Source: Pyrodictiaceae archaeon
GTDB lineage: Archaea; Thermoproteota; Thermoprotei_A; Sulfolobales; WANQ01
Assembly: GCA_015521735.1 (NCBI GenBank)
Contig: WANQ01000033.1
Coordinates: 1-64,000, forward strand
Reading direction: 5' to 3'
Length of the DNA: 64,000 bases
Shown: one piece after another, positions 1 through 64,000 of the stretch
How the letters are laid out: every line of letters begins with the position of its first letter
How positions within the stretch are numbered: position 1 is the stretch's first letter
Position numbers and translations under genes: made by a program
The notes under the pieces: generated by a model
What the model saw: the letters and a program-made list of their open reading frames with translations, nothing else
Database searches by the model: none
Told to the model about the DNA's origin: nothing

Positions 1-310
1 CATTATAAATCCTCATCAACAATTCCCTTACCTTATCAATCAACTCGTTTTTATCAACAATAAATCCCGTGTATTCAGCATTTATCTTATCGCAACAAGA
101 GCTCTTGAACTCCAACCTTCTATCCTTATCAAGTAGGGCTAGAGATAACGCTCTTATACGTGAGTCACATGGATTAACACGTATCCTCCTAGCGTATCCG
201 TACTTCCTTAGAAACCTAGCTACTGCTTTTTCTATGTTTTCCTCAGTTAACGGTTCAAAACTATACTCATAAACTCCTTCAGCTTTATTGCTCATTAGCA
301 ACCTAACCAT
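1..310 (-). CDS. Hypothetical protein, C-terminally cut by window edge
   Basis: An open leftward frame runs from an ATG at 310 to the first base of the window without a stop (103 codons visible). A second in-frame ATG at 322 would add four residues. The visible protein is charged and soluble, with a Cys-Cys pair near residue 76, a basic stretch (RKYGYARRIRV) and no membrane segment. I do not recognise the family. It is divergent from the NMD3-like gene. It is called real because the frame is long, codon use matches the neighbours and the rightward frame over it gives a less natural protein. Function unknown. Confidence 0.65.
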   Translation of the reverse strand, partial: MVRLLMSNKAEGVYEYSFEPLTEENIEKAVARFLRKYGYARRIRVNPCDSRIRALSLALLDKDRRLEFKSSCCDKINAEYTGFIVDKNELIDKVRELLMRIYN

Positions 311-406
311 GTATACCCCCATAGACAAAGCTAACACATATGCTTTTAAAGTTTATATCATAGCTTTAGCGGTAATCACTACTAGGTAGTTTAAGGTAGC
401 TAAATC

Positions 407-1132
407 ATGGCAAGAACAACACCATTCTGTATAAAGTGTGGACGCACTAATACGCCGTTAATAGAGGGTATGTGTCCTAGCTGCTGGCTTGAGGAGAATA
501 AGCTAGTAGATGTACCAAGGGTTTTGGAAGCCGATTACTGTCGCTTCTGTGGCTCCGTGAGAATTCATGGTAAATGGCTTAATACTTATGATATGGGTGA
601 GGCTGTCCTTAAAGTAGTAGACGCTTATACAAAGGATGTTAAGCCTTCTAAACAGATAATAGAGTCTATTAAAGTGGAGTCCATAGAATTCGTTACACAG
701 CCTTCTTGGAGAACTATTGTAAAGCTAATAGTTTCTGCAAAAATACGGGAACTAACGTTAACCAGTAGCTATGATGTTGAGGTTAGACTAAGACCCTCAA
801 TATGTCCAAGATGCATTATGCGTAGAAGTGGTGACTATGAAGCGTTAATACAAATACGTGCTAGCAGAAAACAATTAAGTAAGCTTAGAAGAATAGTAAA
901 AGTAGTTGAAAAACACTTAACCGATGATATAGCACATGACATTGTTAACGTAGTAGACAATGGGAATAGAATTGACGTATTATTCTTCTCCAAGGGATCT
1001 GCACATAAATTCGTATCGTTAATGAAGAAGTATGGTAATTTCATAGAACATAAGAGCTACGAGGATGTAGGCATAGGAAGGGGAGGATCTAGAAGGAGAA
1101 GAATGATTATTTCACTACATTTAAAGGAGTGA
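407..1132 (+). CDS. nmd3: NMD3-like zinc-ribbon protein
   Basis: This 241-residue protein resembles the N-terminal part of NMD3, the adaptor that in eukaryotes exports the 60S ribosomal subunit; archaeal forms are presumed to act on the large subunit. Zinc-ribbon pairs are visible: C8/C11 with C23/C26, C45/C48 and about C134/C137 (CPRC). It lacks the long eukaryotic C-terminal tail, as is normal in archaea. The ATG at 407 directly precedes the first CxxC module, so the start is secure. It is followed by the SpeD gene on the same strand after about 115 bases. The family call is good; the archaeal role is inferred. Confidence 0.85.
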   Translation: MARTTPFCIKCGRTNTPLIEGMCPSCWLEENKLVDVPRVLEADYCRFCGSVRIHGKWLNTYDMGEAVLKVVDAYTKDVKPSKQIIESIKVESIEFVTQPSWRTIVKLIVSAKIRELTLTSSYDVEVRLRPSICPRCIMRRSGDYEALIQIRASRKQLSKLRRIVKVVEKHLTDDIAHDIVNVVDNGNRIDVLFFSKGSAHKFVSLMKKYGNFIEHKSYEDVGIGRGGSRRRRMIISLHLKE

Positions 1133-1247
1133 GCACCCGCTATAGCTTTACTTATTAGGGCAAAGCGTTTAAACCCCCTTATAGCGTTTGCTAGCATTAG
1201 GTAGAGTGAAAAATACTTAGTCAACGTAGTGTAAGGGTTGATATACT

Positions 1248-1661
1248 GTGGACGACGATAAGGATTCATTAAATGATAGAATTGTGGGTAGACATGTATA
1301 TGGCAATCTATATGATCCAGACCCTAATGTAATTAGAGATGAAGCTAAGCTTAGAAGAATAGTAGAGGAGGCAGCAAAGATAGCAAATATGACATTAGTA
1401 GAACTTAGATCATGGAAGTTCGGTGGCTTGAAGGGTGGAGTATCTGTTATAGCATTAGTTGTTGAAAGCCACATAGCCTTACATACATGGGTTGAATACA
1501 ACTATGCTACAGTTGACGTATACACTTGTGGTAGTAGGAGTGATCCATGGAGAGCATTTAACTATATAGTTAAGGAGCTAAAACCTAGAGAATACGTTGT
1601 AAACTATAGTGATAGAAGTAGCCTGCCTAGGCGAAGCTCAGCACGTGGCGAGTCAACATAG
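1248..1661 (+). CDS. speD: SpeD-type pyruvoyl decarboxylase (AdoMet or arginine decarboxylase)
   Basis: A member of the S-adenosylmethionine decarboxylase family (137 residues, GTG start). The self-cleavage site is clear: in [11 protein letters not shown] the serine (S74) becomes the pyruvoyl group, and the downstream VYTCG motif supplies the conserved cysteine (C94). The product makes decarboxylated AdoMet for spermidine. In crenarchaea a close paralogue of this fold is an arginine decarboxylase, so the substrate cannot be fixed from this sequence alone. The last 20 residues are polar and probably disordered. A T-rich stretch follows before the convergent DUF2283 gene. Confidence 0.85.
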
Positions 1662-1701
1662 CAGGGCTTCAGTTGAAACACGGGTCATCATTGCATGGTT
1701 T

Positions 1702-1956
1702 TTATGCTTGACCTATTCTACGCATAAAGTCAAAAACAGTTAACCCTATAACCTTATTACCCTTAATCCTTACAACAATATTATCTTCTGTAAGGAAGCT
1801 TTCATCTGCTTCTTCTACCTCTAAGCCGAAATTAATGTACAGAATATCATTTTGCTGATCATATTCAAACCATATCTTGTTAATATCAGCTATAACGTAC
1901 TCCTTAACCTCTTTACCTTCACGTTCAACATCCCTGGACCCCAACATGATCCACAC
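1702..1956 (-). CDS. DUF2283 family protein
   Basis: An 84-residue protein matching the DUF2283 pattern: W/Y-x-YD..ND-LYI-F, then an acidic turn (EVEEADES), then VVRIKGNKVIGLTVFDF. Such proteins are small beta-rich folds of unknown function, common in archaea and often near toxin genes, although no toxin adjoins here. The gene is convergent with speD with a 40-base gap. The first residues (MWIMLGSRDVEREG) precede the conserved domain and the true start could be the second Met, four codons in. Confidence 0.75.
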   Translation of the reverse strand: MWIMLGSRDVEREGKEVKEYVIADINKIWFEYDQQNDILYINFGLEVEEADESFLTEDNIVVRIKGNKVIGLTVFDFMRRIGQA

Positions 1957-2072
1957 CTATAACGCAATGTTGATAAAGTTATCGTGCTCGTAGAAAACAT
2001 TGGTGGAAATAAGGTAAATAAAACTATGTTTTAATGAAACTCTTGCTTTGCACTACTCTTGTTGTAATCGCA

Positions 2073-3215
2073 TTAACTTACACTATCTATACTGTTGATA
2101 CTAGATTCTAGTAATATGTTGTTTAGTGTTCTAGTATGTTTCCTAACGTACTTTATATTGAAGCTATAGTAAGCTGTTAGTGTATTAAAGTCTATTCTAT
2201 CTATGCTTACCTGTATCTCCCTATTAGGCTTCTCCCTCAATACTCTTAAGTATCTATTATATGTCCTTAGGAATATTAGTGGTATTCTTGCATTCTCGGT
2301 AAGGAATCTCTTGTTTGGTTTATAGATTTCTATTCTACTTATTGCTATATGAGCTTTATGAGATACTACTTCTATTAAGCTACTCATATTGTCTTTTATG
2401 TAGTACAAGTTCTCTAGATCACGTAATCTTAGGTTCCCTGGTATGCTTGTTTTAGCCATACCTCCAAATATGTACTCATTGCTTCTACCTATAATTACTA
2501 TGTATTGCTTATTCTTCTCATATATTTGTCGTGAAACTTTTTCTGTGAATATCCATTTACCACCATTAATGTTCCAGTGGCCCTCGAAATCCCATGAAGC
2601 TTTCCTATTATTAAATGACCCTAATACGCTTATCCAATAGTTTCCTGCTCTTAACACGTTCTTACCTTCTATAAAGCCCTTGTAGTCGTAGAAGCCTATT
2701 CCACCTCTACTATAGCATCTTGAACACTTTCTATCAATGTACTCCATGTATGCTACGATAACAACATTACCATTCCTTATTAGATCGTTAAGTTCAGCTA
2801 GAGTACCTCCATGTACAATGCGGAATGCTGATGTATTCAATACTAAGTGACTTGATGATACTAGATTTAGCTTTCCATCACTAATGTAGACTCTTCTTGA
2901 AGGTATACCTACACTCCATGAATACACTGTGGGTATTAGTATATCCTTAAGAGTTTCATTACTGTGTTCTCTAAAGTCTATGAATGCATATAAGGATAGT
3001 TTATATAATAATACATCTGCTAATCCTTCAAAGCCTGTATTTGATTGAGGTTCAAGAGTCCATTCACTTAATGTCGTGTTAGGTATTATAGGTGATATAG
3101 GGGGAGGAGGAGTTTTATCGTAATAGTTGAATGTTAGACTACTTGCACTTAAAGGTATTATTGATAATAATATTATGGTTAAGACTACTATGTTTTTTCT
3201 CAATACATTTTTCAC
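2073..3215 (-). CDS. Secreted protein of unknown function
   Basis: A 380-residue protein with a clear signal peptide: basic start (MKNVLRKN), a hydrophobic core (IVVLTIILLSIIPL) and a small-residue region (SASS). The mature part begins with a Pro-rich stretch (TPPPPISP), followed by an Asn- and aromatic-rich, beta-type extracellular region with a Cys pair (KCSRCYS). No second membrane segment is seen, so it may be released or held by its uncleaved signal. TATA-like elements (CTATAAATAC near 3285 and TTTAAATACT near 3310, read leftward) lie upstream. I do not recognise the family. Confidence 0.75.
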   Translation of the reverse strand: MKNVLRKNIVVLTIILLSIIPLSASSLTFNYYDKTPPPPISPIIPNTTLSEWTLEPQSNTGFEGLADVLLYKLSLYAFIDFREHSNETLKDILIPTVYSWSVGIPSRRVYISDGKLNLVSSSHLVLNTSAFRIVHGGTLAELNDLIRNGNVVIVAYMEYIDRKCSRCYSRGGIGFYDYKGFIEGKNVLRAGNYWISVLGSFNNRKASWDFEGHWNINGGKWIFTEKVSRQIYEKNKQYIVIIGRSNEYIFGGMAKTSIPGNLRLRDLENLYYIKDNMSSLIEVVSHKAHIAISRIEIYKPNKRFLTENARIPLIFLRTYNRYLRVLREKPNREIQVSIDRIDFNTLTAYYSFNIKYVRKHTRTLNNILLESSINSIDSVS

Positions 3216-3346
3216 CGAGAAATAACTGAGGATTCAGGCTATATGGGATGAGACGTACTAGGCTTAGAGAATCTAGGACTGCAAAGTATTTATAGGGAGT
3301 TATATGGAAGTATTTAAACCTAGCTAACTAATGATTGGCTTTGTGG

Positions 3347-3481
3347 CTAGCTTTTTGTTTCATGGTTTTGCTTTGTCTTTCTTAAAACAGTTATCCTAGT
3401 TATCAATGCTATTAGTAATAGTATGTTCGAAGCTAGTAGCATGTATATGGGGTTATCTACTAGCTCCTTTACTATATTCAT
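3347..3481 (-). CDS. 44-residue single-span membrane peptide coupled to the CBS gene
   Basis: This short gene starts MNIVKELVDNPIYMLL, has one hydrophobic helix (about residues 13-28, IYMLLASNILLLIALI) and ends in a basic tail (RKTKQNHETKS). Its ATG overlaps the TGA stop of the upstream CBS-domain gene as ATGA (3481-3478), the usual sign of translational coupling. The frame ends at TAG (3347-3349). Function unknown; its position suggests it anchors the CBS protein to the membrane or modulates it. The call rests on the overlap and the clean helix. Confidence 0.6.
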   Translation of the reverse strand: MNIVKELVDNPIYMLLASNILLLIALITRITVLRKTKQNHETKS

Positions 3482-4290
3482 ATTCTAAGCCCATACCTAT
3501 TCTGCAATAGTTTTTGCATGTACTCAAGTACTTCTAGAGCTGAAAGCATACCCGATATCTCTCCATCATCTAATACTATTAGTGGTTCATTATACTTTCT
3601 TAGGTTTTCATATTCATTTAGCTTAGTTTCAGCATCCACTACCACGGGCTCTTTAATGAACTCGTCTGCATACATTTTATCTATTGGAGGCTTTGTCTCA
3701 AATTGTGCTAGGAGATACAATATATCACTTAAACATACTACACCAGCTACATCAAAACCATCAAATACTATGAGGCATGGTTGTCTTCTCCTAGCTATAA
3801 TTCTTAGTATGTCTGTTAACATGAAGCTATTACTTATTATACCTATTCTCCTTGAATAGACTTCACGTACGCTTACTTTATCTTTAACATGCATATCAAC
3901 TAGGTATCGTGCAAGACTACTAGCTGTAAGCGTACCCCTGAATTCCTCATTATCAACAATGCCTATAGATGTATATTTCCTTGACGTAAGCATTGATAAT
4001 AATAACCCGATATCATCTAGCTTAGAATATTCCATCATTAAGGGAGATGAAATAAATGATGAGATATCCCTACATAGAATTGACGGTAACCTATCCTTCA
4101 CTAAACTCAGTATACCAGCTAGTCTATAGAAATCTATTAGGCCTACAACTCTATTCTCTTCAAGTAATGGTACATGTAGTAAACTGTAATCATATACCCT
4201 ACTTATACAGTCAACTATCCTCTCGTTTACTCTACACGAGACATCCTCTAAACCCAACATCCTTATAGTACTCTCAGCCATATCCTCCAT
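3478..4290 (-). CDS. CBS-domain protein
   Basis: A 270-residue cytosolic protein of tandem CBS modules, which usually bind adenosine nucleotides and act as energy sensors. Repeated signatures are visible: LLEENRVVGLIDFYRL (about 40-55), SIGIVDNEEFRGTLTASSL, LIVFDGFDVAGVVCLSDIL and LIVLDDGEISGMLSALEVL, four units or two Bateman pairs. No catalytic or membrane domain is fused. It overlaps the following 44-residue membrane peptide by ATGA, so the two are probably one unit. It is divergent from argS, with a TATA-like region (GTTTTAAGG) between them. Confidence 0.85.
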   Translation of the reverse strand: MEDMAESTIRMLGLEDVSCRVNERIVDCISRVYDYSLLHVPLLEENRVVGLIDFYRLAGILSLVKDRLPSILCRDISSFISSPLMMEYSKLDDIGLLLSMLTSRKYTSIGIVDNEEFRGTLTASSLARYLVDMHVKDKVSVREVYSRRIGIISNSFMLTDILRIIARRRQPCLIVFDGFDVAGVVCLSDILYLLAQFETKPPIDKMYADEFIKEPVVVDAETKLNEYENLRKYNEPLIVLDDGEISGMLSALEVLEYMQKLLQNRYGLRI

Positions 4291-4386
4291 TAACCCTCAT
4301 ACTTAGACTCAATTAACTATGAAGACAACTTAAACCTATAAGTTTTAAGGGGTAAATAAGCGTACAGCCAACTTAGAGGGAAGACA

Positions 4387-6369
4387 TTGCAAACCTCAGA
4401 AATAACTGATCCATACAAGTGGATTATTAGCCAAACAGTAGAAAGAGTTAAGGAGACCCTAAGCGAACTAGGCTATGAAGTAGACTTAAACACACTCTTA
4501 GAACTAGTTGAAGAACCTAGTGTTGAAGCATATGGTGACTTCAGCCTACCATTGTTTAAGATTGCTAAGAAATACAAAGTCAATCCTATTAAACTAGCCT
4601 CAAACATTGTAGAGAATCTTAGTAGTAAAATGCCAGCATACCTAATAGATGTTAAAAATGTTTCAGGCTACGTCAACTTCTACATAAACTATCCTGAAGC
4701 AACTAAGTTATTGTTTAATGTCGTTAGGAATCTAGGTGAAAAGTATGGCTATGTACCAGTAGATAAGCCTAAACGTATAGTAATAGAGCACACAAGCGCT
4801 AATCCTGTTCACCCACTACACATAGGTCATGGTAGGAACAGTGTTATAGGAGATACTCTTGCAAGACTGCTGAGAAAACGAGGCCATATAGTTCAAACAA
4901 GATTTTATGTAAATGATTTAGGTAGGCAAGTAGCTGTACTACTTTATGGATACATTAATGCAGGTAGACCTAAACCGCCAGAGAACATTAAACCCGATAA
5001 ATGGCTTGGACAACTATATGCAGTAACTAATACGCTAATAGAAATATACGAGTTAAAGAGAGAAGCCGAGAAAACTAAGGAGGCTGATGAGGAGAGATAC
5101 CGTGAACTAGTAGCAAGGCTGGATACACTTCTTGCAGTAGCAAGTGAACTTCGAAGTGTTAATCCAGAACTATTTGATATCCTAGCAGAGAACTTAAAGA
5201 GCAAAGACAATGAAGCTGAAATACAAGAGTTGATGAAGAAGCTAGAGTACCGTGAAGACCCTAAACTTGAGGAAGATCTTAGAAGAGTAGTTGAGCTATG
5301 CTTAAAGGGTATAAGGGAGACATTAAGAGTACTTGACATAGACTTTGATAAATGGGACTATGAAAGTGATTTAACATGGTCTAGTCACGTAAAGAAGATA
5401 TTAGAGATAGCATTCAATTCTCCATACTTCACGTACTACAAAAACGCTCCTGCAATAGACCTAACCAAGCTAGCAAACAAGGACCTATACCGTAAACTCG
5501 GTATAAGGTTGTCAATGGAGATACCACCACTAATACTTCAGAGAAGTGATGGAACAACACTATACACAACTAGAGACCTAGCTTACACGCTTGTAAAGTT
5601 CAATGACTTTAAAGCAGACATGGTAATAAACGTGATAGGAGCTGAACAAAAGCTACCACAAGCACAGTTAAAACTAGCTCTATATGCTCTAGGATTCAAG
5701 CGTGAAGCAGTAAACCTAGTACACTACTCATACGAAATGGTTAACATACCAGGGATGAAGATGAGTAGCAGGCTTGGCAGAATGATAACACTTGACGAGA
5801 TAATAGAGTTAATGCTAGAGAAGGCTAGAAGAGAAGTAGAGAAAAGAACAACACTAACAACACCAGAGGAAAGAGAGGAAGTAGTAAAAGCAATTGCGAT
5901 AGGAGCAATAAGATACACGCTCATCTCAACATCAGCTACAAAACCAGTAGTATTCGACATGGACCAAGCCCTAAGCTTCGAAACAAACGCAGCACCCTAC
6001 ATACAATACACACATGCAAGAGCAAACAACATACTACGAAAACACCGTGAAAAATACGGCGAAATAAACTGGGAAACCATAGACTACAAGGCAGTAGAAG
6101 AAAACAGGAAACGAAAACAACTAGTAAAACTAGCACTAAAATACCCATCAACCATAGCCAAAGCGGCAGATGACCTAAAACCAGAAATCCTAGTAGAATA
6201 CGTAAACAAGCTAGCCGACACATTCAACTCATGGTACCAAGAAGACCCAGTAATCCACGAACTAAACCCAGGCAAAAGAAACCTAAAAGCAGCAATAACC
6301 TACACAATCAAAATAATACTAGCAAACACCCTAGAAACCCTAGGAATAAAAGCCCCACCAAGAATGTAA
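4387..6369 (+). CDS. argS: Arginyl-tRNA synthetase
   Basis: Class I synthetase, 660 residues from a TTG start, charging tRNA-Arg. The ATP-binding HIGH motif is HPLHIGHG (about 143-150) and the second signature is KMSSRLGR (about 457-464). The N-terminal Arg-tRNA synthetase N domain and the C-terminal all-helical anticodon-binding (DALR) domain are present, so it is full length. It sits immediately upstream of tRNA-Arg(CCG). The last 450 bases are poor in T on this strand compared with the 5' part of the gene (see findings). The TTG start is preceded by AGAGGGAAGACA, a weak ribosome-binding site. Confidence 0.97.
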   Translation: MQTSEITDPYKWIISQTVERVKETLSELGYEVDLNTLLELVEEPSVEAYGDFSLPLFKIAKKYKVNPIKLASNIVENLSSKMPAYLIDVKNVSGYVNFYINYPEATKLLFNVVRNLGEKYGYVPVDKPKRIVIEHTSANPVHPLHIGHGRNSVIGDTLARLLRKRGHIVQTRFYVNDLGRQVAVLLYGYINAGRPKPPENIKPDKWLGQLYAVTNTLIEIYELKREAEKTKEADEERYRELVARLDTLLAVASELRSVNPELFDILAENLKSKDNEAEIQELMKKLEYREDPKLEEDLRRVVELCLKGIRETLRVLDIDFDKWDYESDLTWSSHVKKILEIAFNSPYFTYYKNAPAIDLTKLANKDLYRKLGIRLSMEIPPLILQRSDGTTLYTTRDLAYTLVKFNDFKADMVINVIGAEQKLPQAQLKLALYALGFKREAVNLVHYSYEMVNIPGMKMSSRLGRMITLDEIIELMLEKARREVEKRTTLTTPEEREEVVKAIAIGAIRYTLISTSATKPVVFDMDQALSFETNAAPYIQYTHARANNILRKHREKYGEINWETIDYKAVEENRKRKQLVKLALKYPSTIAKAADDLKPEILVEYVNKLADTFNSWYQEDPVIHELNPGKRNLKAAITYTIKIILANTLETLGIKAPPRM

Positions 6370-6381
6370 CAAAAGAACACA

Positions 6382-6459
6382 GGGCCCGTAGCTCAGCCAG
6401 GAAAGAGCGCCGGCCTCCGGAGCCGGAGGTCCCGGGTTCAAATCCCGGCGGGCCCGCCA
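6382..6459 (+). tRNA. tRNA-Arg (anticodon CCG), CCA encoded; integration target
   Basis: A full cloverleaf can be drawn. Acceptor stem GGGCCCG pairs with CGGGCCC (6449-6455), D stem GCTC/GAGC, anticodon stem CCGGC/GCCGG with loop CTCCGGA and anticodon CCG at 6417-6419, T stem CCGGG/CCCGG around TTCAAAT, discriminator G at 6456 and genomic CCA at 6457-6459. There is no intron. The tRNA reads CGG codons. Its 3' half is the attachment site for the adjoining integrated element: the tail recurs at 15665-15702 and, in decayed form, at 16669-16706. The gene stays intact because the crossover restores it. Confidence 0.97.
6422..6459 (+). repeat. attL: 3' tail of tRNA-Arg
   Basis: These 38 bases of the tRNA gene match 33 of 38 bases at 15665-15702 and 26 of 38 at 16669-16706, all in the same orientation, flanking an integrase gene. 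This is the usual geometry of archaeal tRNA integration sites. Confidence 0.85.
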
Positions 6460-6503
6460 CTTATAAACCCCCTATATAAGCCTTCTTCAACTGTCCCCGA
6501 TAA

Positions 6504-6530
6504 GTTCTTATACCTGTGGGACTGTCCCAT
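6504..6530 (+). promoter_or_regulatory. Integrase promoter with palindromic operator
   Basis: A TATA-like TTCTTATA (6504-6511) is followed by the perfect palindrome GGGACTGTCCC (6518-6528). The half-site recurs as CTGTCCCC near 6491-6498 and as GGGACA at 6546. The palindrome lies where RNA polymerase would start, about 15-25 bases before the TTG start of the integrase. The integrase has its own N-terminal helix-turn-helix, so self-repression at this site is plausible. This is inference from position only. Confidence 0.45.
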
Positions 6531-6543
6531 TTGATGAGGAGCC

Positions 6544-7848
6544 TTGGGACACTGCATTCTAGACCCAGGCCAAGCAAGGGAAGTCCTGCTGTTTCTACAT
6601 GAGAAGCGTGGATACAGCGTTCGTAGGCTAGCTCAAATGCTTGGAGTTGGGAAGAGCACGATTCACCGCATATTAAAAGGAGAGCAGGAGCCGCCTGCTA
6701 TTGTTCGGGCAAGGTTATGTGAAATCCTCAGCGAAGACGAACTGATGGAGATACTGAGGGGAGAACAAATACTTCGCAGATACGGTTTACTAGATGAGGA
6801 AGGTAGATTAAACAAGGCGCTAGCACTCTCGTTAATCGATGCAATAATGCAGGACGATGTAGCTAGAGAAGAGGTGCTAAACTACCTTCTGAAATACTAC
6901 AAGCAACAACTAATAGAGCGATTGAGTGAGACACTACCAAAACTAACGTTGAAGTGGAGCGAAGACTTTGAGAAGTGGTTGACAGAGAAGAAGTCAAAGC
7001 CTATATCAGAGAGGACGCTACGAGATTACAGGAATTTATGGTTTCGCTGTCTTGAAGGCAGGGTCTTGGGTTGGCACTTACTGAAACAGTTAAGCGGAAA
7101 GGAAATGCTCTGCAGTGATAATGAGTACCATCCTACTGGATGGGCTCGCCAAATCTTTAGACACTACATTAGGTACTTGTACAGCATAGGTAAATTGGAT
7201 TGGGATACCCATACCCGCCTATTATTGGTCGTTCCGGGTAGGCGTTATGGCAGGAAGGTGAGTCAGAAAGTGGTGAGAGAAGAAGATGTTGTTAACTCGC
7301 TGAGAATCCTAGACGAGAAGGGCAGGGGAGACATACTGACACTATATTTGGTCATGCTCGGAAGCGGGGCACGCTTCCTACACGTATTAGAAATGATAAA
7401 CACGTGGAACCCAAACGAGGAGTTGTACATCGAGTACCTCAACCGCAACATCAAACGCCTTGAATGTTATGCCGAGCATTGCAGGTACTATTTAGGAAAG
7501 GAGAACCAGATTAAACCAGTCGGCTTCATCTTCTTCCCCCGGTACATCTTGACGCTGGTGAAAACCTTTGCTGGCAAGCTCCCAAACAGAAGACGTATTG
7601 AGAAAATTGTAAAGAAATGGAACTGCTTAGCACCGAAGTATGTTAGGATATTTGCGCTCCGTGAGATGAAGAAGGTTATCGGCGACAATGATGTCTACCG
7701 CTTTATCGTTGGCAAGTTCGGAGAATTAACTGTCTCAGCAAGGCACTACATGGACTTATTGTCTGAGGCAGACAGAATATATCCTAAATACGTTGAGCGA
7801 TGGCTGGAGATAATGAACAAAGCATTACCTTTACCTGTGGATAAATGA
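6544..7848 (+). CDS. int: Archaeal tyrosine integrase
   Basis: A 434-residue site-specific recombinase of the archaeal phage-integrase family (Pfam Phage_integr_3 type). It has an N-terminal helix-turn-helix (about 20-40, VRRLAQMLGVGKSTIHRILK), a helical core-binding region and a C-terminal catalytic domain. Likely catalytic residues are the Arg in GSGARFLHVL (about 276), Arg-His in SARHYMDLL (about 400-401) and the Tyr in RIYPKYVERW (about 411 or 414). The TTG start follows GATGAGGAGC. It lies 84 bases from the tRNA end, and the gene is not split by the attachment site, unlike fusellovirus-type integrases. All visible motifs are intact, so the element could still move. Confidence 0.92.
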   Translation: MGHCILDPGQAREVLLFLHEKRGYSVRRLAQMLGVGKSTIHRILKGEQEPPAIVRARLCEILSEDELMEILRGEQILRRYGLLDEEGRLNKALALSLIDAIMQDDVAREEVLNYLLKYYKQQLIERLSETLPKLTLKWSEDFEKWLTEKKSKPISERTLRDYRNLWFRCLEGRVLGWHLLKQLSGKEMLCSDNEYHPTGWARQIFRHYIRYLYSIGKLDWDTHTRLLLVVPGRRYGRKVSQKVVREEDVVNSLRILDEKGRGDILTLYLVMLGSGARFLHVLEMINTWNPNEELYIEYLNRNIKRLECYAEHCRYYLGKENQIKPVGFIFFPRYILTLVKTFAGKLPNRRRIEKIVKKWNCLAPKYVRIFALREMKKVIGDNDVYRFIVGKFGELTVSARHYMDLLSEADRIYPKYVERWLEIMNKALPLPVDK

Positions 7849-7888
7849 TTAACTATTTGAAGAATAATAATTCTTATCGGGGGTCGGG

Positions 7889-10519
7889 ATGAGGAGGGGC
7901 TGGGTTGTCGTTTCGGTCGCCGTAATCGTTGTGGCTCTTGTAGCTCTAGCCCTGCTCATACACGTATTCCCATTCAACGCTGGCCCGGGTGGTGGCGGGT
8001 CTAGGCCTTCGGCTACGCCTCCACCCGGTGCCGGTACCTCAACTACTGCCGGCCCCGGCTACTCTAGGCTCACGAGCCTCAACGGCACCATAGTATCCCT
8101 CGGCGGCGACGAGGTAACCCGTGAGCTCTGGATGAGGATGAGGGACTACAATGCTTCGGATTCTGCTGTGGCCGTGTATGTTGAGTGGCTACGGGAGGCG
8201 CTGGCGCCGGAGCCGCATAAGGCGTTGAGCGTGCCCTGGTACCCCCGCTACCGCTACTGGTGGTTCAACGACAGGTATGGGTGGAGCATGCCTAGGCCGG
8301 GTGAGAACGGCCTTGTAAGGATGGGCGTGGTCAAGCTACCGTTTGGTGCAGGACTGATAGTAACAGCGTATCAGGACAGTGACGGCCTAGTCGTAGTGGT
8401 GCACGGAACCATAATCAACGAGACCGAGTGGAAAGAGCTACTTAGTAGAGTAGGCGCCTTCATAGGAGGTGTAGGGGGTAAGGCTGGCAACGCCTCCATC
8501 GAGTGGGTTCTATGGAGAGCCACGCTTAGCGGTGAGGGAAGCTATCTCAGCGTTGGAGACACTAAGCTACCCGTGAAGCAGGTCATAGTCCTCCTAGAGA
8601 TGCCAGCGTACACTATCAACGGGAAGTACTGGCAGGAGGCTGAGTGGGCTTACTGGGACGTGGTCGGCCACCCAACATTAGCACTAGCCATACACCTAGC
8701 CTACCCACCGAACACCAAGCCCTCGTACAGTAAGCTAGTAAAGCACATCACATGGAGCGTGGTACTAACCGGAGTAAAGCATCCCGGCGACAACGCACCA
8801 TACATGTACTACCATACCCCGTTCCTCCTCAGAAAGTCAGGTAGAGGAGTCTGTGGTGAACAGAGCACGGGAACCAGTCTATTCGCAAGCAACGCCCTAG
8901 GAGCATACACAGCATACGCAGGTGTCTCCGGGCTCCGACTACCCCACGCCATCTCACTCATAATGTACGCTGGCTGGAACACCATCGATACCAACAGGGA
9001 TGGCAAACCTGATGCAATAGTACTGAGGGATACTTCCAGGCTATCAGCAAGCTTCATCAACAAGCACTTAGAAGGAATTGATTATGAGCCTCCACTCCTT
9101 TATGTTGACCCAGAGGTCTACACTACTGAGTGGGTCAACGGTCGCCCACTATTCCTGAACGAGACTGTACGCTACGGGTACTTCTACAGCGGTGTAGTCT
9201 ACGCTGTGCTGGGTCTCCCCGACTGGCTCAAGGCCCCCTGGCTCAACTACACTATGGAGAAGTCTAGGTTCAGGGAGCTGGAGGAGAAGGCTTGGACTGT
9301 TATGGAGAAGCTTCCACCGCTACGTAAAGAAGACTACGAGTTATACACGGAGACTAGGGCATACCTGATTGACTATGCCATATCGCTCAACCGCCTCGAC
9401 AGCTTTAGGAGCCTGGTTGCAAGGATTATGGGTGACCCAGTCTACACGGTACCCCCAAGCGTAGCACTAGCTCTTAGTAAGGTTATTGGAAACTTACCAG
9501 TAGTGTACGAGGCGGGTACGCCGAGCCTTAGATACTCAGTCCTTGTCCGGGGTACTGTAGAGGTCTATGGGAGTGGCACCTACTTCAAGGGCTCAGCCAT
9601 CGTGGACGGAAACAACATAACTGTCACCATACACTACAAGCCTACCGGAATAGTTGAATACAACATCACGGTGTACGTTAACGGCGAAAAGGCTTACTGG
9701 AAGAGGGCGAACGACTTCTTGTTCAATTCATGCCCCATATTCTCCGGCTGTACGAGGGAGTTCAAGGTAGCGTTTGTCCACAACGGGAAAGCCTACTACC
9801 TAACACTAGTAGTCAAGCTGGAGACCGGTGAAGGCTCTACGGGAGGAGAGCAGGAACGGGCGGTGGTCGAGGCGGGAGTGAGGCTAACCCCTGTCTACGC
9901 CGTTGGGGAAACTCCTTGGGGTCTAATGCCCCTATTCGATAGGTTCACGGGCACCACTATGGTTAACCAGGCCAATGTAACAGTAGTTGCCTATCCCAAC
10001 GGTGTGGATGAGTACAGCATCAACGTATACGTTAACGGGTCAAAGGCGTATACCGAGAGGACAACCCTGCCAGCGACAATAACCTTCACTTACAGCGGGG
10101 TAGAGTATAGGCTGAGGCTCGAAACACCGGAGCCACCGGTAATCAACGAGACAGTGGAACCGGGGCTAGTGCCAGTGGATACTATGCCTGTGCCCCTGCC
10201 AAACGGCACAGTAATCAACGCCACCGTCTACAAGGTGAACGAGACGATTAAAGTAGGTAATGCGACCATAGTTGTCTTCGGCTACGTTTCAAGGATGAAT
10301 ATAGACCTAGACATATACATATTCGGGATACCACCCGGGAACTACACCGTAAACATCACGGGGCTAGAAATGAACCAGACAATAATAGAGTACGCTGGAG
10401 CGCTACACACATACTTACATTACCAGGCACCAGAGAACCAGCTAATACCCGAAGGAACACTAATCAAGATAACGATACAGCCATTAAACCTAATAATAGC
10501 AATACCAGTTAAGGGATGA
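7889..10519 (+). CDS. Exported transglutaminase-like protein with beta-domain repeats
   Basis: An 876-residue protein. A basic start and a membrane helix (about 6-28) are followed by a Gly/Pro/Ser/Thr-rich linker, so the bulk faces outside. A transglutaminase/papain-like core is suggested by GVCGEQSTGTS (C322), LRLPHAISL (H353) and the following DTNRDGKPD (D367-D375), which also reads as an EF-hand-like calcium loop. Two later modules share the pattern YNITVYVNGEKAYW and YSINVYVNGSKAYT, probably repeated beta-sandwiches. Many Asn-x-Ser/Thr sites fit a glycosylated surface protein. It is far more GC-rich than the host genome and lies next to the integrase. Cell-wall or S-layer modification is possible; protease activity is the alternative. 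Confidence 0.65.
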   Translation: MRRGWVVVSVAVIVVALVALALLIHVFPFNAGPGGGGSRPSATPPPGAGTSTTAGPGYSRLTSLNGTIVSLGGDEVTRELWMRMRDYNASDSAVAVYVEWLREALAPEPHKALSVPWYPRYRYWWFNDRYGWSMPRPGENGLVRMGVVKLPFGAGLIVTAYQDSDGLVVVVHGTIINETEWKELLSRVGAFIGGVGGKAGNASIEWVLWRATLSGEGSYLSVGDTKLPVKQVIVLLEMPAYTINGKYWQEAEWAYWDVVGHPTLALAIHLAYPPNTKPSYSKLVKHITWSVVLTGVKHPGDNAPYMYYHTPFLLRKSGRGVCGEQSTGTSLFASNALGAYTAYAGVSGLRLPHAISLIMYAGWNTIDTNRDGKPDAIVLRDTSRLSASFINKHLEGIDYEPPLLYVDPEVYTTEWVNGRPLFLNETVRYGYFYSGVVYAVLGLPDWLKAPWLNYTMEKSRFRELEEKAWTVMEKLPPLRKEDYELYTETRAYLIDYAISLNRLDSFRSLVARIMGDPVYTVPPSVALALSKVIGNLPVVYEAGTPSLRYSVLVRGTVEVYGSGTYFKGSAIVDGNNITVTIHYKPTGIVEYNITVYVNGEKAYWKRANDFLFNSCPIFSGCTREFKVAFVHNGKAYYLTLVVKLETGEGSTGGEQERAVVEAGVRLTPVYAVGETPWGLMPLFDRFTGTTMVNQANVTVVAYPNGVDEYSINVYVNGSKAYTERTTLPATITFTYSGVEYRLRLETPEPPVINETVEPGLVPVDTMPVPLPNGTVINATVYKVNETIKVGNATIVVFGYVSRMNIDLDIYIFGIPPGNYTVNITGLEMNQTIIEYAGALHTYLHYQAPENQLIPEGTLIKITIQPLNLIIAIPVKG

Positions 10520-10539
10520 ATAACTATAGCTCAGGAGTT

Positions 10540-10911
10540 CTATGAAGATATTACTAGGGACAGAAAGGCTAGTGGTGTCCATTTAATCCTTAAATCAACG
10601 ATTATTTGAGTGCTCTTCCAGCTATAATATATTGCAAAAAGCATTAATATTAGTGTGAAAATATCGATGCCAAACATATAGGCTACTAATGAATATCCAA
10701 ATATGAATCCGAGAATGTAAGTAGTACTCCAGTATTTCATCTTAGTTATAAAGTCAAGTACGGAAGCTAATCCAAGCAAGACAATCAATATTGAAATAAA
10801 GTGTTCATTAAGGAGACCTGTAATGGAGAATATCTTTAGTACAAACCCGGTAAGAATACCTGATAAAAAGGAGCCTATGGCTCTATTTAAACCATGTTCA
10901 AAGCCTGGCAT
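10540..10911 (-). CDS. Small multi-span membrane protein
   Basis: A 123-residue protein with about four hydrophobic helices (FLSGILTGFVLKIFSITGLL, ISILIVLLGLASVLDFI, YILGFIFGYSLVAYMFG, FTLILMLFAIYYSW). No family is recognised. It follows the 320-residue gene after six bases in a leftward unit with the winged-helix gene, and is convergent with the exported protein. It is AT-rich like the host, in contrast to the flanking GC-rich genes. Confidence 0.6.
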   Translation of the reverse strand: MPGFEHGLNRAIGSFLSGILTGFVLKIFSITGLLNEHFISILIVLLGLASVLDFITKMKYWSTTYILGFIFGYSLVAYMFGIDIFTLILMLFAIYYSWKSTQIIVDLRIKWTPLAFLSLVISS

Positions 10912-10917
10912 AGATAA

Positions 10918-11880
10918 TCATCTCCTCCGGCTTTCTAAGTGATTAAATACTTTCTCAGAATCCTTCTTCAGTAATTCATCCAATTCCTTCACTAATTTGT
11001 AGCCATCCTCTACTAATACGTCAAAGTTATATGGAAGCCTTACATCAATGACTTCAAGAACCTCCTTTATTGCTTCTTCAACAAACCCAACTATGTCCCT
11101 AGACCTAGGATGTAAGAAGAGCGCAAATCTAGGAACAATGTTAGATGACCAATCACTTAACCATATACCTTTAATCATGTCCTCTAAGGTATAGCCATGC
11201 CTCCTAGCATAATCTAACTCTTTCCTAAGCTCTGATAAAACCTCTTCTTCGGTCCTATTGGTGAACTCGTTAATCTCTATAACTTTTTCTAGCTCATCCT
11301 CATATTCTATGTATCTTGGTTTTCCTTTCTTTTCCTTGAATGATAAGTAGGATGCTACTATACCGTCGAGAATCATTCCTGCTCTAGCCAGCTTATACAG
11401 TTGCATAAGTCTATTCTTTCTCTCCTTGCCCAGCATAGGCTCTAAATAGTTCATAACTCTCTCAACAACTTCCTCGTCATAAACTCTCATGTGCGCTAAT
11501 AACATAGCATCACTATAACTCTCCTCAATGAAATGTCTTAGTAGCTCGTAGAGCTCCCTTTCATCTTCATTTTCATCAATTAGGTATCTAGGCAGGTAGA
11601 CGGCAAGCACAATCTTCTCTAGCTCTCTGATTTTACGCCAAACCTCCTTATCTTCGCCGCTCACAATCAACGCTTCATCAACTAATCCCGAGATATTAAC
11701 AGTCTTGTTTAATAGCTTCTCACCCACATCGACGTACTCCTTTATTATATCAATTAGTATCGGCTGTCCATTTATTTCCCTCGGAATGTGTTTTAAGACC
11801 ATCTTGTATAGTTCAACTATATCCTCAGCAGGTAGTCCATTTCCATTGATGCCGGAGTACTCTCCGATTATATGAGGCAA
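10918..11880 (-). CDS. Hypothetical helical protein of the element
   Basis: A 320-residue, highly charged, largely helical cytosolic protein. No nucleotide-binding or nuclease motif is seen. There is an N-terminal variable region and repeated Leu/Glu heptad-like segments (ELRKELDYARRHGY, VLEVIDVRLPYNF). It lies between the winged-helix gene (five bases upstream) and the small membrane protein, so the three form one leftward operon. I do not recognise it. A partitioning, maintenance or structural role for the element is possible but unsupported. Confidence 0.6.
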   Translation of the reverse strand: MPHIIGEYSGINGNGLPAEDIVELYKMVLKHIPREINGQPILIDIIKEYVDVGEKLLNKTVNISGLVDEALIVSGEDKEVWRKIRELEKIVLAVYLPRYLIDENEDERELYELLRHFIEESYSDAMLLAHMRVYDEEVVERVMNYLEPMLGKERKNRLMQLYKLARAGMILDGIVASYLSFKEKKGKPRYIEYEDELEKVIEINEFTNRTEEEVLSELRKELDYARRHGYTLEDMIKGIWLSDWSSNIVPRFALFLHPRSRDIVGFVEEAIKEVLEVIDVRLPYNFDVLVEDGYKLVKELDELLKKDSEKVFNHLESRRR

Positions 11881-11885
11881 GCTGT

Positions 11886-12427
11886 TTAGTATGAACCCCC
11901 TACTGCTGTGTAGGGTATTGGGGCTTTCTTAATATCCTTTGACATCTTAGCGGTTATACCCGGCTCAACAATTGCGTTGAATATATTGGCAAGTCTTATC
12001 AATAAAACCTCTAATACCGCTTTGTAGACAGGATTTTCCTCCATATTGTGTGGCAGACCGAATATGATGCCTTCAACGAGAGTCCATAGGTGTCCGCCAA
12101 CCCTCCACTCGTATATCATCTTGTCTCCATACTTCTCACGTATCCCTCTAATGAGCTCGGCTACTTGGAATGGCTTAGGTGCTACCTTCAGTCTATACTT
12201 GCCTCTTTCCACTTGTTCTAAATATCCCCTCTCAATGAGCCGTCTTAGTATTCTCCTCGTGTTTCCTCTATGCTTAATGTAGAGACTATTCCGGCTTTAA
12301 CAAACTCTTCATGTATATCGCTGAACCTTAAGACATCGCCCTTCCTCTGCTGAAGGTCAGCTAGCACGTTTATTATCCTGCTAATCCTCCACTCATTCTC
12401 TAAATAGCTCGGACGACCTTTACGCAT
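11886..12427 (-). pseudogene. Winged-helix DNA-binding gene broken by a frameshift
   Basis: Two frames together make one protein. The upstream part (12427-12245) gives MRKGRPSYLENEWRISR... and ends ETRGEY. The downstream frame, read back above its first start, gives HRGNTRRILRRLIERGYLEQ joined to VERGKYRL, a typical recognition helix and wing. The two frames meet near 12283-12288, where one base appears lost (GGAATAGT then CTCTACATTAAG). The joined protein would be about 180 residues, with the HTH followed by an unknown C-terminal domain. It is probably the element's regulator. Alternatives are a sequencing error or a deliberate frameshift. Confidence 0.7.
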
Positions 12428-12696
12428 AGCCTTCGCCCCTGAAACTATAGTGGCATAGAATCCTTAAATTGTCGCCTAAATTGATAACAGGTTATCCGCT
12501 TGAAAGGGAAACAACAGAACGAATTTCTTCAAATCATGATGTATGTGTCATTGACGAAATAGAAAATAGAAATAGAGGTTCATCATACTATTAACTGCAA
12601 ACAACAGAACTTGAATTCAGTTTGTACCCTAGGATTATAAAGCTTCGGAGGAAGCTGAAGGCATAAGTATTATATGCGGTTGGCAGAAAACATTAG
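12428..12696. promoter_or_regulatory. Divergent intergenic region with a 12-bp direct repeat
   Basis: This 269-base AT-rich region separates the leftward winged-helix operon from the rightward nucleotidyltransferase operon, so it must hold both promoters. AAACAACAGAAC occurs at 12509-12520 and again at 12599-12610. A small hairpin AGCTTC/GAAGCT lies near 12642-12658, and a TATA-like TATTATATG at 12668-12676. It could be the operator or origin region of the element; no further iterons are seen. Confidence 0.4.
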
Positions 12697-12708
12697 GTGG
12701 GTGAGAGT

Positions 12709-13293
12709 TTGCGTGGTTTAGAGAGGATTATTAGGAGTGTTTGCTTAGAGCTTGAGCACTTGGGTTACAGGCCAGTGATTATAGGTACTTATGCGTTGAT
12801 TATTCAGGGCTGGCTCCCACCATCGTACATTGATGAGACTAAGGATGTTGACATATATGTGGATGAGCCTATGGTAATGTTTGATGATAGGGTTGAGGAG
12901 AGAATGTTGGCTCTTGGTCTTAGTGTGGGGAGGTCGGAGTCGGGCGGCTTCTACATAGAAGCGGGCAAGCCGATAGAAATCGTCTATCCTATACACGACT
13001 TCTTTGTCCCGAGAGCCCTGCTTAAACATGTGGTGATGATCGGAGGGTTGAGGGTGCTTGAGGGGCATGCCGCACTGGTTGCTAAGGCTCTCGGCTCACC
13101 TATCGAGCACTTAGCCCACGCCATTAAGGCTATGGGTGTTAGGGTTAATGTCCAGAGACTACGCAGTCTCCTAAGAAGCGTTGCTGGTGAAGTAGAGCCT
13201 TCAAAATACATGGTTGCGGGTAGGAGGGTTGAGGCCTTCACCAGGAAAATGTTTCCAGTGGAGGAGGGGGAGGTGGTGTCGAATGAGGGTTGA
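12709..13293 (+). CDS. Nucleotidyltransferase-fold protein
   Basis: The N-terminal half fits the minimal nucleotidyltransferase superfamily: GTYALIIQGW gives the Gly-rich helix start and TKDVDIYVDEP the D-x-D metal-binding pair. Members include toxin and antitoxin nucleotidyltransferases and abortive-infection proteins. I prefer the TTG at 12709, because GGTGGGTGAG lies eight bases before it; a GTG at 12697 is also possible and would give 198 residues. The stop overlaps the start of the next gene by 11 bases, so the two are co-translated. GC-rich, unlike the host. Substrate unknown. Confidence 0.65.
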   Translation: MRGLERIIRSVCLELEHLGYRPVIIGTYALIIQGWLPPSYIDETKDVDIYVDEPMVMFDDRVEERMLALGLSVGRSESGGFYIEAGKPIEIVYPIHDFFVPRALLKHVVMIGGLRVLEGHAALVAKALGSPIEHLAHAIKAMGVRVNVQRLRSLLRSVAGEVEPSKYMVAGRRVEAFTRKMFPVEEGEVVSNEG

Positions 13294-13894
13294 CCTCGGC
13301 GTTCTTGTGCCTGCTCTTAGGGGTTGGACGCTGTGTATCGATGAGCCTAGCTGTGACTGCGTGGTATGTGTCCAGCTACCTGAGTGGGCAGGGAAGTTTA
13401 ATGAGCATGAGAAGGTGTACCTGGCCTTGTTCTTGGCGGCTAAGCACCTACTGGACTATAGGGTGGCCGCCGCCATGCATGTCTACATGGTGAAAAGCAG
13501 GGTCACATTAAGGCCAGAGCTTTTGACAAGAACGCTTAGAGAGGCTAAAGTAGCCTCCAAGATTCCACGAGCCGTAGAAGAGGATAGTGCTTATGCCTGG
13601 GAGGCTATACTCTACAAGGGGATAGTATATGCCGAGCAGATACTGAGCTTAGACAAGCCAGTTATTGTCAAGGTGAAGCCCCCAAAGGATAAGCTTGAGA
13701 GGGAGAGGCTCAGAGTAATGTTGGAGGGTAAGAGGGTGACAGTCAAGGGCAGAACCTACAATGTCGGCGGGCTAGTCAAGAAGCTCGACGGTGAAAGGAT
13801 AGCTCCCTGGACGTACCTAATACCTAGGAGGAACCTGCCAAAGCTACTCGCTAGTGTAGAGAAGAGAGCAAGAGTGACCATGATAACCATGTGA
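13283..13894 (+). CDS. Unknown partner of the nucleotidyltransferase
   Basis: A 203-residue protein starting MRVDLGVLVPALRG. The ATG at 13283 is chosen because GAGGAGGGGGAGGTGG lies just upstream and it overlaps the previous gene by 11 bases; a longer reading from 13214 would run mostly inside the upstream gene. The visible parts are a Cys-containing N-terminal segment (CIDEPSCDCVVC), a helical middle (VYLALFLAAKHLLDYRV) and a basic C-terminus. No family is recognised. The tight overlap suggests a two-gene module such as toxin-antitoxin or defence. Confidence 0.6.
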   Translation: MRVDLGVLVPALRGWTLCIDEPSCDCVVCVQLPEWAGKFNEHEKVYLALFLAAKHLLDYRVAAAMHVYMVKSRVTLRPELLTRTLREAKVASKIPRAVEEDSAYAWEAILYKGIVYAEQILSLDKPVIVKVKPPKDKLERERLRVMLEGKRVTVKGRTYNVGGLVKKLDGERIAPWTYLIPRRNLPKLLASVEKRARVTMITM

Positions 13895-13938
13895 TGACCT
13901 GGACGCAATACTCATGAGGCGTTTGGGACAAGATTAAG

Positions 13939-14259
13939 ATGATACGTCTCGTACCCGGGCTAGCCATCCCAGAATACATGGGGTTCCTCCTAGAGCTTTG
14001 TGAGCTAGTTAAGCACACCGAGGAGGCTATTGAGGCTGGGCACCTACTGAGGATAGACTACCATCCACCATACCTACAGCTAGCTTGTAGGGATGTGGAG
14101 CGGGTCGTCGGGGAGGCCCGGAGGAGGGGTCTCAGAGTCTACAAAGGCAAACGGCACATCACGGTAACAGACGGCATATATAGAGCAAGGATATACCTGG
14201 ATGAAGAAGAAGTGGAGCATCATGACGAAAGATGTTGTTGTACCGGGGGTAGGCGGTAA
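13939..14259 (+). CDS. Hypothetical protein of the element
   Basis: A 106-residue GC-rich gene, 44 bases after the previous one. The protein is mixed alpha/beta, with a segment RDVERVVGEARRRGLRVYKG followed by a beta pair (HITVTDGIYRARIYL) and a Cys-rich end (CCCTGG). I do not recognise it. The next frame starts inside its last 60 bases. Confidence 0.5.
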   Translation: MIRLVPGLAIPEYMGFLLELCELVKHTEEAIEAGHLLRIDYHPPYLQLACRDVERVVGEARRRGLRVYKGKRHITVTDGIYRARIYLDEEEVEHHDERCCCTGGRR

Positions 14260-14593
14260 CGCTTGTAGGGGTAGGGTTGTCGGTGTCGGCATTGTGCCTA
14301 AAGAGGGTGAATGGTTTAAGGAGACATACGTTGTTACAGGCCCCGGCAGGGTAGTAGTGGTTAGGGAGCATTACACTCTTCCAGCAGAGCCTCCACAGTT
14401 TGACGAGCCCCTCATGGAGAATAGCAGGGCTACTAGGGATGTTAGTGTGGATGGTCTCAAGTGCGTATCGGGCTGGAGGACTGGGAGAAGCCACTGGTTG
14501 CAGCGGCCCTGTACATGGTTGACTCCCGACCCGAGGACGAGGTATTTAGGGACATGGTGGAGCTTGTGGGCAGGGAGATGGCTGAGAGGATAG
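14201..14593 (+). CDS. Hypothetical protein, C-terminus probably out of frame
   Basis: The first 85 or so residues (from the ATG at 14201, or 14222) look coding: VVVPGVGGNACRGRVVGVG, EGEWFKETYVVTGPGRVVVV. From about 14460 to 14593 the residues become Trp/Arg-rich and unnatural while a different frame becomes clearly coding. It is either one gene with a frameshift near 14455-14465 that continues as the 14461-14811 frame, or two genes with a long overlap. No function can be assigned. Confidence 0.4.
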   Translation: MKKKWSIMTKDVVVPGVGGNACRGRVVGVGIVPKEGEWFKETYVVTGPGRVVVVREHYTLPAEPPQFDEPLMENSRATRDVSVDGLKCVSGWRTGRSHWLQRPCTWLTPDPRTRYLGTWWSLWAGRWLRG

Positions 14594-14811
14594 CCAGCCT
14601 TGCCTGGAGGATAGCATTCGGGGAGGGCTACACCCTCGAAGAGTGGGCTGACCTGCTAGAAAGCCTAAAGATACTAAGCCCTTGGGAGTGCATCTGGCGG
14701 TTCCAGGAACTAGTAGAGAAGAGACTGAGGAAGAAACACACCGCCGAGCCAGCAGAATTAGACGACAGAGAAGTACTAAGAGCCGCCTGCAAACACCTAG
14801 GTACTGGGTGA
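14461..14811 (+). CDS. Hypothetical helical protein, or 3' part of the preceding gene
   Basis: A 116-residue frame from GTG at 14461. The content is helical and natural (EDEVFRDMVELVGREMAERI, YTLEEWADLLESLKIL). No family is known. A stop at 14443 limits how far the frame can extend, and the GTG lies where the previous frame stops looking like coding sequence. It ends in TGA inside the left arm of a long inverted repeat. It is the last GC-rich gene of the element. Confidence 0.5.
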   Translation: MRIGLEDWEKPLVAAALYMVDSRPEDEVFRDMVELVGREMAERIASLAWRIAFGEGYTLEEWADLLESLKILSPWECIWRFQELVEKRLRKKHTAEPAELDDREVLRAACKHLGTG

Positions 14812-14964
14812 CACTCAGTCTTTTCTTATTGTTTCGTGTACAACCCCCTTATCCCAATTGTTGGCACTTGATGTGGTTTGATGGTTTTCCCAGGCCTGAG
14901 GAGAAAACCTTAAAAAAACACACCATCAAACAACAACCAGAAACAAAAAGAAAAGACTGAAAGT
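14811..14964. repeat. 154-base nested inverted repeat
   Basis: The left arm 14811-14835 and right arm 14940-14964 are inverted copies matching 22 of 25 bases (core CAGTCTTTTCTTATTGTTTC). Inside, TTTGATGG (14878-14885) pairs with CCATCAAA (14922-14930 area) and GGTTTTC with GAGAAAACC, so the whole region can fold as one long branched hairpin. It lies between convergent genes and could be a two-way terminator. It also coincides with the cut end of a PIN toxin gene, which fits a small inserted repeat element. Confidence 0.6.
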
Positions 14965-14972
14965 CTCATCCC

Positions 14973-15323
14973 TCACCACAGAAGCTTATACCTTAATACT
15001 GTCTCATAAAGCTCCTGTTCAGTATAGATGCTTGGTATTAGCCTTATGTTTAATCTTTTAATTAATTCTCTTACTGCATTAATAACCTCTCCTGGATATC
15101 CATGTTTCTTTACCCACTTCTTTACTGAGTATATTCCTTTCACGCCATGTTTATGTTCTAGATAATGTATTGTTGATGTATAGATAATCTCGTTATGAAC
15201 AACTACGTCGATAACGTAGTCTTCAGGATTTTCTTCTAGTAGAGTTAGGATCTGATCCGTCTTAGGCGTATTGTGGAGGATATGGTAAAGTATATTGGTG
15301 TCTAAGAAAATCAAGAAAGCCAT
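14973..15323 (-). CDS. vapC: PIN-domain toxin VapC, C-terminally truncated
   Basis: A PIN-fold ribonuclease: LIFLDTNILYHIL supplies the first catalytic Asp (D8) and VVVHNEIIYTS the Glu. Intact relatives continue after YKLL with a DALI-type segment that holds further acidic metal ligands. Here the frame stops at RYKLLW (116 residues), so those residues are missing and the enzyme is probably inactive. The stop lies just beside the inverted repeat, whose insertion may have cut the gene. It overlaps its antitoxin gene by 13 bases. Confidence 0.75.
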   Translation of the reverse strand: MAFLIFLDTNILYHILHNTPKTDQILTLLEENPEDYVIDVVVHNEIIYTSTIHYLEHKHGVKGIYSVKKWVKKHGYPGEVINAVRELIKRLNIRLIPSIYTEQELYETVLRYKLLW

Positions 15324-15508
15324 GCCTCCTCTAAGTACCTTTCTAGTTCCTCCTCGTTAGATTCGCCTAAGACGCCGATAAGGTCTTTTAACCTCTCTCT
15401 AAGGCTTCTTTCAATCCTTACTTGAATCTCTTCACCTTCCTTAAGCTCTATAGGCTCTAAAGGCTTTAATACACCATTCTCATACCTGACCCTAATAGCC
15501 TTAAACAT
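15311..15508 (-). CDS. vapB: AF2212/DUF104-type antitoxin
   Basis: A 65-residue protein matching the DUF104 (AF2212-like) antitoxin pattern: AIRVRYENGVLKPLEPIELK and EGEEIQVRI, then a helical toxin-binding tail (ERLKDLIGVLGESNEEELER). It is encoded just upstream of and overlapping the truncated VapC, the normal order for this pair. It would bind its own promoter and neutralise the toxin. The gene is intact although its partner is not. Confidence 0.85.
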   Translation of the reverse strand: MFKAIRVRYENGVLKPLEPIELKEGEEIQVRIERSLRERLKDLIGVLGESNEEELERYLEEAWLS

Positions 15509-16059
15509 ATAACTCCCACCTAACTATATGTATGGCTTTAAAGGATTAAGGCGTATTGCAGTATAATAATCCTACCGTTGCAGAATCACTAATCATTTCT
15601 CCTAAATTGTTGCAGACTCTATTTGATTTCATGCAACAAAGCGATATGGATTCCGATCTCTGGAACCAGAGGTTCCGGGTTCAAATCCCGACGAGCCCGC
15701 CATAAAACATCTAAATCATCATTAATCTGGATGCAAAATATATCGGCTACCAAGACCATAGAATAAGGTCGAGGCCTTCTTAGCTTTGTTGGTCGTAGTG
15801 ACATTGCAGTCAAGTCTATGGACACCTTGAGGCGACATTGATTTTACGATCCATTACATATTCTTATAACATGTCTTCGAGTATGAATTGTCTTCTTGGT
15901 ATTATTTGGCTTCCAAGGATCTCTGCTTGTGAAGTGTTTCGTAGCTACATCCTACCTGTATCTTGCACTAAACTAGATGAAACACTTAAATACAAACACG
16001 CCTCTGCTTTAGACAATTTAGACAATTGATGAGGCAATTTATATGGAGTCTTCTGTCAA
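15509..16059. other. Gene-poor right end of the element and flank
   Basis: About 550 bases without a convincing gene. It holds the promoter region of the vapBC pair (TATGTATGGCTTTAAAGG near 15526-15543), several TTGCAG/TTGCAA words and the attR copy of the tRNA tail. Short frames exist but have no start site or natural composition. Confidence 0.6.
15665..15702 (+). repeat. attR: copy of the tRNA-Arg tail
   Basis: This segment ends in CGAGCCCGCCA and contains the intact T-loop GGGTTCAAATCCC. It matches the tRNA tail in 33 of 38 bases, and all five differences are transitions (G to A or C to T). The upstream bases do not match the tRNA, so it is not a tRNA gene. It marks the right end of the element. 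Confidence 0.85.
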
Positions 16060-16491
16060 CTAGGGCACCCGCTTGAAGCCCTCATCAAATGTTAGGATCC
16101 TCTTAATGCCATAATGTTTACAAGTTAAAGCTACTAGAGCATCTGCAGGTGGTAGGTAATACTTCTTAACTACATCAATGAGTTCTTGGAGTGTCGCTTT
16201 ATCCTCTAACACAGTCATTTTAGCATCCTTTAGAAACGTAACTAGCTCGTTTAGATCCTCCTCGAAGATGCCGTAACCGTGCGTCTTAATGCACTCTTTT
16301 AACTTTTCTACACGCCGTATCCCTAGCTTTAGCCACACCTTAGTCCTTACAATGGCGAATATCGCCTCATCTATTACGCGAATGCTAGTGTATAGCTCGT
16401 CCTCACTTAAGACTATGTCCTCAACAACTTGAGAGAAGGGTTTAACATCGTGGAGGTAGTAGATTATAGCGTTAGTATCTAGGAATAGCAT
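16060..16491 (-). CDS. vapC: PIN-domain toxin VapC
   Basis: A 143-residue PIN-fold ribonuclease with the full acidic set: MLFLDTNAIIYYL (D5), RVIDEAIFAI (Glu), PPADALVAL (Asp) and ILTFDEGF (Asp). Length is normal. It should cleave RNA unless bound by an antitoxin. No full antitoxin gene precedes it, only a short remnant frame. It lies just outside attR and before the second tail copy. Confidence 0.88.
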   Translation of the reverse strand: MLFLDTNAIIYYLHDVKPFSQVVEDIVLSEDELYTSIRVIDEAIFAIVRTKVWLKLGIRRVEKLKECIKTHGYGIFEEDLNELVTFLKDAKMTVLEDKATLQELIDVVKKYYLPPADALVALTCKHYGIKRILTFDEGFKRVP

Positions 16492-16494
16492 TAC

Positions 16495-16590
16495 TACTCC
16501 TCAGCCTCCAACATGAACTTGTCGAGAAGTCCCTTTGGAACAGAACTCACAGCTAATGTGATGAGACCATCAGTGATAGTAATCGTACTG
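16495..16590 (-). pseudogene. Remnant of an antitoxin gene
   Basis: The frame directly upstream of vapC reads LITLAVSSVPKGLLDKFMLE and then EAEE-stop, resembling the start of a VapB-type protein (beta strand, then a PKxLLDKF helix). It is closed upstream by a TGA and ends four bases before the vapC start. An 18-residue reading from GTG would be too short for a working antitoxin. Low confidence; it could be chance. Confidence 0.3.
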
Positions 16591-16668
16591 AATCATGATG
16601 CTGGAGTATATGCCACATTTTCTCGTGAATTTTTGCAACGCTCTCAATTTACAGCGCTGATCTACAGA

Positions 16669-16706
16669 ACCGGAAGGTCTCGGCTCAAATCTCGGCAAGT
16701 CCACCA
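16669..16706 (+). repeat. Second, decayed copy of the tRNA-Arg tail
   Basis: It matches the tRNA tail in 26 of 38 bases without gaps. Most differences are G to A or C to T. It keeps CTCAAATCTCGG and ends in CCACCA. It is in the same orientation as attL and attR and suggests an earlier integration, now decayed. Confidence 0.6.
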
Positions 16707-17438
16707 CATAGAACTTTTTACACAGACTTTTAGGGCGTATAGGTAAATTTTTAGTTACATTTAGTTGCCCAAAATTATAATGATTAAGGCAAAGCATATG
16801 CTGAATTCTAAACAACGATATAAAGGTGTTCTTTATTTTATTTCTAGACAATTCCCATGCTCCACATCAAAAACATAAGATTTTACAGTTTTGAAAAGAA
16901 CCTCCCATACGTTACTCTATTCAAGTATAAAATGACTCAGAAGCGTCCTAATCATCATGAGAGCATAGAATACCCTCTCCCATAGCAGCCTTTAAAGCCT
17001 CGTAAACGATTCTACAATGCTCTCAGCAACCGGACACGTCAACATTCCCCCTTAATCATACGCCCAAAAACTCATCAAGAAGGAGTCCGCAAAACATAAT
17101 AGCCTTTAGCCAACACTAAATATCTTGTAAGCAAGTTCCCTACAAGGAAGCACCTATAACTAAGAAACACAAGAAACACATCTAGCTATTCTTAATCATT
17201 TATTAAACCTATCTTGCTTTTATCCCTTATTCCTTTCAATGTTAACTTATGCAAAACAGATATCGCTAAAAGAAGTTAAATCATGTACAACTATTTCGGC
17301 AACAAAGCTCTATCTGAATGACTCCTTATAAGTCTTGAGTCTTTGGAGCTAGAGATTTTCGAGTTTCTGAACTCTGATAGAGCCACGTTATTGATTATTT
17401 ATTTGGCTTAGAATTCTTTATTAGATATGGGAGTGTAA

Positions 17439-18140
17439 ATGAGTGAAGCAAAGAATGATGGGATCATTACACGTGAGGTGTATTACTATAAGTTTAAAGG
17501 AGAGGTGAATACAGAACATGTGATAAAGGTAGCTGTACGAAGAGCACTTGAAATAGGTTCGTCTGCACTAATAGTTGCAAGTGAAACAGGTAGGAGTGCC
17601 CTCAAGGCGGCTAAGCTCCTTAGAGACTTAAATGCTGGATTAAAGCTTGTAGTAGTAACTCATCCTCCCGATGAAACTTGGGGTCCTAGAGGAAAAATCC
17701 CTATAGGGCTTAGGCATCCCCGTAATGTTAAGGCTCTTAGATGCCTTGAATCACTTGGAGCGATCATTGTTCAAGGTACAAGACCCTTAGCACCTACTTC
17801 TAGGAGTCTAGGCTGGGAGCAACCCCTGCCAGAAGTGATTATAGATAAGGTTTTGAGTATATTTGGTCAAGGAGTAAAGATAGCTATAGAGGCATCATTA
17901 ATGGCTACCGACTCTGGAGCTGTTAATAGAGGTGATATTGTAGTTTCTTTAGGTGGAACGTTCAAAGGTTTAGATGCGGCAATAGTAGCTAAGACAACAT
18001 ATTCTTACTATTTCTTAAAAGAATACGAACTACTGGAAATAATAGCTAAACCCTACTATACTAAAGTAAAGTTTCCCGAATATCAGGATCCTACATGGAA
18101 GGGAAATCTAGAACGATATTACGAGGAAATTAAATGCTAA
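17439..18140 (+). CDS. Stand-alone pyruvate kinase C-terminal-like protein
   Basis: A 233-residue protein resembling the pyruvate kinase alpha/beta (C-terminal regulatory) domain without the catalytic barrel. It has an ASETGRSALKAAKLL-type ligand-binding loop near 48 and a GGTFKGLDAAIVAKTT motif near 182. Single-domain proteins of this kind are widespread in archaea and of unknown function; a sensor of a phosphorylated metabolite is plausible. The ATG at 17439 follows GGGAGTG. It stands alone between two gene-poor stretches. The family is clear, the role unknown. Confidence 0.75.
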   Translation: MSEAKNDGIITREVYYYKFKGEVNTEHVIKVAVRRALEIGSSALIVASETGRSALKAAKLLRDLNAGLKLVVVTHPPDETWGPRGKIPIGLRHPRNVKALRCLESLGAIIVQGTRPLAPTSRSLGWEQPLPEVIIDKVLSIFGQGVKIAIEASLMATDSGAVNRGDIVVSLGGTFKGLDAAIVAKTTYSYYFLKEYELLEIIAKPYYTKVKFPEYQDPTWKGNLERYYEEIKC

Positions 18141-18723
18141 TTTCAAGACATGAGACTTAATGATAAATTTATTAAACTTGCATTGAGAATACAAAGACCA
18201 TTATAGTAATAACATCTCCTAATAAACATTTGATTATTAAGCTAAATTAGCATACAACCTACTATCTTATACATAGGTTAGCTATTCGATAATTCTAGAT
18301 CTCAAACGATTCTAATCTCTTCTGTTTAAGGTTGTACAATGAATTATGTAGAAAGACCCTTAAGTGATTAAAAACGCGATAACTTCCATTGAGCCATGCG
18401 CAATAGAGCCATTTTTGTCCTAGCATTACAGGAGAACTAGTTATGTTTCCTAAGGTGTTACGAGTTGCTTAACTCTGTATAGCGAAGCAATACGAAGTCA
18501 TACTCTTCTAAATAGTTACTAAGTATTCTTCTATGCACTAAAGACATAGTTCTGGAAAACATGTTAATATCTAATGTCTTAAAAGTGAAGCTAATTGCAT
18601 TTAGCGTTTTCAAGGTTTCTTACTGTCGTAAGGTTTATATATTAATTAAATGTCCATTTCGGAAAACGATTGTATGCAGAAATGTATGTCATGTAAAGTA
18701 TAGCGATAATTATGATGAAATGA
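18141..18723. other. Gene-poor 0.58-kb region
   Basis: No gene is supported here. The longest frames are under 20 codons from any good start. The region is AT-rich, with TATA-like sequences near 18638-18650 (TTATATATTAATTAA) that probably serve the phosphate transporter. Decayed DNA is the simplest reading. Confidence 0.5.
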
Positions 18724-19917
18724 GTGTTAGGGTGTAAGAGAGTGCTAACGTTTTGGCTGGTATTGGCGGTCTTTGCTGCTTTCTTTGTTGCCTGGAATAA
18801 TGGGTCTAATAATGCACCGAATTCTATTGGTACTGCTGTTGGTGCTGGTGTATTAAGTGTTAAGAGGGCTCTCATGCTTGCCGCTATTGCTAGTTTTGTT
18901 GGGGCAGTTAGTCTTGGGATATATGTTACTGATACTGTTATGAGGGGTATAGTGAATATAATGGGTATACCTAGTTTAATAGTAGTTAAAGGTATGATAG
19001 CAGTATTATTAGCTACGGGCACATGGACTCTTATAAGTACTTTCCTTGAAGTACCCATGAGCGTACACGTATGCATTATTGGTGGATTGCTGGGGTTCGG
19101 CTTAGCTATTGGTACTTCATTTATTAGTTGGGGTACTATTATTAAAATCATGATCGCTTGGATAGCAGCACCAATAGCCTCAGCAACCACGGCTTATGTA
19201 TTGTATCATGTTTTTAGGAAGTCATTTAAAGACCCAAGTATTGCGAAGGTTTCAATAATAGCTTCAAGCTATATGACTGTGTCTGTACCTACATTATTAA
19301 CGTTGATTAAGACTGTAAGTGCATCAGACATAGTGTTCGTATTAGTTATTACATTAACCATAAGTACTATGACAACAATTATTATCTACTTCTATTGGAA
19401 GAAACACGTAAATGCCAAGGGCGACCCCCTATACGAAGTATCAAGGATACTATTGATAATGGCGGCATCTGCGATGGCCTTTTCCTTTGGAGCAAATGAT
19501 GTCGCTAATTCTGCAGGACCGTTGGCAGCAATATTTTATGCTTTGGGTTATGGAGATCCGGTATCATCAGCATGGTACGCAATAATGGTTGCAGCAATAG
19601 GTTTGTCTGCAGGTATAGCAATGTGGGGTTCAAAGGTTATAGGTACAGTGGGTGAAAAAATAACACCATTATCACCACCAACGGCATACGTTGCCCAAAT
19701 GGCAGCTACACTAACAATGTTAGTAGTATCGCGTCTTGGATTACCTGTTTCTACATCAATGGCTATAATTGGAGGAGTAATGGGCGTTGGCTTATCTAGG
19801 GGGATAAGAAGCGTGAATAGGAGATTGGTTGTAAGAATATTTGGACTATGGTTTATAGCCTTACCTGCAACAATGAGTATAGCATACATACTAACTAAAC
19901 TATTTTTAACATTTTAA
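18724..19917 (+). CDS. pit: PiT-family inorganic phosphate transporter
   Basis: A 397-residue multi-span permease that moves phosphate with a cation. The two PiT signatures are present: WNNGSNNAPNSIGT near residue 21-34 and FGANDVANSAGPLAA in the second half, reflecting the duplicated topology. There are about ten hydrophobic helices. The GTG at 18724 is used; a second GTG at 18742 begins closer to the first helix. The DUF47 gene that usually partners PiT transporters lies about 600 bases downstream on the same strand, separated by a leftward NikR-like gene. Confidence 0.9.
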   Translation: MLGCKRVLTFWLVLAVFAAFFVAWNNGSNNAPNSIGTAVGAGVLSVKRALMLAAIASFVGAVSLGIYVTDTVMRGIVNIMGIPSLIVVKGMIAVLLATGTWTLISTFLEVPMSVHVCIIGGLLGFGLAIGTSFISWGTIIKIMIAWIAAPIASATTAYVLYHVFRKSFKDPSIAKVSIIASSYMTVSVPTLLTLIKTVSASDIVFVLVITLTISTMTTIIIYFYWKKHVNAKGDPLYEVSRILLIMAASAMAFSFGANDVANSAGPLAAIFYALGYGDPVSSAWYAIMVAAIGLSAGIAMWGSKVIGTVGEKITPLSPPTAYVAQMAATLTMLVVSRLGLPVSTSMAIIGGVMGVGLSRGIRSVNRRLVVRIFGLWFIALPATMSIAYILTKLFLTF

Positions 19918-20023
19918 GTCAAAGACAACTACCAACGTACTGATAACGTAGTCCCATATATTAGTACTTGTCTAGTTAAAACACCATGGGGGCAATGCTT
20001 CAATATAAGTTTACTAATAATCT

Positions 20024-20449
20024 TCAGTATGCAAGTAATAGTGGCCTCGCTATTTTTACTCCTTTTACTTTTATTAGTTCATTAAGTAAACCCTTTATCT
20101 TACTACTCTCTCCCCTCACTACTATCATAAGTAAACAGTTTTCCCTATCAAGGTGTAAGTGAAAAGCTCCAACAACTATATCAAGATACTTATGTTGTAT
20201 ATCTGTTAGTTCTTCATCTACCTCTCCAACGTCATGATTATATATCACTCCTATAGCACCAACTACTTGCCCTGATAACTTCCAGCGATGCTCAGCTATG
20301 AATAGTCTAAGAGCTTCTTGGACTAACTGTGATTTACTCCTTATTTCTAGCTTACCCATACATTCATTTAATTCCTTAGCTAGATCCGGCGGAATATATA
20401 CGCCGAACCTAACTCCTTTCATAGATTCATGACCCAATATATACCCCAT
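20024..20449 (-). CDS. nikR: NikR-like nickel-responsive regulator
   Basis: A ribbon-helix-helix DNA-binding domain (RFGVYIPPDLAKELN, KSQLVQEALRLF) is followed by an ACT-like metal-binding domain. The nickel ligands are in place with the E. coli NikR spacing: H86, H97, H99 and C105 (QHKY... FHLHLDRENC). Starting at the second Met (codon 10, 20422) would number them H77, H88, H90 and C96, close to the E. coli values. No nickel transporter is seen nearby, so its targets lie elsewhere. Confidence 0.92.
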   Translation of the reverse strand: MGYILGHESMKGVRFGVYIPPDLAKELNECMGKLEIRSKSQLVQEALRLFIAEHRWKLSGQVVGAIGVIYNHDVGEVDEELTDIQHKYLDIVVGAFHLHLDRENCLLMIVVRGESSKIKGLLNELIKVKGVKIARPLLLAY

Positions 20450-20527
20450 TATAGGTAATTACCCATACTGTTTAATTACTTTTCACTACTCTTTACTAGG
20501 TAGACCAGCAATATAGTATGATAAAGG

Positions 20528-21193
20528 GTGAGTAACATGGTTGCATCTCATAGTATAATACCAGAGAACCTAATAAAGGAACTTTTAGAATACATAGAGT
20601 TAATAGGGAAAATAGTTAGCAATTTAAGGAAAGGTATACTGTTATTAAATGATTTACGGATAGGAGAGGCCATGAAGACTCTATCTGAGGGTATAAGAAC
20701 TGATACAAAAGCGGATGAAGTAAGAAGGAATATTCTATTCAAAATAGATGAAGCTATCAAAGACTCAGATGTTAAAGAAGCATTAGCTAGGCTTATACGT
20801 AGATTTGACTTAATATCAGAGCAGTCAAAGGAAGCCTCTAGGTATTTAACCATAATACCGTACCTTGAGATTCCTGTAAGGATTAGAGAACGAATAGAGG
20901 AGATGAGTAGACTTGCTTCAGAATCCGTAGACCTACTAGTAAATGCCGTTAAAGCATTAATAGAAGGCGATGATAAGAAAGCTCTCTCACAAGCAATACG
21001 TGTTGAAGAAATAGAAGAAAAAGGTGATGAAGTAAACATGGCTTCAAGAAAACTGTTATTAGATTATGGTGGAAAAGTTGAGAATCCTGCACTCATAGTC
21101 CTTCTAAGAGACTTCATAGAAGCGTTAGAAAACATTATAGATTTTGCAGAAGATGCAGCAGATTATATTCGCATACTAGCATTGAAGTACTAA
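20528..21193 (+). CDS. DUF47/PhoU-like phosphate transport partner
   Basis: A 221-residue, all-helical DUF47 protein (PhoU-like three-helix bundles). Typical segments are IRVEEIEEKGDEVNMASRK and ALENIIDFAEDAADYIRIL. In archaea and bacteria this family is nearly always encoded beside a PiT transporter and is thought to control it. That agrees with the transporter ending 600 bases upstream. The E-x3-D-type metal-binding patterns of PhoU bundles are partly visible. Confidence 0.85.
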   Translation: MSNMVASHSIIPENLIKELLEYIELIGKIVSNLRKGILLLNDLRIGEAMKTLSEGIRTDTKADEVRRNILFKIDEAIKDSDVKEALARLIRRFDLISEQSKEASRYLTIIPYLEIPVRIRERIEEMSRLASESVDLLVNAVKALIEGDDKKALSQAIRVEEIEEKGDEVNMASRKLLLDYGGKVENPALIVLLRDFIEALENIIDFAEDAADYIRILALKY

Positions 21194-21220
21194 GCATTAA
21201 GCATTTTAAAATGGAATTAT

Positions 21221-21901
21221 CTAAAGATCGAGTAAAGCTTTAAATACTATATTCAATGCGAACAACATTAACACTAAGGCTAGTACTAGTAAAAGGATCT
21301 TGTAGCCTCTTGAACCCATAATCTTTACTCCCTGTGATCCTGCATACGCTAGGAATATTAGCCAAATGTAGTCAAGCCATACGTGTAGTGGATAGAGGAA
21401 AAGTACTCCCAGTATTAGACCTAGTAGACTAATACTCTTCTTAATTAACTCTAACCCTAAGGTTGCCCACCATATTAGAAAGTATGGGTTGAATGCTGTG
21501 AATGCTATACCTACTATGATAGGCGTGTTCTTGGTAAAGGTTCTTCTCAGTGAGGCGGTATCGAAGACTTCACTCCTGTTTTGAGCCAATGCATCTCTTA
21601 CTAATAGGTAAGCGAAGAAAAATGCTATAGCCAGTACTGTTAGTGAGAAGACGGCCTTAACATAATAATTCTCTAAGAATACGCTTATAGATCCAAGGAA
21701 TAAAGACAATAACACGATGTAAGGCAACTCTACAATGGTGTGTCCTAATGCTAATTCTAGGCCACTTTTCCAGCCATTTCTTACACCATAAACTATGGCT
21801 GAAGTAGAAAGTAGACCTGGAGCTAAAGCACCTGAAGCAGATATACTAATTATTGTAAACGCTAGTACAATTAGCTCCATACTTAACACCAAGAACTGCA
21901 T
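21221..21901 (-). CDS. LysE-family exporter
   Basis: A 226-residue membrane protein with about six helices and the LysE/RhtB layout: a small-residue first helix followed by GALAPGLLSTSAIVYGVRNG, a long middle loop (RDALAQNRSEVF) and a conserved FNPYFLIWWATLG segment. These proteins export amino acids or related small molecules. It is convergent with the DUF47 gene, with a 27-base gap. Substrate unknown. Confidence 0.85.
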   Translation of the reverse strand: MQFLVLSMELIVLAFTIISISASGALAPGLLSTSAIVYGVRNGWKSGLELALGHTIVELPYIVLLSLFLGSISVFLENYYVKAVFSLTVLAIAFFFAYLLVRDALAQNRSEVFDTASLRRTFTKNTPIIVGIAFTAFNPYFLIWWATLGLELIKKSISLLGLILGVLFLYPLHVWLDYIWLIFLAYAGSQGVKIMGSRGYKILLLVLALVLMLFALNIVFKALLDL

Positions 21902-21980
21902 TAATGCTTGAGTAATCTACAAAGCAAATATGATGGTTTAAATAGTTTACTTAAAATATAGGGCTACTTAATCCTAAAAG

Positions 21981-23219
21981 CTATCCTTCCTCAACTACAC
22001 GTAGTAGTTTTAGAGTTTTCTTAACTACGTCTAAAGCACTTTTACCTAGTACTATAATTAATGGCTCAATACCCCAACAGCCCTTATGAAATACTATGTC
22101 TGGTTTCACGTTGATACTTTGTAGGCATTCATTAAAGGATTGATTAATAGACTCTAACTGCGAAGATTCCTTAGAACAATGCTTTATCTCACATTCAACC
22201 ACGACATAACCTAATTCTTGTGCTTTATTAATTATCTTAGGCGAGAACTTTATGTTTATTGCAGATCTAATATCAGGGTATATGTTTGTTATTATTTTTA
22301 ATAGAGAGGCCATATGTTTTGAGGCTCCGAAGAGAACTGGACCTACAGGTCTAGCTTCGCTACCATACCTTATTATTCTACCCTTTACACCTGCTATATC
22401 ATTAAGTTCTTTAACGTATTGAGCTGGCAGGGACATAACTATGTTGGTTTGTACTTCGGGTATATAGCGTCCTATAGTTGAAGAGTTCTTTTCAATTAAC
22501 TCTAACGCCTTATACATATTATCTAACACGTTTAATCGCTCAACTAGTACGTTAAGATATAGTAGAGGGCTTGTAGTTAAGTTGTATTTAGCCATATCTG
22601 CTAGAACCTCAACATCCTTGCTTAGTGTTTCCTCTAGAGAGTCGTTTAGTAAGCCTATTGCAATTAAAGTAGCTATAGCTTTGACTACGTCATCAATGTT
22701 CTTAACTTTACCTTCAAACTTTAACTTCATAGTAGATTGCTTATTTAAGATGATTGATACGGTTATGTATTCTTTTTCTAAACTTATTAACGCAAATACT
22801 TTTACTGGTAACCTTATTTTACTATAGTCAATTGTTTTTTCTTGTTGTGCTAATACTGTTACGGCTATGCTATCATATCCTAGAGATCTAAGTACTTTAA
22901 CATGTCTAGCAATTCTGTCTAAATCCAGTGAACTGTATTCTATTACCGTAGTCCTGCAACATAGTTTTTTGAAAATGTCTATGTATTCATCTACAATTGT
23001 ATCCAACGTAATTATTGCATCTATGTTGTGTTTTCCTACTACTTCACTAACCTGTCTTTCTATATCTGCGTACTGCAAGGTTAATGTATTATTGCCTAGT
23101 TTTAATCCTACGATAATGCTATGGCATTTAACATTAAATATACCTGACATAACTGTTTCTAAAGGTGGTGTGTAAAGTGGGTCATGTAGTGTTAGTAATA
23201 GTATTGTTTTAGGCTTCAA
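21981..23219 (-). CDS. thiN: ThiD-like/ThiN thiamine phosphate synthase
   Basis: A 412-residue two-domain protein. The C-terminal domain (about 240-412) is archaeal ThiN: IPEVQTNIVMSLP, GVKGRIIRYG, VGPVLFGASKHMA, SAINIKFSP, HKGCWGIEPLI. It joins the pyrimidine and thiazole phosphates. The N-terminal part has the size and start (ILLLTLHDPLYTPP) of the ThiD kinase usually fused here, but the substrate and ATP signatures of a ribokinase fold are not recognisable. It is likely a degenerate kinase. It follows the PII gene on the same strand after a 28-base gap. Confidence 0.8.
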   Translation of the reverse strand: MKPKTILLLTLHDPLYTPPLETVMSGIFNVKCHSIIVGLKLGNNTLTLQYADIERQVSEVVGKHNIDAIITLDTIVDEYIDIFKKLCCRTTVIEYSSLDLDRIARHVKVLRSLGYDSIAVTVLAQQEKTIDYSKIRLPVKVFALISLEKEYITVSIILNKQSTMKLKFEGKVKNIDDVVKAIATLIAIGLLNDSLEETLSKDVEVLADMAKYNLTTSPLLYLNVLVERLNVLDNMYKALELIEKNSSTIGRYIPEVQTNIVMSLPAQYVKELNDIAGVKGRIIRYGSEARPVGPVLFGASKHMASLLKIITNIYPDIRSAINIKFSPKIINKAQELGYVVVECEIKHCSKESSQLESINQSFNECLQSINVKPDIVFHKGCWGIEPLIIVLGKSALDVVKKTLKLLRVVEEG

Positions 23220-23247
23220 GTACTCTTATCCCTCTCTTAGCGAATAC

Positions 23248-23634
<387 letters not shown>

Positions 23635-23641
23635 TTATAAG

Positions 23642-24892
23642 TTATCGGTGGTATCTACCGCATTCACCTATGCTTATACTTTCATTCTCTATTGTCCTAA
23701 GAATCTCTATTTCTCCTAATATCTTGTATAGGGATTTAGACTCTACTCCTGTGAGGCCGTCAATTATTACTAGTTTTTGTTGTTTACCATTATTTTCTTC
23801 GAGTAAACCTACGTATAGTGGGTAGTATACTATGGTTACTTTTTCTATGTGCCCATTTAATGCTTCAACAAGTTCAATGAATTTACTTATGAATGCTTTG
23901 GGCTCTAATACTATTATGCCTCTGGACTTATCGGGTACTCCTTTCAGTATTTCGGCTCTAATTGTATGTACTAGTTCTAATGGGTCAAAGGTTTTCGCAA
24001 GTATACTGTATCTTATCTCAGCCATGTCCCCGAACAAGTCTATTAATGATTTCTCAGCTAGCCTACCTAGTATAGCCCTTAGTTTCTCACCAAGCACTCC
24101 TACTGCTTCCTCTATATCATTTAATGTAGCAGTACCTTCCTTTGAAATCACCCTGAGTATATTTATCGCCTCCTCTGAGAGGTCAGAGAATTTCCCTAAA
24201 ACTTCATCAATACCTATTGTCTCTCCCTCTCTCGTCACGAGATATCCTTGAACTCCATCAAATACTAGTTTTGTGTTAACGAGTCTTGTCTCTGTCTTAA
24301 ATGGATCTGTTTCTGATATCTGAGCTTCAATAACTATTAATGGCAGATATACGAGTGCACATGAGGATATTTTCCTACGTCTACGTAGTATTGAGTGCCC
24401 TTTCTTCATTAACTCTATGGCGTCGTTAACGTTAATTTTAGGCTTAAAGTATTCTTCACTGAAGAATTTATATGATTTAGCTTTTGATAAATCAAGCTTT
24501 AATTCTTCCACGGGTCTTATAATGTCTATCCCATAGTGTTTTGCTAACTCATATGCTTCAGGATCTATATCCGATAATACTATTAAGGCTATCTTATCTA
24601 CTGGTAACTCGTTTCTCCACGCAATAAATCTTTCAACATCATTTATTGTCAAGATCTCTCTGTGTACTACGAAGCCTATACGTATTTCTAGACCAGGTAT
24701 AGGTGATGCTAGTGCTAGTAGGTCTAGTGTATGATGTACTCCTCCCTCACCCTCAATTATATATTTCCTCTTTACTTCAAAACCCATCTTGTTAAGCCTT
24801 AATGTTATCCAGGAGAGAATGTAGTCTACACCGTTAGTGCTTTTATCTATTACTTGTTTCCGGTCGTGCTCAACTACTTCGGCTTCTGTCAA
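23642..24892 (-). CDS. Restriction-endonuclease-fold protein with winged helix
   Basis: A 416-residue archaeal protein. The N-terminal 130 residues fit a PD-(D/E)xK nuclease-like fold (KMGFEVKRKYII, HHTLDLLALAS, RIGFVVHREILTINDVERF), but the usual ExK is replaced by VVHRE, so activity is doubtful. A winged-helix segment follows near 245-300 (AINILRVISKEGTATLNDIE, AILGRLAEKSLIDLFG). The C-terminal region is unknown. Together with the PII and ThiN genes it may form a leftward unit. It could be a DNA-binding regulator rather than a nuclease. Confidence 0.6.
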   Translation of the reverse strand: MTEAEVVEHDRKQVIDKSTNGVDYILSWITLRLNKMGFEVKRKYIIEGEGGVHHTLDLLALASPIPGLEIRIGFVVHREILTINDVERFIAWRNELPVDKIALIVLSDIDPEAYELAKHYGIDIIRPVEELKLDLSKAKSYKFFSEEYFKPKINVNDAIELMKKGHSILRRRRKISSCALVYLPLIVIEAQISETDPFKTETRLVNTKLVFDGVQGYLVTREGETIGIDEVLGKFSDLSEEAINILRVISKEGTATLNDIEEAVGVLGEKLRAILGRLAEKSLIDLFGDMAEIRYSILAKTFDPLELVHTIRAEILKGVPDKSRGIIVLEPKAFISKFIELVEALNGHIEKVTIVYYPLYVGLLEENNGKQQKLVIIDGLTGVESKSLYKILGEIEILRTIENESISIGECGRYHR

Positions 24893-25002
24893 TGCTTATG
24901 CCACCTACTACAGCAAGCCTCTACGTATATTTTCGTTAATAAGTATTTATTCCTGACAGATATAACGTGTACCCTATTGGATTAAATAGTATGTCTAGGC
25001 TA

Positions 25003-26223
25003 TTATCTAATTACTCCTTTAGAGTACACGTATTTTAATAGAGGAGGAACCATTATTGTCGTTAAAGGTAATACTAGGAGAATACCCATGTATATGTCTG
25101 ATGTTATTAGCCCTAACCTGTATATTAGTGTTGCAGCTGTTAGCATTACTTCTGCTCTAGGCATCATACCTATACCTATTATTAGAGATGCACGGTGATT
25201 GAATCCTACTAGTCTTGCCGACAAGTAGCATCCAAGAAGCTTTGAGGCTACAGCTAGTAGGACTATTACGGCAATGGTGTATAGGTACTGTATTATCTCT
25301 TCTCTAAACAATACGTGTATATCGACAAGCATTCCTGAGTATACGAAGAATAAGGGTGTAAAGATAGATATTATGGGCTGAATTTCACGGTAAATTCTTC
25401 TCGCTAGAATAGGGTAGCTGGCTAGTCCTAATCCTAGAGCGTATGCGAGCAATATTGCACTTAAATTGACGTATGTAGCAGTATATGATAGAACCATTAG
25501 TAGTATAAATGATAGTGATAGCAGTGGTGCTTCAATATTTGTTTTAATGGCGAATTTAAGTAATGGCCTAGAGATTGCTTGAAAACCATAAGATACCATT
25601 AACCAGAAAGCAAACGCGAGCGCAGAGATCCCTAAAACATATTCTAGCTTTAATACTCCTCCTGCAAGCCCAAACGCTGTACTAAGTAGTGCTAGACCTA
25701 ACACGTCATCTACTACTGCTGCTCCAATGATTGCTGTTGCCTCCATGGATGAAAGCCTTCCAAGTTCTTCAAGGGTTTGAACAGTTAAGCTAACAGATGT
25801 AGCAGATAATATTACTCCTATTGAAAATGCTGTTAGAAAGTCTACTCCAAGTAAAGGTATTGTTGCAAAACCTGCTGCTATAGCACCTAAAACACCGCCT
25901 ACAGCTACCATACCAGCTATACGAAGCCCTCTAAAGAATTCACGTGTAGAGCTGGATAAGCCTGCATGAAATAACATTGTCACTATACCTAGTATGGCGA
26001 ATGCATACATTGTTTCAGATAAGCTGAAACCAGCTGAAACCAGCAATATCCCAGCTACAACATAGCTTAAAACTCTTGGCAATCTTATCCTAATTAAGAG
26101 CGCTTCTATTAGTTTAGCCAGCCCGAAAGCTAATGCAAACTCCAACATCCACGTAGGCGTATATCCTCCTCCTGCCACCTCTCTAAACCACCTGAGCAGA
26201 CCACGACTGACTCCGCAGTGCAA
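25003..26223 (-). CDS. Cation/proton antiporter (CPA2/KefB type)
   Basis: A 406-residue transporter with about 12 membrane helices. The core motif is FSIGVILSATSVSLTVQTLEEL followed by GAAVVDDVLGLALL, where the paired acidic residues bind Na+ or H+. No C-terminal nucleotide-binding (TrkA-N) domain is present. The first helix begins at MLEFALAFGLAK, so the true start may be the Met at 26148; the extra 25 residues from 26223 look less natural. Confidence 0.9.
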   Translation of the reverse strand: MHCGVSRGLLRWFREVAGGGYTPTWMLEFALAFGLAKLIEALLIRIRLPRVLSYVVAGILLVSAGFSLSETMYAFAILGIVTMLFHAGLSSSTREFFRGLRIAGMVAVGGVLGAIAAGFATIPLLGVDFLTAFSIGVILSATSVSLTVQTLEELGRLSSMEATAIIGAAVVDDVLGLALLSTAFGLAGGVLKLEYVLGISALAFAFWLMVSYGFQAISRPLLKFAIKTNIEAPLLSLSFILLMVLSYTATYVNLSAILLAYALGLGLASYPILARRIYREIQPIISIFTPLFFVYSGMLVDIHVLFREEIIQYLYTIAVIVLLAVASKLLGCYLSARLVGFNHRASLIIGIGMMPRAEVMLTAATLIYRLGLITSDIYMGILLVLPLTTIMVPPLLKYVYSKGVIR

Positions 26224-26284
26224 CTTTGAACTAATACTTCATGAAGTTAAGTGAATAGGTTATCGGATACTAACAATATACTTC

Positions 26285-26821
26285 TTATTTCCTCTCCTCT
26301 AAATGCTTAACCTGGTATACTCCACCACCAATCATTAGCGCTATAGCAATGGGTAACGATAGTATAGGCGGTAGCCAGTAAGTTAAACCTAGAAATACAA
26401 GTAAGCCTCCAATAATTGCTAAACCTACAGCTAACATGTAGTCTATTACAACGTACAACATTGCGGCAAAGACTATAGTTAACACGAACATTAATATGCC
26501 TTGATGAAAGGTTATACTATATCCCAGACTATTAATAATAGCTAAAATTATTGATGCTAGGACATAGCCTCCTACTATAGCTAAAGACACCTTGAATACT
26601 ACAAAACCCACTATTAGACCTAAGATAAACAATATTGCAGCCGCTATTATTGATAAAACCATACTATTAACTAGAGCTTGCATTAACGTAAACCCAGCTA
26701 GTCCTAGAAGAGCGCCAAATAGTATTGAAGATATAAATCTTACAACACGATATCCTATAAGTGCTAGTACTACCCCTATAATGACAGCTAATACTGCGTC
26801 TACTGGACTCATTCTCAGCAC
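26285..26821 (-). CDS. Multi-span membrane protein (DUF4203/TM198-like)
   Basis: A 178-residue protein with about seven closely spaced, Gly/Ala-rich helices (AVLAVIIGVVLALIGYRVV, LFGALLGLAGFTLMQALV, LIVGFVVFKVSLAIVGGYVL). The layout resembles DUF4203/TMEM198-like proteins, whose function is unknown. It lies between the antiporter and inositol phosphate synthase on the same strand. A hairpin-forming GTGGAGG/CCTCCAC pair lies upstream at 26861-26902. Confidence 0.65.
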   Translation of the reverse strand: MLRMSPVDAVLAVIIGVVLALIGYRVVRFISSILFGALLGLAGFTLMQALVNSMVLSIIAAAILFILGLIVGFVVFKVSLAIVGGYVLASIILAIINSLGYSITFHQGILMFVLTIVFAAMLYVVIDYMLAVGLAIIGGLLVFLGLTYWLPPILSLPIAIALMIGGGVYQVKHLEERK

Positions 26822-26943
26822 CTACTCATAGAAAACGAGGTAGACTTAGATAAATATAGTGTGGAGGGGTATCTACATGTGTTTTTGATGAGCCTCCTCC
26901 ACAACTAGAACTAGCTAAGAAGCCTTGGGTATATAATATGTGT

Positions 26944-28095
26944 TTACTGGCCTAGCCACTTAATTAGCAAATTATATGCTTGTATCTTTGATATAGCTTT
27001 ACTATTGCTGGGGCCTGGCTTCTTCATGTAGAAGGCGTTAATTTCGTAAACTGTTCCTTTTAGCCCTCTATCTACTGCTATTTTGGCCAGTCTTATCAGG
27101 TCTACTAGTTTGCCTGCTAGTGCTGGGCTATCATTTATTCTTGCAAGAACGTATACCTCGTCTTGTAGTCCATTGAATGTTATGTATTCTAAATGCATTG
27201 CTACGAACTTCTTATCTCCAAGAGGCTCAAGGTAGCCTGTAGGTTTTATGTAGTGTGGTGCTTCGTATCCTAGTATATCTTCTACTATTCTACTCTTAGT
27301 ATGTTCCTTCATTAAGTTTCTTTCAGGTTGCGCTAATGCTAGGAAATCAGTATTACCTCCAATATTGAACTGAACTATGAATTTGACATACCTGTTTCTT
27401 TCAGCCATGTGTTCTAGGAGGTCCGCTGTTAATGGGGTTGCACCAGTAGCTCCGTCATCACCTAATACTATGCTACCAGTCTTCCTGTACAATTCTACTA
27501 CTCCTTCATCGTTTGCAAGTGGGGTAGGTATAGCATTTACGAAACCCGCACTTCTATGCTCCTTAGAGTACATTGCAAGAGCGTATGCATAGGCATGGCT
27601 TGCTGTTAATACCTCTCTATTATCTTCATTAATGGCTTTCTCCAATGCTTCAACAGTATTAAATGGTCTACCATACTCAGTAGTTATTACGTTTACCACT
27701 ACATCTATATCCAGTTCTTTCCATTCATCTACTAGTCTACTAATAGCTTCTCTTACACTCATCTTCTCTTCAAGTCCAGTAGCCTTAAAAGGTAAACCCT
27801 TTAAGCTACCTAAGTGAATACCCTCACGAACATATACGTCTTTTAACGTTTTTGGTATAGGCAGAGTTTCGCCAACCAACTTTCTAGCTACTTCGTACAA
27901 ACTCCTATCAACCTTGGATGAGTCTACATCATAGGCAACTACTATTTCTATATCCTCTATTCTATAAGGTAACTTATACCTAGCTAAAGGTACACCGTAG
28001 GGTTCTATTTCTCCTTGTTTAATTCGCTCTATACCTATAGCTAGATGTGATGCAACCATACCCTGACCTAATATTGCAACTCTTATCATAATCAT
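26944..28095 (-). CDS. ino1: myo-Inositol-1-phosphate synthase
   Basis: A 383-residue NAD-dependent enzyme converting glucose 6-phosphate to inositol 1-phosphate, used in archaea for inositol lipids and, in hyperthermophiles, for di-myo-inositol phosphate. Visible motifs are the Rossmann start ILGQGMVASHLAIGI, the GDDGATGATPLTADLLEHMA segment and FNIGGNTDF. The second Met (28089) is an alternative start. A TATA-like TTTATATA near 28158 (leftward) lies about 65 bases upstream. Confidence 0.93.
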   Translation of the reverse strand: MIMIRVAILGQGMVASHLAIGIERIKQGEIEPYGVPLARYKLPYRIEDIEIVVAYDVDSSKVDRSLYEVARKLVGETLPIPKTLKDVYVREGIHLGSLKGLPFKATGLEEKMSVREAISRLVDEWKELDIDVVVNVITTEYGRPFNTVEALEKAINEDNREVLTASHAYAYALAMYSKEHRSAGFVNAIPTPLANDEGVVELYRKTGSIVLGDDGATGATPLTADLLEHMAERNRYVKFIVQFNIGGNTDFLALAQPERNLMKEHTKSRIVEDILGYEAPHYIKPTGYLEPLGDKKFVAMHLEYITFNGLQDEVYVLARINDSPALAGKLVDLIRLAKIAVDRGLKGTVYEINAFYMKKPGPSNSKAISKIQAYNLLIKWLGQ

Positions 28096-28317
28096 TACAC
28101 CCCAATAATGGGTTTAAGCGTAGAAGTAGTGCCTGCAGTTAGGTATCTAGCTCTAGTATATAAATTTTTCTCTGAGAACAATAAAAGGCTAATTAGGAAC
28201 TCTTATAAGTTTAATACCTGTTTAATTGAAAATGAGTTTTCTACAATAGTTTTAATTGAAGAATCTGGAGTGAGGTTAAAATTCTGGAGCTTGTTGTCTA
28301 CGATTACGGCTAGGGAT

Positions 28318-29445
28318 ATGAATAAAAACATAATACTTCTAGCAATAGCTGGCTTAGTAAGTAGTCTTGGATGGAGCATTTACTATACAGTATCTAGACC
28401 GTACTATTCAGACTTTTTAGGTCTCTCATACTCGTCAATACTTGTTATTGCAAGTAGTGAGTGGATGCCAGGCCTAACCTCCTTCATTTGGGGGTATTTA
28501 GGTGATAAGATAGGGCATAAACGAGTATTAATGTTAGGTTTCCTTTCCTTTACACTATCTCTTATAGGCTATATTAATCCAGTATTCATACCTATAGTGG
28601 TAGGTTTAGCTTCACTTGGCTGGGCTGCTGTATGGCCTATAATACTTGCTAGTATTTCACGTATTTCACCAACGGGTAGGGTCGGTAGGAGCTATAGTAT
28701 GTTTGCTATAGGGACTAGCAGTGGATGGGGACTTGGTGGTGTTGTTGGAGGTATACTTGACACAATACTTGGTGTAAGAGTTGTTCTAGTAGTTGCGGGT
28801 TTACTTATTGGTTTAGCCTATGCGTCCACAATTATCATACTTAGGAGTACCAACTTCACCTATGAGAACATAAGTATTAGGCTACTAGTTAAAAAATACT
28901 TACTGCTACTAGCCATTTCGAGTATAGTCTTAACTATAAGCATAGACTATGCCTTCAACTTAATATCAGTAAAGCTATTCTATGAGCTTAATGAGGATGT
29001 TGTTCTGTATGGGTTATTTCTAACAACCATTCCAGCTATTCTAGGTGCATTATTTAGGCCTTTAGCAGGTATTATTGTGGATAAGATTGGTGGACTGAAA
29101 ACAGTAGTTCTAGCCTCAATTCTATACACTATTATCTATATTACTGCTAGTGTAAGTAAAGGTCTATTACTAGGTATAATCTGGATTATACCCATATATC
29201 CATTCTACGATACTGGTCTAGTAAAATTAGCCTCTGAAGTATCTAAGGATTATGAGCGAGGCACAGTTATGGGACTAATTAATGCTAGTAATAGTGTTGC
29301 AGGATCACTGATGTTTGTTTTAGGTCCTTTAACAGATGTATTAGGATATACTTACTCTATGTGGCTATCAGCATGTATAGCATTAGCTACGCTTACACCA
29401 TTAGCTATCCTAAATAGGTTCTTAAAACATTCTAATAGCAGTTAA
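28318..29445 (+). CDS. Major facilitator superfamily transporter
   Basis: A 12-helix MFS permease (376 residues from the ATG at 28318). The loop 2-3 motif GYLGDKIGHKRVLMLG is clear and recurs in the second half as GIIVDKIGGLKTVVLA. An open frame extends upstream to 28108, but those 70 residues are not transporter-like and would cover the divergent ino1 promoter, so I prefer 28318, preceded by CTAGGG and a TTAAAATT box near 28275. Substrate unknown. Confidence 0.85.
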   Translation: MNKNIILLAIAGLVSSLGWSIYYTVSRPYYSDFLGLSYSSILVIASSEWMPGLTSFIWGYLGDKIGHKRVLMLGFLSFTLSLIGYINPVFIPIVVGLASLGWAAVWPIILASISRISPTGRVGRSYSMFAIGTSSGWGLGGVVGGILDTILGVRVVLVVAGLLIGLAYASTIIILRSTNFTYENISIRLLVKKYLLLLAISSIVLTISIDYAFNLISVKLFYELNEDVVLYGLFLTTIPAILGALFRPLAGIIVDKIGGLKTVVLASILYTIIYITASVSKGLLLGIIWIIPIYPFYDTGLVKLASEVSKDYERGTVMGLINASNSVAGSLMFVLGPLTDVLGYTYSMWLSACIALATLTPLAILNRFLKHSNSS

Positions 29446-29524
29446 CTAGCCTACAAGGTGGGCAAAGAATAAGTTAGGAGAATGAAAGGATTATGGCCTT
29501 GTTTGCTAAATATTCTATGATTGC

Positions 29525-30463
29525 TTAGTCCGGAACTATTATTGTTCCTGTTTTTTCTTCTAGTATGTCTAGGGCTCTATATAAGTGTCCTATTGCTGCT
29601 TTCTTACCACCATGCCTTATGAATCTTATACATGCTAGTACCTTAGGACCCATTGAGCCTGGCTTAAAGTGTCCTTCCTTGTAGTATTTTTCAGCTTCAC
29701 TTACCGTGATTTTCCTTAGCAGTTTCTGATTTGGTTTCCCAAAGTTTATCATTGCTCCTTCAACATCTGTTAGTATTATGAAGTAGTCTGCTCCTAGCTT
29801 GGTTGCTAGTACTTCACCTGCTAGGTCTTTGTCTATTACTGCTTCAACACCCCTTATCTCTCCATCCTCATATATTACTGGTATACCTCCACCTCCAGAA
29901 GCTACAACTATGAAGCCTGCATTAACTAGTGTTCTTATTGCTTCTATTTCTAAGTTATCCTTAGGGTCAGGGGATGGAACGACTCTTCTCCAACCTCCAC
30001 GGGGGTCAGGCTTCATTATCCATCCTTTCTCGGCTGCTATTTTCTTTGCCTCTTCTTCTGTATAGTATGGTCCTACATATTTAGTTGGATTCTGGAATGC
30101 TGGATCGTTTTTATCTACTAGGACTTGGTTTACGATGGATACTACTACTTTGTTTAATCCTCTACGTTTAAGCTCATTTCTAAGTGCTTGCTGAATCATA
30201 TAGCCAAGCCATCCCTGGGTCATTGCACCTGCTATATCCATTGATAATGGAGGTATCCTGTCTTTAGCTGAGTCCATCCATACTAGTATATTACCTACTT
30301 GGGGGCCGTTACCATGCGTTAAAACTACTCTATACCCTCGTTCTATTATGTCTGCAATCTGCTTCATAGCTTTAACTACGTTATTCCATTGTTCTTCTAC
30401 TGTACCCTTCTGACCTTTTTGAAGGAATGCATTACCACCTAGAGCTATTACAACTGTCTCCAT
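29525..30463 (-). CDS. arcC: Carbamate kinase
   Basis: A 312-residue carbamate kinase. It makes ATP from carbamoyl phosphate and ADP, releasing ammonia and CO2. Signatures are [10 protein letters not shown] at the start, [27 protein letters not shown] and [14 protein letters not shown]. It is the last gene of a leftward catabolic cluster, so it would be the energy-yielding step. Its promoter carries two copies of TTTTACTGG flanking a TATA element. No ornithine carbamoyltransferase or arginine deiminase gene is near, which points away from arginine fermentation. Confidence 0.95.
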
Positions 30464-30504
30464 GTAGAAACACCTAACCTTATGTTTAGAAGACAGTATG
30501 TATA

Positions 30505-30545
30505 GAATTACCAGTAAAATATAAGCATTTCCAGTAAAACCTTGA
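30505..30545 (-). promoter_or_regulatory. Carbamate kinase promoter with paired TTTTACTGG sites
   Basis: Read leftward, GTTTTACTGG (30540-30531) and ATTTTACTGG (30520-30511) lie exactly 20 bases apart, about two helical turns, around the TATA-like CTTATATTTT. The gene starts at 30463. The same word GTTTTACTGG, followed by CTTATTTT, lies upstream of the nucleobase permease (34546-34537). This arrangement is typical of an operator; the binding protein is unknown. Confidence 0.5.
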
Positions 30546-30590
30546 CACAGACCTTGCTGAACGTTTAAAAGTATTAGAATTGAAAAATAA

Positions 30591-30710
30591 TGATGAAAAA
30601 TGTTACTAGATGGAAGATGGCTACTACTGAGAAATTGTTTCCGGAGGTAGGTCTCATAAAGGATATTGGGTTAGTCAGAGCAGAATGCTACTATTCTAGC
30701 ATATGCTGAT
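30591..30710 (+). CDS. Possible 39-residue leaderless gene
   Basis: An ATG pair at about 30591 opens a short frame ([17 protein letters not shown]...) placed about 25 bases after TTTAAAAG, as expected for a leaderless archaeal transcript. It overlaps the 3' end of the convergent cyclase gene. The protein has no recognised domain. This is weak evidence; it may be chance. Confidence 0.15.
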
Positions 30711-31489
30711 TCTCCGCCTTGGAACTTGAATGGGAATGCACCTATAATGCATCTGCGGTTTAACACCTTCTCAATCTCGCCTCCGAGGTTCTCAGCATGT
30801 ATTACTCCATGCTTGAATGGTATCATGTGCATTACTTGGTAGTTTTCTGGCCAAGGTAGTACTTCGTCTATAGGCTTACCCCACTTTGCTTCAGCTTCCT
30901 TTACTATGTCAGGTCTAATCTTTCTTATAACAGTGTTCAATGGGTGATCCTGTGATCCAGCATCAACGCCAAGCCACTTGAACTTCATTTTCACTACCCA
31001 TTTAGCAAATTCTACCGTGGGTCCAGGATGCTTTAAGAAGTATCTTATAACATCAGCATTCGGCTGGTACCAGGCATATTTATGGTATCCTGTATATATT
31101 ATCAATATGTCACCTGGCTTTATTTCGAGTCCAACCTGTTTTGCCTTCTCCATGATCATTTCCGATGTGTAAATATCAAAGTCTCCGACCATATCACTTA
31201 TATCTAATATAACTCCTTCACCAACCAATTGTTCTAGAGGAATACTAGCTATATCAGGCCCTGCTGGATCAAAGTGTAGTGGTCCGTCTAAGTGTGTTCC
31301 TATGTGTAGTGGCCCTTGTATATACTGTGCTTGCACATTGTGTTCATGTAGTACTTTTATCCACTTGAACTCAAATGGCGGATATGTTGGAAATGGCGGT
31401 GTTAGATTGCTTAATGGCTGAGAGAGGTCGTATATCTTCACTCTATCCCATTTAACAACTTTTGTCCAATCAAATGTTGGCTTAGACAT
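30671..31489 (-). CDS. Cyclase-family metal hydrolase
   Basis: A member of the cyclase/kynurenine-formamidase/isatin-hydrolase family. The metal-binding signature HIGTHLDGPLHF is intact, with further His residues (GVIHAENLGG, DAGSQDHPL). Such enzymes hydrolyse amide or cyclic-imide bonds, often opening N-heterocycles. I start at the Met of MSKPTFDW (31489); an ATG at 31522 would add 11 residues. Encoded between carbamate kinase and the permease, it is the best candidate here for ring opening. Substrate not known. Confidence 0.85.
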   Translation of the reverse strand: MSKPTFDWTKVVKWDRVKIYDLSQPLSNLTPPFPTYPPFEFKWIKVLHEHNVQAQYIQGPLHIGTHLDGPLHFDPAGPDIASIPLEQLVGEGVILDISDMVGDFDIYTSEMIMEKAKQVGLEIKPGDILIIYTGYHKYAWYQPNADVIRYFLKHPGPTVEFAKWVVKMKFKWLGVDAGSQDHPLNTVIRKIRPDIVKEAEAKWGKPIDEVLPWPENYQVMHMIPFKHGVIHAENLGGEIEKVLNRRCIIGAFPFKFQGGESAYARIVAFCSD

Positions 31490-31576
31490 AAGAAAAACAC
31501 CGTGTAGGCTTTTGGCTAACAAGTATTTTAAGTGTTTCCAAAATTAGAGTTGAATAAACCACTTTAAATGAAGGAT

Positions 31577-32638
31577 TCACTTCTTCAGCAAGTTATCCAG
31601 TATTCTCTGTGTGCCTTCAAGTGCTAGTGCATTTATCAACGCGTTAGTGAGAGCTATCTTTAGCGTTTTCGTGTCTCGAGCCTTTAGAGCTGCATCGCCT
31701 ACTACTAGATTATATGCTGCTACCTCATAAAAGTGTAGAGAACATAAATACTTTACTTCACCCTTATATTTCCTAACAATGTTTGAAGCATATTCGCGTA
31801 GTTCGTACAGTGACTTATTGCTGAACTTATCCTCATATATGGCATAAGCATTAGTGAAAACTCCTTGGATAAGAATACCTAGTACTGGTAGGCGATCAAT
31901 ATTCTCTAAGTAATTCATTAAAGCAGAAGAGTATTGAACTAATAATGGTATACGCCTTGTCAAATACATTACAATTCTAGAGGGATACTTGGTCTGTATA
32001 ATGGATGCAGCTCTAGGAATTATTTCCTTGCCTACAATGTTTCTTGTAAACTCCGTAATCGTATTATAGCTAATAACTTTCTCCCCCTTTAACTGGTCGC
32101 TTAACGATAGTAACTCGTATGATGCGTTAATATAGTGCTTGAACCCCTCTAGCCTAGTTATCATACTGTGTCTCCAAAACCTTTTCTTGGCCAAGTATAC
32201 TATAGTATTAAACGAGTTAACTAACCATAGGAATTGAAAGCCTATAAATCCTATAATGTCTAGCTGACTTGCATTAAGACCTAGGCGTTCTCTACGAGTA
32301 ATATTATTTTGAAGTGAAACTAGCTGAGAATTAGTTTTCCTTACAACTTCATCCATGTAACTACGTCTATATTCCCTACTAGAAGAATACCATTTAATTA
32401 ACGCTTCAACGGTCTCAGTAGACTCTAAGGAGCTAAGTGCTTGCAATAAAGCATAGGTGTACATTTTTGACTCGTAAAGTCTTTTAGCAGATTCAAGTTT
32501 TTCTTCAGCATCCTTAAGATAATTAGACCACTTAGCTGACTCCTTCTGTTTACGTAACTTTTCATATTTACTTCGAGCAAGACCTAAATACTTATTTGAC
32601 AACGTCTTGAATTTTGGAATTACTTTACCAAGCGTCAA
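31577..32638 (-). CDS. Hypothetical helical protein
   Basis: A 353-residue, nearly all-helical, basic protein. The N-terminus looks like tetratricopeptide-type helical pairs (YLKDAEEKLESAKRLYESKM, YTYALLQALSSLESTETVE). No membrane segment or catalytic motif is seen. I do not recognise it. It lies inside the catabolic cluster in the same direction, but a 160-base gap from the permease unit and its different character leave a link uncertain. Confidence 0.6.
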   Translation of the reverse strand: MTLGKVIPKFKTLSNKYLGLARSKYEKLRKQKESAKWSNYLKDAEEKLESAKRLYESKMYTYALLQALSSLESTETVEALIKWYSSSREYRRSYMDEVVRKTNSQLVSLQNNITRRERLGLNASQLDIIGFIGFQFLWLVNSFNTIVYLAKKRFWRHSMITRLEGFKHYINASYELLSLSDQLKGEKVISYNTITEFTRNIVGKEIIPRAASIIQTKYPSRIVMYLTRRIPLLVQYSSALMNYLENIDRLPVLGILIQGVFTNAYAIYEDKFSNKSLYELREYASNIVRKYKGEVKYLCSLHFYEVAAYNLVVGDAALKARDTKTLKIALTNALINALALEGTQRILDNLLKK

Positions 32639-32798
32639 CTACTACCCCTTCCTAGCCCTAGTACTACTTTTAAAACCAAATACTTTAACTTTAAGATGAT
32701 ATCTCTTGGATAGTCTTAGCATGGATAAATGCTGTAGAAGGGGTATTGGGAAGGAATAAAAACAATGTATAATATAAGAAAATTTCATGAATAATACT

Positions 32799-33035
32799 TT
32801 AGCTCTTGGATTCCTCAGACTTCTTTACTTCTTCACCTTTCTCTATGTACTTGTGATGCCATTGACAGCCTATTATTCCTCTTCTTCTATCATACATTTC
32901 CATACCAAATGCTAGTAGGATGTATAGTATTGCTATTATTATTCCAGCTGCCATTGTTCCTGGTGTATATACTGGTCCCCACTCTTGTGTTTGATTAGCT
33001 TGTTCTAAGAGTATTTGTATTAACTCGAACATCAC
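32799..33035 (-). CDS. Small membrane partner of the nucleobase permease
   Basis: A 78-residue protein with one strong helix (AAGIIIAILYILLAFGME), a short outer N-terminal part and a charged inner tail (YIEKGEEVKKSEESKS). It follows the NCS2 permease gene after 14 bases on the same strand, so the two are co-transcribed. The layout resembles small accessory subunits of some transporters. No family is recognised. Confidence 0.7.
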   Translation of the reverse strand: MMFELIQILLEQANQTQEWGPVYTPGTMAAGIIIAILYILLAFGMEMYDRRRGIIGCQWHHKYIEKGEEVKKSEESKS

Positions 33036-33049
33036 GTTTCACCCCTCCA

Positions 33050-34471
33050 TTAGAATGATATAGGTGCATATACTTCTAATTTCTTCAGTTCCTCCATGTA
33101 TGCTACACCTCTTTCTTCCCTTGTACCTGGTATTAGGTAGTCTAGTAATGCTGCTGAGAAGAATGCTACAGCCATTGGAGTTGTCAATAGTATGTATACT
33201 GTTTGTCCAGCAGTACCAGCATTAAGTAACATTTCCTTGTATTGAGGACCATATACGTCAATGACTTGAGGTACGCCTAGGCCTAGTGTTAATGCTGTAC
33301 CCATTATCATCATGTTTCTAGCTGTTAGTGGTATTATTTCTAGGTTCTTGATACCACCCATAGCTATTAAGCCAAACGTTATGAATACTATGCCTCCTAG
33401 TACTGCTCCAGGCATAGCTGCAATAACGGCTCCAAATTTAGGTATCATTCCTAGGAAGAATGCTATTACTCCTGCACCTAGTGTTACGTATCTTGAAGCT
33501 ACACCTGTTAATGCTACAGCTCCTATGTTCTCTGTGTAGGTGGTAGGAGCTATTCCTCCTAACAAGCCTCCCGCCATAACGCCTAGGCCTTCAGAGGCTA
33601 TGGTACGGTTCCATAGCCATCTGTGATACCTTGTACCCGTGAATATTGCTAGTGTAAATACGTCGCCTATGGTTTCTATGATGCTCGCGATAACGCCTGG
33701 AAGTATGCCTATTGTTGCTGGGACAAATAGGTGCCAGGCGGCGTAGCCTCCCCATGGGAAGAGTGTTGGAGGCCTAAACCATTCTGCTTCAAAGACGGGT
33801 GTCCAGTCTACTAGTCCTGCTGCAGCACCTATAATGTATCCGATAACTGCTGCCCAGAAGACTGATGTATAGCTGGGGAATCCTTTCGTAAAGTGTGCTA
33901 GGAAGAATACTATTGCTATCGTTAATACTGCTAGCCATGGAGCCTTAGCTGTCAATAATGCGGCATAGAATACTAGTGAGAGTCCAATAGTAACGATGAC
34001 GGGCATTATAATTATTGGTGTAACATATGGCCTTATTATTCCTGCAAGCCTTGAGAATCCTACAAGGAACTCGAAGATACCGCCACCGATTAATCCTACA
34101 GCTACTGCTGGCATACCGAAGTATCCTACTGATGCCTTGTATAGGTTACCTATACTTGTTATTGGTATGATGTAGGAGAACGAGGAGCCCTCAATGAACG
34201 GCATCTTGGAACCAAACGTCGCCATCAGTATGGTCGCAATACCCATAGTCATCCATACATAGGATACAAAGTATCCCTTGGATAATGGATCCATTCCTAA
34301 TGCGTCACCAATTATTAACGGTGCCGCTACCGTAGCACCGAACATTATTAGGATGTGCTGGAACGATAGTATAAACCATTCTACAGGGTTCTTAGGTTTG
34401 TCTTCAGGATAATAGACAATTCTTATTGCTGTAAACTCTTTTTGAGCACTCATAGACAAAACCCCGTACAT
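33050..34471 (-). CDS. NCS2 nucleobase permease (xanthine/uracil type)
   Basis: A 473-residue transporter of the nucleobase-ascorbate (NCS2) family with about 14 helices. Typical motifs are FGATVAAPLIIGDALGMD at the start, GLGVMAGGLLGGIAPTTYTEN in the middle (equivalent of the substrate-binding helix region) and VLGGIVFITFGLIAMGGI. It should import a purine or pyrimidine with protons. The Met at 34453 (MSAQKEF) is an alternative start. Its small partner follows, and its promoter shares GTTTTACTGG with carbamate kinase, tying both to one pathway. Confidence 0.92.
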   Translation of the reverse strand: MYGVLSMSAQKEFTAIRIVYYPEDKPKNPVEWFILSFQHILIMFGATVAAPLIIGDALGMDPLSKGYFVSYVWMTMGIATILMATFGSKMPFIEGSSFSYIIPITSIGNLYKASVGYFGMPAVAVGLIGGGIFEFLVGFSRLAGIIRPYVTPIIIMPVIVTIGLSLVFYAALLTAKAPWLAVLTIAIVFFLAHFTKGFPSYTSVFWAAVIGYIIGAAAGLVDWTPVFEAEWFRPPTLFPWGGYAAWHLFVPATIGILPGVIASIIETIGDVFTLAIFTGTRYHRWLWNRTIASEGLGVMAGGLLGGIAPTTYTENIGAVALTGVASRYVTLGAGVIAFFLGMIPKFGAVIAAMPGAVLGGIVFITFGLIAMGGIKNLEIIPLTARNMMIMGTALTLGLGVPQVIDVYGPQYKEMLLNAGTAGQTVYILLTTPMAVAFFSAALLDYLIPGTREERGVAYMEELKKLEVYAPISF

Positions 34472-34524
34472 TATAAAATGATTAAGGGTGGAATATTTTA
34501 GCTTTTCCCACGAGAATACGAGTA

Positions 34525-34550
34525 GAAAATAAGTACCCAGTAAAACAGGA
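34525..34550 (-). promoter_or_regulatory. Permease promoter with GTTTTACTGG site
   Basis: Read leftward: GTTTTACTGG (34546-34537), three bases, then the TATA-like CTTATTTT and TCTACTCG, a degenerate second copy of the site. The order matches the carbamate kinase promoter. A perfect 14-base palindrome TTAACTATAGTTAA lies further upstream at 34597-34610. Confidence 0.45.
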
Positions 34551-34668
34551 TAATATTTGTCCCTACGATGAGATCATGGGAGTATATATGGTTTGCTTAA
34601 CTATAGTTAATTCATGGATTATATTCACGATAATTTTTACATATGATGCTGGATAGTCTTAGACGGTA

Positions 34669-35040
34669 TTACTTTATTTCCTCTACACCTATTACTTCGC
34701 CATTGTACGTGTTTATTAGAACTCGGTAACCTTTATCCATGCTTATTCTAAGCCACTCAACAATCCATAACTTATTTCTGTAATCGAAGTATGCTTCTGC
34801 CTTTACATCGCCTTTGTATTTATTCATGAACTCCTTAATAACGTCTAACTTTTTTGATAACTCTATTGCTTTATAGGCATTCATTTTGTATTTAGCCATC
34901 TTTACACGTGAAGCAAAGTACCATGAAATCCCGAAGCCAAGTACCATAAATGCTATAATTTGTAGTCTTATCTCTAAGGGATAACTCATTAACTGATTAA
35001 TGAAGTCACCTATTGTTGGAAATAGGCTCATAGCGTTCAC
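34669..35040 (-). CDS. Membrane-anchored PepSY-like protein
   Basis: A 123-residue protein with one membrane helix (LQIIAFMVLGFGISWYFAS, about 27-45) and a C-terminal domain ending in a pattern like PepSY domains: AEAYFDYRNKLWIVEWL, YRVLINTYNGEVIGVEEI. PepSY domains are thought to bind or inhibit peptidases. No catalytic residues are seen. It lies between the permease and the fucose-isomerase-like gene; a role in the pathway is not evident. Confidence 0.6.
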   Translation of the reverse strand: MNAMSLFPTIGDFINQLMSYPLEIRLQIIAFMVLGFGISWYFASRVKMAKYKMNAYKAIELSKKLDVIKEFMNKYKGDVKAEAYFDYRNKLWIVEWLRISMDKGYRVLINTYNGEVIGVEEIK

Positions 35041-35148
35041 CTAGTGTACTGGTTTCCCTACACTGTATCTGTACTGTCAGATCCACATAAATAACTCTCT
35101 GACCTAAGCATATTATTGAGAGTTAATGCTTTGAGGTAATAGTTAGGC

Positions 35149-35484
35149 TTGGACGACCTACTAGGTTACCTTAAGTTTAAATTAAATGATTTACTAGAAC
35201 TAATAGATAGGGATGTGAGAGCTTATGAGCTACTTAAAAACGTGAATGACCTGGAGAGGAAAATAAATGCTAACGCCAAGGTGTTAGCCGAAAAAGATGT
35301 AGACATGAATAAGGTTAACATGTTATTAAGGGACTTAAAAGAATACGCATTAGCTTATGGATTTACTTCTAATGTACCCTACATACCATTTCTCATGAGG
35401 AGAACAAACCCTATGAAAGAGGAGATTAAGAGGAAAATAAAGGAATTGATATTAGAGATTATTGATTTAATTAGCAAAGATTGA
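35149..35484 (+). CDS. Hypothetical small helical protein
   Basis: A 111-residue, charged, helical protein from a TTG start, the only rightward gene inside the leftward cluster. It has coiled-coil-like heptads (LLKNVNDLERKINANAKVLA, EEIKRKIKELILEIIDLI). The TTG follows GAGGTAATAGTTAGGC. It is not recognised. It might be a small regulator, but no DNA-binding motif is seen. Confidence 0.55.
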   Translation: MDDLLGYLKFKLNDLLELIDRDVRAYELLKNVNDLERKINANAKVLAEKDVDMNKVNMLLRDLKEYALAYGFTSNVPYIPFLMRRTNPMKEEIKRKIKELILEIIDLISKD

Positions 35485-35502
35485 TTAGTAGCTTATGAGT
35501 TC

Positions 35503-36768
35503 TTAGTATACTTCAAATTTTATTCCTAAGGTTTTAGCTACCGCCATTAGTTCTTCAGCATAGTCACCTATTGTTAACACATAGTGGTTACCTATGCTAT
35601 TAGTTATTAATGGTTCTAAACTACTTTTTGCTTTAACCCATACTTGTGTTCTGCAATGCATTTTACTTACTGGTTCACCTTCCTCTATTACCCCTCTTAT
35701 TATTCTGAGTAGTTCAAGTTTAGGGTCTATTCTCAATAATGTTACTAGCTCATTCTCTCTATAGTGTACAGCTACACCTACTCCTCTACCAGTTTCAAAA
35801 TGTGTCCTAAGTGTGTAGGCATAGCCTAGCGATGTTGGTGATGTGCAGTGTGCTATTAACATTTTATTACCATCAATTATTGAGGGATTACCCATGAATA
35901 CAGGTTTTCCTGAAACTTTATGTAGTATAAGCATTGATAGTGTAGCAGGAACATCACCTTCACATCCAGCTACTATTCCTTGATCGTTGAACAGACTTAG
36001 TGGAAGGCATGCTGTTGTATCTAGCTTAAATATTATGTCAAAGCATTTAATTGTAAATACATCTATAGAGTACTTGGACAAGATATTTCTTAATGCTAAG
36101 TAGAGTTTCAGTGCACGTGGTATCCTGTTTGTATCAACTTCTATTTTCATGGATCTCCCTATTACTTGTTTAGTTAGACCGGACACATCCTCCTTAACAT
36201 TATTGTATTCTCTTAACACTTCTTCCAAGTCGATGTTTACTAGTTCTATGCCCATCTTTTTCAGTAAGGATTTTTCATCCACGATACTGTAGACAAGCCA
36301 TGGACTTATTCCACCAATTACACCTATTCTCTTACCCTTGATAGCTAAAGCTGCATAGATGCCCTTAACTGTCTTAGCAATCCTCTTTACATCATCTCCG
36401 TTTTTAACTAAGAAAGCCCATACCCTACTATTCAATTCCTCAGCTACGGGTTTTGCTTCCAGGAGTGCTGGTAGGCTATTCATATATGGATGAGCCACAT
36501 AAACTATTGGTTTACCTATTGCTGCACTCCTAACTATTAATTGCTCTGAACCACCAGTCACGACTAAGGATAGTATTATATCACAGTCTTTTAGTTTGTC
36601 TTCTAGTTCCTCTTTTCTAGTAGTTAATCCTAAGTTAGTGTAACTTATTTGTTTGCTAAGCCAGGTATCGTATTTCTCTATTATTTTACTTACTAGGCTC
36701 TTGTCATGAATCGGTGATGCAACTTGAATAAAACAAGTCTTTACCATGACAACGACTACCTTACACAA
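35503..36768 (-). CDS. L-fucose/L-arabinose isomerase-like protein
   Basis: A 421-residue protein of the FucI/AraA C-terminal superfamily: LPLSLFNDQGIVAGCEGDVP supplies the conserved Glu region and IAHCTSPTSLG the following loop. Family members isomerise sugars, but many archaeal and bacterial homologues have no known substrate. The likely start is the second Met (36747). It is encoded within the oxamate/carbamate cluster, so an unusual substrate, or none, is possible. I cannot assign a reaction. Confidence 0.7.
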   Translation of the reverse strand: MCKVVVVMVKTCFIQVASPIHDKSLVSKIIEKYDTWLSKQISYTNLGLTTRKEELEDKLKDCDIILSLVVTGGSEQLIVRSAAIGKPIVYVAHPYMNSLPALLEAKPVAEELNSRVWAFLVKNGDDVKRIAKTVKGIYAALAIKGKRIGVIGGISPWLVYSIVDEKSLLKKMGIELVNIDLEEVLREYNNVKEDVSGLTKQVIGRSMKIEVDTNRIPRALKLYLALRNILSKYSIDVFTIKCFDIIFKLDTTACLPLSLFNDQGIVAGCEGDVPATLSMLILHKVSGKPVFMGNPSIIDGNKMLIAHCTSPTSLGYAYTLRTHFETGRGVGVAVHYRENELVTLLRIDPKLELLRIIRGVIEEGEPVSKMHCRTQVWVKAKSSLEPLITNSIGNHYVLTIGDYAEELMAVAKTLGIKFEVY

Positions 36769-36815
36769 CTAAACTGTGTTATAGGGAAAAATAAGGTGTA
36801 CTATGAAGGATTATG

Positions 36816-38069
36816 TTATATTCCATATTTATCTGCATACTCTATGAATGCCTTTTCGAATGCTTCACGTGGAGCTCTAACGATTCCTGCTCCTATTTGA
36901 CCTATACCAGGCTTCTTATGCGCTATTCCAGTGTTTATTACTGGCTGGATGTTTAGTTCAATAACCTTTAACAAGTCTATGCCTACTGGAGTGCCCTCGA
37001 AGTTCATGTAGGGTATGGTGTAGTGTTTATGTCTGGCCATAGTTATTTTCTTCATTTCGTTTGTAAATCTTATGGCGTCTTCAACTGTTCCACCAACAAA
37101 TTGTACTATTGCTGGTGCTGCTGCCATAGCAAAGCCTCCTAGACCTGCTGTTTCTGTTATACTGCTATCACCTATGTCTGGGTTTGCATCCTTTTGCGAA
37201 TATCCTGGGAAGAATAGTCCTTTTGGTACTGGTGCTGGTGCTGTAAACCATTTATCTCCTAAACCACTTACCCTAATACCGAAATCTGTACCATTTCTAG
37301 TCATAACTGTTACAAGTGTACTGTATTTTATATTGTGGGCCGCATCCATAGTGGCTTTTGATGCAGCCATTGAGAGGTTTAGGAAGAAGTGTTTATTGTT
37401 GTCTATGAAGTCTACTACTTTCCTCATGGTCTGTTTTTCTATTCCAGCATCTATCATTAGTTTTGTGAACTCTATTAATATTCTAGCTGTTCCAGCAAAG
37501 TTCCTATTATGACATTCATCTCCCATGTGGAGGGCTTGACTTATTATTTCTCTTAGATTTATTCCTTCCTTAGATGCTTTTAGAGCATCTCTAAGTGTTG
37601 GTGCTAGTACCTCCTTCATCCATTTAAGTCTTCTAATTACTTCGTCATCGTATGCACCATATCTTAATACTTTTCCTAAACCTTCATTCATGTTAGTATA
37701 CGCTATATTGCCATAGGTTTTGTTTTTAACTATGAATACTGGCATGTGAGGCGATATAACCCCAGCCATAGGGCCTACTGCTTGGTGTTCATGGTTTGGA
37801 GAGAACTTTATTTCACCTGATTTAGCTAGTTTTTCTGCTTCTTCAGGTGTTGAAGCCCATCCCTCATATATTATTGCACCTATTATTGCACCTCTCAATG
37901 GACCACTCATACGTTCCCACGTTATTGGTGGTCCTGCATGTAGTAGTGTTTTCTCGTCCATACCGGGAATTACTTTGTAAGCTTCTAGTTCTACTCCAAT
38001 CAAGATTGGCTCCGAGTTTAATACGCGTTCAATTGCTTCTCGATTAGCTTTTTCCATATCATCTATCAT
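36816..38069 (-). CDS. allG: DUF1116 protein, oxamate carbamoyltransferase subunit AllG-like
   Basis: A 417-residue DUF1116 protein resembling E. coli YlbE (AllG). Shared segments include TLLHAGPPITWERMSGPLRG, NHEHQAVGPMAGVISPHMP, GDECHNRNFAGTARI, VTVMTRNGTDFGIRVSGLG and GIAHKKPGIGQIGAGIVRAP. With AllF and AllH it is linked to oxamate carbamoyltransferase, which turns oxalurate and phosphate into oxamate and carbamoyl phosphate. It is full length and next to the FdrA-like gene, as in bacteria. Confidence 0.88.
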   Translation of the reverse strand: MIDDMEKANREAIERVLNSEPILIGVELEAYKVIPGMDEKTLLHAGPPITWERMSGPLRGAIIGAIIYEGWASTPEEAEKLAKSGEIKFSPNHEHQAVGPMAGVISPHMPVFIVKNKTYGNIAYTNMNEGLGKVLRYGAYDDEVIRRLKWMKEVLAPTLRDALKASKEGINLREIISQALHMGDECHNRNFAGTARILIEFTKLMIDAGIEKQTMRKVVDFIDNNKHFFLNLSMAASKATMDAAHNIKYSTLVTVMTRNGTDFGIRVSGLGDKWFTAPAPVPKGLFFPGYSQKDANPDIGDSSITETAGLGGFAMAAAPAIVQFVGGTVEDAIRFTNEMKKITMARHKHYTIPYMNFEGTPVGIDLLKVIELNIQPVINTGIAHKKPGIGQIGAGIVRAPREAFEKAFIEYADKYGI

Positions 38070-38156
38070 GAGCTAGTACACCTAGATATAGGTGGATTAT
38101 ATAAGGGAATTAAGATTATGTCCTAGGATGATTTAAATAATTAAAAATGATTATTT

Positions 38157-38354
38157 TTAAAGGGATTTCTCTATTTTCTTGAACTTCAATTTCTTTAATC
38201 TCTTGAATATTTCTATTTTTCCTCCTGCAGGCGGCTTCCACATTACATGCACTACTGGTACGTTCTGTGCTTTCAATGAGTCGTAGAAATCCTTAATACC
38301 TATGTTTATGGCTTTTACTCCTTGTTCTTTTATTTTCTTTAAATCAACTACCAT
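38157..38354 (-). CDS. 65-residue FdrA-associated protein
   Basis: A small basic protein: AINIGIKDFYDSLKAQNVPV followed by VHVMWKPPAGG and a Lys-rich tail. It lies between the FdrA-like gene (13 bases upstream) and the DUF1116 gene. From memory, some bacterial FdrA proteins carry a similar NVGL...F...L..Q.V.VVHV.W.PPAGG segment as part of the longer chain, so this may be that domain encoded separately. This is inference without an alignment. It is probably a subunit of the carbamoyltransferase complex. Confidence 0.65.
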   Translation of the reverse strand: MVVDLKKIKEQGVKAINIGIKDFYDSLKAQNVPVVHVMWKPPAGGKIEIFKRLKKLKFKKIEKSL

Positions 38355-38367
38355 GGGGTTATCACCG

Positions 38368-39972
38368 TTAGCTATACATTTTATCTAGGACTTCTCTCCA
38401 CTTGTCTTTTGAAGCTATTAATGCTGCAAGACGTGCTGCTTGGGCATTTGTTGGCATAACTATTACTCCTGCTTTCTCGAGTTTAGATTTTTGCGTGGAG
38501 TAGTTTTGTGGATCTTTATCTGTACCAGTAACTGAGGCAATAAACACTAAGTGTCTTCCTTCTCGTTCTGCTAGTTCTTTTGCTTGAGTTATTTCTGGTA
38601 TTAATGCTCCTGCTGGATCCTCATGTGAACCATAGCCCAAGACTATGTCTAATAATATTACTGCTACTTCGGGATCCCTTGCTTCTTCTAGTATACGCTT
38701 CTTTCTAAGTGTTGGATCAATCATAGGGTGAAGTCTACCAGCTACGAATTCCTCAGCACCCATATCAACTATGCTATGTGATATGCTCTTGAATGGATCT
38801 TCTAGCCATTCAACGCCTTTAACCTTTACATTAGCGTATAAAGGCTTTAAGTAATCTTTGAGTATGTATGCAGCCTCACTTGCAAGTGTGCCTCCAGAGT
38901 ATAGTCCTCTCACGTATTTTTGCTGTTCAGCTAGTTTTTCAACTTCTTTTTCAACGATTTTAGCTACATCGTCTTTCTTCAATGTGAATACTATTTTTTC
39001 TGGAGGTTTTTCGCCTTTAACTATGGCCATGGCTTTATATGCAGCTTCTTCAAGTGTAAGTGCTGGTGTTAAACCCTTGCTTTCTATATAGTTTACTAGT
39101 TCTTTTGACGCTCCAAGGAAGTTTACTACTACTGGTTTACCTAGTTGTGATGCTACATCTACTACTTTCTTAGCAATTTCTTCTTCTGGTGGTTTTGATA
39201 CTATTACTATTACCTTTGTTTCATCATCATTGGCTAATGCTTTTAATCCTTCAATCATAGTTATAGCTCCAACATCTTTTGTGGGATCTCTACTACCAGT
39301 ACCAATAGCCCATGTAGTTCCTAGTCCTTCTCTAGTTATGATGGATGTTACCTCTTGGATACCTGTACCTGCAGCTGCTACTAGGCCTATAGGTCCCTTA
39401 TTTACAACGTTTGCGAAGCCTAATCCTACACCATTTATTATAGCTGTACCTGCATCTGGGCCCATTAGTAGTAGTCCTTTCTTAGCAGCATATTTCTTTA
39501 AGATTATTTCTTCTTCTAATTCTACATTGCTACTAAACAATAATACGTGTAATCCTTTTTCAAGTGCCTTGAGTGCTTCCCATCCAGCATATTCTCCGGG
39601 GGTTGATATTATTACTATGTTTGCGTCAGGCATTTTCTCTAATGCGTCTTCAAGTGTTTCAACTACTTCTTCTACTTTTCTTACAGTTTCTACTCCCTTA
39701 ACGAGATATTTTTCTACAAACTCAATGGCTTTGTTTGCTGATTCCTCGTTTTCTGCTTCAGCAACAATAACTAGATCACTGGGTGTAGCGTTAACGGCTT
39801 CACCTATAAGTAATCCTACATCTGCTAAGAACTTTTTATTTAAATCCGTAGCCATTAATGCTGCTACTTCTATTACGCCTTCTATTTTTTCCTTAGCTTC
39901 ACTTGCAGCCCTCATTAATATTGATGAATCATAAAAAGTGTTTTTCTTTACAACTACTTTTTTAACACTCAA
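38368..39972 (-). CDS. allF: FdrA-like protein, oxamate carbamoyltransferase subunit AllF-like
   Basis: A 534-residue protein of the FdrA family, related to succinyl-CoA synthetase chains. Features: LMGPDAGTAIINGVGLGFAN near 165-185, VAAAGTGIQEVTSII, IGTGSRDPTKDVGAITMIEG, GRLHPMIDPTLRKKRI and LLDIVLGYGSHEDPAG. In E. coli fdrA (allF), ylbE (allG) and ylbF (allH) together are associated with oxamate carbamoyltransferase. The same three are present here with carbamate kinase. It may act in transferring the carbamoyl group by a phospho-enzyme-like route. Confidence 0.88.
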   Translation of the reverse strand: MSVKKVVVKKNTFYDSSILMRAASEAKEKIEGVIEVAALMATDLNKKFLADVGLLIGEAVNATPSDLVIVAEAENEESANKAIEFVEKYLVKGVETVRKVEEVVETLEDALEKMPDANIVIISTPGEYAGWEALKALEKGLHVLLFSSNVELEEEIILKKYAAKKGLLLMGPDAGTAIINGVGLGFANVVNKGPIGLVAAAGTGIQEVTSIITREGLGTTWAIGTGSRDPTKDVGAITMIEGLKALANDDETKVIVIVSKPPEEEIAKKVVDVASQLGKPVVVNFLGASKELVNYIESKGLTPALTLEEAAYKAMAIVKGEKPPEKIVFTLKKDDVAKIVEKEVEKLAEQQKYVRGLYSGGTLASEAAYILKDYLKPLYANVKVKGVEWLEDPFKSISHSIVDMGAEEFVAGRLHPMIDPTLRKKRILEEARDPEVAVILLDIVLGYGSHEDPAGALIPEITQAKELAEREGRHLVFIASVTGTDKDPQNYSTQKSKLEKAGVIVMPTNAQAARLAALIASKDKWREVLDKMYS

Positions 39973-40012
39973 GGACTAAACACCAGAAGTTTTATTGAAG
40001 AAGAACCTATGT

Positions 40013-40492
40013 TTATTTCTTGTAATATTTAGCTGCTGCTAGTATAGCTTCTATTATCTGTTCATATCCGGTACATCTACATATTAGTCCATTAATAGCC
40101 TCAATTACTTCTTCCCTAGTTACATTCGGGTTACGTGATAGAAGCCAATGGGCTGTCAATACGAATGCTGATGTACAGAAGCCACATTGTATTGCTCCGT
40201 GTTCTATGAATGCTTTTTGTAGTGGTGCTAGTCTTCCATCCTTCATAAGTCCTTCCACAGTTACTATTTCTGAGCCATCAGCTTCAGCTGCTAGTACTAG
40301 GCATGATTTTACCGGTTTTCCGTCCAATAGTACTGTACATATACCGCATTCTCCTCTCCAACAACCAGCTTTAACACTCTTTATACCTATTTTGTCTCTT
40401 AGAACATCTAGGAGTGTTTCATTGGGTTTTACGTCTACTTCATATTTCTTACCATTAACGGTTAGGGTTATCTTCATGTGATCACCCCTCAA
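40013..40492 (-). CDS. Molybdenum hydroxylase, [2Fe-2S] small subunit
   Basis: A 159-residue two-domain ferredoxin subunit of the xanthine dehydrogenase family. The plant-type cluster cysteines lie in CWRGECGICTVLLDGKPVKSC-like order (about 43-63), and the second cluster in CGFCTSAFVLTA and CRCTGYEQI. It passes electrons from the molybdenum centre to FAD. The start may be the Met of MKITLTVNG (40477). Its 5' end overlaps the 3' end of the FAD-subunit gene by 11 bases. Confidence 0.93.
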   Translation of the reverse strand: MRGDHMKITLTVNGKKYEVDVKPNETLLDVLRDKIGIKSVKAGCWRGECGICTVLLDGKPVKSCLVLAAEADGSEIVTVEGLMKDGRLAPLQKAFIEHGAIQCGFCTSAFVLTAHWLLSRNPNVTREEVIEAINGLICRCTGYEQIIEAILAAAKYYKK

Positions 40493-41354
40493 GGAATAAT
40501 TCTATTAGAAGTTTTCTTGTTAGTACATCAACTAGGTGTCGTCTATACCAATCACTACCTCTTACATCGGTTATTGGCGATACTTTTCTTAGCGCTATGT
40601 TTACAGCTTCATCTATGAGCTTCGGTAAAGGCTCATCCCTCTTGAACAGTTCTTCTACCTCATATATACGTATGGGTGTTGGTGCTACAGATGCATATGC
40701 TAATCTCACTATACGTTTACTAGGCTCATTGGGGTATGCTACAAGTCCTGCTACACCGACAATTGCTAAATCCTCGACATTCCTAGTTGCCTTATAGTAT
40801 TTACCTCTAGACCCTTCTGGCGGCTCTGGTATGAATACTTCTGTAACCATTTCATCAGGTTCAAGTGCTGTCTTTTTCACCCACTTGAAGAAGTCTTTTA
40901 TCTCTATTACCCTTTCACCACGCTTACTTACAGCTTTAACTTTAGCATCGAGTACAAGTAGTGCTGGTGCTGAATCAGCTGCTGGAGAAGCATTACATAT
41001 ATTGCCTACTAGCGTAGCCCTATTTCTTAACTGCATATCAGCTAGTTGCCTTACAGAATCATATAGCACGTGGAATTTTGATTTAACTATAGGGTGCTCT
41101 AAGAGCTCATTTAATGTTACAGTGGCTCCTACAATAAGTCCCTTACCCTCAATGTACTCTAGCTTATGTAATTCCTTAATGCCTTTTATGTCAATTACAG
41201 CTTTGGGTTTCTTAATCCTTGACCTTAAATCTACTATTAGGTCGGTTCCACCAGCAAGTATTCTAGCATCGCCTTTAAACTTCGCTAGTAGTTCTAATGC
41301 TTCATCAAGTGTTGAAGGCTTATAGTATTCGAATTTGGGGAGTATGAGGGACAT
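40482..41354 (-). CDS. Molybdenum hydroxylase, FAD medium subunit
   Basis: A 290-residue subunit with the FAD-binding motifs ARILAGGTDLIVDLR (about 30-45) and ATLVGNICNASPAAD (about 113-127). The C-terminal CO-dehydrogenase flavoprotein domain follows. It accepts electrons from the iron-sulphur subunit and hands them to an unknown acceptor. It is translated together with the small and large subunit genes (12-base gap and 11-base overlap). Confidence 0.93.
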   Translation of the reverse strand: MSLILPKFEYYKPSTLDEALELLAKFKGDARILAGGTDLIVDLRSRIKKPKAVIDIKGIKELHKLEYIEGKGLIVGATVTLNELLEHPIVKSKFHVLYDSVRQLADMQLRNRATLVGNICNASPAADSAPALLVLDAKVKAVSKRGERVIEIKDFFKWVKKTALEPDEMVTEVFIPEPPEGSRGKYYKATRNVEDLAIVGVAGLVAYPNEPSKRIVRLAYASVAPTPIRIYEVEELFKRDEPLPKLIDEAVNIALRKVSPITDVRGSDWYRRHLVDVLTRKLLIELFLEG

Positions 41355-41366
41355 ACCTTATCCCCC

Positions 41367-43820
41367 CTAACCCTTCTTTTCCAAATACTCCATTAACGCC
41401 TTCTTGGCTTTTTCAATTAGTTCTGGTTTCTGCTCCTTTATTGCCTTTAGAATATTTTCTGGTGTCATAGGCATTTCGTATATGTTTACTCCAGTAGCAT
41501 TGTATATTGCATTAGCTATTGCTGCTGGAAGTGCTATCATGACGTTCTCTGCTAAACCTCTAGCACCGTATGGCCCATCTGCTTGAGGGTTCTCTATTAT
41601 TATTGGTATCATCTTCTTAGGTATATCGCCTGCTCTCGCAACCTTGTAGTCAGTTAAGTTGGGATTCAGTAAGCGACCATCCTTACCATATTTTAGTTCT
41701 TCGAATAATCCTAAGCTCATAGCCATTACTGCTCCACCATATATTTGGCCTTTTACTAGTAATGGGTTTATGGCCTTACCTATGTCAAAGGCTCCAGCAT
41801 ATCTTAGAATTTCTACCTTACCTGTGAGTAAGTCTAGTTCTATTTCAACTGCTTGAGCGCCAAATGTTATGAATATTGTTGGTGCTCCAGGGCTTCCATC
41901 AGGTGCTCTACCAGTTGTAGGGTCAAGGTATGTTCTACGCTCTGGCATATGGTATCCTACACCAATTACTGGACCACCAACAGTGTGTCCATTTGGATAC
42001 GTGTAGCCGAATACTACTTCTTGTAGAGAAACGCACTCCCATGGCTCTCCTTTTACACATACTTTCTCGTCTCTTAGTTCAAGGTTTTCGGGTCTTACAT
42101 GTAGTACTTGTGATGCTATTTCAAGTATCTTTCTCTTAGCATCACGTGCTGCCATTAATACTGCATTGCCGTCTTGGAATGTGCTTCTACTACCAACGGT
42201 TTGCCATGTGTAGGCATTGGCATCTGTGTCTAGATAGAATCTTACGTGTACTTTCTCAATAGGTAATCCAAGTTCTTCTGCTACTATTTGGGCTAGTGAA
42301 GTTATGGTTCCCTGACCGTAATCCGTTGTACCAACTAGTACATCAACAGATCCATCTTCATTAAACTTTACTATTGCTGATGCAGCTGCATTAGGTGGTT
42401 CAGCAGGTCCCTTGTATAGTGCTGCTATGCCTTTGCCTCTAACTTTCCAAGGCTCCTTAGGCTTTTCTGGAGGCTTACCCCAATCTATGGCTTTAGCTGC
42501 CTCTATAAGGCATTGATCAAGTCTACCTGCGTCTTCACGTAATTTTTCGCCAGTTGGTAAGACGCCTTTTCCTGGTAGCAATGCATTCTTTAATCTTATC
42601 TCTAGTGGATCAATACCTAGTTCATGTGCTAGGATGTCTAGTTGTCTCTCTACAGCCCAGTGGAACTCCATGTGGCCGAAACCTCTGAAGGCCGTAGCGT
42701 AGACTTTATTCGTGTATACAGCCATTGATATACAGTGGACATTAGGTATATCGTACGGCCCTGTACACTTATACCATGCTGCTCTTGCAACATTTACTGC
42801 ATAATCGGCGTAACCGCCAGAATCGAATATATATGTTGAGTCGTGTGCAATTATTCTTCCATCCTTTCTAGCACCAGTCTTAATGTATGCTATTATACCA
42901 GTTCTTACAGGAGCTATGTAGAAGTTTTCTTCACGGCTTAAAAGTAGTCTAACTGGCCTATAACCTGCATGTTTTGAAAGCAACGCTACTAGTGGTTCAA
43001 GGTTTAAGCCAGCCTTACCTCCAAAGCCTCCACCGATAAATGGTCTATGGATTATTATCTTATGCAATGGTATACCTAGTGATGCGCTCATGAGGTATCT
43101 AACAGCAAATGGAGATTGGGCACTACTCCAGATTTCTATGGTGCCGTCACGATGATACCATGCTATTACGTTCATTGTTTCAAGATAGACATGGCTTACC
43201 ATAGGCGCTTTGAATTTATTCTCAATCACTACATCTGCTTCCTTAAACGCTTTCTCAGGATCACCCTTCTTTAACTCATATTTAGATGCTATGTTAGTAC
43301 CAGGTATAGGATTGAATCCTGGAGCACGTCTATACTCGCCTAGCTTTGGATGAAGTAATGGTGCATCAGGCTTTAGGGCTTCCTCGGGATCTAAGACTGC
43401 TGGTAAAGGCTCATATTCCACTACCACTTTTTCAGCTGCTTCTTCAGCTGCTTCAAGTGAGTCTGCTACAACTGCTACAACTGGCTGGCCATACCATAAA
43501 ACTCTGTCAACAGCTAGTACATCTCTATCACCAACATAGATGCCTAGTTTGTATGGTAGGTCTTTTCCTGTAACAACTGCAACTACTCCTTTAACCTTTA
43601 GTGCTTCGGAATAATCTATCTTCTTTATAATACCGTGAGCTATAGTGCTTCTAACAAGCTTAGCCCATAGCATTCCTGGAATCTCTAGATCAAAAGCGTA
43701 CTGGGCTTCCCCACTAGCCTTAATGAGGCCATCTATACGTGGAATAGACTTGCCTACTACCTTAAAAGTCAGTGAAACCACCTCACCATAAAAATCCAAC
43801 TGTTTCCCACGCAGAAACAA
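41367..43820 (-). CDS. Molybdenum hydroxylase, large catalytic subunit
   Basis: An 817-residue subunit holding the molybdopterin cofactor. Motifs are HRPFIGGGFGGK, ATAFRGFGHMEFHW, TTDYGQGTITSLAQIVAEE and GARGLAENVMIALPAAIANA, where the Glu after GLA is the likely base. The FRGFG loop resembles xanthine and aldehyde oxidoreductases, not the Cys-Ser-Phe-Arg loop of CO dehydrogenase. The substrate is probably an N-heterocycle given the permease nearby. The first 14 residues look non-conserved, so the start may lie nearer VSLTFKVVGKSI. Confidence 0.92.
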   Translation of the reverse strand: MFLRGKQLDFYGEVVSLTFKVVGKSIPRIDGLIKASGEAQYAFDLEIPGMLWAKLVRSTIAHGIIKKIDYSEALKVKGVVAVVTGKDLPYKLGIYVGDRDVLAVDRVLWYGQPVVAVVADSLEAAEEAAEKVVVEYEPLPAVLDPEEALKPDAPLLHPKLGEYRRAPGFNPIPGTNIASKYELKKGDPEKAFKEADVVIENKFKAPMVSHVYLETMNVIAWYHRDGTIEIWSSAQSPFAVRYLMSASLGIPLHKIIIHRPFIGGGFGGKAGLNLEPLVALLSKHAGYRPVRLLLSREENFYIAPVRTGIIAYIKTGARKDGRIIAHDSTYIFDSGGYADYAVNVARAAWYKCTGPYDIPNVHCISMAVYTNKVYATAFRGFGHMEFHWAVERQLDILAHELGIDPLEIRLKNALLPGKGVLPTGEKLREDAGRLDQCLIEAAKAIDWGKPPEKPKEPWKVRGKGIAALYKGPAEPPNAAASAIVKFNEDGSVDVLVGTTDYGQGTITSLAQIVAEELGLPIEKVHVRFYLDTDANAYTWQTVGSRSTFQDGNAVLMAARDAKRKILEIASQVLHVRPENLELRDEKVCVKGEPWECVSLQEVVFGYTYPNGHTVGGPVIGVGYHMPERRTYLDPTTGRAPDGSPGAPTIFITFGAQAVEIELDLLTGKVEILRYAGAFDIGKAINPLLVKGQIYGGAVMAMSLGLFEELKYGKDGRLLNPNLTDYKVARAGDIPKKMIPIIIENPQADGPYGARGLAENVMIALPAAIANAIYNATGVNIYEMPMTPENILKAIKEQKPELIEKAKKALMEYLEKKG

Positions 43821-43916
43821 GTTCTCTTGAACTCTTTAGGAGTAAATAAGGGTTACCTTCAACAACTTACTACGAATTCAAGACATAAAATAACTCTACA
43901 ATAATTATGTAGGACG

Positions 43917-44234
43917 CTAACCTCCTCCTACTAACTGTGTTATAACTATCTCGTCTATCTTTACTTCATCGCCTGGATACAGTTCTGTATCTAAGCCCCC
44001 AGTAAAGGTTATTGGATGACCATTCACTAATATCACTACTGTAGACATAGGTGTAGAAGTGTCTTTTCCTGAAGGAAATAGTTCTTCTAGTATTTCACCT
44101 AATTTGGGATTCCTACTCTTTAATTCATTAATTAGTTCTCTAACTGTTTTCACGTCTTTATCTATCACTATTTCATCTAAGCCAGCTAAATCCTTAAGCT
44201 TACCTCCGAGTTTAACCTTTATCAATATCGACAC
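43917..44234 (-). CDS. MoaD-like ubiquitin-fold protein
   Basis: A 105-residue beta-grasp protein ending in Gly-Gly-Gly (ITQLVGGG), the form needed for C-terminal activation. It resembles MoaD/ThiS-type sulphur carriers or archaeal SAMPs: LAGLDEIVIDKDVKTVRELI, VVILVNGHPI, LYPGDEVKI. Its position between the large subunit and AllH suggests a role in molybdopterin supply for the hydroxylase. A third Gly at the end is unusual but tolerated in some carriers. Confidence 0.8.
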   Translation of the reverse strand: MSILIKVKLGGKLKDLAGLDEIVIDKDVKTVRELINELKSRNPKLGEILEELFPSGKDTSTPMSTVVILVNGHPITFTGGLDTELYPGDEVKIDEIVITQLVGGG

Positions 44235-44249
44235 CCTTCAGTATTATAG

Positions 44250-45236
44250 CTACATAGTAACTATTGTGGCATTAGGGGTATTATTGTTTTCTAGACCATA
44301 CTTAAAGAATAATATAAAGGCTAGGAGAATGCCTAATAATGTGTCTTTTCCAGATGTACCTCCTATTTTACTCACTTTCTCTAATCCTAAAAGAGCGTTA
44401 GCAGGGTCTCCTTGTAGAATTCCTTTTAATAAACCATGCGTGAAATTATTTAGCTCGCCTATTATTGCTCGGGAAAGCATTTGCCTTGAAATCGGTGTTG
44501 TCTTATCCCAGCATCTAGTAATGCATTCGATCATGTACTCAATGCTTTTCCTTAGCTTAGGGCTAAGCCCTATAGCTCTATTAATCCATTGGAAAGTTAC
44601 TAGTAATCCAGATAAGAAGTCATCACCGCTAGGAGTTGTTCCTTCACCTAAACCTATTAGGCTACAAACGTGTCTGCACATGTCTTTACGTGATCCTTGA
44701 GCTATACTCTCAACTAAACCTAATATTACACTATATGCTTTACTAGAGATACCAGGTAAGTTCACATTTTTATTTAAATTAAACACGTTATCCATGTCTA
44801 ACATTTTGAGTAAACTTGTAAATCCTTTATCTGAGGCGTATAGTTCAACTAGGCTTAGTAACTCGCTTACTAGATCTCTAATTAATTTAATACTAGCTGT
44901 GTTTGCGATGCTTAGGTCGGGGGCCCATATCTTGGCTTTGTTGAGCTTTATTAGCAATCTATTATTTATGTTAATTGATTGCCCATTAACTACTACTACG
45001 TCTCTTACACTTAACCCTGCATTGGTAAAAATACTGGCATCAGACGTGTTTAAACGTATCATGTACGCATGCATAGGTAGGTGTAAAGAATCTACGCCTA
45101 TAGTCACTATGTTATCGGCTAAGCCTTCAATATTAACTACCCTACTAAATACTGAGTGCACCTTACCTTTCCTCTCAACTAGTGATAGCAAGTTAACTAG
45201 TCTATAACCTATAAGCATAGCATCTATTACTATCAA
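44250..45236 (-). CDS. allH: DUF2877 protein, oxamate carbamoyltransferase subunit AllH-like
   Basis: A 328-residue DUF2877 protein like E. coli YlbF (AllH). The family signature is LIGLGEGTTPSGDDFLSGLL near 210-230, with GGTSGKDTLLGILLAF near the end. It lies six genes away from AllF and AllG in the same direction, separated by the molybdenum hydroxylase genes. Together they support a complete oxamate carbamoyltransferase. It is probably the first gene of this leftward transcript. Confidence 0.85.
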   Translation of the reverse strand: MIVIDAMLIGYRLVNLLSLVERKGKVHSVFSRVVNIEGLADNIVTIGVDSLHLPMHAYMIRLNTSDASIFTNAGLSVRDVVVVNGQSININNRLLIKLNKAKIWAPDLSIANTASIKLIRDLVSELLSLVELYASDKGFTSLLKMLDMDNVFNLNKNVNLPGISSKAYSVILGLVESIAQGSRKDMCRHVCSLIGLGEGTTPSGDDFLSGLLVTFQWINRAIGLSPKLRKSIEYMIECITRCWDKTTPISRQMLSRAIIGELNNFTHGLLKGILQGDPANALLGLEKVSKIGGTSGKDTLLGILLAFILFFKYGLENNNTPNATIVTM

Positions 45237-45336
45237 GGCAGTTCATCAAACCTACTCTTACTTTGCAGAATAATTATGGTTATTGGTAGCCCTAATCTAA
45301 GTAAAACTTAATACTGAGCCATAGAGAGGGATAAGA

Positions 45337-46086
45337 GTGTCCTTTTCCTGGGTGAGACACATGCCCTATGAACCACCTATGAAGGTATCTGCTACAGAAT
45401 ACAAGGTTAGAGTCCAAGAAATTGAAGGTATACTAAGACCACCTGAATCACCCAAGTTAAAGATACCATATGAGCCTAAGATAATGAAGCTTAAGGATGG
45501 TAGTGAACTCATAATAAGACAGGCTACAATAGATGAAGCACCTAAGATATTAAAAGCCATTAAACCATACTTTGAAGTAGACAAAGACTTCTATGATATC
45601 GTATCGGTTAGAACCTATGCTGAAGTCCTTGGGTGGCTTAGGAAGAGAATCAAAGACCACTTTATACTAATAGGTATTAGGGAGGGAACACTAGTAGGAA
45701 TAGCAAACGCTAGACTATGGAATGATGATATCGTAATAAGCCTACACACAATGGCGTTCGTAAGAGGCTTAAACGTAGGACCAATAATGTATTTAGCAAA
45801 AATGGAGTACTCCTTCGACTTCCTTGGAGTAAAAGAGTGGTGGGCAACATACGAGAGTTACATAGGCTTTAAGACATGGGCAATCAAGCTAGCACAACAA
45901 CAAAAGCCTTGGCCAGAATACCAACATGAACTTGGTGGTGCAAGAGTATACTATAACACGAAATTCGATTGGGAGAACTACATTAAGCCACACTATAAGC
46001 ACTGGATTGAAGGTATTAGACCAGTACCGAAAGAGAAATTAGAACAAACGAAGGACTTCAAAATAATAGAAGAACCTATTGTCTAA
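45337..46086 (+). CDS. GNAT-like acyltransferase domain protein
   Basis: A 249-residue protein with a probable GNAT fold: an N-terminal extension of about 45 residues, then LIIRQATIDEAPKILKAI (typical GNAT strand and helix), HFILIGIREGTLVGIANARL and a FVRGLNVGPIMYLAKMEY segment in the acyl-CoA-binding position. The R/Q-x-x-G-x-G/A loop is not clear, so activity is uncertain. It is divergent from allH and followed by xdhC. A role in the catabolic cluster is inferred from location only. Confidence 0.65.
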   Translation: MSFSWVRHMPYEPPMKVSATEYKVRVQEIEGILRPPESPKLKIPYEPKIMKLKDGSELIIRQATIDEAPKILKAIKPYFEVDKDFYDIVSVRTYAEVLGWLRKRIKDHFILIGIREGTLVGIANARLWNDDIVISLHTMAFVRGLNVGPIMYLAKMEYSFDFLGVKEWWATYESYIGFKTWAIKLAQQQKPWPEYQHELGGARVYYNTKFDWENYIKPHYKHWIEGIRPVPKEKLEQTKDFKIIEEPIV

Positions 46087-46181
46087 AATCATATATTGTA
46101 TTCTTTCTCAACAATACATTTTTTACCACTCCACACACTTCCTTAGATCTAGAGCTATAACACAGTTTATGGTGTTAATTT

Positions 46182-47003
46182 TTGGAAAGTGAAATATTTT
46201 CAACTCTACTGAAAGAAATAAATGAGAAAAGACCAGTAGCTTTAGCTGTTATAGTCTCTAAACTTGGCTCAGGACCACGAGAACCTGGTGCTAAAATGCT
46301 TATTCTAAGCAATGGTAAAACTGTAGGTACAATAGGTGGTGGAAGTTTTGAAAGACTAGTAGTTAAGGAAGCCTTAAAAGCTTTAAAAGAAGGGAAACCT
46401 AGAAAAGTAAAATACGTTTTTAGAAGAGATCATATCCCTAAAGATGCTATAGCCACAAATCTTGAATGTGGTGGTGAAGTCGAGGTATTCATTGATGTAA
46501 TAAAGCCTAAACCACGAGTAATCATAGTAGGAGCAGGACATATAGGTAAGCCAGTAGCTGATTTAGCAAATCTCCTAGGCTATAGAGTAGTAATAGTAGA
46601 CGATAAAAGTGAGCTTGCATCTAAAGATAGGTTTCCGTACGCTGAGAAAATAGTTGTCGATGAAGTATCTAAGGCTATTGAGAAGGTGGGGGTAACTAAT
46701 GAGGACTATGTAGTCATAGTTTATGGTGGTGTTGAAGAAGATTACTCTATACTACGCAAAGTAATAGAGTATAAACCAAGGTATATAGGCTTACTAGGTA
46801 GTAAAAGAAAAATTACATTATTCCTTAAGAGGCTACGAGAGGAAGGAGTTGATGTTGACAAGCTAAAAGGAATCCTATATGCTCCTGTAGGAATAGACAT
46901 TAACGCTGTAACTCCCGAAGAAATAGCTGTTAGTATAATGGCTGAAATAATAGGTTTAGAGAGGGATGCAAAGAACTTACCTCATCTAACTATACTGAAA
47001 TAA
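46182..47003 (+). CDS. xdhC: XdhC/CoxI molybdenum hydroxylase maturation factor
   Basis: A 273-residue protein from a TTG start. The N-terminal XdhC/CoxI domain reads VALAVIVSKLGSGPREPGAK, with GTIGGGSFERLV and the conserved Cys in TNLECGGEVEVF. A C-terminal Rossmann domain begins VIIVGAGHIGKPVADL. The protein binds molybdopterin, helps its sulphuration and loads it into the hydroxylase encoded next door. It is convergent with the mocA gene (4-base gap). Confidence 0.92.
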   Translation: MESEIFSTLLKEINEKRPVALAVIVSKLGSGPREPGAKMLILSNGKTVGTIGGGSFERLVVKEALKALKEGKPRKVKYVFRRDHIPKDAIATNLECGGEVEVFIDVIKPKPRVIIVGAGHIGKPVADLANLLGYRVVIVDDKSELASKDRFPYAEKIVVDEVSKAIEKVGVTNEDYVVIVYGGVEEDYSILRKVIEYKPRYIGLLGSKRKITLFLKRLREEGVDVDKLKGILYAPVGIDINAVTPEEIAVSIMAEIIGLERDAKNLPHLTILK

Positions 47004-47007
47004 CCTA

Positions 47008-47607
47008 TTAGGCTTTTCCAAGTATTTTTAAATCATCTATTGTATCTATGTCAACGATTACCTCAATGCTATTCGTTTCAACTACTACTGTATCTTCAGC
47101 GTATTTTCTAGTTACATATTTTAAGCCCATGGTCTCCTCACTTATACTAAATATGTCCTTGAATAACTTGTCTGAAAATAATATTGGATGTCCTCTCTTA
47201 CCCTTATATGATGCAACTACGATAGGAGCCCTTGTTTCTAGGTACTTTTCTATCACTTTATTGAATATGTATGAAGGCACAAATGCTACATCTGCTGGAT
47301 GTATTATTACAGCTGAAGCCCATCTATAGACAGCTTTTAATCCTTTTTTGACTGACTCCGACATTCCTACCCTATAGTTAGGATTATAGACTATAACAAC
47401 GTCAAGATCAGATATTTGTTGAGATACTTTTTCAGCATCATGTCCTACTACCACTATTACTTCATCAGCCTTAGAATTAAGTGCTGACTCCACTATATGT
47501 CTAATCAAAGGTTTACCCTCTACCGTGTAGAGAAGCTTATTGCCGGGAAACCTCGTACTAAGTCCTGCAGCTAGAATAATAACTGGAATACCGCTCAAGG
47601 ATCTCAA
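47008..47607 (-). CDS. mocA: Molybdenum cofactor nucleotidyltransferase (MocA type)
   Basis: A 199-residue nucleotidyltransferase with the sugar-nucleotide-like signature VIILAAGLSTRFPGNKLL and the MocA-type second motif VVGHDAEKVSQQI. The pair VIIHPADVAFVPS holds the metal-binding Asp. It attaches CMP (or GMP) to molybdopterin for hydroxylase-type enzymes. It lies beside xdhC and close to the hydroxylase genes, which supports a cytidylyltransferase. Confidence 0.88.
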   Translation of the reverse strand: MRSLSGIPVIILAAGLSTRFPGNKLLYTVEGKPLIRHIVESALNSKADEVIVVVGHDAEKVSQQISDLDVVIVYNPNYRVGMSESVKKGLKAVYRWASAVIIHPADVAFVPSYIFNKVIEKYLETRAPIVVASYKGKRGHPILFSDKLFKDIFSISEETMGLKYVTRKYAEDTVVVETNSIEVIVDIDTIDDLKILGKA

Positions 47608-47697
47608 ACCTTAATGCTGTGTTGAGTAATGTCCACTATTATTAAGGAAAAATTTCCTATTAGTGCTTAATGTTTCATATGTATATGAGGGTTTTCA

Positions 47698-48588
47698 TTG
47701 TCGAAGAAGTCTGTGAAGCCGTACTTAGCATTAACTATAGCTGGGTTAAGTATTCCGTGGGCATCAATATTTGCTAGGCTAGCTAATGCTCCAAGCCCAG
47801 TAATAGCTTTATGGCGAACAGTAATATCCTCCATTATATTGTTAATTTCGTCCATAACTGATAGTAATGGCAGATGCACTTTGATAAGAGCATTAAATAA
47901 TACCAAAGACCATGTCCTTATAATTGTTTCAGGTATTATGCTTGCACTACACCTAGCTTTATGGGTTGAATCACTATTTCTATTACCAGTAGCTATAAGT
48001 GTTATTATTGTTGACACATATCCACTGATATCGGTTATAATAGACTATAAGATATTCCGTACTAAGCCATCCTCCTTACAAGTAATTGGTATAACAATCG
48101 CATTTACGAGCATAGTGTTGCTCACGTTGTCTACTGGCATCGAAGGAATAGTGCATCCACTTGGCTTAGTATTTGCCTTTACTGCATCACTTTGCGCTGC
48201 AGTATACTTTAGTATTGGTAGGCATCTACGAAGGAATTATCCAACTACTGTATATGCAGGCTTAGTCTACGGATACGCTTCTTTAACCCTACTATTCTAT
48301 TGTATAAGTCTGGGGTACAAGTTAACTGAATACAGTATTACAACGTGGTTTTACTTCTTAATGTTCGCTATTATTCCTATGCTTGGAGGCCATACAATGA
48401 TTAATTATGCGCTAAGATACGTGAAATTATCCTCAGCTATCTCAATAGTACTAGTTGAGCCTATAGGTGCATCAATATTAGCCGCTATAGCATTATCTGA
48501 GCTTATATCACCGTTGAATTATTTGTTGCTATTATTCGTCGTAACCGGGATATATTTAGCATTACGTAGGAGTATCATTGAAGCATAA
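47698..48588 (+). CDS. EamA/DMT-family transporter
   Basis: A 296-residue, ten-helix drug/metabolite transporter with two EamA repeats (SIPWASIFARLANAPSPVIA and LGLVFAFTASLCAAVYFSIG). The TTG start at 47698 follows TGAGGGTTTTCA. It could export a product or import a metabolite; substrate unknown. It is divergent from mocA and just outside the catabolic cluster, so an export role for an end product such as oxamate is only a guess. Confidence 0.85.
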   Translation: MSKKSVKPYLALTIAGLSIPWASIFARLANAPSPVIALWRTVISSIILLISSITDSNGRCTLIRALNNTKDHVLIIVSGIMLALHLALWVESLFLLPVAISVIIVDTYPLISVIIDYKIFRTKPSSLQVIGITIAFTSIVLLTLSTGIEGIVHPLGLVFAFTASLCAAVYFSIGRHLRRNYPTTVYAGLVYGYASLTLLFYCISLGYKLTEYSITTWFYFLMFAIIPMLGGHTMINYALRYVKLSSAISIVLVEPIGASILAAIALSELISPLNYLLLLFVVTGIYLALRRSIIEA

Positions 48589-48676
48589 TCAGCTTATTTA
48601 GTACTTAAACGTGATATAAAGATATATCTTCTAGTAGCTCTAGCAATGAATGCTAGTACTATGAGGTGATGCCTTT

Positions 48677-49228
48677 TTGGGCTATCAGGGGTTAATTAAA
48701 GCTATAGGTGCATTGAAGAATCATGCAAGAATTGGGTGGCTCATAGAGGGTATACCGAAGTCTATTGCAGAAGATGTTGCCCAACATACTTTTGAAGCAA
48801 GTATCTACGCGTTAGTGTTATCCTATGAGGTGTTAAGAGAAGGCTTCAAAGTTAGTGTCGACAAAGCCCTAGCACTAACAATAATACATGACCTAGGCGA
48901 AGCATTTGTAGGAGATGTCGTTAAGTTTCTCAAGGATTATATAGGTGAAGTAAAAGAACAAGCAGAGATAAAGGCGTTTAAGGAATTCATAAGAGCAGAC
49001 TACTTACTTGAACTATACAAGGAGTATGTAGAAGGTAAAACTCTTGAGGCAAGAATTGCCCGAATAGCTGATATGCTTGCTACATATGTTCAAGCAAAAA
49101 GATACTACATGCAGGGCTTTAAGGATGTAGAACGTATTCTCGTTAACACATATAATTCTATATTAAAGTCGATTGAGAGAAACATTGAACTAAAAAAGCC
49201 AGTACAGAAAATACTATCGTCAATATAG
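48677..49228 (+). CDS. HD-domain phosphohydrolase (YfbR-like)
   Basis: A 183-residue HD hydrolase with HTFEASIYAL supplying the first His, IIHDLGEAFVGD the His-Asp pair and a later Asp in IARIADMLATYVQA. It resembles YfbR-type 5'-nucleotidases acting on deoxynucleoside monophosphates. The TTG start at 48677 follows GAGGTGATGCCTTT. Together with uracil phosphoribosyltransferase downstream it fits nucleotide salvage. Confidence 0.88.
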   Translation: MGYQGLIKAIGALKNHARIGWLIEGIPKSIAEDVAQHTFEASIYALVLSYEVLREGFKVSVDKALALTIIHDLGEAFVGDVVKFLKDYIGEVKEQAEIKAFKEFIRADYLLELYKEYVEGKTLEARIARIADMLATYVQAKRYYMQGFKDVERILVNTYNSILKSIERNIELKKPVQKILSSI

Positions 49229-49320
49229 TGTCTAAGGCAGAATAAAGTTAATGTATAAGCTAAGTCTAGGCTACCAAATATTTATATCTCCCTAATTATA
49301 TGTGAGAATACTGGGTCTAG

Positions 49321-49998
49321 TTGGTAAAAGAAGTAGAGGAAAACATATATTTAATTGATAACCCGTATGCTCAAAACTTGTTAACAATAGTACGTGATAA
49401 GAGTACACCATACCACGTATTTCGTAGGATTTTAGAGGAACTCGGATTCATTGTAGGAGTAGAAATCTCTCACTCGCTTCCAACGTACGAAGTTAAAGTT
49501 GAAACACCATTAGGAGTTAAGGCTAAGGGTCTAAGACTTATCAGTGATGAAAGAATCATATTGATAGCTATAATGAGGGCTTCACTACCCTTCATATGGG
49601 GTCTACTAAAAGCTTATCCTAAGGCTAGACTAGGAGTTATTGTTGCACGAAGAATAGAAGAGACTAAACGATTTGATGAAAAAGGCATGCTATTTGACGT
49701 TGAAATAAGTTATCAGAAATTACCAACAATAGATAATAATGACATAGTAGTAGTAGCTGACCCCATGGTTGCTACAGGGTCAACTATCTCAAGGATACTA
49801 TGGGATGTTAAGAAGAGTAAACCTCTAAAAGTGATAGTAGCTAGTATCATAACTACAGAACATGCTATAAATAGAATAAAGAGTGTTTACCCAGAAACAA
49901 TATTCTATACACTCAGTATAGACAACGAATTGAACGAGAATGGGTTTATCGTTCCAGGTCTAGGAGATGCTGGTGATAGAAGTTTCGGTACATCTTAA
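49321..49998 (+). CDS. upp: Uracil phosphoribosyltransferase
   Basis: A 225-residue enzyme making UMP from uracil and PRPP. The PRPP-binding motif is VVVADPMVATGSTISRIL (about 141-158), with IMRASLPFIWGLL (the MRAG-like region) and a C-terminal GLGDAGDRSFG that forms the uracil site. The TTG start at 49321 is close to the TATA-like TTTATATCTCC near 49280. Its 3' end overlaps the convergent folate gene by four bases. Confidence 0.92.
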   Translation: MVKEVEENIYLIDNPYAQNLLTIVRDKSTPYHVFRRILEELGFIVGVEISHSLPTYEVKVETPLGVKAKGLRLISDERIILIAIMRASLPFIWGLLKAYPKARLGVIVARRIEETKRFDEKGMLFDVEISYQKLPTIDNNDIVVVADPMVATGSTISRILWDVKKSKPLKVIVASIITTEHAINRIKSVYPETIFYTLSIDNELNENGFIVPGLGDAGDRSFGTS

Positions 49999-50759
49999 CG
50001 TCTTAACTGTTTTAAACGTAATAGTTCCTTGAGAATAGGTATGGATTCAAGCTTATCTTCACCTAGTAGATCCCAGTATATTCCCTGAGGCTTAGGTCTA
50101 GGTTTTATTGTTCTTATAATCCTAGTGGGCGTTACTATTATGTCTACAGGGACGTCGTGCTTCTCTCTTGGCAACTCATTGTTAAGTACTTGGAGATCAT
50201 GTACTGTAGTTACGATAGGAGTATCCTCTGTAACCTTCCCTATTTCTCTTAGTATAGCGTATTCTAGTTCAGCATAGCCACCACCCTTACCTATTCTAGT
50301 ACCATAGACGTCAACTGCAACGCTACCAATAACGATTAGGTCTACATCTTTGATACTCATCAAATCCTTTAGCCCTAGTTTACGACCATAAATGAATGCA
50401 CCACGTATAGTAGATGCTTGGGAAAACCTTGAGTAAGGTATATCTCGTGGATTCAATATAAGAAAGCCTTCACGTATACGTGGCGTAGGCATGAGCAAGA
50501 GTTTACCTTCAACTAGGGCCCTAAACCTAACAGGTTTTTGTGGGGAATCAGGGTTAACCTTAACCAACTCTGCTTTACGCCACATACTTAGCTTGAATAA
50601 CTTATTAGCTGCTTCTTCTGCTCCTACAAAATTAGGTATTCTGCCATGAACTGGCTTGGGAAATCTAGCTACACCTTTTTCCTCAAGAAGCTTCCATATC
50701 TTTTCACGTATACTCTTCTTAAACTCCTTAACGTCGACACCCATGATGGCTACCACCAT
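49995..50759 (-). CDS. 5-Formyltetrahydrofolate cyclo-ligase family protein
   Basis: A 254-residue member of the 5-FTHF cyclo-ligase (MTHFS) family. The ATP- and phosphate-binding segment VYGTRIGKGGGYAELEYAIL (the G-x-G-x-G-Y/Y loop) is conserved, as are KAELVKVNPDSPQKPVR and TTVHDLQVL. Archaeal versions are longer at the C-terminus than bacterial ones. The Met at 50744 (MGVDVKEF) may be the true start. The substrate in archaea, with modified folates, is uncertain. Confidence 0.82.
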   Translation of the reverse strand: MVVAIMGVDVKEFKKSIREKIWKLLEEKGVARFPKPVHGRIPNFVGAEEAANKLFKLSMWRKAELVKVNPDSPQKPVRFRALVEGKLLLMPTPRIREGFLILNPRDIPYSRFSQASTIRGAFIYGRKLGLKDLMSIKDVDLIVIGSVAVDVYGTRIGKGGGYAELEYAILREIGKVTEDTPIVTTVHDLQVLNNELPREKHDVPVDIIVTPTRIIRTIKPRPKPQGIYWDLLGEDKLESIPILKELLRLKQLRR

Positions 50760-50830
50760 TTACATCTATTAAGCTAGGTTAACCTAATATTATCTCGCTT
50801 GCGTATCATAGTTACAATGGTGAACTAGTA

Positions 50831-51469
50831 TTGGAGGAGATCGCTGAGATACTGTTGAAGCTTATAGACATGCCTTCACCGAAGGAATTAAACGATGCAT
50901 TACGTAAAATTAGACACGATGTTGTAGTCGAGGTATCAAATATTAATGGAACAAACATTTATAAGGAGCTCATTGAAATTTCTAGACAGAATAGCAAGGT
51001 AAAGATAGTAGAGAGAGACTTAGCTGTAAATGATTTTCCCCCACATAAGCCAGTAACAATAATTCATGGCGCACTAAAAGGACATGTAGTCTTCCTTGGT
51101 GATTTAGAGGATATACTTGTATACAGTTTAAAAGAATACATTGCTGTTGCTGGTAAGGCAATTAATTATAGCTTAAATGAGAATATAGTGAAGATGGCTA
51201 AATCATCTAAGGGATTGAAGAAGATAAAATTATTCATTACACCTGGAGTACCCTGTCTAAAGACTTTGCACTTACTACTACCATTGATAGTCCACGATGA
51301 TAATTTGAGACTATATGTTATAGATGTTCACAGACTAAGCGAATACTATGAAAGGTATAGTAAAGGTGCTTTACCGTTAATGTTAATAAATGATGATAAG
51401 TATCATATAGGTGCACCTAGTAACATAAAAGAACTAGCTAAGATCGTTTACTATGATCTCCAAGGCTGA
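50831..51469 (+). CDS. Thioredoxin-fold protein
   Basis: A 212-residue protein whose C-terminal half looks thioredoxin-like: LFITPGVPCLKTLHLLLPLI, where TPGVPC sits at the CxxC position with only the second Cys kept, and ALPLMLIND with the cis-Pro. The N-terminal half is another thioredoxin-like unit without Cys (VVVEVSNING, VTIIHGALKGHVVFLGD). The duplication resembles archaeal protein disulphide oxidoreductases, but with one active Cys only. TTG start. It is convergent with the metalloprotease-like gene (19-base overlap). Confidence 0.6.
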   Translation: MEEIAEILLKLIDMPSPKELNDALRKIRHDVVVEVSNINGTNIYKELIEISRQNSKVKIVERDLAVNDFPPHKPVTIIHGALKGHVVFLGDLEDILVYSLKEYIAVAGKAINYSLNENIVKMAKSSKGLKKIKLFITPGVPCLKTLHLLLPLIVHDDNLRLYVIDVHRLSEYYERYSKGALPLMLINDDKYHIGAPSNIKELAKIVYYDLQG

Positions 51470-51867
51470 AATAGCTCTAGTGGAATATTGATAATACTAG
51501 AAATTAGTAATACTATCCCAGCTACTTTTACAGATGGAGTATTAGAGCATATCATTAAAACTATTGGTGCTAATAAAATTAGATACGGAGCTAAAGCCAC
51601 TACTATATACCTAACTCTATCTCTATAACTTAGCTCTAGTATGGACTTCTTATCCTGGTATTCCATGATTTCAAGACCTATACCTATGGGTATTCTCTTA
51701 ACCTTGAATACACTTAATCTAAAATTTAAGCCCAATGTTTTAGCAATAACTATGTGGATAGACTCATGTATTATTGGATAAATAAAGACTATCACGAAGT
51801 ATAAGAGGTACTCGCTCATAACTTTTGCAAACACTGCTTTAACACCAAGAATAGTTTCAGCCTCCAC
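51451..51867 (-). CDS. DUF3267-type membrane zinc metalloprotease
   Basis: A 138-residue membrane protein with an HExxH zinc motif inside a helix (YPIIHESIHIVIAKTLGL, about 31-48). Three more hydrophobic helices follow. This fits DUF3267-type or site-2-protease-like membrane proteins. No third ligand is obvious from sequence, as is common in short members. Target unknown. Confidence 0.7.
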   Translation of the reverse strand: MEAETILGVKAVFAKVMSEYLLYFVIVFIYPIIHESIHIVIAKTLGLNFRLSVFKVKRIPIGIGLEIMEYQDKKSILELSYRDRVRYIVVALAPYLILLAPIVLMICSNTPSVKVAGIVLLISSIINIPLELFQPWRS

Positions 51868-52062
51868 TCTTTATAACAGTAACCATGATAGTTTCGGAGT
51901 ACTCTCTGGAAACTATTATTACTTATGGTCTATACATAAAGGTAATACTATGAATAATAGTTGCGCTCAACTACGTAACAACCTACTAATATAAATACTT
52001 GATTTTATAGAGCTTACTACGTAATTTAGGAAAGAGAAAGTGGTTGTTTCCTAGAATAAAAT

Positions 52063-52410
52063 CTAGTCTAGCCCTAATACTTTGTATTTGCCGTCGGGCA
52101 AGGACAGTATACGTCCTTGCTCTAATAGTACTGATAGAGCTCTACGTATCTTGTCCTCACTTGCAATACCCGACAACACTTCATGTAATTCCTTTAGGTT
52201 CATAGGCTTTTCTTTTAAGAGCTCTAATAGTATGTTTCTTAGTTCTTCTTCATTAGGAGCCATCATTACTACAACGTCAGGATCTTCGTAAACTACTCTT
52301 AACTTAACCTTACTCCCTAGTCCACCTTCACTCATATCATTAACCTCCTTTTCTGGACTTTTTAAACCCCACAGATAAGTCTTACGGTTAAAAATAATTT
52401 GTTTACCCAT
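52063..52410 (-). CDS. Winged-helix-like small protein
   Basis: A 115-residue protein; the conserved part probably starts at the Met of MSEGGLGSKV (52335). The C-terminal half resembles a winged helix: LLELLKEKPMNLKELHEVL, DKIRRALSVLLEQGRILSL and a wing PDGKYKVLGL. A possible regulator. The 5' 25 residues from 52410 are basic and not domain-like. A structured RNA candidate lies just upstream. Confidence 0.6.
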   Translation of the reverse strand: MGKQIIFNRKTYLWGLKSPEKEVNDMSEGGLGSKVKLRVVYEDPDVVVMMAPNEEELRNILLELLKEKPMNLKELHEVLSGIASEDKIRRALSVLLEQGRILSLPDGKYKVLGLD

Positions 52411-52448
52411 ACTTCATTGAAATGAGATTACTATAAGCTAGTTCTAGT

Positions 52449-52530
52449 AAAAAGGCTTGGAGGAGGGTCTCTGGCCTAAAGCTTCATCAATTAGTGTTTT
52501 CAGCAGAGGCCTTTGTCGATCATCCCCTCT
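52449..52530 (-). ncRNA. Candidate small structured RNA
   Basis: Read leftward, a TATA-like GATAAATATT (near 52547-52538) is followed about 20 bases later by a GC-rich stretch in AT-rich surroundings and then CTTTTT (52454-52449), terminator-like. Inside, CTGA (D'-like, 52501-52504 area) and TTGATGA (C'-like, near 52484-52490) stand ten bases apart, and GGCCT pairs with AGGCC. The outer C and D boxes are imperfect (GATGATC, no clear CTGA), so a C/D guide RNA is only a candidate; a 5' leader of the next gene is the alternative. Confidence 0.3.
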
Positions 52531-52596
52531 ACTGAAATATTTATCCGGGTTACTAGACTTATTTATGCAACGGCGCACTAGGGAAGCAGCAGCTTA

Positions 52597-52962
52597 GTGG
52601 TGGCTAATATGGAATTACATGAAATAATAGCACGTATACTACGTACTAGTAAGTGTAATCCTATGGGGACTAAGAAGGTCTTAGACCTAGTAAAGGAGTT
52701 TGAGTTAAAACATGATAAAGAAGAACTGGAAAGTCTTCCGGAATGGTCTAAGTGGATTACGTTTATAAAGAACTTCATATCGCCTCTTATCAAAGAGCTT
52801 GAGAAAATGGATTGCTGCAATGCTGCGCAACTAGTAATTGGTGCGATATTGTTTGAGTACCCGTTTATGGAGGACATGGTTAAAGCCTGGATAAAGGATA
52901 AGTGCAATAGTGAATCACGTTGCTGTTGTTGTAGAGAACTACAATCATATGTTGCCTCTTAG
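52597..52962 (+). CDS. Hypothetical Cys-rich small protein
   Basis: A 121-residue helical protein ending in a Cys cluster (KCNSESRCCCCRELQ), with two more Cys in MDCCNAAQ. The start at 52597 (or the Met four codons later) follows GTGGTGGC. The Cys-rich tail could bind metal or form disulphides. I do not recognise the family. Confidence 0.6.
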   Translation: MVANMELHEIIARILRTSKCNPMGTKKVLDLVKEFELKHDKEELESLPEWSKWITFIKNFISPLIKELEKMDCCNAAQLVIGAILFEYPFMEDMVKAWIKDKCNSESRCCCCRELQSYVAS

Positions 52963-53039
52963 AAGTACATGGTCTATTTAACTAAATTTTTATAGCCCTA
53001 ATCTTCTATTAAAGTAGTATAGGTACAATTTAGTGCTAC

Positions 53040-53783
53040 ATGGTGGTATATATGAGTGCACAGATAGAGAAGATAGAGTTAGACTTAACAAATGTACCAA
53101 TTAGACCTACTAGCAAAAAGGAGATACAGCAACTTGAAACAGCTCTAATAATAGGTACACTCTACAGACCTGAAGTAGTAGAATTAATACGTGACCCCTT
53201 AGAAAGAGCTACATGGGTTGATAGTTTAGCTGTTGCTGCAGCAGCCCTCGCTAGAGAGAAGGCTGGTTATACGATATCACAGATAGCTGAAGAAGTAGGT
53301 AGAAGTGAAGCAATGATAAGAGCACACTTACAAGGTAAAACAAAAGCTGGTAAACTCGTGAGAGAAACATATGAACTCCTTGCACGTGGTAAGTTGAAAC
53401 TAGTGGTACCATTTACTGGTGTACACTTAACAATTGAGGAGTATGAAAGACTTAAGGTAGCTGAGGAAGAAGTCAAAAAGCTAAGGGAGAGAATAAAAGA
53501 ACTTGAAAAGGAGAATGCTGAGCTTAAGAAGAAGCTCCAAGAAGCAGTACCTACTAAAGATATTGAGCAGAGAATAAAGGAATTTGAGGAAACACTTAAA
53601 GAACTTGAAAAAGAGAACGCTGAATTAAGGTCAAGACTTAAAGAACTTGAAGAAAAAGCATCAAAAGCTAAAGAACTCGAGGAAAAGATAGGAGAACTTG
53701 AGAAGCAGGTAGACAAGTTAAGGAAGGATTTAGAAGAAAAAGAACAAGTCATAGCTAATATTAAAAGGATTCTTGGATGCTAA
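53040..53783 (+). CDS. Helix-turn-helix protein with long coiled coil
   Basis: A 247-residue protein: an N-terminal helical domain with a helix-turn-helix (AGYTISQIAEEVGRSEAMIR, about 78-97), then a Glu/Lys/Leu coiled coil from about 140 to the end. HTH and dimerising coil suggest a DNA-binding regulator conserved in crenarchaea. The Met five codons in (MSAQIEK) is probably the true start. The Cys-rich gene at 53852 follows on the same strand. Confidence 0.8.
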   Translation: MVVYMSAQIEKIELDLTNVPIRPTSKKEIQQLETALIIGTLYRPEVVELIRDPLERATWVDSLAVAAAALAREKAGYTISQIAEEVGRSEAMIRAHLQGKTKAGKLVRETYELLARGKLKLVVPFTGVHLTIEEYERLKVAEEEVKKLRERIKELEKENAELKKKLQEAVPTKDIEQRIKEFEETLKELEKENAELRSRLKELEEKASKAKELEEKIGELEKQVDKLRKDLEEKEQVIANIKRILGC

Positions 53784-53851
53784 TCCTAAATAGAGAATAC
53801 GTTATATAAACTTTCTTCCAAAACATCTTTTTATCTAGGGAGACATACACA

Positions 53852-54238
53852 GTGCCATGTCCATACTATAAAAATAAGATGTGTACATCACCGTTACTTC
53901 CAGAACCTACTGATGCTATAGTAGTACCGAGTAGATGTCTCAGTGATGATAAGTACCGTACATGTAAATTCTACGTTGAGGAGAAAGAAGAACAATCTAC
54001 TTTAATAACCAGTACAATAGATGACGAGAAGCTTAAAGAACTTAGACCTTATCCTCCCATACATTACTTGGATACACCTATACGTTCAGGATGTAGTTTC
54101 TATAAGCTAATGAGTTATGGAGGCTACTTTATTGCCTACTGCGAGGTACTTGGTAGAATTCTTACACGACATGAGGCAAAACTTTGCGGAATGTACTGGA
54201 ATTCATGCCCTATAGCTAAGCAAGGATATAAAGAGTAA
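53852..54238 (+). CDS. Protein with duplicated four-Cys motif
   Basis: A 128-residue protein from GTG. Two Cys sets are visible: C3, C11, C29, C38 in the N-terminal half and about C82, C97, C112, C119 in the C-terminal half, both flanked by Pro/Tyr residues (MPCPYYKNKMC, NSCPIAKQGYKE). Such spacing could hold two iron-sulphur clusters or zinc ions. No known family comes to mind. It lies 68 bases after the coiled-coil regulator and may be its partner. Confidence 0.65.
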   Translation: MPCPYYKNKMCTSPLLPEPTDAIVVPSRCLSDDKYRTCKFYVEEKEEQSTLITSTIDDEKLKELRPYPPIHYLDTPIRSGCSFYKLMSYGGYFIAYCEVLGRILTRHEAKLCGMYWNSCPIAKQGYKE

Positions 54239-54279
54239 GTTATTAAGTTATCAATAGGTTATTGAAAAATAGATGTTAG

Positions 54280-54585
54280 CTAAATAGAGTTTAAGCTTAT
54301 ACTACTTTGCCCAATTAATGCAATAGGATATTCTGTATAGTCAATAAGTATTGTTCTAAGGTATTTGTCTATTACTTCCGGTACATTTAAACTCGTTGAG
54401 ACCATTCTACCGTTAATGAATACTGAAGGTACACTTAAATACTCTCTAGACGGTGATGGAATAACTATGACATAGTAATTAACAGGTTCTCCTGCAATAC
54501 CTCTAAGTATTAAAGCTAATGTTTTTGCTGTTTGCTCAGCTTTCTCGAACCCTTCAAGCATTGAAGCATATACTACAATATCCAT
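54280..54585 (-). CDS. Thioredoxin-like fold protein without CxxC
   Basis: A 101-residue protein with the beta-alpha-beta pattern of a small thioredoxin/glutaredoxin fold: MDIVVYASMLEGFEKAEQTA and VPSVFINGRMVSTSL, the second giving the cis-Pro strand. The active-site cysteines are absent, so it is not a redox enzyme of the usual kind. Function unknown. Confidence 0.5.
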   Translation of the reverse strand: MDIVVYASMLEGFEKAEQTAKTLALILRGIAGEPVNYYVIVIPSPSREYLSVPSVFINGRMVSTSLNVPEVIDKYLRTILIDYTEYPIALIGQSSISLNSI

Positions 54586-54641
54586 TTTAATTACCCATAT
54601 ATTTAGGCTATAAAGGCCTTACTTTTTAAGCATACTTAGTC

Positions 54642-55466
54642 TTGAAGAAAAATAGGGTAATTCCTAAGGATGGGGATACGTATATGAGTTTTAGCAGACT
54701 AGTTAACTTGTATTGGTGCCATGAAGAACCTATAACGATAATAGTTGATAGTATTGCTAAAATTAATGGCTTTTACCCCATTCTAGGAGTTAAAGGCCTC
54801 TTAGAGTACTCGCGTAGGGAGTTAAGTGAGGCAAAGATTCATTTACCCAAAAACCTTATACAGGGTAAAGGAACAATTAATGCTGTTTTCGTAGATAATG
54901 AGAACCTTGTTATAGCTACAGTTGCTACAATAACTTATGCTTTCATAGACTATATGGGATATCCTCCAAAGACTAGAATCTATTATACAAAAACTATTTT
55001 CGGAGATCCTAATACTATTGTGAACTCTTATAACATGTTAAAGGATTTAGGATTTAGGTTACCAGTAAAAGTAGTTGGGAAAATGTATAAGTCGGTACTA
55101 TTTCTTACACGTTATTCAAGAACACGTAGCCTATTTAAGGATAGAAAGATTATTCTATGGGCTATCTTACCCTTTTACATTGACAACGATGTAGCGGTCT
55201 TAGCAGAAACTTCTCTAAGATCCTTAGCAAGCCATTTAATAAGGGAACACAACATCAATGTAAGTGATGTAGGTATAGTCATATTCGTCCCCGATAGACT
55301 AGATGCTACTTTGCCTAAGAAACTAGTATTCAAGTGTAGGTCTGCTTGCGTGCTCGGAAGAGAATTTGTAGTAAACGAGCTATCTAAGATGATTGGTGAT
55401 TTAAAGACATGTAGTACTTGCAAATACTATGAATTATGCCTGAAGAAGTTGAAGAGAAATACTTAG
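54642..55466 (+). CDS. Unknown protein with Cas4-like cysteine layout
   Basis: A 274-residue protein. One Cys near the start (FSRLVNLYWCHEEP, about 28) and a C-terminal set CSTCKYYELC (about 258-267) give the spacing seen in Cas4/AdnB-type iron-sulphur nucleases. However, no PD-(D/E)xK active site can be found: the middle (VFVDNENLVIATVATITYAF) lacks the acidic and Lys residues. There is no CRISPR array or cas gene in the window. It may be an inactive relative or an unrelated iron-sulphur protein. The TTG start at 54642 follows a TATA-like TTTAGGCTATAAAGG. Confidence 0.5.
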   Translation: MKKNRVIPKDGDTYMSFSRLVNLYWCHEEPITIIVDSIAKINGFYPILGVKGLLEYSRRELSEAKIHLPKNLIQGKGTINAVFVDNENLVIATVATITYAFIDYMGYPPKTRIYYTKTIFGDPNTIVNSYNMLKDLGFRLPVKVVGKMYKSVLFLTRYSRTRSLFKDRKIILWAILPFYIDNDVAVLAETSLRSLASHLIREHNINVSDVGIVIFVPDRLDATLPKKLVFKCRSACVLGREFVVNELSKMIGDLKTCSTCKYYELCLKKLKRNT

Positions 55467-55473
55467 GAAAACC

Positions 55474-56454
55474 TTAACTAAGTTCTAGTTTCTGGCTTAG
55501 GGATTTAATGAAAACTAGTAGGAGAGGTAAGCCTAGGAAAATCATTGTACTAAGTACTAGTAGCCTTATGACCACTACTTCTTCGGGACTTAATACTAGG
55601 CTTAATCCATACTCTAGTCCTCCGCTAGCACCTGGTGTAGGTATCACACCCATAGCATTATAGAATAATAGTGCTTGAAAAGCTTTGTATAAGGTTATCT
55701 TACTGTTTACACTTAGTGATGCATAGTAAAATGCTAGTGTTAGGATGAAATACTTGGTTAGTGTTAAAGAGAGTACCGACATAATTATTCGGTGAGGTTT
55801 TACAGCTGTTACTACATTATTTATTGATGTTACTGCTGATAAGATAGTAGTTAACGCGTTTCTAATGAAGCCCTTAGAAGCTTTGTGAATACTCTCTAGT
55901 AGCTTCCTAAGTTTCTTTACTCTTGGTGCTAGGAATAGTATATTCCATGCAACAACATTGTATGTGGAGGTTAAGACTGCTACAATCGATAGAGGTAGTT
56001 TATGTAATGCTAATACTAGTGCGGGTATGTTGACCAACACTATATCCCAGTAGTCTTCAAATAAAGTAGTTATTACTGACTTCATGAGGCTAATACCATA
56101 AAAGGAGAGTATGAGTGCACGTGCTGGTTCACCACCTATAGATGAGGGTGTAGCTAATGCAACTATATTGCCCATAAGCCTTGCACGTAATGCGTCTATG
56201 AATTTTATTCTATGACCTATACTTTTCACTAACACCATTAATCTAAACGCATCAATTACATTTACCAACGCGAATAATGTTACCGATAACGCTATGTACT
56301 TAGTGTCAGCACTTAGTAATACGTATACATCAACATTAGTTATCAACATATATATTGCTAGAACTATTACTACCACGATAACGACTAGTACTAATTTTCG
56401 AAGTATGCTTAGTGAAAGAATAGAATGTGCTTCCTTACTAGTATTTAAAGACAT
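55474..56454 (-). CDS. Lysylphosphatidylglycerol synthase-like flippase (UPF0104)
   Basis: A 326-residue protein with about eight helices of the LPG_synthase_TM (UPF0104/YbhN) family. Typical segments are LRARLMGNIVALATPSSIGG with EPARALIL and AMGVIPTPGASGGLEYGLSL. In archaea such proteins are often linked to polyprenol-linked sugar or lipid transfer. It lies six bases from the release factor gene on the same strand. Confidence 0.85.
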   Translation of the reverse strand: MSLNTSKEAHSILSLSILRKLVLVVIVVVIVLAIYMLITNVDVYVLLSADTKYIALSVTLFALVNVIDAFRLMVLVKSIGHRIKFIDALRARLMGNIVALATPSSIGGEPARALILSFYGISLMKSVITTLFEDYWDIVLVNIPALVLALHKLPLSIVAVLTSTYNVVAWNILFLAPRVKKLRKLLESIHKASKGFIRNALTTILSAVTSINNVVTAVKPHRIIMSVLSLTLTKYFILTLAFYYASLSVNSKITLYKAFQALLFYNAMGVIPTPGASGGLEYGLSLVLSPEEVVVIRLLVLSTMIFLGLPLLLVFIKSLSQKLELS

Positions 56455-56460
56455 TTGACA

Positions 56461-57568
56461 CTAGCCTATCCTGTACCTAAGTATACCTACTAGGCCTCCA
56501 AACGTCTTCTTAATCCATTCTCCTTCAGGTATATCATCACTTATAAAGTATACTTTTGTACCATACTTCTTAGCTTCTTCTTCTATGAGTTCTGCATCAC
56601 TTCTTTCTTCATCAATTATTATAGCTTTTAATGCACCCATTTTTAATGCTTCAAGTACTTCTTCATCACCATAAACTATTAGTCCATCATCTTTAGCTAA
56701 ATGGTATTTGAACTCTTCTAAAGCTTTCAATGCCTCAACATACATTTGGCCTTGTATTAGATCGGAAGCCTTCATAACTAGTTCTCTAAGGCCAGCCTCT
56801 CCTTGATAGGACACATCAATTAGTTGTGGTAGGACTTTCTGCTTAAGCCTATAGTCAAGGTATCCTCCCTTAACGAAATCTTGTTTAGCGTATCCTGGTC
56901 CTCCAATTATTATACCCTTAAGCAATCCTTTCTCAAGTAATGGTAAGAAGTGCTTGGTAGCATGCTCTCCTACACGTTTGAAGAACTCTTCTACTAGTTG
57001 CTCAATAATTCTATCAAATCTTCTCTGACTTTGACCACCTTTATGGTGTTTACCTGGTACGTAGCCTTCTAGTTCCTCAAGAACCTTAAGTCTACTACCT
57101 TTAAGTAATCCTATTGTTGCAGCATCTCTCTCTATTATTATTATTCCAAATGTTTCTCTTTCTTCAACCATGTCTTCGAGGAATTCTGTATGGAACCATT
57201 TATCGGTTCTATAGAAGAATACTGGTACAGGATCAGGTGGTGCAAATACATAGCATATAAACTTCCCTGTATTCATGTCTTCTCCACAGAATACTACTAA
57301 ACCTGTATCTGGCGTCTTAGGAATCTTTGTTAACCTGTCAATAGCTGATGTTAACGCTCTCTGCACCGCATCACGTGTACGTTTAAGCTTAATGTTATCA
57401 GTTATAGATAGTTCCTGCCTTAACAAGTTTACTACGTCACTTATGGGTCTACCAGGAGGTATATATAGACTTAACAGTACGGTAGCCGGAGCACTCCATT
57501 TCTTCAATTCCTTGAGTAGCTCCTTTAATTGCCTTCTAGATATTTTTAGTCTCTCACTAAATACTCAT
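56461..57568 (-). CDS. prf1: Peptide chain release factor aRF1, start separated by a +1 frameshift
   Basis: The archaeal class I release factor ends translation at all three stop codons. The GGQ motif is [12 protein letters not shown], and NIKLKRTR takes the place of the NIKS stop-reading loop. In the coding frame the first usual start is a TTG at 57507, giving 348 residues and cutting off the conserved first helix. That helix ([20 protein letters not shown]) is encoded upstream in the same frame, but without a start codon. An ATG at 57568 stands where the gene should begin, in the other frame: ATG AGT ATT TAG. Skipping the T at 57559 joins it to the body, giving about 368 residues, the usual length. 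See findings. Confidence 0.9.
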
Positions 57569-57594
57569 CCCTCAAACCCCGGCTACTTTCATTT

Positions 57595-57615
57595 TCCTAG
57601 AGCTTAAAAGTTTAA
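57595..57615 (-). promoter_or_regulatory. Promoter of the release factor gene
   Basis: Read leftward, CTTAAACTTTTAAGC (about 57617-57603) is TATA-like and lies about 35-45 bases before the ATG at 57568, so the transcript would begin roughly 10-15 bases before that ATG. The leader also contains ATGAAAGTAGCC with a TGA five codons later in the ATG frame. This supports initiation in the 57560-57590 area and not at the TTG at 57507. Confidence 0.4.
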
Positions 57616-57657
57616 GGTGGCGAAAATTTTTAGTGAAAAGACGTCGAGTATTGCATC

Positions 57658-58095
57658 TTAAGTTGAGATGTAGAAGGCGTATTGTGTGGTAGTGGGTAGT
57701 ATTTGTCGTAACAACATTATTTGAGGCCGGTATATTATCAACTGTTTCGCCTTCTTATTAATATTAATATTAAGTATTCTTGAAACTATTTTTACTTCCA
57801 CTTCTCCTCTAATAACTCCTACACCTTCACCAAGTTCAGGTCTTATCTCAATTATTATAGGTAAATAAAGCTTGCTCCACTCCTCTCTAGGTATAATACT
57901 TGCTAAATACTCGAGCTCTCTTCTCTTAAAGTAATGAAGCGTTCCATCCCTTAACACAACATGTGGAAACTCTTGTTCAAGTAATTCTGACAATGCTACG
58001 CGTCTATATGGTAAATGCTTATTTACTATTCTAAGTTCTTTCTCCAAGTATTCCTCTATTTTACTAAGCTTTTCGAGATCCCCAGTGTACCGCAT
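57658..58095 (-). CDS. UPF0216 (DUF61) protein
   Basis: A 145-residue archaeal protein of the UPF0216/DUF61 family: NKHLPYRRVALSELL, VVLRDGTLHYFKRRELEYLA and YLPIIIEIRPELGEG are the family hallmarks. Function unknown. It follows atpD after seven bases in the ATPase operon and precedes the release factor. It is conserved and intact. Confidence 0.9.
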   Translation of the reverse strand: MRYTGDLEKLSKIEEYLEKELRIVNKHLPYRRVALSELLEQEFPHVVLRDGTLHYFKRRELEYLASIIPREEWSKLYLPIIIEIRPELGEGVGVIRGEVEVKIVSRILNININKKAKQLIIYRPQIMLLRQILPTTTQYAFYIST

Positions 58096-58102
58096 TTTTA
58101 AT

Positions 58103-58753
58103 TTATTCCCCTCCTCTCCTACGCTTTAATATCTCCTTTACTCTCTTAAGCCTAGTCTTTTCTTCACGTTCTCTCTCATCAAACATCATTTCAAGGTACT
58201 TTATCGTAGCTTCAAGTCTCGGTATTACTACGTGTTCTAAGATGTTTACTCTTCTTCTTGTTCTTAGTATCTCTTTTCCTAGCATTTCAAGTGTTTTCTC
58301 TCCTTCAGCTAGGTCTAAGAGTTTTGATACAATATCTATTGAACTTGACCTAATTGATTCAAGTAGTATACTTGTCGTGGGAGAAAGTATTGTTTTTAAC
58401 TGTTTGTATTCTTCTCTTAACCTTACATCAATAAAAGGTGCCTTAACACCCATTATATTCTTTGATGCTGCGTAAACATCTATCATTTGGGGAGAAGACT
58501 CTATGTACGCTTTTATGAAGTCACCGCTGTGCTGGAAGTTTAGAAGTGATATCCTGGTATAAATACTTGCTAACTTATCCATGATTTCTCTACGTGAATT
58601 AGCTAAAATTCTCATGTTATTTAGAAACTCTGCAACTAGTATTGTTAATCTTTCTCTAAGTATTCTATGTATTCTCTTAGCTAATGCTAGTCTTCTCTTA
58701 AGCCTTATTAACTCTATTTTCGTAGGCCTTACTCTTAGTATTTGCTGCGACAA
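58103..58753 (-). CDS. atpD: A/V-type ATP synthase subunit D
   Basis: A 216-residue coiled-coil rotor shaft subunit. The N-terminal VRPTKIELIRLKRRLALAKR and the C-terminal RRVNILEHVVIPRLEATIKY helices are the family hallmarks. It couples the A3B3 head to the membrane rotor. It is sixth in the leftward order E-C-F-A-B-D and 41 bases after atpB. Confidence 0.95.
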   Translation of the reverse strand: MSQQILRVRPTKIELIRLKRRLALAKRIHRILRERLTILVAEFLNNMRILANSRREIMDKLASIYTRISLLNFQHSGDFIKAYIESSPQMIDVYAASKNIMGVKAPFIDVRLREEYKQLKTILSPTTSILLESIRSSSIDIVSKLLDLAEGEKTLEMLGKEILRTRRRVNILEHVVIPRLEATIKYLEMMFDEREREEKTRLKRVKEILKRRRGGE

Positions 58754-58794
58754 TGTCTCCTCCCTTTAATGCTATTATTATGGTACTACCCGAA

Positions 58795-60222
58795 TTAGCC
58801 GGCTTTGACTTTCCCACGGTACTTGGGATGATACTTCTTGATTATATGGCTTCTTATCTGCTTTAATTCTTCTTCAGGTAGAATTGATAGAAGATCCCAT
58901 GCTAGATCTAGTGTTTGTTCTATAGTTCTACGCTCGTATTCTCCTTGATTTATGAATTCTCTTTCAAATCTATCAGCAAATTCTAGATACTTTCTTTCAC
59001 GTTCACTTAGTCCTTCAACGCCAACTATTACTGATAACTCTCTAGCATGTAGTCCTTCAGCATATGATGCATATAATTGCATGTATACATCTCTATGATC
59101 CTCCCTAGTCTTTCCAGGACCTATACCGTCCTTCATTAGTCTTGACAAGGATAATAGTACGTCGAATGGTGGGTATATTCCTTTTCTATGAAGATCTCTT
59201 GATAATACTAGTTGGCCTTCAGTTATATATCCTGTTAGGTCGGGTATTGGATGGGTAATGTCATCGTTTGGCATTGTTAGAATGGGCATCTGTGTTATAC
59301 TACCCTTCTTACCATGTATTCTACCAGCTCTTTCATATATTGTTGCTAGATCTGTATACATGTAGCCAGGATAACCTCTTCTTCCAGGTACTTCTTCTCT
59401 TGCAGCACTAAGTTCGCGAAGTGCTTCACAATAGTTTGTCATATCCGTCAATATAACTAGTACGTGCATGTCGTATTTCCATGCTAAGAATTCGGCTGCT
59501 GTTAAAGCTACACGTGGTACAGCTATTCTTTCTATAACGGGGTCTGATGCAGTGTTTATGAATGCTACAGTTCGCTCCATAGCACCTGTTCTACGGAAGT
59601 TCTCTATGAAGAATCTAGCGTCATCGAATGTTACACCTATTGCAGCGAATACTACTGCGAACTTCTCCTCTTTACCTTTAACTGTAGCCTGCCTTACTAT
59701 TTGAGCTGCTATCCTGTTATGGGGTAAACCTGAACCACTGAATATGGGTAGTTTTTGTCCTCTAACTAATGAGTTCATTCCATCTATTGCTGAAATACCT
59801 GTCTCAATAAACTCTGATGGAGGCATTCTGGATGCAGGATTAATGGGTGAGCCATGGATATCCATGTAGTCTTCTGGTACTATTTCAGGTCCACCGTCTA
59901 TTGGACGCCCCATGCCATCGAATATTCTACCTAGCATGTCTATTGATACAGGGATTCTTAGTGTCTCACCTTTAAATCTGACTTTAGAAGCTGTTAAGTT
60001 AACTTCACTAACACCACCAAATACTTGGATTACCGTGACCTCACGGCTAACATCTATTACTTGTCCTAGTCTCCTCTCACCAGACTCTAGTTCTACATCA
60101 ACTATTTCACCATACTTTATACCTGGTATGCTTTTTACAAATAACAATGATCCTCTAGCACTGGCTAGCTCAGTTGTTTCACGGACAAGCAGACTTGGAT
60201 GTCTTTCTAGCCCAGTTGCCAT
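58795..60222 (-). CDS. atpB: A/V-type ATP synthase subunit B
   Basis: A 475-residue non-catalytic nucleotide-binding subunit. It has [20 protein letters not shown] in place of a P-loop, as normal for B, and [20 protein letters not shown] (the SQIPILTMP-type region). It alternates with subunit A in the head. It starts six bases after atpA. Confidence 0.97.
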
Positions 60223-60228
60223 GCATTA

Positions 60229-61989
60229 TCACCTACTTAATAGTTTTTCAAACTCCTTATCTATTTCATCCCATAACTTCTTAAACACAGGCTCATAATC
60301 CTTGTTTGGGATTTCCTTCATTCTTGCTATCCTTGCACGAACCTTTAAGTTCTTTATTTCGTCGACACTTACTCCTCTCTTAAGTGCTTCTAAGCCTCTA
60401 TGGTAGAATCTGAGTATAGTCTTCATCATTAAGTGTGCTTTCTTTGGTGGACAGTAAGTGTCTATCTCGTGGAAAGCGTTTTGCTGTAGGAAGTCCTCTC
60501 TAATCATTCTAGCAACTTCTAGTACTAGTTTATCTTCTTCTGGTAAGGCTTCTGTACCTACAAGTCTAACTATTTCTGCTAGTTCCGCTTCTTTCTGGAG
60601 AATACTCATTGCCTCTGTTCTAGCTTCTTTCCAATCAGCTGCTATATTTTCACGCCACCACTTCTCCACTATATCTATATAGAGGCTGTAACTAATTAGC
60701 CAGTTAATTGCTGGGAAATGTCTTCTATTAGCGAGCGCTACGTCTAAAGCCCAAAATACTCTGATGTATCTTAGTGTGTTCTGTGTAACTGGTTCACTGA
60801 AGTCTGCACCAGGGGGGCTAACTGCTCCAGCAATTGATAAGGAGCCTTTTCTTTCGGGTTTACCTAGAGCTATAACTCTACCAGCACGTTCGTAGAACTC
60901 TGCTAGTCTTGAGCCTAGATATGCTGGGAAGCCTTCTTCTCCAGGCATTTCTTCTAGTCTACCACTTATCTCTCTCATAGCCTCGGCCCAGCGTGATGTA
61001 GAGTCTGCTACCATTAGGACATTGTAGCCCATATCCCTGAAGTACTCGCCTATGGTTACACCTATGAATACGCTTGTCTCTCTAGCCGCTACTGGCATGT
61101 TACTTGTATTAGCTATGAAGACAGCCTTCTCCATTAAAGGCTTACCTGTTCTAGGATCAGTTAACCTTATGAAACTATGTAGGGCGTCCGCCATCTCGTT
61201 ACCACGTTCACCGCATCCAACATAGATGTTTAACTGAGTATCCGACCACTTTGCTAGTTGCTGTAGTGTAACTGTTTTCCCAGTACCGAATCCTCCTGGA
61301 ATAGCAGCTTTTCCACCCTTAGCTAATGGGAACATGTAGTCAAGTACTCTTTGACCAGTAACAAGTAGTTCTTCAGGATCAAGTTTCTTAGCGTATGGCC
61401 TAGGTCTTCTTACAGGCCATTTCTGCATCATGGTTAAGTCTACGTCTCCAGAACCAGTTCTTAACGTAACTATGGGTTCAGTTACTGTATAGTCGCCTTC
61501 ACTTGCAATCCATTTTACTTCACCTTTCACTCCTGGAGGAACCATTATCTTATGCTCTATAAGGCTAGTTTCCGGTACAACACCTATTATATCGCCTTCA
61601 CCGACGACATCGCCTACCTTAATCAATGGCTTAAAATGCCATTTCCTGTCTCTTGGGAGAGCTGGAGCCCTAACACCTCTAGTTATAAATGGTCCTACAA
61701 GATCCTCGATTCTCCTCAATGGTCTTTGAAGGCCATCATATATGGCTCCTACGAGACCTGGCCCTAATTCAGCTACAAGTGGATGACCTGTTCCAACTAC
61801 TTTTTCACCAACAGTTAATCCACTTGTATCCTCATATACTTGGATTATTGCTTTATCTCCTTCCAAGCCTATTATCTCTCCTATTAATGCTTCCTCTCCT
61901 ACCTCTACTACTTCATATACCATTGAACCAGACATTCCTTCAGCAATTACGAGGGGACCTGATATACGCCAAATCCTACCTACAACCAT
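60229..61989 (-). CDS. atpA: A/V-type ATP synthase catalytic subunit A
   Basis: A 586-residue catalytic subunit. The P-loop is GGFGTGKT (about 232-239), the catalytic Glu region [13 protein letters not shown] and the Walker B-type segment [20 protein letters not shown]. The archaeal non-homologous insert (about 110-200) is present, and there is no intein, which some archaeal atpA genes carry. Confidence 0.98.
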
Positions 61990-62009
61990 CTGACCTCGAC
62001 CTACATATT

Positions 62010-62372
62010 TTATCCAAGCTCTATTGAAATACCTAATACCTTACGAGCTTTATCAAGATAATATTTACGTGGATCATGTTTTCTTAATAATTGGGGTCCA
62101 GGTATGGGGATTATTATAGGATAAGTTGAAAACCTGTATTTTAGGATAAGGTCTTGGACATACTTACTGTACTCCTCTTCAACGATGAGTATTATCTTAG
62201 TATCAGGTAATGTTATCTTACTTACATCTTCTACTACTTCTTTTACTCTATTCTCTTCTCCTCTACTTACTGTATATATCTTGCCTATTCCAGTAAGTTT
62301 GAAGGGTAATGTGAACACTTCATCGCCTATCACTATTATTTGGGCCTTCTTTATATCCTTGCTCAATGCCAT
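62010..62372 (-). CDS. atpF: A/V-type ATP synthase subunit F
   Basis: A 120-residue central-stalk subunit with the Rossmann-like fold ([38 protein letters not shown]). It binds subunit D and regulates rotation. It starts directly at the end of atpC. Confidence 0.9.
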
Positions 62373-63455
62373 CTACCTTACAATTAATTCTTCAATGTAT
62401 TTTCTAACCATATCTAACGGTATGTTGTTCCATGTAATCCACGCCATTAATCTAAGTATTGCTAACTCGTTCTCCTTAAGCAATATGTAGTCTAGTACCG
62501 ATTGTACAGAGAACATGTTAGATAATAAGTTGTCGTGAACCTCCTTGTATAGTGCCTTAATTAGTGAAGCTTCTAAAGCTATATCACCAAGCCCTGAAGC
62601 AAGTGCCTTGGAAACAAGGGATGAAAGATAATAGTACGGGGTTGCTGATAGTATTTGAGATACCTTATCTGGGCTATCAGCTTCAACTAGCTCCACTAGT
62701 GTTTGCTCGCTGATATTCATTATTCTCTCAGAAAATGCTTGTTTAACTATGTTTTTAGGTATACCCAGTATAGAGCCTCTTAAGGCAACTCCAATACTAT
62801 ACAGGTCAGCAATAACGCCAACAGCCTTACGTAATAGGTAGTCTCGTTTAAAATACTTTAGAGTACTCCTATACACTAGGTCTACGTATGCTCTATCAAG
62901 TAGGCATTCGGTAAGCCATAATGCTTCTGTATCCTTTGATTCAAGTCTGGAAATCAGTGATGATATTACTTTAGCATAATCATTAAAACCTAGCTTGTAT
63001 ACTAGTTCAACTAGTTCTCTAACTCCACCCACATTATCAAACTGTTCTATCATACCCTTAATTCTAGCAACACCAAAAGGTACCTTAGTAACTACTTTCT
63101 TATCAAATACTATTCCTCTTAGAATACTCTTTATGTTAAGAACATCGTATTTTGAAATATACGCTAGTATGAATTCCCTAGCTTGTCTTGGAAGAAAGTT
63201 CCATAAGCTCATTACTTCGTCGTGTAAGTGACTCCATAGCTCTCTTTCAAAGTCATATATAGTTGCCTCAGGAGTTAGCTTTGTAGAAAGGTATTCGCCT
63301 ATAATATATTGTTCTAGTTCCAAAACCATGTCATATATCTTATTTTTACCTAGAAGACTTAGATACTTGCTTAAAGGTATGACTTTAGATGATCTACTTC
63401 TAACAAGTGCTGATACATAAGCGTATGCTGTCTTCTTATGTATTATGAAGCCCAT
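62373..63455 (-). CDS. atpC: A/V-type ATP synthase subunit C
   Basis: A 360-residue helical, funnel-shaped subunit linking the central stalk to the membrane ring. The family pattern YAYVSALVRSRSSKVIPLSK near the start and DVLNIKSILRGIVFDKKV in the middle are clear. Length is normal. It starts six bases after atpE. Confidence 0.92.
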   Translation of the reverse strand: MGFIIHKKTAYAYVSALVRSRSSKVIPLSKYLSLLGKNKIYDMVLELEQYIIGEYLSTKLTPEATIYDFERELWSHLHDEVMSLWNFLPRQAREFILAYISKYDVLNIKSILRGIVFDKKVVTKVPFGVARIKGMIEQFDNVGGVRELVELVYKLGFNDYAKVISSLISRLESKDTEALWLTECLLDRAYVDLVYRSTLKYFKRDYLLRKAVGVIADLYSIGVALRGSILGIPKNIVKQAFSERIMNISEQTLVELVEADSPDKVSQILSATPYYYLSSLVSKALASGLGDIALEASLIKALYKEVHDNLLSNMFSVQSVLDYILLKENELAILRLMAWITWNNIPLDMVRKYIEELIVR

Positions 63456-63461
63456 TGAACC

Positions 63462-64000
63462 TTATCCTCGCCCTAAAACTTCTTTTACAATCAATGGTGC
63501 TAGTTTTGACCTAGCACTCTCTAGTCTTTCCTCATACGAGTTATCTATCCTAATTCTTCCATCCAATGACTCTACTATTACTCCTCCACTTATACTGTCA
63601 GTAACCTTTATTTCAGCGATCTTAACGTTGAATTCCTTTTCCAATTGCTTCTTCAATTCCCTTACAAGTTTTTCGTCTTCTCTACTAACTATGACTCTAA
63701 TGTTACTTAACGCTATTTCGCTTATGCTTTCCTTTAGAAGGTTATAAAGTGATTCTCGTCTACTAAACCTACCTGACTTAACTATTTCTTCTACTCTTCT
63801 AAATACTTGTTCTACTATATTCTTTTTCTCTTCAGCTAAGATCATTCTAGCTCTTATCTTGGCGTCAACTATTATTTCTTCAGCTCTTCTCTTAGCATCA
63901 CTAATTATTTTCTCCTTTACTTTCTCAACTTTTTCCTCATATTCTTTCTTAGCATTTTCAATTATTTTACGTGCCTCTTCTTCAGCTTTCTTTATTATTT
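63462..64000 (-). CDS. atpE: A/V-type ATP synthase subunit E, 5' end outside window
   Basis: The peripheral-stalk subunit: an N-terminal Glu/Lys/Ala coiled coil and a C-terminal globular domain (IRVIVSREDEKLVRELKKQL, DSISGGVIVESLDGRIRIDN). The frame stays open from 63845 to the window edge, giving typical coil sequence (AKKEYEEKVEKVKEKIISD), so the Met at 63845 is not the start. Subunits K and I are not seen and must lie elsewhere or beyond the edge. Confidence 0.93.
   Translation of the reverse strand, partial: IIKKAEEEARKIIENAKKEYEEKVEKVKEKIISDAKRRAEEIIVDAKIRARMILAEEKKNIVEQVFRRVEEIVKSGRFSRRESLYNLLKESISEIALSNIRVIVSREDEKLVRELKKQLEKEFNVKIAEIKVTDSISGGVIVESLDGRIRIDNSYEERLESARSKLAPLIVKEVLGRG

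Follow-up and report, generated by a model that had tools for sequence, protein, structure and literature searches.

The locus studied here raises the question of how prf1, the gene of the archaeal release factor aRF1, is translated when the frame that opens at its expected start codon closes again after three codons. The window, by which we mean the whole 64,000-nucleotide stretch of DNA analysed, carries on its minus strand the mini-ORF ATG AGT ATT (Met-Ser-Ile, 57560-57568), composed of ATG at 57568-57566, AGT at 57565-57563 and ATT at 57562-57560, and this is followed by TAG at 57559-57557, the two last codons forming a putative shift site of slippery NTT plus stop, ATT TAG (57557-57562, minus strand). 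A second stop of the start frame, TGA (57554-57556, minus strand), abuts the TAG. The aRF1 frame is +1 relative to the ATG and runs TTT (57561-57559), AGT (57558-57556), GAG, AGA, CTA, AAA, ATA, TCT; past the shift, from this AGT through the stop codon, it occupies 56461-57558 on the minus strand. The identity of the product as aRF1 was established with the NCBIfam model TIGR03676, on which it scores 457 bits where 234.7 is the cut-off, and with the Pfam domains eRF1_1, eRF1_2 and eRF1_3, with GGQ present in the translation, and apart from this single interruption the frame remains open. Within the aRF1 frame, TGA at 57567-57565 precedes the TTT, and on the minus strand of the window no ATG, GTG or TTG lies ahead of the TTG at 57507-57505, which is the first canonical start in that frame and residue 19 counting from TTT. 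The first-pass annotation had described precisely this gene start, ATG AGT ATT TAG TGA with aRF1 in the +1 frame, and the lack of ATG, GTG and TTG in the coding frame above 57507; both descriptions were confirmed on the minus strand, with coordinates correct to within a few bases. The gene is flanked upstream by a DUF61 protein (57661-58095, minus strand), with apparent ATP synthase subunits farther upstream, and downstream by a membrane protein of the lysylphosphatidylglycerol-synthase type (55477-56454, minus strand).

The 5' ends of prf1 were surveyed in 175 genomes from 11 families of the window's order, together with 80 named records; families are given here by code (f-numbers), and family names were assigned by sequence match and record titles. 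The architecture counted was a start codon, usually one or two further codons, NTT and a stop, followed by aRF1 in the +1 frame. It was observed in 115 of the 175 genomes and in seven of the 11 families, a recurrence which confirms that the prf1 arrangement is real and more than chance. In four families the site was complete, covering all 87 genomes (f1, 4/4; f11, 31/31; f9, 37/37; f3, 15/15), and it was partial in f2 (23/30), f4 (4/5) and f10 (1/3). An uninterrupted ATG-started frame in relatives, which the first-pass annotation had named as a refutation, was seen neither in the four f1 genomes nor in whole sister families. Several of the genomes bearing the site are single-contig assemblies, and many of those surveyed are metagenome-assembled.

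The form of the site differs from family to family. In f1, the family of the window, ATG AGT ATT TAG is identical in all four genomes, while the Sulfolobaceae-like f11 shows ATG AGT CTT TGA in 29 of 31 genomes and ATG AGT CTT TAG in the other two; its CTT TGA is mostly followed by C, which gives the heptamer CTT TGA C of bacterial prfB, and records of Metallosphaera and Aramenus display the same sequence as f11. Nearly all members of the Desulfurococcaceae-like f9 combine ATG, then AGT, GGT or GGC, then TTT or CTT, then TAG, with a few carrying GTG or a variant second codon, and the Staphylothermus and Thermogladius records match this family. Mostly ATG, TCT or CCT, ATT and one of TAG, TGA or TAA make up the site in f3, and mostly GTG, two codons and ATT TAG in f2; two of the four site-bearing genomes of f4 start with TTG and are weaker cases. 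Ahead of the stop, the mini-ORF comprises ATG with two further codons in 86 genomes and GTG with three in 22, and in 53 of the 115 genomes a second start-frame stop follows within two codons of the first.

In families f5, f6, f7 and f8, some of which bear Aeropyrum/Acidilobaceae-like and Pyrodictiaceae-like names, prf1 starts in frame in the ordinary way and the site is absent; single matches to the automatic rule in f6 and f8, one in each, were taken as chance and left uncounted. A few members depart from the pattern of the site, namely genomes G014, G170 and G172, in which the gene is in frame, and G042 and G171, in which the spacing is wrong. On the aRF1 tree, the presence and absence of the site take four changes within the order, so that the site is old; its origin likely lies close to the root of the order or at the root itself, with several losses afterwards. 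Some individual loci deserve separate mention. In genus g13 of f2 the GTG start has moved in frame in L073, L324 and L326, and in L084 and L322 the spacing differs by a single base and none of the canonical starts fits. The f2 loci L021 and L024 have the variant ATG AAG TAT TAG C, in which simple re-pairing of the P-site codon at the next base is not possible. In L079 of f4 (G044) ATT TAG C is present and the start frame offers only ATA, and L004 of f7 (G019) has a prf1 with neither the NTT-stop nor an in-frame ATG, GTG or TTG before the first helix, its sister G181 having GTG/ATG. Two prf1 matches from f15 (G217:C30:30484-31698 and G238:C6:801-2015) contain one in-frame TAG each, possibly reflecting pyrrolysine or another recoding.

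Part of the invariance of TTT across the 115 sites follows from the selection rule itself, so the test of the slippery codon was redone in f1, f3, f9 and f11, the four complete families, in which every genome has the site and the rule excluded none. All 69 full-length genes of these families encode the slippery Phe as TTT. By contrast, 51 other near-invariant columns all mix codons, each switching at least eight times on the tree, and at six other near-invariant Phe columns the share of TTT among the genes is 13-54%. At the first slippery position A, C, T and G all occur while TTT stays fixed, giving CTTT or TTTT in f11 and f9 and ATTT in the window, f1, f2, f3 and f4. The stop is TAG at 83 of the 115 sites, TGA at 30 and TAA at two, and Ser is encoded by AGT/AGC in every TAG case as against 46% among the Ser codons of these genes, the stop and Ser counts being partly implied by the selection rule over all 115 sites and free of it in f1, f3, f9 and f11. 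As TAG, TGA and TAA all occur, the encoded residue varies (Ser, Asp, Glu, Asn) and yet a stop persists; the base after it is C at 82 of the 115 sites. On the other side of the stop, the leader codons drift synonymously in the ATG frame (AGT/AGC, GGT/GGC, TCT/TCC, ATC GGC/ATT GGT). From the shift site to a conserved Trp, pN/pS is 0.11-0.28 in f1, f2, f3, f9 and f11, with synonymous differences nearly saturated in f9 and f11, and by these ratios the segment ahead of the TTG is evolving as protein. The substitution patterns show the slippery nucleotides and both reading frames to be under selection.

With these data, the explanations that place the cause in one genome or in another start codon can be weighed. 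The arrangement was first seen in one genome only, and the first-pass annotation had named a sequencing error and a recent mutation as simpler explanations; a start at TTG 57507 is considered along with these. All four f1 genomes and more than 100 others, single-contig genomes included, turned out to have the arrangement, and error and recent mutation are excluded because relatives share the interruption, use three different stops, keep TTT invariant and drift synonymously in the leader. Relatives do not keep the TTG as a start, and starting there would delete the first long helix, residues 9-19 in the AlphaFold2 model (mean pLDDT 86.9), in agreement with the earlier expectation of helix loss. 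As a general solution this start is excluded as well: from the site to LYxPPG, 31 of the 115 genes offer no canonical start (ATG, GTG or TTG) in frame with aRF1, and in the remaining ones the first canonical start between these points lies at scattered positions. Taken together, an error, a mutation or a TTG start in the window has a negligible probability. Back from the site to the preceding in-frame stop, 88 of the 115 genes lack any canonical start; the other 27 have one somewhere upstream, which is a point against the +1 reading. It is also conceivable that a non-standard codon close to TTT opens translation directly in the aRF1 frame, with the mini-ORF unused or serving as a leader peptide with re-initiation, and here a GTG before TTT in G012 and the upstream in-frame GTG of some genomes can be cited in favour. 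The codon before TTT is however inconstant (GTA, GTC, GTT, GCC, GCT, CTA, CTG, GCA and others), for which reason a GTN start at that place was rejected; moreover, NTT is always followed directly by the stop, the synonymous drift of the leader keeps to the ATG frame, and no start codon is shared in the aRF1 frame. We consider this explanation, of which the first-pass annotation had raised the non-standard start, to be very unlikely.

The explanation that we favour, with a probability of roughly 85%, is that prf1 is read by programmed +1 frameshifting at the early stop and autoregulates aRF1 in the way prfB does RF2. Such a prfB-like reading had been suggested from the window itself, and order-wide conservation, the invariance of TTT and the drift of the leader now argue for it at the sequence level. 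Archaea have one omnipotent class-I factor that reads all three stops. Ribosomes would initiate at ATG 57568, synthesise Met-Ser-Ile and pause with ATT in the P site and TAG in the A site. When aRF1 is plentiful, termination at the TAG would follow and no aRF1 product would be made, whereas when it is scarce the pause would be longer, the P-site tRNA could slip from ATT to TTT by a single base, and translation would enter the aRF1 frame at AGT GAG AGA, the outcome being a negative feedback on the sole archaeal class-I release factor. From the conserved architecture we infer the shift event, the slippage in the P site and the dependence on aRF1 level. Re-pairing of NTT at TTT would be full for TTT, by wobble for CTT and with a first-position mismatch for ATT and GTT, and the mismatch that the window's own ATT would carry is a point against the shift, as are the GGG lying 6 nt and not 3 nt ahead of NTTT and the few members that depart from the pattern. 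In the open-licence literature, no N-terminal proteomics or ribosome profiling of Sulfolobus prf1 was found.

Two variants of this scheme differ in what makes the ribosome or the message change frame. The +1 shift may be real but constitutive, a fixed fraction of ribosomes shifting without any sensing of the aRF1 level, and since the site lies at codon 3-4, where early elongation may exert effects of other kinds, this has some plausibility. Nevertheless, a constitutive shift could equally use a slow sense codon, while some stop is always retained here though Ser, Asp, Glu and Asn interchange, and the gene product is exactly the factor that reads the stop of the shift site; we therefore regard a shift without sensing as unlikely, though less so than a non-standard start. 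The T run at the site, up to TTTTT in f9, might otherwise favour transcriptional slippage that drops one U from part of the mRNA, but the run is just three T in f1, f2, f3, f4 and f11, which is too short for known transcriptional slippage, and such a process would leave the stop codon with no need for conservation. Its probability is as negligible as that of a sequencing error.

The proposed +1 shift raises the further matter of upstream signals. A Shine-Dalgarno-like GAGGG (57569-57573, minus strand) abuts the ATG and ends 6 nt ahead of the slippery ATT, and a TATA-like box, TTTTAAG (57603-57609, minus strand), lies 41 nt ahead of the start codon. The GGG before ATG is conserved in f1 and f11 and mostly so in f9 and f3, and at the 3' end of the 16S three relatives show GGATCACCTC. 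In f11, perfect TATA-like hexamers are concentrated 36-40 nt upstream, and in f1 they lie at 41; from these a leader of about 10-12 nt is predicted for the window, the transcript starting just upstream of the ATG. Because the boxes predict so short a leader, the GGG may serve initiation and not the shift. A Shine-Dalgarno element 3 nt before the slippery site, as in prfB, was looked for and not found, GRGGG ending 6 nt before NTTT. Pairing of the UGAG of ATGAG with the Sulfolobus-type 16S end (GGATCACCTCA) was rejected as not general, most f9 members having ATG GGT. The eS26 protein of Saccharolobus has been reported to be incompatible with a Shine-Dalgarno duplex (PMC11698992).

Three known recoding systems come closest to the prf1 site. 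With bacterial prfB, the gene of RF2 (PMC12421855), it shares an interruption close to the 5' end of a class-I release factor gene, with the main frame at +1, a stop that the encoded factor should be able to read, and, in relatives though not literally in the window with its ATT, a pyrimidine ahead of TT and the stop (most genomes of the Sulfolobaceae-like type have CTT TGA C); also shared are the loss of the site when the gene is in frame, and C after the stop (82 of 115 archaeal sites). In the bacterial survey the stop was readable by RF2 in 100% of the genomes, the motif was lost when the gene was in frame, and the C after the stop is said to weaken termination (PMC12421855). Unlike RF2, however, aRF1 belongs to the unrelated aRF1/eRF1 (archaeal/eukaryotic) family, and the archaeal shift falls at codon 3-4 as against about codon 25, uses NTT where prfB has nearly always CTT (rarely TTTT before the stop), has TAG as its commonest stop, and is without the AGGGGG located 3 nt before the slippery site. 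The eRF1-like gene of Mimivirus and Megavirus, from the same protein family as aRF1, was described by Jeudy et al. (2012, PMC3521657) to shift +1 at either CUU UAG C or CUU UAA C, close to the CTT TAG of f9; the viral site lies within the gene and is accompanied by UGA readthrough, whereas the window's gene has a single interruption. The same authors stated that such control is absent from the archaeal and eukaryotic homologues (PMC3521657). Programmed frameshifting has been described in the same archaeal group for fucA1 of Saccharolobus solfataricus, a metabolic gene with a -1 frameshift at A-AAA-AAT, and this differs in the direction of the shift and in having no stop-dependent feedback; the available sections of an archaeal recoding review call fucA1 the sole reported archaeal -1 case and make no mention of a release factor gene (PMC8211752). 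The archaeal prf1 site may have been overlooked because the detector of a 2013 frameshift survey misses sites less than 50 nt from the start (PMC3711429). Full-text searches of open-licence papers turned up no report of a frameshift in an archaeal release factor gene, and one could exist in a subscription paper.

Beyond the order, a possible -1 version of the site was noticed by sequence in two further families, f26 and f31. All 21 readable prf1 genes of f26 (L280-L298, L300 and L301) have a mini-ORF of ATG or GTG, up to four codons and a final GAA TAA, with aRF1 in the -1 frame and often without an in-frame aRF1 start; the leaders read M-E, M-D-A-L-E, M-D-V-L-E and M-V-D-A-L-E, with synonymous changes. 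The stop of f26 is less telling by itself, because ATA is the commonest Ile codon there (62%). Four of four genomes of one genus in f31 (L355, L366, L367 and L368) display ATG GAA TAG C with aRF1 in the -1 frame. Ordinary prf1 starts were seen in f18 and nearly all other lineages of the phylum sampled. That the phylum evolved stop-dependent recoding of its release factor gene at least twice, as +1 in the window's order and separately as -1 in f26 and f31, is in our judgement evenly balanced; if true, archaeal aRF1 would be a repeatedly evolved self-sensing gene in parallel to bacterial prfB.

Should the +1 shift be as we propose, this would give archaea their first autoregulated release factor gene and the aRF1/eRF1 family its first cellular example. 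It would represent a convergence with Mimivirus and with bacterial prfB, in part down to the identical CTT TGA C heptamer, with the logic of prfB built in a non-homologous gene, and it bears on the question of Jeudy et al. whether such control was ever present in the archaeal/eukaryotic line. Across the order, the annotated N-termini of prf1 are probably wrong. The 5' end of prf1 would also offer a natural reporter of +1 frameshifting for the archaeal ribosome, and Sulfolobus is genetically tractable for testing it.
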